64,000 bases of DNA. It comes from Amia ocellicauda. Its lineage: Eukaryota; Chordata; Actinopteri; Amiiformes; Amiidae. The notes under the pieces are model-generated. The model made no database searches, had not been told where the DNA came from, and saw only the letters and a list, made by a program, of their open reading frames with translations. Below, piece after piece: positions 1-64,000 of the stretch. The DNA lies in NCBI RefSeq assembly GCF_036373705.1, contig NC_089851.1:620001-684000 (forward strand). The letters are read 5' to 3'. Both the position numbers and the translations under genes were made by a program. How positions within the stretch are numbered: the first letter of the stretch is position 1; each line of letters begins with the position of its first letter.

Positions 1-14
1 CTGCCCCCCCTGAC

Positions 15-175
15 CTGCAGAAGCAGTGCAGACAGTCCCGGAGCAGGACCCCCTCCCCGGGCTGCAGCTCCAGGTAGCAGATGCGACACTCCACGCTCTC
101 CCGGTTCGGTACCAGGTCCTGCTCGTCCGTCTGGACCAGACGCTCAAAGTTCTGCTTCCTCTCTGCATCCTGGAC
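15..175 (-). CDS. RBCK1/HOIL-1-type exon: start of RBR RING1 (partial gene)
   Basis: On the minus strand a good acceptor (polypyrimidine then cccag) precedes 161 coding bases that end at a gtcagg donor. The exon is entered in phase 0 and left in phase 2. It reads [20 protein letters not shown], continues through LVPN, and then gives the first half of a C3HC4 RING: C-R-I-C, followed by the block [11 protein letters not shown]. This is the linker and RING1 start typical of RBCK1 (HOIL-1), the RBR E3 subunit of the linear ubiquitin assembly complex. The rest of the RBR would lie left of base 1. No UBL or NZF exon belonging to a separate RBCK1 gene is visible between here and SHARPIN. It is therefore either the 3' part of a composite SHARPIN/HOIL gene or a fragment of a neighbouring paralogue. 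The family call is firm; the gene it belongs to is not. Confidence 0.72.
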
Positions 176-299
176 CTGGGAGGACAGACGGAGGGTCAAA
201 GGTCATTGGTATTATTGTTATATGTTCATTATTAATTTCTGTTATCATTACTTTTTTTTTTCCCCTAGTTTTTCTGAGGAACCACTTGCATAAAACCCT
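176..299. other. Intronic spacer
   Basis: Short non-coding stretch between the RING exon and the satellite. It carries the polypyrimidine tract of the exon's acceptor on the minus strand and a T-rich run near 250. No other feature is seen. Confidence 0.5.
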
Positions 300-3200
300 T
301 TAGTGTGAAAATACTGCACTGCACTACACTGTACTGTATTATACTACACTGTACTGTATTATACTTCACTGCACAACACTGTACTGTATTATACTGCATT
401 GCATTGTACTGTATTATACTGCATTACATTGTACTGTATTATACTGCACTACACTGTACTGTATTATACTGCATTACATTGTACTGTATTATACTGCACT
501 ACTGTATGATACTTCACTGCACTACATTGTACTGAATTATACTGCACTACACTGTGCTGTATTATACTGCACTGCACTACATTGTACTGTATTATACTGC
601 ACTGCACTACTGTATTATACTGCATTACATTGTACTGTATTATACTGCACTACACTACTGTATTATACTGCATTACATTGTACTGTATTATACTGCACTA
701 CACTGTACTGTATTATACTGCACTACATTGTACTGTATTATACTGCACTACTGTATTATACTTCACTGCACTACATTGTACTGAATTATACTGCACTACA
801 CTGTACTGTATTATACTGCACTGCACTACATAGTACTGTATTATACTGCACTGCACTACTGTATTATACTGCATTACATTGTACTGTATTATACTGCACT
901 ACACTACTGTATTATACTGCATTACATTGTACTGTATTATACTGCACTACATTGTACTGTATTATACTGCACTACACTGTACTGTATTATACTGCACTAC
1001 ACTGTACTGTATTATAATGCACTACTGTATTATACTTCACTGCACTACATTGTACTGTATTATACTGCACTGCACTACATTGTACTGTATTATACTGCAG
1101 TACACTGTACTGTATTATACTGCATTACTGTATTATACTTCACTGCACTCCATTGTACTGTATTATACTTCACTACACTGTACTGTATTATACTGCACTA
1201 CATTGTACTGTATTATACTGCACTGCACTACACTGTACTGTTATACTGCACTACACTGTACTGTATTATACTGCACTACACTGTACTGTATTATACTGCA
1301 CTGCACTACATTGTACTGTATTATACTGTACTACACTGTACTGTATTATACTGCATTACTGTATTATACTTCACTGCACTACACTGTACTGTGTTATACT
1401 GCACAACATTGTACTGTATTATACTGCACTACACTGTACTGTATTATACTGCACTGCACTACACTGTACTGTATTATACTGCACTGCACTGTACTGTATT
1501 ATACTGCACTGCACTACATTGTACTGTATTATACTTCACTGCACTACACTGTACTGTATTATACTGCACTGCGCTACATTGTACTGTATTATACTGCACT
1601 ACATTGTACTGTATTATACTACACTGTACTGTATTATACTGCACAACACTGTACTGTATTATACTGCATTGCATTGTACTGTATTATACTGCATTACATT
1701 GTACTGTATTATACTGCACTACACTGTACTGTATTATACTGCATTACATTGTACTGTATTATACTGCACTACTGTATTATACTTCACTGCACTACATTGT
1801 ACTGAATTATACTGCACTACACTGTGCTGTATTATACTGCACTGCACTACATTGTACTGTATTATACTGCACTGCACTACTGTATTATACTGCATTACAT
1901 TGTACTGTATTATACTGCACTACACTACTGTATTATACTGCATTACATTGTACTGTATTATACTGCACTACATTGTACTGTATTATACTGCACTACATTG
2001 TACTGTATTATACTGCACTACTGTATTATACTTCACTGCACTACATTGTACTGTATTATACTGCACTGCACTACATTGTACTGTATTATACTGCAGTACA
2101 CTGTACTGTATTATACTGCATTACTGTATTATACTTCACTACACTGTACTGTATTATACTGCATTACATTGTACTGTATTATACTGCACTGCACTACACT
2201 GTACTGTTATACTGCACTACACTACTGTATTATACTGCACTACACTGTACTGTATTATACTGCACTACACTGTACTGTATTATACTGCACTACATTGTAC
2301 TGTATTATACTGCACTACTGTATTATACTTCACTGCACTACATTGTACTGTATTATACTGCACTGCACTACATTGTACTGTATTATACTGCACTACACTA
2401 CTGTATTATACTGCATTACATTGTACTGTATTATACTGCACTACATTGTACTGTATTATACTGCACTACTGTATTATACTTCACTGCACTACATTGTACT
2501 GTATTATACTGCACTGCACTACATTGTACTGTATTATACTGCAGTACACTGTACTGTATTATACTGCATTACTGTATTATACTTCACTGCACTCCATTGT
2601 ACTGTATTATACTTCACTACACTGTACTGTATTATACTGCATTACATTGTACTGTATTATACTGCACTACACTACTGTATTATACTGCACTACACTGTAC
2701 TGTATTATACTGCACTACACTGTACTGTATTATACTGCACTACACTGTGCTGTATTATACTGCACTGCACTACATTGTACTGTATTATACTGTACTACAC
2801 TGTACTGTATTATACTGCATTACTGTATTATACTTCACTGCACTACACTGTACTGTGTTATACTGCACAACATTGTACTGTATTATACTGCACTACACTG
2901 TACTGTATTATACTGCACTGCACTACACTGTACTGTATTATACTGCACTGCACTGTACTGTATTATACTGCACTGCACTACACTGTACAGTATTATACTT
3001 CACTGCACTACACTGTACTGTATTATACTGCACTACATTGTACTGTATTATACTGCACTACATTGTACTGTATTATACTGCACTGCACTGCACTACACTG
3101 TACTGTATTATACTTCACTGCACTACACTGTACTGTATTATACTGCATTACATTGTACTGTATTATACTTCACTGCACTACACTGTACTGTATTATACTG

Positions 3201-5471
3201 CATTACATTGTACTGTATTATACTGCACTACACTGTACTGTATTATACTGCACTACACTACTGTATTATACTGCACTACATTGTACTGTATTATACTGCA
3301 CTGCACTACACTGTACTGTATTATACTGCACTACACTATACTGTATTATACTGCACTACATTGTACTGTATTATACTGCACTACACTGTACTGTATTATA
3401 CTGCACTACACTGTACTGTATTATACTGCACTACTGTATTATACTTCACTGCACTACACTGTACTGTATTATACTGCACCGCACTACACTGTACTGTTAT
3501 ACTGCACTACATTGTACTGTATTATACTGCACTACACTACTGTATTATACTGCATTACATTGTACAGTATTATACTGCACTACATTGTACTGTATTATAC
3601 TGCACTGCACTACACTGTACTGTTATACTGCACTACTGTATTATACTTCACTGCACTACACTGTACTGTATTATACTGCACTGCACTACACTGTACTGTA
3701 TTATACTGCATTACATTGTACTGTATTATACTGCACTACACTGTACTGTATTATACTGCACTGCACTACACTGTACTGTATTATACTGCACTACACTGTA
3801 CTGTATTATACTGCACTGCACTACACTGTACTGTATTATACTGCACTGCACTACACTGTACTGTTATACTGCACTACATTGTACTGTATTATACTGCACT
3901 ACTGTATTATACTTCACTGCACTACACTGTACTGTATTATACTGCACTGCACTACACTGTACTGTTATACTGCACTACATTGTACTGTATTATACTGCAC
4001 TACATTGTACTGTATTATACTGCACTACACTGTACTGTATTATACTGCACTACATTGTACTGTATTATACTGCACTACATTGTACTGTATTATACTGCAC
4101 TGCACTACATTGTACTGTATTATATTTCACTGCAATACACTGTACTGTATTATACTGCACTACACTGTACTGTATTATACTGCACTACATTGTACTGTAT
4201 TATACTGCACTGCACTACACTGTACTGTATTATACTGCATTACACTGTACTGTATTATACTGCACTACATTGTACTGTATTATACTGTACTACACTGTAC
4301 TGTATTATACTGCATTACTGTATTATACTTCACTGCACTACACTGTACTGTATTATACTGCACTACACTGTACTGTATTATACTGCACTGCACTACACTG
4401 TACTGTTATACTGCACTACATTGTACTGTATTATACTGCACTACTGTATTATACTGCACTGCACTACACTGTACTGTATTATACTGCATTACATTGTACT
4501 GTATTATACTGCACTACACTGTACTGTATTATACTGCATTACATTGTACTGTATTATACTGCATTACTGTATTATACTTCACTGCACTACACTGTACTGT
4601 ATTATACTGCACTACATTGTACTGTATTATACTTCACTGCACTACACTGTACTGTATTATACTGCACTGCACTACACTGTACTGTATTATACTGCATTAC
4701 ATTGTACTGTATTATACTGCACTACACTGTACTGTATTATACTGCACTGCACTACACTGTACTGTTATACGACACTACATTGTACTGTATTATACTGCAC
4801 TACTGTATTATACTTCACTGCACTACACTGTACTGTATTATACTGCATTACACTGTACTGTATTATACTTCACTGCACTAGACTGTACTGTTATACTGCA
4901 CTACATTGTACTGTATTATACTGCACTACATTGTACTGTATTATACTGCACTACATTGTACTGTATTATACTGCATTACTGTATTATACTTCACTGCACT
5001 ACACTGTACTGTATTATACTGCACTACTGTATTATACTTCACTGCACTACACTGTACTGTATTATACTGCACTACTGTATTATACTGCACTACACTGTAC
5101 TGTATTATACTGCACTACTGTATTATACTGCACTACACTGTACTGTATTATACTTCACTGCACTACACTGTACTGTATTATACTGCACTACTGTATTATA
5201 CTTCACTACACTGTACTGTATTATACTGCATTACATTGTACTGTATTATACTGCACTACACTGTACTGTATTATACTGCATTACATTGTACTGTATTATA
5301 CTGCACTACACTGTACTGTATTATACTGCACTACTGTATTATACTGCACTACACTGTACTGTATTATAATGCACTACTGTATTATACTTCACTGCACTAC
5401 ATTGTACTGTATTATACTGCACTACTGTATTATACTGCACTACACTACATTGTACTGTATTATACTGCACC
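300..5471. repeat. 5.2 kb pentamer-built satellite (ACTGY/ATTAT/ACTRC)
   Basis: About 5.2 kb of variants of one unit, tactgtattatactgcacta plus cactg. The units are mostly 25 or 30 bases and are themselves made of 5-base words (ACTGT, ATTAT, ACTGC, ACTAC, ACATT). Occasional slips, for example atactgcattactgtatt, shift the register. Stops are rare on the plus strand, so spurious reading frames of more than 1000 codons appear; they are not genes. Larger blocks recur, for example 360-800 resembles 1640-2080, showing higher-order duplication. The array separates the RBR exon from SHARPIN. Confidence 0.95.
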
Positions 5472-5690
5472 TGTGGGTGGGAAGGCAGGAGGCGAGCGGG
5501 GGCTCAGTTTGTCTTGGCTGTGGTCACTATTAGTACGTGTGTAGAGGGACCCTGTGCGGAGGCTCAGTGGGGCTCGAGAGGAGCTGGGTTTTTGTTTGGG
5601 CTCCCGTCTGTCTGTTTCTGTTTGCGGACTCTATAATAAACACTGTTTCTCTCTAAATGCGTCTGATTGTATCCTGAGCCCCCACTATAC
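5472..5690. other. Unassigned stretch between satellite and Tc1 element
   Basis: About 220 GC-rich bases with an AATAAA near 5634. It could be the end of an LTR or another retroelement, but no paired copy or coding sequence is visible in the window, so no assignment is made. Confidence 0.2.
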
Positions 5691-6870
5691 AGCTCTGGAA
5701 AAAATTAAGAGACCACTTAACATGATTTCTGAACTTGGAGTGGCCTCTTAATTTTTTCCAGAGCTGTATATACAAATATACAGTTATCTTCCAAGAGACA
5801 GCAAAATCATTAGGTGTGGCCAAATCAACTGTTTGGTACATTCTTAAAAAGAAAGAACGCATTTTGAGCTCAGGAACCCCCAAGAAAACCCCCTTCACAA
5901 CAGTTGGCCAGATCAAGAACACCCTCCAGGAGGTAGGTGTATCTGTGTCAAAGTCAACAATGAAGAGAAGAGTTCACCAGAGTAAATACAGAGGGTTTAC
6001 CACAAGATGGAAACAGGAAGGCCAGATTAGAGTTTGCCAAAAAACATCTAAAGAACCCTATACAGTTCTGAACAACATCCTATGGACAGATGAGACAAAG
6101 ATCAACTTGTACCACAATGATGGGAAGAGACGAGTATGGAGAAGGGAAGGAATTGCTCATGATCTGAAGCACACCACCTTATCTGTGAAGCATATTATGG
6201 CATGGGCATGTATGGCTGACAAGGGAACTGGTTCCTTTGTATTTATTGATGATGTGACTGCAGACAAAAGCAGCAGGATGAATGCTGAAGTGTTTAGGGC
6301 TATGTTATCTGCTCAGATTCAGCCAAATGCTGAAAACTCACTGGACATGTCGCTTCACAGTGCAGATGGACAATGACCTGAAGCATACTGCGAAAGCAAC
6401 CCAAGGCTTTTTTAAGGTGAAGAAGTGGAATGTTCTGCAATGGCCATGTCAATCACCTGACCTGAATCCAACTGAGCAGCATTTCACTTGCTGAAGACAA
6501 AACTGAAGGCAAAACACCCCAAGAACCAGCAGGAACTAAAGACAGCTGCAGTACAGGCCTGGCAGAGCAACACCAGGGAAGAAACCCGGCATCTGCTGAT
6601 GACAAGTATTGAAACTCACAATTTAATTCATGATTATGTTAGTTTGTCCAATTAATTTTGAGCCCCTAACACTGGGGGGAGCACATATAAAAACCATTCA
6701 CCCAATTTGGATGTAACTACCCTCAAGTTAAAGATGAAAGTCTGCACTTAAAGCACATCTTGATTGTTTCCTTTCAAATCCATTGTGGCGTAGTGACAAA
6801 ATGATCACAATTGTGTCACTGTCCACATATTTATGGGCCTAACTGTATATATAAATTGATACAATGGAAA
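5691..6870 (+). mobile_element. Tc1/mariner-type element, degenerate
   Basis: It begins with a TA-flanked terminal sequence, tacagctctggaaaaaatta, that is repeated in inverted form only about 30 bases later (ending about 5769). The transposase remnant follows. The right part carries the 3' sequence cacatatttatgggcctaac and ends near 6850-6870 before tatata. The double end at the left suggests a rearranged element or a small hairpin derivative joined to a longer copy. The transposase is broken, so the element is not autonomous. It lies downstream of the SHARPIN polyadenylation signals. Confidence 0.8.
5766..6612 (+). pseudogene. Tc1-like transposase remnant
   Basis: The main frame (to 6376) has an HTH-like N-terminal region (AKSLGVAKSTVWYILKKKER) and the first DDE aspartate in ILWTDETKINLYHNDGKRRV. 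The frame shifts near 6360, and the next frame carries the second aspartate ([11 protein letters not shown]) and the block [13 protein letters not shown] with the third acidic residue. It then stops early at 6492; remnants of the tail follow. Typical Tc1 transposases are about 340 residues. The frameshift and premature stop make this a pseudogene. Confidence 0.85.
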
Positions 6871-6935
6871 TGACCCCCCTCTGTATCTGGGATAGGCAAG
6901 AAAACACTAAATAAAGCAGAGCTTTAAAATAAGTC

Positions 6936-6995
6936 TTTATTTCTAAACAATATTTTAGATTATTTATTTTTACAGTAAAATACAACACGTTTATT
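6936..6995 (-). promoter_or_regulatory. Probable SHARPIN polyadenylation signals
   Basis: Three AATAAA hexamers on the minus strand (TTTATT on plus at 6936-6941, 6963-6968 and 6990-6995) lie about 620-680 bases beyond the SHARPIN stop codon in an A/T-rich setting. They support the 7.6 kb exon being a true 3'-terminal exon. Which signal is used cannot be told from sequence. Confidence 0.5.
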
Positions 6996-7613
6996 CCCCC
7001 CCCCCGACAATGCATTTTGAAAGGTTAGAGGACGAGACAGAGAAACCCCTCCCTCACGCAGCAGGGGCAGACGGGGCTCTGGAGTCAGAGGGATGGCGGG
7101 GGTGCCGTGTTACTCTGGGGGCTGGGGCTGCACTACAATGCCCAGCGAGGGACACAGACCAGAAGGAAGAGACGGGGGCAGGGAGTCGGAGGGACCGAGG
7201 GCAGGGCACGCTTTCCATTGAAGGTGAGGGCCAAAGCATTCGAAACATTTGATACACCCCCCACCACACCACCCCCACCACACCACCCCACAACAAGACA
7301 ACACGTATAACAACCAGATCAGATCAAACAAAAAGCCAGAAACAAAAGTCAAACTTTAAATATGATTATGAACACAGTGGGGGGGACTGCAGTGCTGCAG
7401 TAGGGGGTCAGTGCATTTGCCTTGTGTGTGTTTATCTATGGGAGTATCAGTGTGTGTGAGAGAATGCACACCTGAATCAGTACATGTATCAGTGTATCAG
7501 TGAGTGTATGTCAGTGTGTGTGAGAATGTGCACCTGAATCAGTACATGTAACAGAGTGTTAAACTGTACCAGTCAGTGCGTCTCAGTGTGTGTGTGCGCA
7601 TCAGGGTGTGCAG

Positions 7614-10600
7614 TCAGTAGTCCGGGTTCGAGGGCAAGTTGAGATTGTGCAGCAGGGCGTTGTCCTGCTCTCTGGCGCCCCCCAGTGTGTCGTCTCGTCT
7701 CCCCTTCTCCTTAAACACAGAGAGAGAGGACAGGTCAGGTTAGCTCAGGGGTTCCCAAACTGGGGGGCCCCAGGACCCTCTATGGGGGGGCGCAGGTAAA
7801 GCGCTGAACGGGTAAAAAGTGAAGATGAGACATGAAATCCACGAGGGGTCTGACAACTGTTTATTGCCGCCCCGCCGGAATCGTGCTGGATAAACGGATT
7901 CCTTTTGCATCGACCCGGCTCTGTGAAATGACTTTTTCCACATTTACACACATCAAAAACAAACTACGGTCGCGACTCACGAGAGTGGAAATCGGGTCTC
8001 GGTTATTGGCTTAATCCATATCTAGTCATGGCCTATCAGAAGGGAGGACTGTCGTGTAGCACCGCCTGTGAGCCACTTATTGGCAGTTTCAGACCAAATA
8101 TCTGCAATATTTCGGAAACGGCAATAACAAAAAATAAAATCGATGAGTTTGCACAGTTAAACATCAACGCAGATGAGGCAGACAGAGAAAAGACGCCCTG
8201 GAAGTTCGTCTAACTCCAGTGAGCTCCACTAGATAGTGAGCAAAGGTTCATGCACGGAGATTCCAATGTTAATGGCCAAAGACTGAAAAGTAAAATGCAA
8301 ACGGGTATTAAAGTGTACTCCTCTTTGTTAAATGTTAGGGCTTTCAAAATTATGATTGGAAATATAAATATGAACGGGTGAGACGTGGGGGGGGTTATGG
8401 GCGTGAGCTGTGACCCAAATGGATGGGGGGGTGCCAGCCAAAAGAGTTTGGGAACCTCTGGGTTAGCTACAGGGGGTGCCAGCCACACCCACCCACCCAC
8501 TGTCCCCTCTTTGGCTCCGTCTATTCCTCAGAAAGAGAGAGAGCGTGAGAGAGCGCGACAGGAAGGGAGAGCGAGGTTGTGCTCTGCCTGGCGCCAGTCC
8601 ATCTCTGCCCTGTTCCCGTGTGCGTCTTTCTGCCTCGGTCTGTCCAGCTGTGCTGCGTCTGCTCCCTGTGTCCAGTACAGTACAGTACAGCAGGGTCTAT
8701 CGGCCCCCCCATCCCGCTACCTGTCCCTCGGTGCATTTTCAACAGCACCCCCCCATCTGACGCACTGCCTGCCCTACAGTCAGTGTCTGTGTCCGTCAGT
8801 GTGGGTGGAAACAGCAGCTGAGCCAGTCAGCAGCTACCAGTTCTCCCATCAGCCCTCACAGCTGCCTGTCTGTGGTTCTGAAAGCATGAGCCAGTGTGTC
8901 AGTGTCCCTGTGCCACATGCATGTCTCTCTGTGCCACGAGCGTGTGTGTCCGTGCCACGTGCGTGTCTCTCTCTGTGCCACGAACGTGCGTGTCCCTGTG
9001 CCACGTCTCTCTGTGCCACAAGCATGAGTGTCCCTGTACCACGTGTCTCTCTGTGCCACGAGCGTGCGTCTCTCTCTCTGTGCCACGAGCGTGCGTCTCT
9101 CTCTCTGTGTGTGCCACAAGCGTGCGTCTCTCTCTCTGTGCCACGAGCGTGCGTCTCTCTCTCTCTCTCTCTCTGTGCCACAAGCGTGCGTCTCTCTCTC
9201 TGTGTGTGCCACGAGCGTGCGTCTCTCTCTCTGTGCCACGAGCGTGCGTCTCTCTCTCTCTCTCTGTGCCACGAGCGTGCGCTCTCTCTGTGCCACGAGC
9301 GTGCGTCTCTCTCTCTGTGCCACGAGCGTGCGTCTCTCTCTCTGTGCCACGAGCGTGCGTCTCTCTCTCTCTCTCTCTGTGCCACAAGCGTGCGTCTCTC
9401 TCTCTGTGTGTGCCACGAGCGTGCGTCTCTCTCTCTGTGCCACGAGCGTGCGTCTCTCTCTCTCTCTCTGTGCCACGAGCGTGCGTCTCTCTCTCTGTGC
9501 CACGAGCGTGCGTCTCTCTCTCTCTGTGCCACGAGCGTGCGTCTCTCTCTCTCTCTCTGTGCCACGAGCGTGCGTGTCCCTGTACCGCATGCGTCTCTCT
9601 CCCTGTGCCACGAGCGTGCGTGTCCCTGTGCCGTGTGCGTGTGTATGTGTGCGCGTGCGTGCAATAACTGAGTGAGTGTGTGCATACAGCGACTGTGTGT
9701 GTGTTTATGCGTTCAATAACTGAGAGTGTGTGTGAGTGTGTATTTTAACAGTGTGGGTGTGGCCTACCTGCTGGTACTGCCTCACAGCCTCCTTCTCCTG
9801 CTGCAAACGCCGCAGCTCGTCCGGGTCGGGACGGTACCCCCCCGGCACCGTGTAGCTCAGGGGTCGGGCGGCACTGCAAATCTCACAGCCCGGCCGGGTG
9901 GGCTTGTTGATGAAGGTACAGGACGGGCAAGACCAGCCAGCCTGGAGGAGGGAGGAGAGAGAGGGGGATTAACACACACACCAAGGCTGCAGTGTCTGTC
10001 AGCACCCCCGTGTGTTCGCTGGCCTGACATCCGGAGTGTCTGGGTCGGTACTGTTGTGCTGGTTCTTGCAGGAGGCAGTATGTCAGTGTGCATCTGCTGG
10101 CATGTTGTCGGCAGGGTCAGTGAATAATTGTGTGTTTGCTGGCGTGTGGTGGGCGGTGTCAGTGTGTGTTCGCCAGGCGTGTTGTGGGAGGTGTCAGTGT
10201 GCCAGGGGTACCTGCAGGTGGGCTGGCGTTGGGTTGGCTGTGTTAAGGCTCAGTGCCTCATTCAGCTGCAGCATCTCCAGGTTGATCAGGTCTCGGATGT
10301 CACCGACGCCGAGGCGCTCTGCCCCGCCCCCTCCGCCTGCTGGACCAATCACAGATCACACAGAGCCATCAGCAGCCAATCAGAGACCTCCCCTGCCCTG
10401 CCCCACTCCCTGACACCAATACGGACCTCGGGATGGACAGGGCAGGACGGACAGAGGGACTAATTGAGCCGAGCGGGACGGTTGGTGCCATGTACCTGTC
10501 GAGTGGGGGAGCCGGGCAGGCAGGGTGCTGTAGCCTCGCCAGTCCTGTGGGGGCAGCCCGTTGCTGGGGGGGACGGGGCCGGCCTGCAGTAGGGCGCTCT

Positions 10601-11410
10601 CCTGGTCCCGCTGGCACAGCTGGGGAGACAGGCGGGCCTGGCGCGCGGACAGCAGGTACAGGAAGGCCGTGTCTCCGTGGCCCCGCACCCCGTAGGAGGC
10701 TAGCGAACGCGGGTCCGAGCACAGGCACTGCCCGATCACCCAGCGCTGCACTCGGGGGTGAAACCCGTAGTCCAGGAACACCTGAGAGGGAGGGAGGGAG
10801 AGAGAGAGAGAGCAGGAAGAAGGAGAGCGACTGGTGAGCTGCTGCAGTGTATACACACACCTGAGAGAGGGACACAGAGCAGACAATAATGATTCACACA
10901 CACAGTCACAGGCACCCAGACAGACAGCTGGAGGACAGATAGAGACGGGCGGCAGTCTGACCTGCTGCTTCAGGGAGGCGATGGTCATGTGGGGGAAGAC
11001 TTTCACTGTGACACAACAGGACGAGGAGGCATCTTCCACCGCCACCTTCAGACTGACAGAGAGAAAGACCATGAACACACTCCTCTGCCACACTCCCTCC
11101 TTCACACTGACAGAGCACACTCCTCCTTTACCATCCACACACTGACCCCTGCAGAGCTCTCTCCCCTTCTCTCTCTCCCTCCTTTTCCTCCCCTCTCCCT
11201 CTTCCCTCACTCACTTGATCTCGGTGTCCAGGTAGCTGTCCTGCCGGGGCTGTATGCTGAGCACCACCTGCTGGCGAGCGAGAGTCAGAGCGCACCGAGA
11301 GGCTGCCTGGGCGTCCCCGGCCTCGATCGCATGTGCCAGCTCTGTGCACAGCTCCTCTGTGGGGGAGGAAGAGGGAGATCAGTGGTGGTGCTACGCAAGA
11401 TGATCAAACT

Positions 11411-11497
<87 letters not shown>

Positions 11498-12989
11498 ACT
11501 GACCTGTGCGTGGCAGCATGGCAGACGCTGTGGGTTCGAGGGGCTCCAGCTGGAGCTGCCTATCATCTGGGGGCTGACAGCAGCCGTCTGCAACTGAGAG
11601 AGGGACAGAGGAGTGCCATTAATCAGAGAGCCAACTTCTGACAGGGACACACACGAGAGAGAGACAGTGAGAGAGACGGTGGGACACACATTAATCTGAG
11701 AGCCTACTTCTGACAGACGTACAGTGAGACACAGGGACCCAGGGATCCACATGGGACACACGCACCTCTCTGCGCCTCTCTCAGGGAGGAGGTGATCACA
11801 GTGGCCCACTCCTGCGCCTCGCGCTCGTCCCGGAAGTTGAAGGTGATGCGGTCGTGCGGGGGGGTGGCCAGGCTGAGCTCGTGGCAGCGCTGTGACCTCA
11901 CCTCGTAGCGCACGTCACGCAAGTCAAACTCCACGATGGACTGAGCAAGGGAGAGAGGAGAGAAACAGGGAGTTAGAGCAGAGGAGAGGAGAGAGGAAGA
12001 GTTCACCCTCCTCCTTCCCCTGATGGAATTTTGGTCTGACACTCACAGTGTGTTAAACAGACACTGTGACACACTATTGCACACACTGTCTCACTCTCTC
12101 TGATGTGATCAGCTCAGCAGGCTTTAACCAGACACGCTGGTAGATGAACACAGACACCCGTCTCCTCTCCGCGCAGCGGGGCAGCATCACTACCCGCCCC
12201 CTGCTGCTGTTCACAGCGCCGCTGTGCTGACAAACTGACTAGTCAGAATGAGCTGCGTAGCGAAAGTACGCGTGCGCAGTGAACACGCCCATAAATCTGC
12301 TGGTAATAATTATGAACATTTAGAATGATTTTGACCGTGTTATTTTATAGTGACCAATTTGCTATTTACGCATAGATGACAGGATGAGCTGCATAGGGTC
12401 TGAACGCTTCTAATACAGTAATAGTGTTGAAAAACGGAAGCCCATTGTGACGGGTCCCTTCTGTCCGACAGATGAGCTGCCCCGGATTTGAAGTGTTAAA
12501 ATACAGTAACAGTGCTGAGAAACAGCTGGTAGCGCATTCAGACGGTGCTTTATGTGAGACAGGATGAGCTGCTTAGTATTTTCAGCGGGGCAGCCCATTG
12601 TTTTCAGACACCGGGCAGCCCATCCTGATCGGGAAGCGCAGTGTCAGAACACCGGCACCGGTATTTACGTATTTACTCCCGGTTTATTTCTATTCCTGAG
12701 GCCCCCGGCGACCTACCACGCTTCTGCCCGCGGCCGCCGAGGAGCTGGCGTCCCGCAGAGCCAAGCGGAATTCCCCGGCCCGGCCCGGGTCCATGCTGAG
12801 CTGCAGGCGGAGCGACTCGTCCCCGGCGCCGGGCAGGCAGAGAGGCCGGATGCCGGAGTGGCACACCGACACTCTCACCGACATGAGCACGGTGCTGCAG
12901 CCGCCTTGAGGCGCTCCCGGCCCGGGCAGGGGGGGCGAGGGAGTCCGGGGCGGCGGGGTGTGCGCCCAGCCGCCCGAGCTCAGCGCCAT
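7614..12989 (-). CDS. SHARPIN: SHARPIN, LUBAC accessory subunit (9 coding exons)
   Basis: Exons on the minus strand: 12989-12717, 11940-11766, 11587-11504, 11356-11215, 11052-10962, 10781-10496, 10339-10212, 9941-9768, 7709-7614. Every junction has GT-AG ends and matching phase. The product is about 482 residues (human SHARPIN 387). An N-terminal PH-like domain includes [14 protein letters not shown]. The LUBAC-tethering motif at about 178-222 contains [19 protein letters not shown]. The UBL at about 225-305 includes [20 protein letters not shown]. An NZF at about 395-425 has W-S-C-P-S-C-T-F and G-C-E-I-C. SHARPIN binds HOIP and ubiquitin and supports linear ubiquitination in NF-kB and cell-death signalling. 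The LTM and UBL sequences favour SHARPIN over RBCK1, while the NZF tail ending RQYQQ is strikingly RBCK1-like. The last exon adds 31 residues ending LPSNPDY; I do not recognise this tail. The start is the first ATG in a CpG-rich first exon. Confidence 0.9.
7746..8460 (-). mobile_element. hAT-type element with 8-bp target duplication
   Basis: A 715-base element bounded by the inverted ends caggggttcccaaact and agtttgggaacctctg. It is flanked by perfect 8-bp direct repeats, ggttagct, at 7738-7745 and 8461-8468, the target-site length of hAT transposons. Inside, near 7870-8010 on plus, a remnant reads [20 protein letters not shown]. It resembles the hAT C-terminal dimerisation region of ZBED5-like transposases, so the coding sense may be plus. 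It sits in the last SHARPIN intron, ending 36 bases before the final acceptor. It is non-autonomous. Confidence 0.85.
8885..9660. repeat. Minisatellite in SHARPIN intron 8
   Basis: About 25 copies of gtgccacgagcgtgcgtctc followed by a variable CT run, giving a unit of roughly 27-40 bases. Long reading frames on both strands rich in SLCHERA or RERDARSW are products of the repeat. The plus strand is strongly pyrimidine-rich between the conserved cores. Confidence 0.93.
11414..11497. repeat. (GA)n microsatellite
   Basis: About 84 bases of uninterrupted GA dinucleotide in the SHARPIN intron between exons 3 and 4. On the transcribed strand it is (CT)n close upstream of exon 4. Confidence 0.95.
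12247..12620. repeat. Degenerate tandem motif in SHARPIN intron 1
   Basis: The motif (g)atgagctgc recurs near 12247, 12383, 12471 and 12562. The last three are about 90 bases apart and share flanking phrases (tacagtaa, agcccattg). It is a diverged short tandem duplication; function unknown. Confidence 0.5.
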
Positions 12990-13235
12990 CCCGGCGGGAG
13001 GGGGGCGGGTGTTGTGGGAAAAGCCCGACCTGTGAGTCGGGCCGGTCCGGTTCGGCTGTCCAGGTTGGTGGGCCCGGCAGTGCAGGCCGAGCGCTCGCTT
13101 GTTTACGTGCGTAAGAAGCTGCCGCCGCTCCGCGCTGCTACTGCGCGCGACTTCCTGCGCCCGGCGGAAGCGGCCGCCTGCACCCGCGACCCCGCGGAAC
13201 AGTTCCGCCCCCGGCCGGCAGAACCAAGATCAACG
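12700..13235 (-). promoter_or_regulatory. CpG island promoter of SHARPIN
   Basis: CpG-dense sequence covers the first coding exon and about 250 bases upstream. It has ETS-like cores (acttcctg, cggaag) and no obvious TATA box, which fits a housekeeping promoter driving the minus-strand gene. It ends abruptly at an L2 insertion at 13244. The exact start site is not visible. Confidence 0.55.
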
Positions 13236-13243
13236 TGGTGATG

Positions 13244-13790
13244 AGCATTGCTATTATTATTGTTATTTCTTGGCAGATGCCCTTATCCAGGGAGACTTAC
13301 AACATAAGTGCAAAAATACAGTTAAGTAAAAGGCATCAATCATTACAAATTCAATTTACATAAAACATAGCAATTCAAAATTATACATTTTACAACTTCC
13401 AATTGACACAGGCAAGTGCAGTAAGTGAGGTCCTACATCCTGGACGGTGAAAGCTAAGTGCTGTCAAGATGTCGGGTCACAGACGAGGGCTGCGGGAAAG
13501 AGAGCAAGGAGGAAAACAATCAAGAACACGAGAAGCAAATAAAACTGTGAAGTGCTATCTAGCAGGGATAGAGGACTAATATTACAAGTGCTGTCGGAAG
13601 AGATGCGTCTTGAGTAAGAGCCGGAATGAGGTCAAGGACTCGCTGTTTTGACTTCGGTGGGCAGGTCGTTCAGGGATGAGAAGGAGCGGCTCTGGAGGAA
13701 GGAGAGTGGAGAGGAGGCAGAGTTAGTCTTCTGGCACTGGAGGAGCGCAGTGGTCTGGAGGGGATGTATGGAGAGACGAGTGACTGAAGG
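13244..13790 (-). mobile_element. L2-clade LINE, 5'-truncated copy A
   Basis: The minus-strand 3' tail reads acttatgttgtaagtctccc, then the L2-style gataagggcatctgcc, then an AAT/ATT microsatellite. Upstream of the tail is the decayed end of the reverse transcriptase ORF. It is very similar to the copies at 15.0, 17.9 and 33.7 kb. It breaks off at about 13790 against a GAT-rich block. Confidence 0.85.
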
Positions 13791-13793
13791 TAA

Positions 13794-15023
13794 CATGAAG
13801 ATGATTATGAAGATGTTCATGTGCACTGGACAGGACAATACCTACCGCCCACCAGCTCTGATTGACAGAGTTCAATGTTTTGTCTCATTGAAAAAAAAAA
13901 AGAAATACAAGAGACGCTACGAAATGTAGAAGCGCACTGAGACAAACGGGAAATATATATATATACATGTTGAAACTAATTAATGAATAAATAAATGTTG
14001 AAATAAATAAACAAATGTCCATGTATTTGTTTAATTATGTGTTTATTTTATCTGTGTAAGTATTTTAAATTTCAGTATGGATAGTCCTCCATAATGTGAA
14101 ACCGTGTAACTCCATGAAATTAAATATATTTGTAAAAACAAACAAAACAAAACAAATAAATAAAAATATATATATATATCTAAAAAACATCATACATACA
14201 TCATAATTCTGACCCAAAAAATACCAGTCTCACAGTCGTGCGCCTAAACCAGTGCGTAGTGCCGCGCTGTGGAGCCGCTCCGGAGCCCGGCTAAAGGCGC
14301 TGCTGTGGATCTGCATTGTGACGCGGGAGAAGCGGGTTCGAGTCCCCGCCGCGGCCAGACCCCGAGTCGTTACATTATGAATATATGATATAGCCTCCCT
14401 ATATGTGTTCCAAAATAGATTGTATAAAGCCTAAAATTAATGCAATACAGTACATTGTAGCACTTAATTTAACACCCCCTTTATCTATAGATACCGTGCG
14501 GGCGAGCAGATTTGTCTCTCTAAATTTTCCCGAATAAAAACAAACAAAATACAATATGGAAACTACTGAGTTTTAATTTCCATTGAAACACGTCTGTCCG
14601 CCATCGCTCTGCGTCTGACTTCCGACCACTTTCTATGGCAACATTGTAAAAGCGGACAGTCTGCATCTTCATCTTCATCACTGCTATTTTTTAGGTATAT
14701 TATATGTTTTTTTACAAATATATTTAATTTCATGCAGTTACACGGTTTCACATTATGGAGGACTATCCATACTGAAATTTAAAATAAATACACAGATAAA
14801 ATAAACACATAATTAAACAAAAACATGGACATTTGTTTATTTATTTCAACATTTATTTATTAATTCATTAGTTTCAACATGTATATATTTATTTCCCATT
14901 TGTCTCAGTGCGCTTCTACATTTCGTAGAGTCCCTTGTATTTCTTTTTTTTCAATGAGACCAAATATTGAACTCTGTGCCAGTGCGCGTATTGTCCTATC
15001 CAGTGCACATGATCATCTTCATA
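13794..15023. mobile_element. Foldback element with about 350-base inverted arms
   Basis: The left arm (about 13794-14148) and right arm (about 14703-15023) are near-perfect inverted copies. Shared phrases include atggatagtcctccataatg and gtagaagcgcactgagacaa, and the outermost part is aagatgattatgaagatg. The spacer of about 550 bases contains a tRNA-like B box. No transposase is seen. Long inverted ends with simple-sequence termini match the foldback class of non-autonomous DNA transposons, but I cannot name the family. Confidence 0.75.
14306..14365 (+). other. tRNA-like B-box segment in foldback spacer
   Basis: The sequence gcgggttcgagtccccgc fits the RNA polymerase III B box (GGTTCGANTCC) inside an imperfect T-arm. 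A convincing A box, anticodon arm and acceptor pairing are not visible, so this is a tRNA pseudogene or SINE-head remnant rather than a tRNA gene. Confidence 0.3.
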
Positions 15024-15032
15024 ATCATCATC

Positions 15033-15033
15033 A

Positions 15034-15086
<53 letters not shown>

Positions 15087-16262
15087 TCTTGGCAGACGCC
15101 CTTATCCAGGCCGACTTACAACATAAGTGCAAACAAAGTGCAAAACTACAGTTAAGTAAAAGGCATCAATCATTACAAATTCAATTTAACTAAAACATAG
15201 CAATTCAAAATATAATACATTTTACAACTTACAATTGACACAGGCAAGTACAGTAAGCGAGGTCCTACATCCTGGACAGTAAAAGCTAAGTGCTGTCAAG
15301 ATGTAGGGTCACAGTCAGGGGCTACGGGAAAGGGAGCAAGGAGGAAAACAATCAAGAACGCGAGAAGCATAATAAAACTGTGAAGTGCTGTCTAGCAGGG
15401 ATAGAGGACTAATATTACAAGTGCTGTCGGAAGAGATGCGTCTTGAGTAAGAGCCGGAATGAGGTCAAGGACTCGCTGTTTTGACTTCGGTGGGCAGGTC
15501 GTTCCACCACTTAGGGCCCAGGGATGAGAAGGAGCGGCTCTGGAGGAAGGAGAGTGGAGAGGAGGCAGAGTTAGTCTTCTGGCACTGGAGGAGCGCAGTG
15601 GTCTGGAGGGGATGTATGGAGAGACGAGTGACTGAAGGTAGCTTGGTGCAGTGTGGTCGAGACAGCGGTAGGTGAGGGTCAAAGTCTTGAACTGAATGCG
15701 TGCCGCTATCGGGAGCCAGTGGAGGGAGCGGAGCAGTGGAGTAGTGTGTGTGAATCGGGGCAGAGAGAATACCAGACGAGCCGCAGAGTTCTGGATGAGC
15801 TGGAGCTGGAGCTGGTAGTAGATGCAGGCAGGCCGGCCAGGAGGGAGTTGCAGTATCCAGGCGGGAGAGGACCAGTGACTGGACGAGTAGTAGTCGAGTA
15901 GTCGGTGAGGAAGAGACGGATCCGGCGTATGTTGCTCAGGAAGAATCTACAGGTGCGTGTCAGTGTGGTGATGTGCTGGGTGTAGGAGAGCGCAGGGTCG
16001 AGGGTGACTCCTAGATTTTTAGCGGAAGAAGAAGGAGAGAGTGTGGTGGATTCCAAGGGGATCGAGATGGGGAGGTCAGCAGAAGGTGAGGAAGAGTGGG
16101 GGAAAAACAGGAGATCCGATTTGGAGAGGTTGGGTTTGAGGTGGTGTGAGTGCATCCAGGCGGAAATAACAGACAAGCAGGAAGAGATGTGAGAGGGGAT
16201 GAGAGGGTCAGAAGAGGGAAAAGACAGGAAGATCTGGGCATCATCAGCGTAGAAGTGGTTAA
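15033..16262 (-). mobile_element. L2-clade LINE, copy B (3' half of reverse transcriptase)
   Basis: Minus orientation. The tail is next to a long ATT microsatellite (15038-15086). Coding remnants to about 16262 include [18 protein letters not shown] and [18 protein letters not shown], the reverse transcriptase catalytic region and thumb of L2-like elements. Frameshifts near 15890 break the ORF. It is flanked on both sides by GAT-rich blocks. Confidence 0.88.
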
Positions 16263-16592
16263 TCTTCATCTTCATAATCATGTTAATAATCATGTTCATA
16301 ATCATCTTCATGTTGATCTTCATGTTCATGTTCATCTTCATGTTCATAATCACGTTCATCTTAATTTTGGCACTGATCACCCTCTATTCAGGGGTGCTCT
16401 TTCCCAGTGCTTATCATTATTATTATGGTGCTGTAGCGGGTTCCTCAGTGTCTGACTCGCAGCCTGTCTCTCTCTCTCGCCTCTGTGCTATTTACATTTC
16501 TCAGTGCGCTTTTAAATGTGACAAACAGAGGGTGATCAGTGCCAAAATTAAGATGAACGTGATTATGAACATGAAGATGATTATGAAGATGA
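16262..16592. mobile_element. Small foldback-like element between two L2 copies
   Basis: The sequences cgttcatcttaattttggca (about 16353) and tgccaaaattaagatgaacg (about 16541) are inverted copies. They extend outward into the runs cataatcatcttcatgtt and aacatgaagatgattatg. The spacer is about 140 bases. The termini are the same GAT-rich simple sequence as in the 13.8 kb foldback, suggesting a shared family. Confidence 0.55.
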
Positions 16593-16599
16593 ACAAACT

Positions 16600-18240
16600 C
16601 TTCTCCACCTTCTCCTCCCTCCTTGCCCCCCTCCCCCTCCCCCTCCTCCTCCTCCTCCTCCTCCCCCATCTCTCACTGCTGATGATGTCCCAACACTCAC
16701 TCCTTGATCCTCAGCAATCCGGCTTCCGCACAGCTCACTCCACTGAGACGACTCTCCTGGCTGTCACTGACTCCCTCAACCGTGCTCGGGCGGCCTCCCT
16801 CTCCTCAGTCCTCATCCTCCTTGACCTCTCTGCAGCATTTGACACCGTTGATCACTCCATCCTCCTCTCCTGCCTCGCTGACCTTGGGATCTCTGGGACT
16901 GCTCTCACCTGGTTCTCCTCCTACCTCAGCGACCAGACCTACCAAGTGACATGGTGAGGCTCCTCATCCACCCCCCAACCTCTCCTCACAGGCGTTCCCC
17001 AAGGCTCCGTCCTGGGCCCGCTCCTGTTCTCTCTCTACACTCGCTCCCTGGGCCCCCTCATCGCTTCCCATGGTTTCTACTACCACTTCTACGCTGATGA
17101 TGCCCAGATCTTCCTGTCTTTTCCCTCTTCTGACCCTCTCATCCCCTCTCGCATCTCTTCCTGCTTGTCTGCTATTTCCGCCTGGATGCACTCACCCCAC
17201 CTCAAGCTCAACCTCTCCAAATCGGATCTCCTGTTTTTCCCCCACTCTTCCTCACCTTCTGCTGACCTCCCCATCTCGATCCCCTTGGAATCCACCACAT
17301 TCTCTCCTTCTTCTTCCGCTAAAAATCTAGGAGTGACCCTCGATCCTGCGCTCTCCTACACCCAGCACATCACCACGCTGACGCGCACCTGTAGATTCTT
17401 CCTGAGCAACATACGCCTGATCCGTCCCTTCCTCACCGACTACTCGACTCAGCTGCTCGTCCAGTCACTGGTCCTCTCCCGCCTGGATACTGCAACTCCC
17501 TCCTGGCCGGCCTGCCTGCAACTACTACCCGCCGCTCCAGCTCATCCAGAACTCTGCGGCTCGTCTGGTATTCTCTCTGCCACGATTCACACACGCTACT
17601 CCACTGCTCCGCTCCCTCCACTGGCTCCCGATAGCGGCACGCATTCAGTTCAAGACATTGACCCTCACCTACCGCTGTCTCGACCACACTGCACCAAGAT
17701 ACCTTCAGACACTCATCTCTCCATACATCCCCTCCAGACCACTGCGCTCCTCCAGTGCCAGAAGACTAACTCTGCCTCCTCTCCACTCTCCTTCCTCCAG
17801 AGCCGCTCCTTCTCATCTCTGGCCCCTAAATGGTGGAACGACCTGCCCACTGAAGTCAAAACAGCAGAGTCCTTGACCTCATTCCGGCGTTTACTCAAGA
17901 CGCATCTCTTCCGACAGCACTTGTAATATTAGTCCTCTATCCCTGCTAGATAGCACTTCAGTTTTATTATGCTTCTCACGTTCTTGATTGTTTTCCTCCT
18001 TGCTCCCTTTCCCGTAGCCCCTGACTGTGACCCTACATCTTGACAGCACTTAGCTTCACCGTCCAGGATGTAGGACCTCACTTACTGTACTTGTATTATT
18101 GTAAAATGTATTATTTTGAATTGCTATGTTTTAGCTAAATTGAATTTGTAATGATGATGCCTTGTACTTCACTGTATTTTTGCACTTATGTTGTAAGTCG
18201 CCCTGGATAAGGACATCTGCCAAGAAATAAAAATAATAAT
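16600..18240 (+). mobile_element. L2-clade LINE, copy C (longest plus-strand copy)
   Basis: Reverse transcriptase segments: [20 protein letters not shown] and [20 protein letters not shown], then after an in-frame TGA near 16955, [20 protein letters not shown] and FYADDAQIF. Copy D reads CGA at the position of the TGA, which looks like CpG decay. A two-base loss near 17490 shifts the frame again. The end is [20 protein letters not shown], then a 3' UTR and the tail gtaagtcgccctggataagg with an AAT repeat. It is in inverted orientation relative to copies A and B. Confidence 0.9.
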
Positions 18241-18575
18241 AATAATGAAGATGATTATGAAGATGAACATGAAGATGATTATGAGCGAGTAGATGTCCTG
18301 CCTGGATGGTGCAGGGGGCAGGGTTGTAGACAGCAATGGCTGCCCACCTCAGTAGCTTTATTGTGCAGCTCGGCCGTGTACTGCGAAACGTAGTTCTGCC
18401 CAACCTGATGTAGATGCTGGGAGAAGCCTCCCGCAATTGAGCCGGTCAGAAAGTCTGGCCAAGCCCCCTGTGCGCCAAAGTCATGTATAGCTGGCGTACT
18501 CTGGCACAGCCCCCTAGAACACAAGAACACAAGGACGTTTACAAGCGAGAGGATATGGCAAGCCAAATTATGTTT
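18241..18575. other. GAT-rich block, unassigned DNA and a CR1 tail scrap
   Basis: 18245-18287 repeats the atgaagatgattatgaagat block seen at the foldback ends. 18290-18510 is unassigned. About 18515-18560 (cacaaggacgtttacaagcg) matches the inverted 3' end of the CR1 family found at 22.5 kb. Confidence 0.4.
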
Positions 18576-18866
18576 TAGAGATATCTGTAAATGCATTTAA
18601 AGATATCTTCAAATATTTAAAAATATCTTCAAATATTTAAAGATATCTTCAAATATTTATAGATATCTCTAAAACATTTAAAGATATCTATAAATGATTT
18701 AGAGATATCTGCAAACGGTTTAGAGATATCTAAATAAGGTCCTTTTTAAAGATATCTCTAAATGATTTGTAGATATCTCTAAATCATTTAGAGATATCTG
18801 CAAATCATTTAGAGATATCTTCAAATAACATCCTGTTCATTTAGAGATATCTCTAAATGATTAGAA
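18576..18866. repeat. AT-rich AGATATCT tandem repeat
   Basis: About 20 copies of a 14-16 base unit around agatatct with spacers such as ctaaatgattt and tcaaatattta. The core is itself a palindrome. A further piece in inverted context occurs at 22521-22570, on the far side of the CR1 element, so the CR1 seems to have landed in or next to this repeat. Confidence 0.85.
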
Positions 18867-18879
18867 GATAGCCCATAAG

Positions 18880-19630
18880 AGAGATGGTGTGCAGCCAAAA
18901 CCTAGGAGAGTTGAGACCTTAGAGCAGGACAGTGTAGAGAACTGCTGGGTTACAGTAGGTCGTAACCGCAGAAAAGGGTGTGCACAACCCCTAGAGACAC
19001 CCCAAGAGCTTGAATTGCCCAACAGGTTCCAAATGCTGGACACCGAGTTGGACAGTGACAGCTCAGAGGGTGATGGGAGGGCAGTTGAGCACCAGAGCAC
19101 TGTGGTGCCCACTCCCCCCCAGAAGAAGTAGGTAGTTATAGTAGGAGACTCAATTCTTAGAGGTGTAGATCACACAGTGTGTTCTAGTGACAAGGAGACC
19201 CGCATGGTATCTTGCCTGCCTGGTGCTCAGGTTGCAGATCTCCCTAAACTAGTAGACGGGCTACTGGCCAAAGCCGGGAGTAATCCACTGGTCATGGTCC
19301 ACATTGGAACCAATGACATAGGAAAAGGTAGGACAGAGGTTCTGCAAGAAAAATTTAAAGAGTTAGGAACAAAACTAAAGAGCAGAACCTCCACGGTAGT
19401 TTTCTCTGAAATAATTCCGGTACCACGTGCCACGGGCCAGGGAGACAGGCAGAGATTAGAAAGTTTAACACGTGGTTGAAATCCTGGTGTAGGAAAGAGG
19501 GTTTTAGGTTTATGGAGCATTGGTCTTTCTTCTGGGATAGATGGGACCTGTACAGACTGGACGGTCTACATCTAAACAGAAGGGGGCTAATGCATTGGGA
19601 GAGCGTATGTGCAGTGAAATTGAGAATCAT
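18880..19630 (+). pseudogene. CR1 ORF1 remnant with SGNH/GDSL esterase-like domain
   Basis: Two frame pieces: ETLEQDSVENCWVTVGRNRR up to a stop near 19130, then VVIVGDSILRGVDHTVCSSD and VMVHIGTNDIGKGRTEVLQ. GDS and GTND are blocks I and III of the SGNH hydrolase fold that some CR1-clade ORF1 proteins carry. The frame is lost by 19480, with remnants to about 19630. Confidence 0.7.
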
Positions 19631-19728
19631 TTAAACTAGGAATCAGGGGGGCAGGGAGCTCTGACAATGGGAGATGTTCCTCTAAGGAAAGAAAACCAAG
19701 GGAAACTGCCAGTAGGAAAGTCCTGAAA

Positions 19729-22370
19729 TGTTTGTACCTCAATGCCAGGAGTATAAGGAACAAGATGTTAGACTTAGAAGCCACAGTGCTGGCGAGTGAC
19801 TATGATGTTGTAGGAGTGACAGAAACATGGCTTACAGAAAATGATGGGGATGAATACAAGTTGGAAGGAAACACACAGTTTAGGAGAGACAGGCAACATC
19901 GAAGAGGGGGTGGGGTAGCATTATATGTGAAAAATGACATTGAGGCAGAAGAACTAAAATTAGATCCCAGTAACGGAACAGAATCTTTGTGGGTGAAACT
20001 TTTGAACAAGAGATCTGGAGGATTAGTGGTAGGAGTGTTACAGGCCACCAAACTCACATATTCAGAAAGATGCTGCATTGTACAGTGTAATCAGGACTGC
20101 ATGTAGCAAGGATGTGGCTGTTATAATGGGGGATTTCAATTTCCCAAACATTGACTGGGAAAGCCCAGTGGGGACGACAGAGGCAGAAATAGAAATGGTT
20201 GAGATAGTAAATGACTGCTTTCTAACTCAATTTGTCAGGGAACCAACCAGAGAGAGTGCATGTATTGACTTGATCTTTTCAAATGACCAAGATAGAGTCA
20301 GGGGGACACTAGTTAGAGAACCAATGGCAAACTGTGATCACAATATGGTTAGCTTTGAGGCATTCTTTCAAAAAACAAGGTCCAAGTCTAAAACAATGGT
20401 CTACAATTTTAGAAAAGCAAACCTTGAAGGTATGAGACAGCACTTAGAAGAGGTAGACTGGAGCACACTGGATACAGAGTCAGTTGAAAATGGATGGGTA
20501 TATTTTAAGAATATACTACTTGAGGCTCAGGAGCAATTTGTACCAAAACTTAGCAAATTGAGGAACAAAAAACATTGGCCAAAATGGTTTAATAGAGGTA
20601 TGCAAAAAAATATCAAGAGGAAGAAAATGTTGTATAGGGCATACAAAACGGATGGAGACAAAACAAAATACATAGAATATGTTGAGCTGCAAAGAGATCT
20701 TAAGAAAGGGATCAGGAAAGCAAAGAGGGAAATAGAAAGAAACATAGCTCTTGGAGCTAAAACTAATGCAAAGAGCTTTTTTCAATATTACAACAGCAAG
20801 CGGTCAATAAAGGAGGAAGTAAAACAGATAAAGTGCAAAAATGGAGGTATCTTGGAAAACGAATAAGATGTGGCAAATGTTCTAAATGAGTATTTCACAG
20901 AGGTTTTTACAAAAGAAAAGACAGATAACATGCCACAGGTTAACTATCAGTCCAGTCAAACCCTAAGAGAGATCAGGATAAATGAGGAGGAGGTACTAAA
21001 GGGACTAGCAGAATTAAAAACAAACAAATCACCTGGGCCAGATGGGATATTTCCAACAGTACTTAAAGAAATGAGGGAAATTATTTATAGGCCACTAACT
21101 CAATTATTCCAAATGACACTTAGAACAGGGGATGTGCCGACTGACTGGAAGACAGCAAATGTCATACCAATCCACAAGAAAGGGGACAAAACTGAGCCAG
21201 GAAATTACAGACCAATCAGTTTCACCTGCATCACCTGTGAAATGTTGGAGAAAATGATTAGACAGAAAATAGAGGAGCATCTTAATGAAAACCATATTCT
21301 TGGAGATAAACATGGGTTTAGACGAGGCAGATCATGTCTTTTTTGAACATGCAACTGCAGCTGTAGATCATGTGAAAGCAAATGATATGATATACTTAGA
21401 TTTCCAAAAAGCTTTTGATAAGGTTCCACACCAAAGACTGATCCTCAGATTGGAAGCTGTAGGCATTCAGGGTAATGTAAGTAGATGGATTATGAACTGG
21501 TTGATGTCTAGGAAACAGAGGGTGTCGTTTAGAGGAGTCGGTTCTAACTGGAGTGAGGTTGTTAGTGGAGATCCACAGGGATCAGTACTAGGGCCTGTGC
21601 TTTTTCTAATCTATATTCATGATCTGGACTCTGGGATAGTTAGCAAACTTGTCAAATGTGCAGATGATACTAAAATAGGTGGCTCAGCAGATACCATCTC
21701 GGCAGCACAGGCTATTCAAAGGGACTTAGATAATATTCAGTTGTGGGCCGAAACCTGGTAGATGAAATTCAATGTGGACAAGTGCAAGGAAATACATGCA
21801 GGTAACAGAAATGTCCACTATAATTACACTATGGGAGGAATAGAACTAGATGAAGTAATGCATGAGAAAGACCTAGGAGTCTATGTGGACTCCTCACTTT
21901 CTCCATCCAAACAATGTGGGAAACAATAAAAAAGGCAAACACAATGCTAGTGTATATTGTCAAAAGTGTAGAATTGAGAACAAGGGCAGTGATGTTCAGA
22001 CTGTACAATGCACTAGTTAGAGCTCATCTGGATACTGTGGACAGTTCTGGGCTCCACACTTCAAGAAAGATATCGCTGCTCTAGAGGCAGTTCAGAGGAG
22101 ACCAACCAGACTTATTCCAGGTCTGAAGGGAATGTCCTACTGAGAGACTGAGGAACTGAACCTTTTCACGCTGGAACAGAGGGGACTACGTGGGGACTTG
22201 ATCCAAGTCTTCAAAATCATGAAAGGCATTGACCACGTCAAACCAGAGGAGCTTTTCCAGATCAGCAGGGACACACACACCCGGGGACACAAATGGAAAT
22301 TGGGCTTCAAGGCATTCAAAACAGAAAACAGGAGACACTTCTTCACACAGAGAGGCGTCACAATCTGAAC
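19729..22370 (+). pseudogene. CR1 ORF2 (endonuclease and reverse transcriptase) remnant
   Basis: The APE-type endonuclease begins KCLYLNARSIRNKMLDLEAT, followed by VGVTETWLTENDGDEY. Next is VIMGDFNFPNIDW near 20120 after a frameshift. Reverse transcriptase blocks: [76 protein letters not shown], and a catalytic block reading KCADDTKIGG instead of the usual FADD. The last block is [17 protein letters not shown]. Breaks occur near 20050, 20865, 21345, 21760 and 21925. The aspartate pair of the active site is retained. Confidence 0.85.
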
Positions 22371-22571
22371 AAACTCCCTAGCGATGTGGTAGAAGCTGAA
22401 AGTTTGGGAACATTTAAAAATAGACTGGATAGGATCCTTGGATCACTTAGATATTAATGTACACCAAACGAGCACGATGGGGCGAATGGCCTCCTCTCGT
22501 TTGTAAACTTTCTTATAGTCTTCTCTAAATGAACAGGAAGTTATTTGCAGATATCTCTAAAGATATCTTCA

Positions 22572-22805
22572 GAACTGTCCACAGTATCCAGATGAGCTCT
22601 AACTAGTGCATTGTACAGTCTGAACATCACTGCCCTTGTGCTCAATTCTACACTTTTGACAATATACCCTAGCATTGTGTTTGCCTTTTTTATTGCTTCC
22701 CACATTGTTTGGATGGAGAAAGTGAGGAGTCCACATAGACTCCTAGGTCTTTCTCATGCATTACTTCATCTAGTTCTATTCCTCCCATAGTGTAATTATA
22801 GTGTG
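22572..22805 (-). mobile_element. CR1 fragment, inverted duplicate of 21818-22050
   Basis: About 233 bases that are nearly identical in reverse complement to 21818-22050 of the adjacent CR1. Shared phrases include gagtccacatagactcctag and ctagttctattcctcccata. The spacer is about 520 bases. It is either a separate insertion or a local inverted duplication. Confidence 0.85.
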
Positions 22806-24785
22806 CCCATCTTGCTTCTCTGGCTTCTTTCGACGGAGCAGTTAGAGCAAGAAACAGATTAGTGGTTTTGAACCTCTGCAGTGTTTGTTCATGCGAAAGC
22901 CTATACTGACCGGAAGGGCAAAACCAGATTATTAATCCATTTGGACCTTCACACTCCTACACATCTGAAACCGAGCGATTCTGCCACACATCACACACAG
23001 GACTGCTGTTTTGTGTCTTTTTTATTATCAAAAATACAGTTCTGGTTTAAAAGGCACACAGCTTTCAAGTTTTTCAGCAGCACAGGTTTATGGACATCTT
23101 AAAAAAAAATGAAGAATTTATAAAACAAATTGCACATTCTGGCCCAAATCCTTGAAGATCCCCGAGATCTCAGACCTTCTCCAAGAGGTGAAAAATAAAT
23201 TTTAAATACAGGAGAGATTTAAGACAAAACAAACATTTGGTGGCAGTGGGTCACCCCATCTCTCCCCCGACTGGGGAGAAGGGGTCAGCCTCCCTGGTCA
23301 CTGCAGTGTCACAGTACAATCACTCGATAATATCCCACTGACCGGCCCCCCACCCCCACACCCCCACACCTGCCAATCACACTCCCACTCCAGCTCTCTC
23401 TCCCTCCCCGACTCAACCACCTTCTCCCCTCCCTGTCACTCACATCACACCAGGAAGTATAAAACAATTAGAGATTGAAATAAAAGGATATATATCTAGG
23501 ACTAAACATAACAAGTACATTTTTCCTGGATAGCTCTGGATGCAGATGGCCAGGATATTACAGCTCTGGAGGATTTCTTTCAACCCATTCTGGGTCAGAG
23601 CCACCAGTACCCTCACACAGCACTAGCCTGCCCCCCTGTGGTCACTGATTTATATTTAGACAGTCTAACTGGACTGGGGTGTCCTGAAGACAACCTGAAC
23701 AAACCTGTAGAACGGGATCTGAAACCATGAACACCACCAGGCCATTGACTTAACGAGTGCCACAGGGACATCGACAGGCGCCAGGAAGCCGACCCCGGGG
23801 ATTGGGTCTGTGCGGCGAAAGGGACCAGAACACGTTTACCTCACTCGTTGGAAGATGGGGGGGTAGGTCCCACAGCGAGGCCGTGGCTGGCTGACCAGGC
23901 TCACTGCTGGGGCCATGGAGGGGGACAGCAGTTGGGGTCACCAAGACTGCAGCCCAGTGCTGGACAACAGAGAGAGCAGGTAGAGAATATGGGGCCCAGG
24001 AGTCGAGTAGTCAGCCAGGGACACACACACACCTGGCTGCACTCTCTGTACGGACACTGACGCACAACCAGCTACCACCTGTGCTGATGCACTGCAGGTA
24101 CACACTGTTATTCAGACTGCTGATTAATCACAGCAGACTAGGGGCTGCACTGGCACAGACACCCAACCTGCCCCCCACCCATCACTCCCTCCTGTAAACT
24201 CCCCGTCTCCATCACCCCGTTCTCCCAGTGCAGAGACTCGAGGCCACTGCAGAGACCCCAGGGTGGTCCCAGGCCCCGAGGCCACCAACACATCCACTCA
24301 AATGCTCCCACACCCATTCACACGTCACTCACACTCCTACAACCTCCCACTTGATCCCAGTCACAGCCCAGCCGAGACAATGCAACACAAGCAGCAACTC
24401 GAGCTCTGCCCATCAGACTTGCACAAGTTGTATATACTCCCTCCCCCCCCCATAGAAAGTCTCTAAAACAGGCTTAAAATGTTCTCTATAAAACAGTAAA
24501 GCCCAGAGCGGGCCGGGACCAGCAAGGACGTCCTGGGGATGCAAATTCATTTCATCCAGGAGTCTGCCAGTCCCACACAACACACACAGACTGGAATAGA
24601 AACAAAGCAACAACAAATAATGCAGATCAAGAGCAATAATAAAATAGTGCAGATGACTGTTTGGTCCGAGTCAGTGCAACAGTCTTTGGCTCGTCGATTG
24701 TGTCCCCCAGTGGAGACGCCCTGATCAGGTCAGACAGACAGGATATTTACACACAGACGGGGGCTGGGGGCCCGGGAATGGGGGC
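22806..24785. other. FOXH1 3' flank / probable 3' UTR
   Basis: No reading frame with recognisable content. On the minus strand an AATAAA (TTTATT on plus near 23018) would give FOXH1 a 3' UTR of about 1.75 kb; whether it is used is unknown. 23.2-24.5 kb is C-rich on plus and without repeats that I recognise. Confidence 0.35.
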
Positions 24786-27700
24786 TTAGTAGGGCGAGTA
24801 GTGGGCGAGGTGGGGCAGCTGTGCATGGGCGGGGGGCTGCTCGGGGTGGCCCATGGCGTCGAACACGCTCTTGTTGGGGGGCACAGACTGCAGTAGGGAG
24901 TCCAGGTCCACGAGGAGTGGCGACGGCTGCAGGGACACCCCCCCCCGGGGCAGCAGGGGCCAGTAGGCAGGGCTGAAGAAGGCCGGGGGGCCAGAGTGGG
25001 GCGGGGGGGGCCCGGCGGGGGGACCACGGAAGCTATAGAAGGGCAGCCCCCCCAGCGGCAGGAAGGAGCCCCCCCCGCTGAAACACATGCTGGGAGGGGC
25101 CACGGCATTGGGGGGGGCGAACTTGGTGTAGGAGGTGGGCAGCTCCCAGGGCGCGGGGGGGGGCCTGCGTGACTTGTGGAGGGGCCTGCCATCCTCATAC
25201 CCCCCCCCACCCCCCTCCTCAGAGTCCGAGCTGGCCTCCCCCCCCTCCAGTTGGCGCTTCCCAGGACGGGCCCCCCGGCAGTCGTCCTCTGAGGACGAGG
25301 AGGAGGGTGGGCTGGTGGAGCTGGCTGAGGTGCTGTGGGCGGAGGAGGAGTAACGCGGCCGGGGGGGGGGCGGCGCCGCGGGGGGGGCCCTCCCAGTCGC
25401 CACGGCACACGGCTCCCAGCCCCCTCCAGGCGGCCCAGGCTCCCCCGCGGCACTGGCGGGGTGCAGGCTGTGCAGCAGGGCGTCAATGGCAAAGGGTGAG
25501 TCCAACCGGGGCCGGTACAGCTCCCCGGGGGGAGGCGGTGGAGGGGGTACCACAGCGGGGGGGGGCACGGGGCCAGCAGGGGGGGCGCCCTGCAGGATAT
25601 AGGGCGCCAGGTCATGGGCAAACAGCGCCTCCTCCTGGCGGGACACGGCCGTGTTCTGGCGCTTCAGCAGGTCCAGCGGCACGCGGCCCACGTCCACCGC
25701 CCAAAAGTTGCCCTTGCCCTGCGGCTTCCCCGGGTCCTTGAGCACCTGCAGGGGGAGAGAGGGAGAGGCGGTGAGTGGCTGCCACACACCGGGGTCCACC
25801 GAAGGACACCCCTCCTCCTGAGACAGACACAGAGACCACGACAAGGCGCAGGACCCCCCTCACCTTGACGAAGCAGTCATAGGACGAGAGGTTGTGGCGC
25901 ACAGAGTCCCGCCAGCCCTTATAGTTGCCCTTGAAGAACGGGAACAGCGTGCTGATCTCCTTCAGGATCTGAGATGAACAGGGGGGGTAAATGATGTAAA
26001 TTAGAACGAGGTTGGCAAAGCTTTTACAGAACAGGAACACATTCAAACACAAAGCAGCTGTCAGACACACAGTTTGCAGTGGAATCTGGCGGAGGGACCG
26101 GGCGACTCAGCTCTGTACGGGTTTGTCAATGTTCTCTATAAATGCATTGCAAGGTATCAACCACATCAAACCAGAGGAGCTTTTCCAGATCAGCAGGGAC
26201 ACACGCACCCGGGGACACAAATGGAAATTGGGCTTCAAGGCATTCGAGACAGAAAACAGGAGACACTTCTTCACACAGAGAGGCGTCACAATCTGAACAA
26301 ACTCACCAGCGATGTGGCTGAAGAGACAATTTGGGAACATTCAAAAACAGACTGGATAGGATCCTTGATCACTTAGTTATTAATGGACACCAAACGAGCA
26401 TGATGTGGTGGATGGGCTCCTCTCATTTGTAAACTTGTAATGCCTGTGCATTATCCAAGGGCTCCCCCACTGGTGATTTCAATCCAGGATCAGAGCGCAT
26501 CTTTAGGACTATCTCAGGACACAGATTTATTTGTTCTCTCCCATTTCACTTTAAAGTTGTATGGCTATTGATTTTAAATGTAAATGCACATTGTAATATG
26601 GTGTCATTGTTGTACTGCATCTGAAAGGCACTATAAATAAAGGGCATTATCAGGACCTTTCATTTTTTGGGGGGAGGAGGTGTATATGTGTGTGTGTGTG
26701 TGGGGGGGGGCCTTCACCAAAACCTCAACTGAACTGATAATTTGCGTAATTTGACTTCTTCAAATTGTTCATCTGACAAACAGGATGAGAACTCAAGTGC
26801 CGAATATCATCTCGTACATCCCCTCCCCCCCCGTTTAAAATCATGTCAATCCCCCGCTGAGCTGCAGCGCCAGCAGCAGGACAGTTGGAGAGACACGGCT
26901 TTAGTCCCTGGACTCAGAATCACCCCCCCCCTCTCCGGACAGTCCTCTCAACCTGCTTCTCGGAGCTCAGTCGCCGCCGGAACCAAACTGACGACGTTCA
27001 TTAGTTTACAAGCCAAACAATCACTAAAGTTTGAACAACGGAACGCTTGCGTTAAACTTTTTGGCAGATGTTTGAGCACATTAAAATCACATTTCGGATT
27101 GATCCTTAAACTGATCCCTGAGGACAGAGCGGCACAGGAGAATGGTTTTTTTTTTAGATTCCTGTTGCAAAAGCACTGGTTTAAACTGACTGCAACAGAG
27201 CGATCACACTCCCACAGCTTGGGCAACCTGTTGGCACCATGGTGCCCTTTATTTCCCTTCCTTTCATCTCCAGATGTGTTCATATGAGGGAGCCCAACTT
27301 AATCAAATGCAGCCGATATACCGAGAAAGTAAGTAATAATTGCCAAAGCACAAGAGTGTCATAGCGTCATAGTTCGAGTTAATTGTGTTCATTTTGTAGA
27401 TCCGACAGAAACAAAGCCCAGTCCAACAGCACCCACTGGGCGGGCGGCGAGATGGCTCGCAGGAATAAAGTGAACGTTGTGGCCGGCCTGCGACACCTTC
27501 CACCGGCGGCTGGACCCAGACGCACCGGGCTGCAGGAGCCTCGCCGGGGTTAAGGACTATGCGCCCGGAGCCGCTCTCCATGCGCGACAGTGCCGAGACT
27601 GAACCGGCTCAGCAAGCGCAACAGCTATAGTAATACACAATAGCCGACACCATGGGCTCCCCAATCCCTCCACACCGCGATTCCCCTGGCACTGTCCCCG

Positions 27701-28213
27701 GGAGAAGTGTCGCCTTACCTGTGAGAGGGTGAGCTTCTTCTCCGGAGAGTTCTGGATGACCATGGCGATCATGGCGAGGTAGGAGTAGGGCGGCTTGGGG
27801 TAACGCTGGTAGTTCTTCTTCTTTCCGCCCTTGGGGTCTGCCTCCCCGTCCCAGTTCTGCTCCTGTCCACCGGCCCCTTCTTTCCAGGCAGCGAGATGGG
27901 GCACCGGGAAGGGCAGGGCACTGATGCCACTGGGCTCCAGGGGTCCCGACTTGTCCATGGGCGCCCTGGCCGGGGTGAGGGCCGCCGCCGCCTCGGTCGT
28001 CTTCTCTCCCCGGGGCTCGACCGGCCTGGGGCTGGAGAAGAAGCTCCACTGTGGAGCTGGGGACAACAAGGACACGCTGGCCAGCAGGTATTCCGGGCTG
28101 CGCTGCGGGTCGGTCACCGGGACCCAGTCAAGGTGAAGGTCAGAGCGCGGAGAGTGCAGGTAGGCGAGGGCGGGCGGCCCCTGCAGACTGCTGCCCTCCC
28201 AGTGCTTTGTCAT
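24786..28213 (-). CDS. FOXH1: FOXH1 (FAST-1), Smad-interacting forkhead factor
   Basis: Three coding exons on minus: 28213-27719, 25968-25864 and 25745-24786, all phase 0 with GT-AG ends, giving about 519 residues. The forkhead domain (about 138-232) crosses both introns: [20 protein letters not shown], then [20 protein letters not shown] with the recognition helix, then [21 protein letters not shown] serine/acidic and proline-rich middle follows. The Smad interaction motif near residue 489 reads [11 protein letters not shown]; upstream, [10 protein letters not shown] may be the Fast/FoxH1 motif. FOXH1 recruits Smad2/3-Smad4 to activin/Nodal response elements during mesendoderm and left-right patterning. 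The length fits amphibian FAST-1 better than the shorter human protein (365). The start is the first ATG of the frame, so the N-terminus is less certain than the rest. A CR1 piece lies in intron 1. Confidence 0.95.
26135..26440 (+). mobile_element. CR1 3'-end fragment in FOXH1 intron 1
   Basis: Matches the last coding block and 3' UTR of the CR1 at 22.2-22.5 kb: agcttttccagatcagcagg, then the reading [18 protein letters not shown], then gatccttgatcacttag. The 5' end is truncated. It is antisense to FOXH1. Confidence 0.85.
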
Positions 28214-31200
28214 GCTGATGCCCTGTGGCAGAGAGGGGTCCCCCGGCCCCCAGGGGCTGGGACAGGCAGGGGAGGAGGAGGAGGAGGTTGGTCCTTAACT
28301 CCGGCAGACTGCTGGCTCCGGCGGACTCTATTTGAAGAGCAAACAATTAACAATATCATGTCGGCCCTGCTGAGTAATCAGGCACAGAATGCAGGGCTAT
28401 CTATCGAGGGATGAGTGATCACGACGGGGGGTGGGGACGTGTGCGTGTTAAACCCACTGTCCACCCCCACCCGACACAGAGCCCAGCTCCCCCAACACCA
28501 GCACGGCGCTGTCACGCAGGGAGATAGAAAGCCCCCCCCCCCCCACACACACACACACATTCCCATACACACCCCACGCATTGTTTGTCCTGCTAAGAAT
28601 AACAGCGAAGAGATAAGAGGGGTGACGGGACAGGTTTAACACAGCCAGGGTACCGCAGCGGAGAGGCAGAGGGGGGTGGAAGAGAAAGTGAAAACAGTGA
28701 AATCATGAAAAAGCAGGAGAAACATGACATTAGAGAGAAAGTAAGGTAAATTGAGGGTGGGGGGTTAAAAACTATAGAAGCGAAGAGGATGTCCACAGAT
28801 ATGGAGGGGTGAACTTCTGGAGCGGGTGTGGCAAGTCGCCTGAGAAATACATTCAGCCCTAATTAACTAGAGAGTAAAATAGATGCACGGAGAGAGAGAG
28901 ACTGCTTAAATTAACATGTGTAGACAGTTTAAATGGCTATTGGCAAATCGCTGTAGGTTATTTAACCCAGAGCAGCATTTCAGTTACGATCCAGAAAAGC
29001 TTCATTGGCACCACAGTTACAGGGGCGCAAAGCAGCAGATGTACAGTAAGTGTATCTAGGAGCGTATTCATTAGTTATTATCCATCGTGTATGCACGCAG
29101 AGGTCAGGCGCTCAATATCCGCGACATATGGGTCACATGGGGTGGCAAGAGTTCAGTAACGAGTGGGACCCAGTAATTCCTGTCGGCGATTGACAGACTT
29201 GTAAAGATCAAATAAAGGAAAGTGTCGTTTGTGATAAATGCGTCGTTTTATTTTTTAGGCTTCAAGACATCTGTTCCGACTGCGTTGGTTTCAGCAGCCT
29301 GCCCCCGGCCGGTCACTCTTTGTGGAAGCCGCGTCCTTACTCCCATGTGCTTGTGTGTGCGTAAACCTGACTTCTACCAAGCCCCCTCCCTGTACAGACC
29401 TGTCACCCAACGTTATCACATCTGTACTGCATTCATTAGGATGCATGACTGTTGTATTGACTGTACTTCTGCTTTAAAACGCTTCGTGCAAACTGTAAAT
29501 CCGCCTGGATAATTTATTTAAAAAGAATCACTTTAATTCACTTGTCTTGTCCAGTCAGCTGTGAGATTGTAACGGGGACGGGCGGATGATACAGCTTTCA
29601 GACACACACGGAATCGCCCTGATCACTAAAAGGGTTTGTTTTCCTGTGAATGCCCGTCCGTGCCCGGGTCTGCGGGGCACCGTGGTGCTGCGGCTCTCCT
29701 CACTGCAGAGAAAGCACCGCACCGCCTTTGCCATGTGTACCCGAGACAGTCGCGGTGTTGGAGTGCTAATCCCTCAGGAGATTACACACACACTCGTTAT
29801 GGGGACACTTATGTAAAAAACCTGAAGCTGTACACAGATGTTGTAATATAATAGCTACATTGCGAGAGAGGCAGCGTGGCGCCTCTCCAGCACCAGCCTT
29901 ACTGTCCAGAGCCCAATGAGCCTTGCCCACCCCGGGTTTCACGCCCTCTGATCGCTGGAGTCGGGGGTTGGGCAGTTAATACTATAATCCCCCGGTGTAG
30001 AAGTGTCGCACACTGGGCGGCCCCTCTGCGCACTGAGTATAGCGCCTTTGTGCGGGTTAATGTGGTGTTAATGCTCCGGCGATCAGCTCAGCACGACGGC
30101 GATAGCGGTGCATTATACGCGTCCCTGTGAACGACGGCCAGGGACAGACAATGATGCTGGACGTGTCTCCCCCATAGCCCGACCGAAATAGCCTGCGGCA
30201 CTGAAACCAACTGCTGGCTTCATTGTTGTTGCGGGAGCTGCGGGAGCTGCGGGAGAGCAGAGCCGGGCTCAGGACCGCATGCCCGGGGATGCTATTGCAA
30301 AGGATCATCTTTATTGTGTATTGATCGCTCGTTTTGTAAATGCTACAGGTATCAAGGCCTCGTCACCTCAATAATGAGGTCCTTGACGTTTATTTAACAC
30401 TGTCCGTTGATACACAAACACACATGGCGACTGATGCTGCCTATAGCTAGTTGTACGACAGCAGCTCATGAAACTTATGTACTGTGCAAATCCGATGAAA
30501 TTAATACTAGACACATCCACGACCAAGCGTCGCAGCAGCATTTGCCCGGTGAGAGAGAGAGGACGCGGGCGAATTCAATCCAGTTTGGGAATCTGTAGTA
30601 AACCATTAGAATATGGATTCGAGTAGCGGTTACAATATCCTTACACACCAATACTCCACAGTCGCCTATATCACGTTTATCAACTCTTTGAAATCCCACC
30701 CTGAACGATAGCATAATTGACCTGTAATGTATTAATTAGAAGTATTGATTACACAATGGCAGTGGAACCCATGGTCTAATCACCACTGCGCTGTTGAATA
30801 GCCTCTTTCCACACTGCACAGCAATGATCTGCAGGCCGTCTGACACAGAGGATGTGTTGTAGTTATCCATTATCCTGGGTTTAGTGTTGGGTTGATTCGA
30901 GGATGTTTGAAGACCTCGACACACACCCAGCGGCCTGCCATAGCCAATGTGATTACTTCAATTTACAATACGATCAATTAATTAGACATTAAGCCACCAG
31001 AAAACAGCTCGATACAGTCGGTCAGTATTCCGATCACTTGGAACAAAATACTTCACGTTAATCAGGAACCTCGCCTGCTGGTGTCGTTTCTCCATTTATA
31101 CAATATTTAAATGCATTATAGTCACATGGATTCAATTGGAATTCGCGCTCTGCAAAGCTGGGATGCCACCCTCGGCTCGGCTCACGGACAAACGTGTTAT

Positions 31201-31732
31201 TGAGATTTTCATTTTTGAAATATCACCTTTATTGACTCGAGTGGATTTGGACGTGCAACTATAATCCAAACATTGGCGTTATCCCTGCGCTGTCAGTGCT
31301 ACCCTTGTGTAGAGGAATGCTCTGTAGGAAACGCATTGTTCGAGCCGCGCAAACTCAGAAGCGCAGATTCGCAGGTACGCTGTGCTGTGCGGACCTCGGC
31401 ATCCGCACCCACTCACTCACCGTGCGGTTCAGCCCGAGTTAGAGTCCCTGTCTCCGGTGCGAGGTGAGCAGCTGAGGGGGAGGTCAACTCTCTCTGTCTG
31501 TCAGTGTCCGTCACGGAGTGCAGTCTAGGGCGGGGCAGGTGACCCTCTCACCTGAGATGGGCTTCTAATCACCTGACCGTGACCCCGGCCACCTGTTCCC
31601 CATTGGGGCAGGGCTGCCGTGACGTGGGGCGTGTCATGGGGGTGTGTGTGCCCCACTGTGATGTACAGTACAACACAACACAACACAAGACAATGCACTA
31701 CAAACTTGTGTGCTGGAAGAAAGATTTGGAGT
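28214..31732. other. FOXH1 upstream region, no gene recognised
   Basis: Single-copy-looking DNA with no coding exon or repeat family that I recognise. It should contain the FOXH1 promoter, but no TATA box or tandem Smad/FoxH1 sites could be assigned with confidence. A short purine/CA run is at 28530-28560. Confidence 0.35.
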
Positions 31733-32165
31733 CGGCAGTTCTAATCAGATTTTATTACGTCCACGGGAAAAAAACAGCAGAGCACAGCAACAGAAAATAT
31801 TAAACAAGTATAATGCTGTTTTTCCAAACTTTTAAAGGAAGTACAAAGCTTATATATCCATTCTGGGACATATCCCTCAAGGGTTTGACATTTTACAAAC
31901 AGTGTCTGATTGGTCATCGAAATAACTGGTAGAGAAATATGCTGAACCCCAGAATATCTTTCCAGGGTTGGAGGAAAACAGAAATCATTTTGTGCATCTG
32001 TGCTTTGTGTGCTGTGACCCTGAAGTTTTCTCACAGTAACTATTAATTTGCCTGCATTCTTTCCAATTAATTATGAGAACCTGTTATTTTCTATCTTCTC
32101 AGTTACTGCTGTAAGTTTATCAGCAGCTTACATTCTACTTGTTTCTTATTAAAGTTTATTTGTTT
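31733..32165 (+). repeat. Interspersed repeat, copy 1 of a rearranged pair
   Basis: 31733-31930 matches 59165-59360 in the same orientation (agttctaatcaga, ggaagtacaaagcttatat, cagtgtctgattggtcat). 32036-32165 matches 59500-59625 but inverted (cttattaaagtttatttg against caaataaactttaataag). No coding sequence. The class is unknown; an LTR or non-autonomous element is possible. Confidence 0.65.
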
Positions 32166-32328
32166 CAAAATTTGTTTCATTGATGAGATGAGTGGGCTTA
32201 TTTTAGAATGCCAATGAAATTACTGATTCTTTCTTCGTGCAGACAGATATCCGCTACTCTCCCGTGACCGCATTTGAACGATAGAATAAGCACTAATTGA
32301 AAGTGTACAACCCACTGTAGGCAAACTA

Positions 32329-32511
32329 AGGGCCAGATTAAATCAAAACTTTCACCCACCCGCTAATAGAAAACTACAAACCTGTACATCATAGCGGTTA
32401 TATTTATGATTAGAAGAAAGTGCCATCTTACTAAAAATGAAACCACAACTGAGTACAGTTCTGTAGTTTTCTATTACCAGGTGGGTCAAAGTTTTGATTT
32501 AATCCGGCCCT
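32329..32511. mobile_element. MITE of about 183 bases with about 50-base inverted ends
   Basis: The left end, agggccagattaaatcaaaa, and right end, ttttgatttaatccggccct, are inverted copies that continue inward through ctttcacccac and agaaaactaca. The flanks are taa on the left and tag on the right. A 3-base target duplication would suggest a Harbinger-type origin, but the match is imperfect. Confidence 0.75.
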
Positions 32512-33055
32512 AGGTCTCCTCAAAACCTGCTCATCCGATTGCATGTGAAGCAATGCAGATGTTTACGGAAACAAAATGACAATAGCCAATGAAGAAGCAA
32601 TGTTCACATGAACAGATACTGTTTTATTGTTTCAAGTATTTTACATTACAAACTTAAAAACAATACATTTTTTAATTATTTTGATTTTTTTAAATTCAAT
32701 TCTAAAATCATTATTAAAACAAAGTGATTATAAACTAATAATACAAAGTGAATCCTAACAAAATGCATTATAGCAATCAAAACAATTAAATGTGCTAAGA
32801 TGGCAAACTGTCAAAAGAACAACAATTAAACAAAACAGTCTAATACATTCAAATTAACTGGAAATTGATCCAATAAAACAAAACATCAAAGGACCAAAAA
32901 CAAAAGAGTGTGATGCATTTCAAAAGAAATAAGAACGGTCAATGCATTTGACAAAAGAACAAAACAAAATCACTGATTTTAAACAATTAACTTCATTAAA
33001 TGCAATTAAAATTATTTTTAAATACATTCATTTATCAATAAAGGATTAAAAGCAC
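32512..33055. other. AT-rich stretch, no gene
   Basis: Very A/T-rich with repeated aaaacaa and caattaaa words. No ORF or named repeat is recognised. Confidence 0.4.
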
Positions 33056-33059
33056 TTGG

Positions 33060-35390
33060 ACTTGGGCTCCAGCAGGGGGAGTATCTGTCCTCAGAGGTGG
33101 GGTCCCATCATGGGATCCTGAGCTCCCCCAGATCTTGGATTTTCCAGTTCCTGAAAGGCTTCCTCCTTGCCCCTCTGGTGGATCTCCAGATTGACATGGT
33201 CTCTCACTAGCACCATGCCCCTCCGTGTGATGACTTTCAGGTCCAGCTCCTGCTTATTGAACAGACAGATGTTCCATCCCTCTCACAGGGCCTGTTACAC
33301 CGCGCAGACGACACACCACCAGCACCTCAGAGATGTAGATGTCAAGCCTCCGGCCGGTCCATAAAGGATCTGCTGGGCAGTCGTCTGCACAGGTATGGCA
33401 AACCTGTGGAGGAACAGACAGAACAAGAGCCAGACCCTGCAAGCGGAGGGGCAGTCCTTAAAAATATGAGCCTATGTCTCCCTTCCCAGGCAGCCCTTGT
33501 AGGGGCAGGTGTCAAACAGGGCCAGACCCCTTCTGTACATGAACATTCGGGTGGGGAGACACCAACTCACGGCCATCCAGGAGACATCTTTCTGCGTATT
33601 TGTGAGGCAAACATGCGTAGCGTTAGCCCAGATATTCCGGCAGGTTTCGGGAGGGGAATCTTCTATTCTGCTGGTCTCCTGGGTAGATCTTATTATTATT
33701 ATTATTATTTTTATTTCTTGGCAGACGCCCTTATCCAGGCCGACTTACAACATAAGTGCAAAAATACAGAGAAGTACAAGGCATCAATCATTACAAATTC
33801 AACAATTCAAACATAGCAATTCAAAATAATACATTTTACAAATTCCAATTCCAATTTACACAAGTACAGTAAGAGACTTCCTACATCCTGGACGGTGAAA
33901 GCTAAGTGCTGTCAAGATGTAGGGTCACAGACTAGGGCTACGGGGAAGGGAGCAAGGAGGGAAACAATCAAGAACGTGAGGAGCATAATAAGCTGAAGTG
34001 CTATCTAGCAGGGATAGAGGACTAATATTACAAGTGCTGTCGGAAGAGATGCGTCTTGAGTAAGCGCCGGAATGAGGTCAAGGACTCTGCTGTTTTGACT
34101 TCGGCGGGCAGGTCGTTCCACCATTTAGGGGCCAGAGATGAGGAGGAGCGGCTCTGGAGGAAGGAGAGTGGAGAGGAGGCAGAGTTAGTCTTCTGGCACT
34201 GGAGGAGCGCAGTGGTCTGGAGGGGATGTATGGAGAGACGAGGGACTGAAGGTAGCTTGGTGCAGTGTGGTCGAGACAGCGGTAGGTGAGGGTCAGTGTC
34301 TTGAACTGAATGCGTGCTGCTATCGGGAGCCAGTGGAGGGAGCGGAGCAGTGGAGTAGCGTGTGTGAATCGGGGCAGAGAGAATACCAGACGAGCCGCAG
34401 AGTTCTGGATGAGCTGGAGCGGCGGGTAGTAGATGCAGGCAGGCCGGCCAGGAGGGAGTTGCAGTAGTCCAGGCGGGAGAGGACCAGAGACTGGACGAGT
34501 AGCTGAGTTGAGTAGTCGGTGAGGAAGGGACGGATCCGGCGTATGTTGCTCAGGAAAAATCTGCAGGTGCGCGTCAGCGTGGCGATGTGCTGGGTGTAGG
34601 AGAGCGCAGGATCGAGGGTGACTCCTAGATTTTTAGCAGAAGTAGAAGGAGAGAGTGTGGTGGATTCCAAGGGGATCGAGATGGGGAGGTCAGCAGAAGG
34701 TGAGGAAGAGTGGGGGGAAAAGAGGAGATCTGATTTGGAGAGGTTGAGCTTGAGGTGGTGCGGTGCGAGTGCATCCAGGCGGAAATGGCAGACAAGCAGG
34801 AAGAGATGCGAGAGGGGATGGGAGGGTCAGAAGAGGGAAAAGACAGGAAGATCTGGGCATCATCAGCGTAGAAGTGGTAGGAGAAACCATGGGTAGCGAT
34901 GAGGGGGCCCAGGGAGCGAGTGTAGAGACAGAACAGGAGCGGGCCCAGGATGGAGCCTTGGGGAACGCCTGTGAGGAGAGGTTGGGGGGTGGATGAGGAG
35001 CCTCGCCATGTCACTTGGTAGGACTGGTCACTGAGGTAGGAGGAGAACCAGGTGAGAGCAGTCCCAGAGATCCCAAGGTAAACGAGGCAGGAGAGGAGGA
35101 TGGAGTGATCGACTTATCTGAATACAGATGGTCTTGTGGTCCCAGGAGACCAGCTTTGTGGAGGCCTACTTCAGGTGCGACGTCTCGGAGTGCCCTGTAG
35201 AACAGTGGGGGATCCCACGAGTGTGGCCTGGTGTTGTCCATGGCGCAGAGGCCGAGTGGTCTCAGGCGGCTGGCAAAGTAAAAGCGGTTCATGAAACTCA
35301 CTTTCTTGCCAGCAGCCTGGATGTTCTTAACCACATATGCCAGCCCCTGCGCCTTAATGAGCAGCACAACGTCAGTGATGTTCACATATT
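33060..35390 (-). mobile_element. TX1/L1-like LINE ORF2 remnant split by an L2 insertion
   Basis: On minus, 35390-35111 reads AAGKKVSFMNRFYFASRLRP and LFYRALRDVAPEVGLHKAGL. After the nested L2 (35108-33689), the frame resumes with THVCLTNTQKDVSWMA and TRMFMYRRGLALFDTCPYKG. These resemble the C-terminal region of fish TX1-like L1 ORF2 proteins. Stops and shifts are present. Family placement is from recall and is approximate. Confidence 0.6.
33689..35108 (-). mobile_element. L2-clade LINE, copy D, nested in TX1-like element
   Basis: The 3' tail borders a TTA repeat at 33689. On minus the coding part reads [38 protein letters not shown] and [20 protein letters not shown]. It is better preserved than copies A-C in places, for example an intact CGA where copy C has TGA. 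It is still broken by a frameshift around 34650-34780. Confidence 0.88.
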
Positions 35391-35586
35391 ATAGAATATT
35401 TGTTTTGGCTAATGCTAATGTTCAGACTGTCACGATGATGAACTTGCTGGGCTTTTTTAACTGTCCCTTTCTGTTCGGTGCCAGGGGTGTCTGCCTTCGG
35501 CCAATGGCCACAACCATAAAGTACAAAAATACAAAATGCTGTTATCAACTACATTATCAAGCAAACAGGACAGTTGTCATTAATTG

Positions 35587-36491
35587 AATATATACCGATC
35601 AGCCATAACATTATGACCACCTGTCTAATCTTGTGTAGGTCCCCCTTTTGCCGCCAAAACAGCCCTGACCCATCGAGGCATGGACTCCACTAGAGCTCTG
35701 AAGGTGTGCTGTGGTATCTGGCACCAAGACGTTTGCAGCAGATCCTTTAAGTCCTGTAAGTTGCGAGGTGGGGCCTCCATGGATCAGACTTGTTTGTCCA
35801 GCACATCCCACAGATGCTCGATTGGATTGAGATCTGGGGAATTTGGAGGCCAAGTCAACACCTTGAACTCGTGATTCATCAGACCAGGCCACCTTCTTCC
35901 ATTGCTCCGTGGTCCAGTTCTGATGCTCACGTGCCCATTGTAGGCGCTTTCGGCAGTGGACAGGGGTCAGCATGGGCACCATGACTGGTCTGCAGCTACG
36001 CAGCCCCACACGCAACAAACTGCGATGCACTGTGTGTTCTGACACCTTTCTATCAGGACCAGCATTCACTTTTTCAGCAATTTGAGCTACAGTAGCTCGT
36101 CTGTTGGATCGGACCACACGGGCCAGCCTTCGCTTCCCATGTGCATCAATGAGCCTTGGCCGCCCATGACCCTGTCGCCGGTTCACCGCTTTTCCTTCCT
36201 TGGACACTTTTGATAGGTACTGACCACTGCAGACCGGGAACACCCCACAAGAGCTGCAGTTTTGGAGATGCTCTGACCCAGTCATCTAGCATCATAATTT
36301 GGCCCGTGTCAAAGTCGCTCAGATCCTTACGCTGCCCATTTTTCCTGATTCTAACACATCAACTTTGAGGGCAAAATGTTCACTTGCTGCCTAATATATC
36401 CCACCCACTGACAGGTGCCATGATAACGAGATTATCAGTGTTATTCACTTCACCTGTCAGTGCTCATAATGTTATGGCTGATCGGTGTATA
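35587..36491 (-). mobile_element. Tc1-like element, internally deleted
   Basis: The inverted ends are taccgatcagccataacatt and aatgttatggctgatcggtg, flanked by TA. The minus-strand transposase remnant has the HTH and linker (RRLARVVRSNRRATVAQIAE) and the first catalytic block KKVAWSDESR. A deletion then joins it directly to the C-terminal part near 35870, so the second acidic block is missing. Non-autonomous. Confidence 0.88.
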
Positions 36492-36936
36492 CATAGGCAA
36501 ATATACATCGCCTCTATCTGAATATTCATGTTTTAATGTTTTGATGACTGTTTTACTTGCGGTGCACTCTGGGACCCTGAGCAAGATGACAAAAACAGTA
36601 CGTCTATCACAGTTTGATTGAGGGGAACACACGGAAATGAAGCGTGTTGTTTACCTTCATCTCTAGTATTAAATGGAGATATGGCCACCATCATTCATAC
36701 AGAACACTCCGAAACAAACTCAAATGTCAGAATCCGGGACCCCTCATAAAGTGGAACAAGCAAGCAGTAAAATCTAATAAATAAAGAAATGCCTTTGATA
36801 TGTAGAGTACATTTGTGGATAATCATTTATTTCACGCTAGTTTGACACAACAGCATTTTTCTTACAAAGTCAGTGCCACGCAAAGTATATGAATCTAGTA
36901 CCAGTCTTACAAAATGTAAAAGCACTAAGAAACTTA
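36492..36936. other. No gene seen
   Basis: A/T-rich spacer between the Tc1-like and CR1 fragments without recognisable coding or structured sequence. Confidence 0.4.
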
Positions 36937-37387
36937 AGAAACACAAGACAGTGTCCAATCAAGAGGAGGCCATTCGCCCCATCGTGCTTGTTTGGTGTCC
37001 ATTAATAACTAAGTGATCAAGGATCCTATCCAGTCTGTTTTTGAATGTTCCCAAATTGTCTCTTCAGCCACATCGCTGGGGAGTTTGTTCAGATTGTGAC
37101 GCCTCTCTGTGTGAAGAAGTGTCTCCTGTTTTCTGTCTTGAATGCCTTGAAGCCCAATTTCCATTTGTGTCCCCGGGTGCGTGTGTCCCTGCTGATCTGG
37201 AAAAGCTCCTCTGGTTTGAGGTGGTCGATGCCTTTCATGATTTTGAAGACTTGGATCAAGTCCCCACGTAGTCTCCTCTGTTCCAGGGTGAAAAGGTTCA
37301 GGTCCTCAGTCTCTCAGTAGGACATTCCCTTCAGACCTGGAATAAGTCTGGTTGCTCTCCTCTGAACTGCCTCTAGAGCAGCGAGGT
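36937..37387 (-). mobile_element. CR1 3'-end fragment
   Basis: Inverted CR1 tail: caagaggaggccattcgccc, then the minus-strand coding end including [17 protein letters not shown] and [12 protein letters not shown]. It is truncated near the block that begins EAVQRRATRLI. Confidence 0.88.
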
Positions 37388-38500
37388 GTTTAAGTAAATA
37401 TCAGCTGACAAAAACACGAAGGTACACTGGTAATGGTTGAGTGTAAGTGCAAACAAAAAACCTAAACAATATATGGAAGGGTTAATGATGCAGCCAAATG
37501 AACACACTTCATTGTAAACGGCAGGGGACTTTGTGCAAATGAGGGGTTTACGTGTGTGACATCACCAGCCATGAGTCCCTCAGCTGCAGTGATTTTAATG
37601 AAGCATAAATCTCAAACTTGATGTGTGATGAACTGTGCTTCATGCATTTTATTACACTGTAGCAAAACCACAACATTGAAATGGTGTATTCATTGTATGA
37701 TGCACGTATTCTCTATGTTGTGACATGCTTTAGGATGGTGTTCCACTATAGTGATGTAATTTAAATGAGGATTAAATATGTTCATTGTCCAAACTAAAAA
37801 GGGACATAATCCAAAAAAGACAGAGCTAGTGAAGTGCCATTACTATTGCTGTTTTAGGCCCCTATATCTGTACATTTACAACAAAATCTCCTCATCTGTG
37901 AGCAACAATGGAATAAGGGACACAAAGAACCTGCATGATAATCTTTTTTGGGTCAGAATTGTCTTGGTGCCTTTATACTGAGCAGCAGGTGTCCCGAGCT
38001 CACGAGACCACAGAGGGCTGGGGGGTCAGCAGTGGATGCAGGTGGGGGGGTGGATGGAGGGGTTCTATGTGTCCTCTGTGTTTTTGATTATGTTGTATTG
38101 TGGATTGATGTTTGTTTTGTTGGCATGTTTGCTACAACAAACAAGAAATATAAATATTGTTTTTTAAAAAGTTGCCGTTTAGTCCCTGTATAAACTTTTA
38201 CATCCCTATTGAATCATTGGCAGCCTTGGCACTTAGTGATGTATATTAAACAAACCAGACTTTGGGCCAGTGAAGTTCCTCCCTCCCTGCATTAGAATCT
38301 CAGCACAGGTCATTTATTTGTATTACTGTCTGACAAAAATCAATTACTTCACTTGTTTACTACAACTACCCCAGCACATCCCCACTCACACACACTGATA
38401 CTCACCATCTGACACACACCCCCACAGCTCTATAGACTAATGTAAAACTGATACTAACCTGCAAACGACCTACATGATAATACATATTCAATGATCACTG
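37388..38500. other. No gene seen
   Basis: A/T-rich intergenic DNA. Nothing recognisable on either strand. Confidence 0.4.
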
Positions 38501-38807
38501 ATTGGAAACGTTTCGCCTCACGCCAGCGCAGTCTGTTCAGACGCAGTCAAATGACTTTCTCCTCCAACTCCCAGGTGCCGCCTGTTTGCGGAGCTGCCGC
38601 GCCGGTCGCGTCTTGATGACGTCAGCTGCTCCGGAAACGAGCGCGGTTGTTATGGAGAAGCATTTCCCCCGAGGCAGAGAGAGAGAGAGGGATAGAGCGA
38701 TAGAGGGATAGAGAGAGATAGAGCGATAGAGAGAGGCCGAGAGGGACAGAGCGCCAGAGCGAGCAGGGGACACGGATGTGAGTGTCAGCTCCGCGGCTTC
38801 AGCACAG
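38500..38807 (+). promoter_or_regulatory. Probable PPP1R16A promoter and first non-coding exon
   Basis: CpG-enriched DNA from about 38.5 kb to 39.1 kb with a GA-rich initiator stretch (38676-38730). A good splice donor, agcacag/gtaggt, ends at 38807. A matching acceptor (ctctgcag) is at 43101-43103, upstream of the coding start. This is inferred from layout only; no transcript is available. Confidence 0.4.
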
Positions 38808-39539
38808 GTAGGTGTCGGCCGCTGTGCCTCGGTCGGGCGCCGGCTCTGATCGGATTACCCGGCGCGGGGCCGCAGGACAGCCAGGGACCGTGTCGGTGCG
38901 AGCGGTCTGCCCCGCTCCCTGTCCCCGCACACACAGGTGCCCGGGTGGATATGCACGGTGCCTGGGAGAAACCGCAGGGACGCAGTCTGTACAGCTGTGT
39001 GAAGACGTCGGCTGCGGTTTCGTATTGTTATTACTAGTGTGATTATGAATGACTGACTTGCAGAGAGAGAGTTGTGCTCGTCTGATGACACGCACTCACA
39101 CTCAGTCCTGGCCGGGCCGCTCGGTTACTCGCTTTATCGTAATTTTCAGAAAGAACTAGTGAATCAACCAACCCAAAAGCAGAGGCAGGCTGCCGTTTAC
39201 TAGCACTGGACACAGTGTCACCATCTGGGCAGGAGAGAGTAGACGTCATGCCACTGCGACCCCATTGTCCCCTGTACAATGTGTGTGTGTGTCTCTCTCT
39301 CTTTACCTCTCCCCCTCTCTCTCTTTCGTCCTACCTCTCTTGGAGGTCAGGACACGTGTAACTTTTTTTTTTCCTTTTTTTAACTGTGATCAAAAGTCCA
39401 TGTTCTGAGTGCTGTAAATGTGACTGATTACGGCACCTGCACACAAACTAATCCCTCAGTGTGTCTGCCTGACACAGTCTGACTGGGGCGCACAGACACA
39501 GTCATTGACTGACTGTCCCAGTAACTGGTGCACTAGCTG

Positions 39540-39905
39540 TGTCTGCCTGCCTGTCTGACACACTGCCTGACTGACACTCACACACACTGACACACTGCCT
39601 GTCTGACACTCACACACACTGACACACTGCCTGTCTGACACTCACACACACTGACACACTGCCTGACTGACACTCACACACTGCCTGACTGACACTCACA
39701 CACACTGACACACTGCCTGACTGACACTCACACACACTGACACACTGCCTGACTGACACTCACACACACTGACACACTGCCTGACTGACACTCACACACA
39801 CTGACACACTGCCTGACTGACACACTGACACACTGCCTGACTGACACTCACACACACTGACACACTGCCTGACTGACACTCACACACACTGACACACTGC
39901 CTCTC
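39540..39905. repeat. Minisatellite, 32-base unit
   Basis: About eleven copies of a unit built from ctgactgacactcacacaca and ctgacacactgc, ending at 39902. It lies in the presumed first intron of PPP1R16A. Confidence 0.92.
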
Positions 39906-39926
39906 AGTGGCAGTGCAGACAGTGTG

Positions 39927-41120
39927 TAAAGTTCAATTCAATTCAGTGCTTTATTGGCATGACTGAGGTCTGCAGTGTTGCCAAAACAATTCACATTACA
40001 TACTTGTATGAACAAAAGAAAGGATAGTTAATAAGTCTGTTTTTTATAAAATATTTTACAGAAAAAAATAACAAATATATAATTTATAAATAAAATCTTA
40101 ATATACATGAACATACATTAACTTAAAAAAAAATTATAATATTCAAACATTGAACTAACAAGAAGCTATATCACAATAATACGTTTCTACAGACATTTTC
40201 ACGTTGTGCCCCTCAGGCTGTGGCAGCAGCGACATATTGGGCAGCCAGGGGGCTGTGTGTCCCTCCCCCAGGAGGACTGACAGTTTTTCTTTTATATCAA
40301 TTTTGTCAAAAATTAGGTGGGCCTTTATTATTTTATTAAAGAATATGTCCCTTATTAGGGTGTGTTTATTGCACTGCAGGAGAAAGTGCATCTCAGTGTC
40401 CACCTCTCCTGTCTCTCAGTGACCACATCGCCACTCCTCTCTGTGTCCACCTCTCCTGTCTCTCAGTGACCACATCGCCGCTCCTCTCTGTGTCCACCTC
40501 TCCTGTCTCTCAGTGACCACAGTGCTGCTCCTCTCTGGGCAGCCAGCTCTGCCTGTGTCGGCCCGTCTCTATGGCCAGGCTGTGGTCACTGAGCCTGTAC
40601 TTGGTCAGGATCCGTCTCTGCTTCATATTTCTGACACTGAAGAGACTCTGCAGGGTGTATTCTCTGTTTAGGGCCCGATAGCGATCCGGTTTACTTTGGG
40701 GTTTCTTTTCTGTGTCCCAATGTTCCAGACAGGAGGTTTTAGTTTGTTCAGTAAGTGGTTTGACTCTAATGGGCAGCTGGCGAGCAGTGCTGGTCTGAGG
40801 CTGGGTGGTGTTAGTGGGGTTAGGGGCAGTGAGCCTCAGGGCCAACTGACTGAGGGGCTGTTTCTTGTGCTCAGCTCTTGGGCTCTCAGGCCTTGTGTTG
40901 CAGTGACTCTGGGGGACTTGTCTGGAGATGCATGCAGAACTTCAATGCTCTGTTCTGGATGGGTTTGAGCAGCGGGTATCGGCCCAGTTCAGCCCTGCAG
41001 GTGAGGCTGGGGGTGTTTCTCTGCACCTGTAGGATGTTTTTGCAGAACTCTGCATGCAGGGTTTCTGTCGGGTGTTTGTCCCATGTAGTGTAGTCCTGCT
41101 CACTGAGTCCTGCTCTCTTG
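39927..41120 (-). mobile_element. Non-LTR retrotransposon 3' end (clade uncertain)
   Basis: On minus: DYTTWDKHPTETLHAEFCKN, TCRAELGRYPLLKPIQNRAL, KYRLSDHSLAIETGRHRQSW and DTEMHFLLQCNKHTLIRDIF. This is a familiar fish LINE C-terminal region. A 3' end follows with an AATAAA and a gaattgaa tail at 39927. Frame breaks are present, and a short direct duplication of about 61 bases occupies about 40380-40520. Copies of the tail alone occur at 41143-41290. Confidence 0.75.
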
Positions 41121-41142
41121 CTCTCTCGCTCTCTCTCTCTCA

Positions 41143-41290
41143 GTCTCTCAAATTCAAATTCAGAAAGCTTTATTGGCGTGACTAGTTGACATTATTGTTG
41201 CCGAAGCATTGCTCAGGAACAGTGTAATGGGAACAGTAACTACACTAATTATACATTTTACATTTTAACATCTATTTACAGACCCCTCTC
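41143..41290 (-). mobile_element. Tail-only copy of the same LINE
   Basis: The sequence caaattcaaattcagaaagc followed by tttattggcgtgac matches the 3' end of the 39.9 kb LINE. Heavily 5'-truncated. Confidence 0.6.
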
Positions 41291-43100
41291 TCTGTGGCAG
41301 TGCAAACTCTCCCTCTCCCTCTCTCTCTACCCCTCTCTCTGTGGCAGTGTTCAGGCAGTGTTAAAGAGGCAGCTTCTGTAAAGATTGTGTTTGCCCTTTT
41401 GACTTCAAATGGGAATTATTTTTGGGACTAGACGTGGAAGGATTCCACGATTCCCGTGCTTGGGTGACGGACTGAATTCGGCTACCTAGCCCTGCAGGGG
41501 CTGCGCATCTCGGCAGTGCAGCTGGCTGCGCAGAGGCAAATGATAAGGAAATTAGTGAGTCACTGTGGAGCCACATGCAAATGCACCAACCTATGCAAAC
41601 CAGTTGTGGGAAAAAAGTATCTCTCATATTCTCTTTCCTCTCTTTTGGACTGAATGTATTTTATCCAGTCTGGGCTGGGCTGACCTTTACTCCTGCAGGG
41701 TCTGTCAAGCTGAGCTGTAAAGATAAACTGTGAGATTTGAGATAGTATGGGGGGAGAGAGGAGGAGGCAGGGAGAAAGCGAGAGAGAGACAAAGAGAGAA
41801 ACGGAGAAGGAAAGAGAGGTGTCATATGACCTTATTATGAAATTGTTCACAAAAATAAACAAAAAACACAGACTGAAAGACACACCCAGACACGCAGAGA
41901 AAGACAGACACACACTGTCTTTCCATCTCTCTCACACGCACTCAGACTCTTACTCACACCCACGCACACACTCTCTTTCCATCTCTGTCTAACGCACACA
42001 CTCTTACTCACACACACACACACACATTGAGGCTGATGCACAGGGACATACACATGCTGGCGCTCATTGGCCCACTGTGTGAGTGGGGACTGTGCTGTGA
42101 GTTGTGCAGTTGGGGACAGTGGTTTAGAGGTGTGGGCCCTGGGGGGGGGTGGTGGTGTGACACAGTGACAAAGAGCAGACGTGAGACCACCCCCCTGTGG
42201 CACTGACCTCTCCCTGACCCTAGCTGTGTGTGTGTGTGTGTGTCTCTGTGCGTGTATGCGTGCATCTGTGTGTGTGTGTCTGTGTGTGTGTCTGTGTGCG
42301 TGTGTCTGCGTGTCTGAGATCCAAACCACATACTTTTCCTCTTCTCTCTCTGCGCAAACATGATTTTCCCTCTCTATGCAGACCACACTCTACCTCCCTC
42401 TGTCTCCCACAGCCACTCTCTCTCCCAAATTCAAATGTAAAGAGAGAATGGTCCACTGTATCTTCACACAGGCGCAGGTCTGTGCAGTGGGGCACAATCG
42501 CCAATAAACACATTTTTCTCTCTCTCTCTCTCTCTCTCTCTCACCGCCTACATTATTGATGAGCCCATGGGGATGGCTGTGTCCTCACTGCAAAGAGAGC
42601 GACCGCAGCCCCAGTGGTCAGACTGCGCGGACTGGGGCTTGGAGGGAGGCAGGGGCACACTGTGTGCCAGGCAGGCTCTCTCTGCAGTGGAGGCCAGGAG
42701 TGCTGTGCCCTGGGGCTGGAAGGGGGTGGGGGTGGGGGGTGTAGTCTGTAACAAAAGCCCGTCTTCTCTGGTTTCCTCTCCTTTGGCAACACCGGTGGAA
42801 CTTTTTTTTTTTTAATTGAATTGAGAGAGACAAACAGGCTTGGCTGGGCTGGGCTGGGCTGCCCTGTCTGCCCTGCCTGCCCTGTACCCCTTGGTTCCCT
42901 CATTGGCAGTGTTTTTGCAGGTCAGTGCATCTCAAAGCGTTGACCCCAGTTGAGCCTACTTGAGGGGGGATTGGGTGGACAGGTCCCAGCCTGGGGGGAT
43001 TGGGTGGACAGTGTCCAGCCCGAGGGGGGATTGGGTGGGGTTTTGAAATAATTAACTGAGTAAGTGAGTAACAGTCATTCTGTCTCCCTCTGTGTCTCTG
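41291..43100. other. Intronic DNA with simple repeats
   Basis: Holds CA/TG runs (41900-42030, 42225-42320) and a CT run (42518-42542). No coding exon is recognised. It lies within the presumed large 5' intron of PPP1R16A. Confidence 0.4.
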
Positions 43101-43103
43101 CAG

Positions 43104-48806
<5,703 letters not shown>

Positions 48807-49039
48807 CCCTCCCACACAGTCGAATACCCACACGCACACACACACACACACTCGCGCACACGCACTCTCACACACATACAGTCCTTAGTGCTGCCCCTGC
48901 TGTTGACGCCAAGACCAGACAGTCCAGTTCTCGGTGCTGTGGTGCATCAAGGTTGACAGGACAGAGCCGCACAGCATGCTGGGAAATCTTACTATAGCCC
49001 GAACATCCATACAATGATTCTGTCTCTGCTGCTCGATCG

Positions 49040-49085
<46 letters not shown>

Positions 49086-50880
49086 CCCCTCGTCCGGGGT
49101 GTGTTAGGGAGCAGGTTGTGTGTGCTGTGGTTTGTCGGCTGTGTGGGGCTGTGGTCTCAGGTCTCGCTGCGGCCCAGCGCCAGCGGAGGCGCGTCTCAGC
49201 AGTGCCCTATGCGGACGGAGAGAGAGACGGAGTCCCCTGTGGCGGGCGATGGAGGGGGTTTGATGAAGGGTGTGTGTAGTGATGCGCTGCACTGATGTGG
49301 CGATTATTACCGATTACTGTCGCTGCGATGACGATTGTGATTGGCCTGAACCAATTTCGCTCAATTCCATTTCAGGTTCAGGTTTGATTAGTTGCCCTTT
49401 TTCATTTGTCCTACTGTTTGTTTGTTGGTTTGTTCTCTTAAGCACTGCTTTGATTTTGATTTTGTACTACCTGACGATTGGGTCGTCTCAGAGATGATGG
49501 CTGAGACCAGGCCTGAATGAAACGGACCCGGCGCCGCAGTCTGTTCAAATAGAGGAGCCGCAGGGTGGGGTGGGTCCGGTCCTCGAGTGCTCCAACGGGT
49601 TTTCCAGGCGTTTCAATCGGCCACCGATTGATCGCCTGAAGACCCTGGACCCAGGAGCCCTGAGGGCCCGACCTGCCCACTCTGGCCAATGCCAGATGCA
49701 TACGGGCATTGCTGTGGAGACAGGCATGCGGGTTTTATTTATTTTTTATTATAATATTGTCATTGTATTTTAAACTGTGGACGAGTCGAGCTGACTGGAG
49801 CTCATGTGACGATGGCAGTTAAAAAGAGAAGGGTAGTGTGGTGAAGTTGTATCTTTCGTACGTGACATGCCGAGGGAATGGATGGGGGAAGCGGTGACAC
49901 CCTGTTCACCCGGTGTGACCCGGTGCCACACGACACCCTGTTCACCCGGTGTGACCCGGCGCCACGCCACTCCCCGTGCATCCGGTGTGACCCGGCACCA
50001 CACCAAGCTCCGTGCACCCGGTGTGACCCAGCGCCACGCCACTCCTCGTGCACCGGGTCGGAGGCATGTGAAGGGGATGTCTGGGCAGACACGGCTGTTG
50101 GGAGAGGAACAGGGAGCTCGTACATGCAACACGCGGCACAGAAAGGTGGGAGGAGGACTTCACCTCCGCCCCCCCCAGCCGAGGAACCGTGACCGAGACA
50201 CTGTAAACGGATCGGTACCAACGACCGGCCCGGAGATACCAGCCTTGCCCAGAGCACTGCTGACATAGTATTTTTTATATTCATACAGATGCACAGAGAG
50301 AGAGAGAGAGAGAGAGGGCTGTAGATATTGATATGAATGGGTGTGTTTGAGAATTATATTTTATTAAGATGGGGTGTGATTTTTATGAAATGCTGCAATG
50401 ACAAATTATGGTCTATTTTTTCAGAACCACCCCAGGTCCCAGAGTCCTGGAGAAACGCGTTCCCCTCATCTCTACTGTAATGCTGGCCTCTGTAGGTCGT
50501 GTGTAGGGGTTTGTTCCTCAGAGGCTGCGATCCACAGGTGCCGACTCCTTTGATTGTACATTTGTCGCAAAAGCAATCCAAAAAATACGGCGGCCCTGAA
50601 GGGACGAAATCCCTTCTGCAGAATCACAAGGAAGTGTGTGTCTTTGTATTTCCCCCAAAGTGTCTTTAGGGCTTGTGTTTAAAATGGTTAAATTGGGACC
50701 AAAAATTGTACAGGTTTAGGTTTGCAAATTGTCCCAACAAAGTATCATGAGACGCTGAATGTTTTGTAGTTTTTATTGTCTTAGCCCCCCCAATCTGGGA
50801 CAACGGGGGGGGTGATGGGAGAGGCAGCGCTGTGATTTACACTACAGATTAAATTTTGTAATTTGTTAATATTATTAAAA
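48807..50880 (+). other. PPP1R16A 3' UTR and flank
   Basis: ATTAAA hexamers at 50848-50853 and 50874-50879 are the first good polyadenylation candidates, giving a 3' UTR of about 2 kb if used. It contains a CA run at 48832-48852, a CT run at about 49042-49082 and a minisatellite at 49.9 kb. Confidence 0.4.
49895..50062. repeat. Short minisatellite, about 33-base unit
   Basis: About five copies built from caccctgttcacccggtgtg and acccggcgccacgccact, with divergence between copies. Confidence 0.85.
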
Positions 50881-52325
50881 ATCGAAGTTGACTGACTTGA
50901 CTGAGTGCAGTTTGTTGATTGTGGGTGATTTCTAAGAAGGCCCGGTCCAGCCTGCGGGACCAGAGGCCACTCGGGGCCCTAGGAGTTGAGTCCTGCTGCC
51001 GGAGAGACAGCACCCCCTGGTGTAGACTGTGAGCGCAGCGAAGGGGCTCTCACTGCACACAGTCACTCAGGGTCTCGACCCCCCGTAGCCTGGGCTGTAT
51101 TCGGGCAGGGGGAGGGTAAGGACAAATGGGGAGCCTGATGTTTCTGTGTCTCTGACGCAATGCAATCTAAATCCCAGGGTCCTGTGATTCTGTCAGAGTG
51201 CAGCACCACTCAGACCTCCCCCTGGTGCCACACCAGTGCTCATCTGCAGTTCCTGCTGGGTGAGAGCAGTGGTGGGAGCCCAGCCCAGGGGCTGCTGTGG
51301 AACCCCTTTCCAGCACAACATAATGTACATCTGTATGGTCCATTGCAGCCCGGCACAACCCAGGGGTCCTAATACATTCCAATACTGCCCAGCACAGTCC
51401 AACACAGGACCATACAACCCAGCACTGTCCAGCACAGTCCAACACAGGACCGTACAGCCCAGCTTGAGAAAAAGGGGAAAAGATAATAAGTGTACCTTAA
51501 CACTTAAACAGTAACGTGGGTACTCCATCAATGTCCTGCCCAGGTCATCCAGGAGAAAAAGCTAATGGATTACCAAGTAAGTTAGGCTTCAATTGAATTA
51601 AATCAGATATTGAGGGCCAAGCTGGGAGGCATGTGGGGAATGATACTGAGAGCCCACACAAGATATTTTTGCACTCTAGCCTAATACCCCCCCTGTCACG
51701 GGGGGACCATTTACAGCATGATGCAAGCAGCACCTGTTCCGGGACCCAGGACCTCCAGGCTCTGGTTACTGTGTGACCTGCACAGCGGTCTGGGGCCCAG
51801 GGCTGTGTCAGGGCTGCTCTCGAACCCAGCTCTGCTTGCCACTGCTCAGCAGGGGAGGGGTGTGGTGAGTGCAGCGGGTATCCGTGCTGTCTCCCTCCCA
51901 GCCTCCCCCCGCCTCAGTCTGGCAGCAGCATAAGTCTCACAGGAAGAAGTGTCAGGGTTTGGAACAGAGCAGAGACCCAGTGAGTGTGACTGGGGTGTGA
52001 GGATTTGTCTGTCTGTGCATTTGGGATGTGTGGGTTTATCTGTGTCTCTGTGGGTCTGGGGTGTGTGGGGATTTGCCTGTGTCTCTTCTATGTTCTCCAG
52101 CTTCGTCAAAATTCAAATTCAAATTCGATGTATTGTTGTCTCAGCGTCACGGTCACTGTGCTCGCTGTGGGGGGGTGGGTCAGCCGTGGGTAGCTGAGGC
52201 TGGTGAATGAGGATGCACTCAGCAAATTTTCAGTTTTTCTGCAAGTTAAGATTATACTTTAAACAGTATGGAATAAAATGCGAAAGATGCGCTGCATGGT
52301 GCCTGTCTCTGACTACAGGGTGACG
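50881..52325. other. Intergenic DNA between PPP1R16A and FUZ
   Basis: No gene recognised. A small duplication, cagcacagtccaacacagga, occurs twice at 51398-51450. A short ttcaaattcaaattcaaatt tail-like sequence lies near 52110. Confidence 0.4.
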
Positions 52326-52544
52326 TAACGCAATGACGTAACGGAAGAGGAAGTGCGCGCGGTTGCTGTGGAGACGGATCGCAGGCTTGGCGTTGTGTTG
52401 CAGAGAGAGTGAGAGAGACAGAGACAGAGGGATAGAGAGAGAGAGGGAGAGAGACAGAGACAGAGGGATAGAGAGAGAGAGGGAGAGAGACAGAGACAGA
52501 GGGATAGAGAGAGAGAGGGAGAGGGAGAGAGAGAGAGAGGGATA

Positions 52545-52580
<36 letters not shown>

Positions 52581-52760
52581 ACGGGGGATGCGCTCACCCG
52601 TACAGACGCGCCGCAGCGACACAGACCTCTCTGCGGGCGAGCGAGCCGGGACCCGCGACACTGCGGCCGCACCGGCGTCTCGGGCTGCGGAGCAAACGGC
52701 GGAGCTGCGCTGCAAACGCGGGACAGGGACCTGGAGCGGCACTCAGCTGGTTCGTGGTCA
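52326..52760 (+). promoter_or_regulatory. Probable FUZ promoter / 5' region with GA-rich repeat
   Basis: CpG-enriched DNA (52330-52390, 52590-52740) flanks a repeat at 52400-52575 made of gagagacagagacagaggga and GA runs. The only plus-strand gene downstream is FUZ. A possible 5' UTR acceptor (ccaaaacag) is at about 53231. Inferred from position and composition. Confidence 0.35.
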
Positions 52761-53307
52761 GACTGTGTTTTACTGTAGTTTACTGTAGTTCAGTGACATA
52801 CCTCGGATGCAGACCGCTGACAAACCGGAAGTAGCGCAGCTGAGTTTCTGCTCTTCTTGATCACTGGATTGTTATTGTCTGATACTCTACAGTTATTGTG
52901 CCCAGTTGTGAGAAACACATCAAAAACATAAAGAGAGTAGAGCACGACTGGGCTGCCTCTGCTCAGGTATTTTGTTTTCCAGCTCATTTTAATAGGCTTC
53001 TAAATCTGCCAGATGTCCTTCTTATTGCTGGAAGCAGCGAGATTCCTTCTTCAGCCCAGAGGTTTCCTCTGAACACGTGCTGTAAATCAGCAGCCACAAC
53101 CAGGAGAAAAGGAAAGAACAGAAAACAACAATAAAACAAATAAACTAAGACATCTGGACCTACTGTGGAGACCCTGCCAGTCCAGGGCCTTCCAGGGGGG
53201 TTTCCACTGAACTGCTCTTGTTCTCCAAAACAGGGGTCTGCTGCACTGGAGGGGAGACACCCTGTCTTTACTCTGTGAGAGTGTGAGTGACTGTGTGAGT
53301 GAGAGCC

Positions 53308-54570
53308 ATGCTGCAGGCGGGCTCTGTGCAGCTCCTGTGCCTGACGGCCAGCAGTGGAGTGCCCCTGTTCTGCCGCGGTGCGTCCCGCCAGCTGCCCTTC
53401 TCCGTGATCGGCTCCCTGAATGGCGTGCACATGTTTGGCGGGGGCCAGGGGGCCGCGCTGGCAAGCTGTGTGACGGAGCGCGGCGGCCGTGTGGCATGGC
53501 AGGTCTTCCAGGACAGTGTGACGCTCATCGCCGTGAGCGCCGAGGAGAGCAGCGACGCCTCCAGTGAGCTGCAGCTGCGCCGCCTGCTGGAAAACACTTG
53601 GAACTGCATGGTGCTGCTGCTGGGGCTGGATGAGCTGGCCACCGTGAGGAACGTGGAGCGGCTGAAGAGGGACCTGCGCTCCTGCTACCAGCTCATCGAT
53701 GCCTTCTTGGAGGGCCCGGCCGAGGGGCTTGGGGACCTGACGCATTGCGCTGACTGCCTGGCACCTACGCATCCCGACCTGCTGCAGGAGGCGCTGGACT
53801 CCTTCTCCCGTGCCGCTGACAGCGAGTTCGGCTGCCTGCTGGTTCACGGCAGCGTCGCGGCCGCCACGGAGAAGTGGTGGCGTCTGGCTCCGCAGGAGGT
53901 GGTGCTGCTGTCGGCCCTGGTGCGCACCCTGGGCGGTGCATCCTCCTGCGACCACCCCGTTTTCCTGCCCCAGGGAAGCCCCACCGTGCCCCACCGCCTA
54001 CTCTGCTTCCAGCTGCTGCCGGGGGTGCAGGTGTGCGTGCTGTGCGGCCCCAGCCCCTCGCTGCAGAGAGCGGAGGGTGAGCTGGTGGTGCGCTTCTGGG
54101 CCCCCGTGGCGGAGGCCCTGCGGGGCTGCCTTGCCCTGCGGCAGCGTGGCCTGCCCGGCTCCGTGCCACTGCGGCGCGGCATCCTGGGGCTGCTGCTGGT
54201 GAACCGCGAGTCCCGCCGTGCACTCTCCTCCGTGCACCTGTGGCCCGACGCCCCTCCGGACGCCCCCTGCCCCCTGCGCCGCTGGCAGCTGCTGCGGCTC
54301 TTCTACGTGCTGGCTGCCACACGCTACTTCCCCCCCGAGGAGGTGCAGAGCGAGCGGCGGCACGGAGAGGTCCTGGATGAAGACTTCGCCGCCGGCTTCC
54401 CCCACCAGCCCCTGCAGTGCTACCTGGCCACAGACGAGTGCAAGTGCTTCGGCCTGCAGACCCCCCAGCACCAGCTCTACTTGCTGACCTCCGCCAGCCT
54501 GCCCACCTTCGCCCTGCGGCCCCTCGCCACCCACACCCTGGCCACCCTGCTCGGCCACGCCGGAGTTTGA
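53308..54570 (+). CDS. FUZ: FUZ (fuzzy), CPLANE planar polarity effector; uninterrupted ORF
   Basis: A single open frame of 420 codons (human FUZ 418 residues) with no coding intron. It reads LLCLTASSGVPLFCRG, then QLPFSVIGSLNGVHMFGGGQ, GLDELATVRNVERLKRDLRS, SPTVPHRLLCFQLLPGVQV, and ends LRPLATHTLATLLGHAGV. Colinearity with the human protein covers the whole length, including the three longin-like modules. FUZ works with Inturned and Wdpcp in the CPLANE complex at the ciliary base, supporting ciliogenesis and Hedgehog signalling. The ATG at 53308 is chosen because it places LQAGSVQLLCL in the family N-terminal position; no other in-frame ATG lies upstream. The coding sequence is very GC-rich. 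The missing introns suggest retroposition or intron loss; no decay is seen, so it looks functional. Confidence 0.95.
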   Translation: MLQAGSVQLLCLTASSGVPLFCRGASRQLPFSVIGSLNGVHMFGGGQGAALASCVTERGGRVAWQVFQDSVTLIAVSAEESSDASSELQLRRLLENTWNCMVLLLGLDELATVRNVERLKRDLRSCYQLIDAFLEGPAEGLGDLTHCADCLAPTHPDLLQEALDSFSRAADSEFGCLLVHGSVAAATEKWWRLAPQEVVLLSALVRTLGGASSCDHPVFLPQGSPTVPHRLLCFQLLPGVQVCVLCGPSPSLQRAEGELVVRFWAPVAEALRGCLALRQRGLPGSVPLRRGILGLLLVNRESRRALSSVHLWPDAPPDAPCPLRRWQLLRLFYVLAATRYFPPEEVQSERRHGEVLDEDFAAGFPHQPLQCYLATDECKCFGLQTPQHQLYLLTSASLPTFALRPLATHTLATLLGHAGV

Positions 54571-56187
54571 TCCTGGGACACGGGAAAGAGGGTAGTGAGA
54601 TCCCGGACCCTCTAACAGGAATGTGGAGGGAAGCAGGAAGCCCGTCAGGATAACAAAAGTGTCACAGGTGATGTCATCAAACACACTGTCTTCCTGCTCT
54701 GACTGGAGCCCCTGCTTGTGAGTGTCAGAGGTGTCTTTGCTTTTGAATTGTATGTGTGTGTTCAATCCAGTGTTCAGTTTCTCTCTCCCTTCTGTATGGT
54801 AAATACATAGTTTAAACCGAACAGAACAGAAGAAAACACACTGGGCTGCTCTCTCGTATTCATTGAGCCTATAGTTCACACAGTGGTTATAATGTTGACT
54901 GTGAACAGCATGTTCTTCTCAATGCCTTATCAATATCAGGACAGCTTTGGTTGTGGTGTGAATCAACTGTGTTAATATGCCTATTTGTACTTTGATAATA
55001 GGGATTGTCTGGGCTGCTTTATGTCCATATCCTCGACCTGAGTCTGTGATTTCTAACTTGTCCACTACATGTATGTCTGTCTACTGCAAGGCATTGCGCA
55101 CTATTAAACTCTGTGGATTGGGTCAGTGACCTGTAATGGGTGTTCTTATTGAAGGAACCAAGTTTGATCAACCAGTTCCTCACAACCTGGCCACGCTGTG
55201 TGTTTATGGAAGTGGCCGAGCCTCTAAACCACCTGCATCATGCTGTTGAGTTCATTGTGGCACCTTGCCTGTCAATGGCAGAGCTCACTGATAGCAGAGG
55301 GTGTTTACACAGCGGCGAGAAGGCGAGGGTGCTTTCTTGTTTCTCATGACTTTCATACTCCAGACACTTCCAGCAAAAGCTTATTCACTCCATAGAGGCG
55401 AAACACGAGATCACCTTGCAAGATACGATGCCAAGTATTCGGATTGAAGTGTGATCTTGCGCTGCATTTTGCAACCTATGTGAAAAGGCCGGCTGCTGCA
55501 GTTTACCAGTATTCACACAAACATCTCCAAGTCTAGACCGTAACCAGTATATTAAGCTGTATCTTATCACTTCCTGATGATATATTACTCGGGACCAAAT
55601 GCCAGGGGTTGTGAGTGAAATAGCAATGAATAAAAGTGTCCAGTCCACTGCAGGGAAACCAGTGGTCATTCTGATTCATAACGACTGCACATCAGCTGGC
55701 AAAGCCTTGGTAAACGGTTCACTAAGTTCTGTACATTTTATCAGGAAGGATTGAACAAGACATTCGATGTGATAAAGAATTGGCCATTTCTTATGCAATG
55801 TAAGTTTCTCTGTTCTCTCTTGTTTTATATACAGCCATTTAGGAAATTGTATTATTATGCAGAGCAACCTGTTCTCCCTCCCCCAGTGTAGCTCTCGTGC
55901 CCGAGCGGCACATTAACGGCGTGAACAGGCCGGCGCTGAGCGGGATGACCTTTTCTGCTGGCGTGTAAAGCCATGGGTGCCTGATGCCGGCATTCTTTAA
56001 TCTGCTGGCTCTGGTGATAAGGCTCTCCACATGTCCATTGTGGATGGAAAAGCCCTGTGTTTTTATCTCGCCGCTTGATAATTGAATGAGTGTACTTTGT
56101 GTGAGCCTGTTGTTGAGCTTATCACACTGAGCTCCTGGGGAGGGCTGTGTTGACGTTGGCAGGGCTGTGTGTTTGCTCTGTGCGCAG
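54571..56187. other. FUZ 3' UTR and intergenic DNA
   Basis: An ATTAAA at 55103-55108 is the likely FUZ polyadenylation signal. Beyond it no gene or named repeat is recognised. Confidence 0.4.
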
Positions 56188-56268
56188 CTGTGCTGATTGG
56201 GGAGCTCGGGACGCTGGCCTGGCACCGGCTCTACAGCTGGGACAGCCCCCGGAGTCGGGAGGGCACAG
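56188..56268 (+). other. Possible orphan coding exon (hydrophobic segment)
   Basis: Bounded by an acceptor-like tgtgcgcag and a donor gtgggt. It reads AVLIGELGTLAWHRLYSWDS followed by PRSREGT, a membrane-like segment with a basic/polar tail. I do not recognise the protein. It could be chance; supporting exons are not visible nearby. Confidence 0.2.
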
Positions 56269-56514
56269 GTGGGTCAGTTGTCTTCAGGGGTTCTTTGTTT
56301 GTTTGTTTGTTTGTTTTGTTTCCCCTACGATTTCAAAGGCACTCTTGTCACAACTGCATTCCTACAAGTTAGAAAAACAAACTGAGGAGAAGCCAGTGGC
56401 CTGCAGCCCCCCAGAGCAGATAAAGTCTTGTGGGTCGACTGTAAGGAACTGTGATGAGAAGGAGAGCGGGTTGCTGGTATGGTTGCTCATAGAGCCCTTG
56501 AGTCACATGCTGAC

Positions 56515-56546
56515 ACACACACACAGACACTGAATACACTGGGAAC

Positions 56547-56577
<31 letters not shown>

Positions 56578-57704
56578 TGAATACACTGGGAACCACACAC
56601 ACACACACACACACACTGTGAATACACTGGGAACCACACACACACACACACACACACACACTGAATACACTGGGAACCACACACACACACATACACTGTT
56701 AATACACTGGGAACCACACACACTGAATACACTGGGAACCACACACACACTGAATACACTGGGAACCACACACACACACACACACACACTGAATACACTG
56801 GGAACCACACACACACACATACACTGTTAATACACTGGGAACCACACACACACACTGAATACACTGGGAACCACACACACACTGAATACACTGGGAACCA
56901 CACACACACACACACACACACTGAATACACTGGGAACCACACACACACACATACACTGTTAATACACTGGGAACCACACACACACACTGAATACACTGGG
57001 AACCACACACACACTGAATACACTGGGAACCACACACACACACACTGAATACACTGGGAACCACACACACACTGAATACACTGGGAACCACACACACACA
57101 CACACACACACACTGAATACACTGGGAACCACACACACACACACACACACTGAATACACTGGGAACCACACACACACACACACTGAATACACTGGGAACC
57201 ACACACACACACACTGAATACACTGGGAACCACACACACACTGAATACACTGGGAACCACACACACACACACACACACACTGAATACACTGGGAACCACA
57301 CACACACACACACTGAATACACTGGGAACCACACACACACACACACTGAATACACTGGGAACCACACACACACACACACTGAATACACTGGGAACCACAC
57401 ACACACACACACACACACACTGAATACACTGGGAACCACACACACACACACACACACACACTGAATACACTGGGAACCACACACACTCTCACACACACAC
57501 TGAATACACTGGGAACCACACACACACACACACTGTGAATACACTGGGAACCACACACACACACACACTGAATACACTGGGAACCACACACACACACACA
57601 CACTGAATACACTGGGAACCACACACACACACACACACACACACACTGAATACACTGGGAACCACACACACACACACACACACACACTGTGAATACACTG
57701 GGAA

Positions 57705-57740
<36 letters not shown>
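56515..57740. repeat. Minisatellite with embedded (CA)n, about 26-55 base unit
   Basis: About 35 copies of ctgaatacactgggaaccac separated by CA runs of variable length. Internal duplication is visible (56700-56860 and 56820-56980 are near copies). The cysteine/valine-rich minus-strand frames are artefacts. Confidence 0.95.
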
Positions 57741-57744
<4 letters not shown>

Positions 57745-59164
57745 TTGAACACACAATGCATACCTAACCTCTTCATTTGTGAAGTACTGTGGGATGAGTA
57801 CAGGAGCTCCCTGAAGAAAGATCATTGTAGTGTCTGATTGAGACGCTACTCAAGTCAAGAGATTTCTGAGCTTTTGGCCGAGTCATGAAAACACATCTCA
57901 TTGGAGTTACCATCTGGCCGTTGAGTCTCTTAAGATATGACTTTGTTGGGTTCACGGTTCACCTCTGAATACACAGGCAGACTTGAGAGCCTTCCCAGAC
58001 GAGTGCAGCACGGGCTTCTACTGGCAGCACGAGTGCGGCCCAGGTGTCTAAACATATATACACACTTGGATGCAGCACCCAACACACTGAATACACATGA
58101 CACACAATCAGAAACTCTCTGCTCACGCAAACCATTCCACACACTCACACAGAAGCCACATAGCAGACCCTGGAAATCGCACCAGCACTGAGCACGTCCG
58201 ACAACAACAAACAACAGCAAGCATGCAGAGGCCGATCATGGTGATCGTACTGACTGACTAACCCACTGACTGACACACTGACAGGTGCACTGACTTATTG
58301 AGGACCTGACCCACACACTGAATGGCTTCTTATTCAGTCCCTGCCTCTCCATACGTCTGTCACACGAGAGGACTCCTTGAATAGACCTGAACTGGACTGG
58401 AGAGAGGGAAGGAGAGAGGGAGGGAGGGGAAAGTGTTGGATCATCGCCCTTTCTCCGGTCAGATGGAGTTGCGTCATCAGTGGGAAAGAGAGAGAGAGAG
58501 AGGGAGGGAGGGAGGAGCAGCTGTGAAAGACTGACTTTGCAGAGAAAGAGTTCAGCCTTTCCTCTCTCCTGGGGGAGTTGGTTCTAAGGCTTCGCTCTGC
58601 CGGCCCTGGCAGTCCGTCTGTTTCTGTGGCTTAAACAGGCGGCTTGTGGCTCCATCTTCTCTGCCTTCAGCTTCTGAGTGTCTCTGTTCGAGAGTCAGGC
58701 TCCTGTGTCTCCTTTGACCTCTAACTCCTCAGGTGAGCCTCTGGACTGCCCTGTTTCCCATGTGTCCGTCTGTGTGTCTTTCAGTCTGACTGTCTGTGTG
58801 TCTATGTGTCCATCTGTCCATCTGTCCATCTAATTGTCTCCCCCCCAGCTGCAGCAGACAGTGCTCCCCTGTCCTGGGCTGTGGGAGACAGTGGGCCTGA
58901 TTCTCAACACTGACTCCCATGGGTGACACAGAGTGTTGAGGATGGAGAAGTGTGTTGGGGGCGGGGGTGTTTACAGGACAGAAATGGTCATGTGATTCTC
59001 AGGCAGCTGTTGCTTTTTGAGAGCAGAAGCCCATGCTCCGCTGGCCCTGGCAGCCCCCCCGCCCCAGGTCGAAGTCCCGTTGAGGCTGGGCAGATGATGG
59101 GGCACTCCTGCACTGTCTTGAGTGCAGGCTTTCTTACAGTAAGGGCTGTGCTGGCAGGACGCTT
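57741..59164. other. No gene recognised
   Basis: Intergenic DNA. A GA-rich patch at 58390-58520 and a good donor-like cctcag/gtgagc at 58732 could mark a 5' UTR exon of a gene to the right, but nothing confirms it. Confidence 0.3.
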
Positions 59165-59625
59165 CGGCAGTTCTAATCAGAATGGATTACGCGCACACGG
59201 GAAACACAACAGAACACAGCAACAGAAAGTATTAAATGCATATAATGTTGGTTTTCAAACTTCTCAAGGAAGTACAAAGCTTATATTCCCCTTCTGACAT
59301 TCCCTCTGGGGGCATGACATTTTACACACAGTGTCTGATTGGTCATCCTAATAACTACAGCAGTGATTTTGTTGGCAATCTAAACGAACCCTTCCCATCT
59401 CATCAATATTACTACCATTATCAGTCAGGAATAATAATCAGTATCCTCTAAATTGCCAGCTACATTGGAAGGTCATTTGCCAATAGCAGAGATAGGTTAG
59501 AAACAAATAAACTTTAATAAGAAGCAATTAAGGATTGTGAGTTGCTGATAAAGTATAAGGGAGTAACTGAGAACATGTTCCCTTTGAAAGAATGCAGGCC
59601 ATTAATAGCTACTGTTAGAGAACTC
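59165..59625 (+). repeat. Interspersed repeat, copy 2 of a rearranged pair
   Basis: 59165-59360 matches 31733-31930 directly. 59500-59625 matches 32036-32165 in inverted orientation. See the paired entry. No coding sequence. Confidence 0.65.
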
Positions 59626-60567
59626 CAGGGGCCGGTTGCACAAAAGGTTTTAAATGCTTTTAAGACCATTTTTTAGGTCTTAGACATATTTAAGTCCAAA
59701 ATAAATAGGCCTGTTGCACAAAACAAAATAAAATCAGTTTGGTCTTACATTTAAGTAATTTATTAAGCCTACCCTACACCAGGCTTAAATGGGGAAAGGT
59801 ATATCTTACAGTAGAAACTGACATGAAACCGACATGGCAGCACATATTCCAGGTAATTTGTAAATTGTTCATGAAAGAGCATTTCATCGAGAGAGGATGT
59901 TTAAGGACAGGCAAAACCCTTCTTACATAAATAAATCAGAAATAACACAGGAGAATGCAAAAGCTCTAAAAAATTTTGCAGTACTTAATTACATACAAAG
60001 TAATGGAAGTTTGACTAATGAAATGTTTAATTAATAAAAACTTTCATTTAGGTGAACTATTACAATACAATTAAAATCTAGTATCAATTATAATGAATGA
60101 CAACTGTAATAACAACCAACAACTCTTAATAATTACAATAATAATTTTCTCCTTCCCCTTTAAACTCAAATTGCCATGTTCCAACACTTCAACATAAAGG
60201 TCCTCTTTGAACCTAGTTTTTCTTTGTTTAGTTTGAATGCGGCCGACATCTTCAGAATCTGCAATTAAATCAATTTCCTGTTATGTAGTCGGTAAAACAG
60301 CTGTAAAATAAGCAGTTAATATTTGTACCATACAAATAGGACTACATTAAAATTAGTATTTGTATTAAACACCACTCCAAGACAATATGCATATTGTGAT
60401 GCATTTATATTTTTAATATAAAAAGTGTTAAGTATAAAAACTATCATAGCATAGTGAGGTTTGTCATTCACGGTGACGTGGGTTAATACAAGCAAAAGCT
60501 GGAAGTATTTATTAAACGAAGTTGTCAGCCAGTTGTATGTACACCTGCATTTTATTTTTAAAGTATT

Positions 60568-60822
60568 TTAATACTGCGATAAAAACAACTCGCTGAGCAA
60601 ACTGTCGCTTTTAAAGACACCCTGCTGCAGCTTCACGGAATCGTCAGGATGCCATGGCGTGGTTTCCCTGCTCGTTTCTGTAAAAACTAAATATACACTT
60701 TCTATTATTGAGTGTACTGTATTAAAACTTAGTTGCTCAGCTGTCACAAGTTTTTCGTCTTCGGTGAAATTGATCTTTTTTTTTACTTTACAAGCAGCCA
60801 TTTGTTTGTTTACGTTCTTCAC
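60568..60822 (-). pseudogene. Fragment of Harbinger-type Myb-like protein
   Basis: A minus-strand frame of 84 codons with MAACKVKKKINFTEDEKLV near its start, resembling the opening of the Myb/SANT-like DNA-binding protein of Harbinger elements. The remainder is short and unrecognised, so this is a truncated or degraded copy. Confidence 0.35.
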
Positions 60823-61133
60823 ACATAATAAGACCAGGGGCCGGTTGCATAAAACTATATTAGCCTGGTCTTAATTTGACAGCAGCCACGGCTCGTCTGT
60901 ATGGGCACCAAAATATCCAGCCACTTGAAAACATAGAACTCTATATAAACTTAATAAATCCCAGCGCACTGTATTCACTAATGCAACGCAATTCATTCTC
61001 CCACAGATACATAATCCCACAGCCACTGGAAACGGGGTTTATGACTGAGCCTGGAAAGTCAGGCTCCCCTCCCACCCCCCCACTCAGGCTGACTTGAAAT
61101 TGAATTGAAAGCGCTGGTCACTGCTGCTGACAG

Positions 61134-62345
61134 GTGCAGCCTCCCGCACACCCCTCTGCCCCGCACACCCCCCTGCCCCGCACACCCCCTGCCCCGCACA
61201 CCCCCTGTCCCGCACACCCCCCTGTCCCGCTGCCCTGCACACACCCCTGTCCCGCACATCCCCCTGTCCTGCTGCCCCGCACACCCCCCTGTCCCGCACA
61301 CCCCTCTGTCCCGCACACACCCATGCCCCGCACACCCCTGTGTCCCGCTGCCCCGCACACACCCCTGTCCCGCACACCGCCCTGTCCCGCTGCCCCGCAC
61401 ACCCCCCTGTCCTGCACACCCCTCTGTCCCGCACACACCCATGCCCCGCACACCCCTCTGTCCCGCTGCCCCGCACACACCCCTGTCCCGCTGCCCCGCA
61501 CACACCCCTGTCCCGCACACCGCCCTGTCCCACTGCCCTGCACACACCCCTGCCCCGCACACCCCTCTGTCAAGCACACACCCCTGCCCCGCACACCCCT
61601 CTGTCCCGCTGCCCCGCACACCCCTTTGTCCCGCACACCCCTCTGCCCCGCACACCCCCTGCCCCGCACACCCCCTGTCCCGCACACCCCCCTGTCCCGC
61701 TGCCCTGCACACACCCCTGTCCCGCACATCCCCCTGTCCCGCTGCCCCGCACACCCCCCTGTCCCGCACACCCCTCTGTCCCGCACACACCTATGCCCCG
61801 CACACCCCTGTGTCCCGCTGCTCCGCACACACCCCTGTCCCGCACACCGCCCTGTCCCGCTGCCCCGCACACCCCCCTGTCCCGCACACCCCTCTGTCCC
61901 GCACACACCCATGACCCGCACACCCCTCTGTCCCGCTGCCCCGCACACACCCCTGTCCCGCTGCCCCGCACACACCCCTGTCCCGCACACCGCCCTGTCC
62001 CGCTGCCCTGCACACACCCCTGCCCCGCACACCCCTCTGTCAAGCACACACCCCTGCCCCGCACACCCATCTGTCCCGCTGCCCCGCACACCCCTTTGTC
62101 CCGCACACACCCCTGCCCCGCACACCCCTCTGTCCCGCACACACCCATGCCCCGCACACCCCTCTTTCCCCCTGCCCCGCACACCCCTCTGTCCCTCATA
62201 CACCCCTGCCCCGCACACCCCTCTGTCCCGCTGCCCCGCACACACCCCTGTCCCGCACACCGCCCTGTCCCGCTGCCCCGCACACACCCCTGCCCCGCAC
62301 ACCCCTCTGTCCCGCACACACCCATGCCCCGCACACTCCTCTGAT
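61134..62345. repeat. GC-rich minisatellite with about 470-base higher-order period
   Basis: Units of about 16-17 and 33-34 bases around cccctgtcccgcacac and gctgccccgcacacac. The block around tgtcaagcacacacccctgc recurs at about 61569 and 62039, and long stretches repeat with the same 470-base offset. It is open in several frames on both strands, but only because stop words are absent. Confidence 0.95.
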
Positions 62346-62651
62346 AACCCTTTTCTTCATTTTACCCCACGGCGTTGAATGCGTTAATGAGTTTCTGAAA
62401 ATGGCGACCAAATTATTCATTTATCTGCATTACATTTCAATAACTAGCCTAGATTTTCAGTTTATTGGGATCATCGCTGTTAGAGAAACGTCGGCCACTT
62501 TTTTATTCTTCAGGTGTCTTACAATTCCCAGAATGCAGTGCGCGATCACTGAGTAAGACCAGTCTAAGGAAAGACAGCTTTATGTCTGTCGTTAGTAGGA
62601 CTTATAATTATATTAAGACAAAGACTTAGTCTATGTTTATGCAACAGGCCC

Positions 62652-63425
62652 CAGACTTTGTTGCTGAGCCAGGGCTGATGCAGCCCTGCAGGGTCTGTCG
62701 TGCCACGGTCTTATCACCAGGTCTTGCCCCACAAAGCACAGAGCCACAAAAGGATTTCTATTTTTCCTCCACAGGGCAAATGGCACAAGGCCCTGTCGCA
62801 GTCTCGGGGGGGTGCCATGTCTGAGACAGTGGTCTGAACCCCGGTGTAGGGGGGTCTGACTGCTCACACGCTACACATTTGCTTTTCACCTGTATTGTGC
62901 CCGGGTTTAAGGCTGTGGCTCCATAAGCAGCTCGGCTCTGAGGTCACCCTCGAGGCTGAACCCCCCACTACTCCCAGGTTACTCCTGCTGTGTAACCGGC
63001 CTGTGCAAGCACTCCGCATGCAGAGTGTTGCGTTGAGCTGGCTTGTGCGTGTGAATCTGGTTCCACTCTGTCAGCTTTGAGGACAGTGTAAAGCAAGTGA
63101 ATGATAGTGATGGCGATAAGAGGAACGAGAAGAAGGTCCACAGCCAGGCCGGCAGGGCGGAGCTCCTTCAAGCGTGTCTTTTATAGCTCAAGGAGACAGC
63201 GAGGCAGCGAGAGCCGGGGGCACGGGGTGTTATGTCATCTGAGATGCAACCCCCCGCCCCCTGCCGCCTTTGAGCCTCTAGAAGCTTGTAAAAGTGAGCA
63301 GCTGCCATTCCTGCCACTCCTGCCAAGTGCCAGAGCACAGAACAGGACGCACCGGCCCGGGACGGAAACGGGGGCGAGCCTGCGGGCAAACAAACGCACT
63401 AGCAGAGGCTCCTGTGAGGAGGGGA
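62652..63425. other. No gene recognised
   Basis: Non-repetitive GC-moderate DNA between the Harbinger-like end and the terminal minisatellite. Confidence 0.35.
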
Positions 63426-63428
63426 TGG

Positions 63429-64000
63429 CTAAGCACTGCCCACTGCCCACTGCCCCTGCCAACAGCCCACTGCAAACAGCCAACAGCCCCCTGCCAACAG
63501 CCCCCTGCCCACTGCCCACTGCCTCCTGCCAACAGCCCACTGCCCCCTGCCAACAGCCCACTGCCCCCCTGCCCACTGCCAACAGCCCCCTGCCCACTGC
63601 TCACTGCCCCCTGCCAACAGCCCACTGCCCCCTGCCAACAGCCCACTGCCCCCTGCCAACAGCCCACTGCCCCCTGACCCCTGCCAACAGCCCACTGCCA
63701 ACAGCCCCCTGCCAACAGCCCACTGCCAACAGCCCCCTGCCAGCAGCCAACAGCCCACTGCCCCCCTTCCAACAGCTCACTGCCAACAGCCCCTTGCCAA
63801 CAGCCCACTGCCCCCCTGCCAACAGCCCCCTGCCAACAGCCCACTGCCAACAGCCCACTGCCAACAGGCCACTGGCAGCCCCCTGCCAACAGCCCACTGC
63901 CAACAGGCCACTGGCAGCCCCCTGCCAACAGCCCACTGCCCACTGCCCCCTGCCAACAGCCCACTGCCCCTTGCCCACTGCCCCCCTGCCAACAGCTCAC
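63429..64000. repeat. Minisatellite running off the window end
   Basis: Combinations of cccactgc, caacag and cccctgc words, most often ccaacagcccactgccccct. Units range from about 14 to 28 bases. The array is still continuing at base 64000. Long minus-strand frames rich in GCWQGAVG are artefacts. Confidence 0.95.

Follow-up and report, generated by a model that had tools for sequence, protein, structure and literature searches.

Organization of the predicted SHARPIN-RBR gene

The question raised by this locus is whether the exon that encodes the NZF zinc finger of a SHARPIN gene is continued by a RING1 exon of the HOIL-1 type and, if it is, what kind of gene the two halves make up. In one review (PMC9084887), SHARPIN is described as having PH, UBL and NZF domains only, and homologous motifs and UBLs of HOIL-1L and SHARPIN are described by Fujita et al. 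(PMC6044281). According to the analysis presented here, the locus is very probably a fish SHARPIN orthologue which still carries the RING1-IBR-RING2 (RBR) module that mammalian SHARPIN is without.

The window, i.e. the whole stretch of 64,000 nucleotides that was analysed, corresponds to C2:620001-684000 of the 988 Mb genome of Amia ocellicauda. The gene is on the minus strand, as are all the exons given below. Its 14 exons are predicted ones, with the boundaries picked for frame and consensus. When joined, the exons form one open frame that is 712 codons long with the stop counted, GT-AG was present in 13 of the 13 introns, and the domain order in the predicted protein was PH-like, LTM (LUBAC-tethering motif), UBL, NZF and RBR. 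A protein of this composition had been proposed in an earlier, sequence-only reading of the window, and the open frame agrees with it, the junction of exons 8 and 9 being a predicted one.

The first and second parts of the PH-like domain are encoded by exon 1 (12717..12989, including the ATG) and exon 2 (11766..11940), both of which matched the SHARPIN structure 4emo and the Sharpin_PH family. Exon 3 (11504..11593) encodes a linker and has phase 1 to 1 with GT-AG. The phases of exon 4 with the LTM (11215..11356), exons 5 and 6 with the first and second parts of the UBL (10962..11052 and 10496..10781), and exon 7 with the linker before the NZF (10212..10339) were identical to those of RBCK1 exons 2, 3, 4 and 5, respectively; the acceptor of exon 7 has a one-CAG ambiguity. 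Exon 8 (9768..9941; 174 bp), which encodes the NZF and the RQYQQ linker, is in phase 0 at both ends and terminates with RQYQQ followed by gtaggc. Exon 9 (15..175; 161 bp), which encodes the start of RING1, has the acceptor cccag, opens in phase 0 and runs into a HOIL-1-type RING1. The lengths of exons 8 and 9 equal those of RBCK1 exons 6 and 7. Both exons had been pointed out earlier and were recovered at exactly the same positions, on the same strand and in phase 0 at the proposed junction, exon 8 with the same RQYQQ end, and with clean splice acceptors and donors.

It had also been suggested that the remaining RBR exons should be looked for to the left of the window. Five more exons, in frame and on the same strand, were located there within 10 kb: exons 10-11 at C2:619728-619839 and C2:619424-619603, and exons 12-14 at C2:619221-619319, C2:618960-619103 and C2:618614-618694. 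Exons 9-14 together encode the full RING1, IBR and RING2, with the stop after CQNCH. No Met occurs in the RING1 exon (175-15) and stops close its frame on the upstream side, therefore the protein start must be in an upstream exon. Exon 8 would be spliced to exon 9 across an intron of 9.6 kb.

Domain matches and the predicted ligase activity

Sharpin_PH (E 1.9e-56), LTM, the RanBP zinc finger and IBR were all detected above the Pfam cut-off on the one protein, and the UBL was identified by PDB comparison. At E 0.01, the N-terminus matched a single PDB entry, 4emo (SHARPIN). The Pfam IBR model matched the RING2 stretch only (residues 640-676). None of the Pfam RING models matched the SHARPIN-locus protein at E 0.001 compared with four on RBCK1, which points to a more divergent RING1 of the former.

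The last 258 residues, encoded by exons 9-14, were aligned with human HOIL-1 (8eaz) over residues 5-258 with E 9.3e-115, a value by which the resemblance of the two RBRs is far beyond chance. The full-length match to 8eaz includes RING1-IBR-RING2 with the cysteines that are expected of RBR ligases: the human RBR cysteines that were aligned were all kept (25 of 25), as were 31 of 33 when Cys and His were counted together. In RING2, one position (Ala in 8eaz, Cys in 7yuj), which we take to be that of the catalytic cysteine, is occupied by Cys in the SHARPIN-locus protein as well as in fish RBCK1. The long frame and the preservation of all the splice sites argue for selection on the RBR, judged in a single species.

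Concerning the probable function, the protein is expected to join HOIP via its UBL and HOIL-1 via its LTM, as mammalian SHARPIN does. The RBR would take ubiquitin from the E2 onto the RING2 cysteine and then pass it on, and ester bonds would most likely be formed, as by HOIL-1.

In comparison with mammalian SHARPIN (4emo, 5y3t_C, 5x0w_B), the PH-like domain, LTM, UBL and NZF are present in the same order and the UBL is closest to that of SHARPIN, whereas the mammalian protein has no RBR and the fish locus has six more exons with a full one. HOIL-1/RBCK1 (8eaz, 3b08, 5y3t_A) shares the LTM, UBL, NZF and RBR but is without the PH-like domain, which the fish SHARPIN locus has on exons of its own (Sharpin_PH). 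HOIP/RNF31 (6sc5) is likewise an RBR ligase of the same complex, and 53 of the 189 aligned RBR residues were identical to those of the fish SHARPIN RBR. HOIP is not known to have a SHARPIN-type N-terminus.

A separate RBCK1 with the same exon structure

A complete ordinary RBCK1 was found at C4:40224740-40230813, and it is this gene, not the SHARPIN locus, that is the RBCK1 orthologue. The genome-wide search with the LTM gave two matches, the SHARPIN locus and RBCK1 on C4, and the same two places were obtained with the RING1 exon. An independent set of first rbck1 exons feeding the exon at 15-175, which had been named as a finding that would speak against a joint gene, was looked for and none was found. 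A complete RBR lacking UBL exons of its own, in turn, had been named as support for a joint gene; this is the arrangement that was observed, with the LTM being found only at this locus and in the C4 RBCK1.

The lengths of exons 8-14 were identical to those of RBCK1 exons 6-12 in seven of seven cases (174, 161, 112, 180, 99, 144 and 81), and the phases were identical in all 11 paired exons from the LTM onwards. The extra N-terminal PH exons are the difference from fish RBCK1. Because the exon lengths from the NZF and the phases from the LTM match those of RBCK1, the SHARPIN-RBR gene is, as far as gene structure can tell, a whole-gene paralogue of RBCK1 with the RBR kept and not a fusion. Of the earlier proposal of a composite SHARPIN-HOIL-1 gene, the joint SHARPIN/RBR frame thus stands, while the wording does not: since the RBCK1 exon structure is preserved from the LTM to the end, SHARPIN retaining an ancestral RBR is a better description than a composite of two genes. 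The accompanying idea that such a gene represents the ancestral state, from which SHARPIN later lost its RBR, is supported by the complete RBR and the RBCK1-like exon structure. The loss would have occurred later in the mammalian line, possibly through an earlier terminal exon.

The sharing of the RING1 exon by a separate RBCK1 was considered as well and ruled out, RBCK1 being complete on C4 and the LTM having only two matches. Exon 11 of RBCK1 (C4:40230606) apparently has a GC donor (gcaaga) in place of GT.

Intron 8 and the possible short form of SHARPIN

Intron 8 (176..9767, minus strand) is largely composed of satellite, minisatellite and a Tc1-like element. The gap between exon 8 and the exon at 175-15, previously given as 7 kb, is actually 9.6 kb. 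A terminal-exon candidate, a Tc1-like element and a satellite had been listed as its only contents; all three are there, but minisatellite arrays are present too (8902-9738). The satellite consists of 25-bp units, extends over 5.1 kb (window 318-5470) and contains no N; the frames of the Tc1-like element, judged by eye, are at 5726-6655. In accordance with the previous reading, no UBL or NZF exons were placed in the gap by local UBL and NZF queries, nor was an LTM exon by the genome-wide LTM search.

The candidate for an alternative terminal exon (7614..7709, minus strand) has 31 codons and a stop in frame with exon 8. Its acceptor, aag, is pyrimidine-rich, and AATAAA occurs at 6995, 6968 and 6941. 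The genome search with 7725-7000 resulted in 74 matches, all of which, except the self match, start at query base 108 or beyond and fall in the repeat-like downstream part. For the coding part (query 17-112), no further copy was found within the limits of that search. The 31-residue tail matched no Pfam family at E 0.001. On these grounds the exon at 7709-7614 is possibly a genuine alternative end, giving a short SHARPIN without the RBR; the notion that mammals retained a short form of this kind alone is a speculation.

The alternative that survives best is the production of both forms from the fish gene, a long SHARPIN with the RBR and a short one without it, by the use of alternative last exons. 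The in-frame short exon with its acceptor and AATAAA signals is consistent with it and the long form is backed by the whole gene structure, although the tail of the short form has no Pfam match at the threshold given above. We consider it a serious possibility whose chances are somewhat below even.

A different explanation of the same exon is that there are two genes, a short SHARPIN that ends at 7709-7614 and, separate from it, an RBR fragment that is degenerate or has no promoter. The frame, the acceptable acceptor and the AATAAA signals would fit such an end, as would the failure to find a second copy of its coding part and the 5 kb satellite which fills the intron beyond it. However, six open in-frame RBR exons with all their splice sites and all 25 of the aligned cysteines are unexpected in an orphan fragment. 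In addition, exon 9 is without a Met, its frame is closed upstream, and no LTM, UBL or NZF of its own was found for it. The two-gene explanation is therefore regarded as highly improbable.

Phylogenetic relationships and neighbouring genes

In the LTM-UBL tree, the fish protein and mammalian SHARPIN formed one group, fish RBCK1 and mammalian HOIL-1 being on the other side, with an ultrafast bootstrap of 96. The AU p values of the alternative groupings were 0.073 and 0.010, the former of which corresponds to a fish-specific duplication and formally still allows it. The RBR tree rooted on HOIP had a bootstrap of 50 and AU p values of 0.575, 0.543 and 0.232, so that it does not discriminate between the possible orders of duplication.

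The RBR of the SHARPIN locus was identical to that of fish RBCK1 at 158 of 254 positions and to that of human HOIL-1 at 157 of 254, and the RBRs of fish RBCK1 and human HOIL-1 were identical to each other at 167 of 254. These identities agree with a duplication older than the split of fish and human. For the NZF, 39 of 60 residues were shared with fish RBCK1 and 37 of 60 with human HOIL-1, compared with 36 of 60 shared by the latter pair; no clear signal results from these counts.

The next gene found downstream was GPAA1 (Pfam Gaa1) in convergent orientation, and beyond it there was an RNase-PH gene resembling EXOSC4. In human, GPAA1 and EXOSC4 are presumably located near SHARPIN at 8q24.3, and we take MAF1 to adjoin SHARPIN. 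The PH domain, the UBL tree and the GPAA1 neighbour together mark the locus, by sequence criteria, as SHARPIN.

Only one MAF1 is known from mammals. Two genome matches of MAF1 were obtained here, C2:587442-587591 and C4:40220697-40220855, about 31 kb from the SHARPIN locus and about 4 kb from RBCK1, respectively. RBCK1 on C4 is adjoined by a TRIB-like kinase, MAF1 and a TBC1D20-like gene; the first and the last of these are assumed to be TRIB3 and TBC1D20. The presence of MAF1 near each of SHARPIN and RBCK1 suggests a block duplication, in which SHARPIN and RBCK1 would have arisen together with a MAF1 neighbour before the fish-tetrapod split. TRIB, taken as a further marker of the block, lent it no support: among the 150 of 371 candidates that were scored, its three matches were on C4, C1 and C19, and C2 was without one. 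Seven matches were obtained with the Hox13 homeodomain query, for which 150 of 159 candidates were scored; the four of them at 85 percent identity or more were on four contigs. The teleost duplication is thus probably absent from this genome.

These data also bear on a late origin of the composite structure, in which the SHARPIN locus acquired a copy of the RBCK1 RBR by fusion or conversion within the fish lineage. The tree of the RBR by itself permits the grouping with fish RBCK1 (the AU p of 0.543), and in the NZF, too, fish RBCK1 comes closest by a narrow margin. In contrast, the RBR resembles that of fish RBCK1 scarcely more than that of human HOIL-1, and those two are closer to each other. 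The common exon phases reach upstream through the NZF, UBL and LTM, and MAF1 is near both genes. Late copying is consequently given very little credence, and the retention of an ancestral RBR by fish SHARPIN is preferred.

An assembly error at the satellite, feared already in the sequence-only reading, is the least credible explanation of all. The 5.1 kb of satellite do lie exactly between the two halves, but no sign of misassembly was seen: the window and the 10 kb to its left are free of N, the RBR side continues into GPAA1 and the EXOSC4-like gene, which presumably are the neighbours of SHARPIN in human, and each of the two LTM places found has one of the two RING1 exons found, leaving neither gene without its partner half.

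Implications for LUBAC and related observations

Retention of the RBR by fish SHARPIN gives SHARPIN a simple origin as a HOIL-1 paralogue that was formerly an enzyme, and it accounts for the presence in mammalian LUBAC of two similar accessory subunits, only one of which is a ligase. Mammals thus seem to have inherited the former enzyme in a shortened form, and fish SHARPIN is predicted to be able to ubiquitinate. The results obtained on LUBAC in fish models may not be directly transferable to mammals. A more far-reaching picture, for and against which we see equal chances, is that of a LUBAC with three RBR ligases in this lineage, in which SHARPIN is itself active and forms ester bonds between ubiquitin and its targets; SHARPIN and HOIL-1 would be a pair from the early vertebrate genome duplications, and mammalian SHARPIN would be a ligase without its former catalytic half, perhaps through the fixation of a short isoform still available to fish.

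A zebrafish gene bears the name shrprbck1r, 'sharpin and rbck1 related'. Given this name, the same mixture of SHARPIN and RBCK1 has probably been noticed in zebrafish by the database curators. No SHARPIN with an RBR was described in the titles and abstract beginnings among the open-licence papers listed, and shrprbck1r had 0 occurrences in the main text of PMC12979160.

Several other features were recorded in the course of the analysis. On the plus strand of the window, an open frame of 423 residues at 53299-54567 contains all three Fuz longin domains and marks a FUZ or MON1/HPS1 relative, and the frames at 19132-21758 resemble, on inspection by eye, a LINE retrotransposon, motifs of the endonuclease and the reverse transcriptase included. 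A frame with a partial forkhead domain is present on the minus strand at 25615-26106. Outside the window, at C23:18880917-18896465, a pair of ubiquitin-fold matches is repeated three times with a spacing of exactly 7542 bases and identical scores; these copies would represent either a recent array or an assembly repeat.
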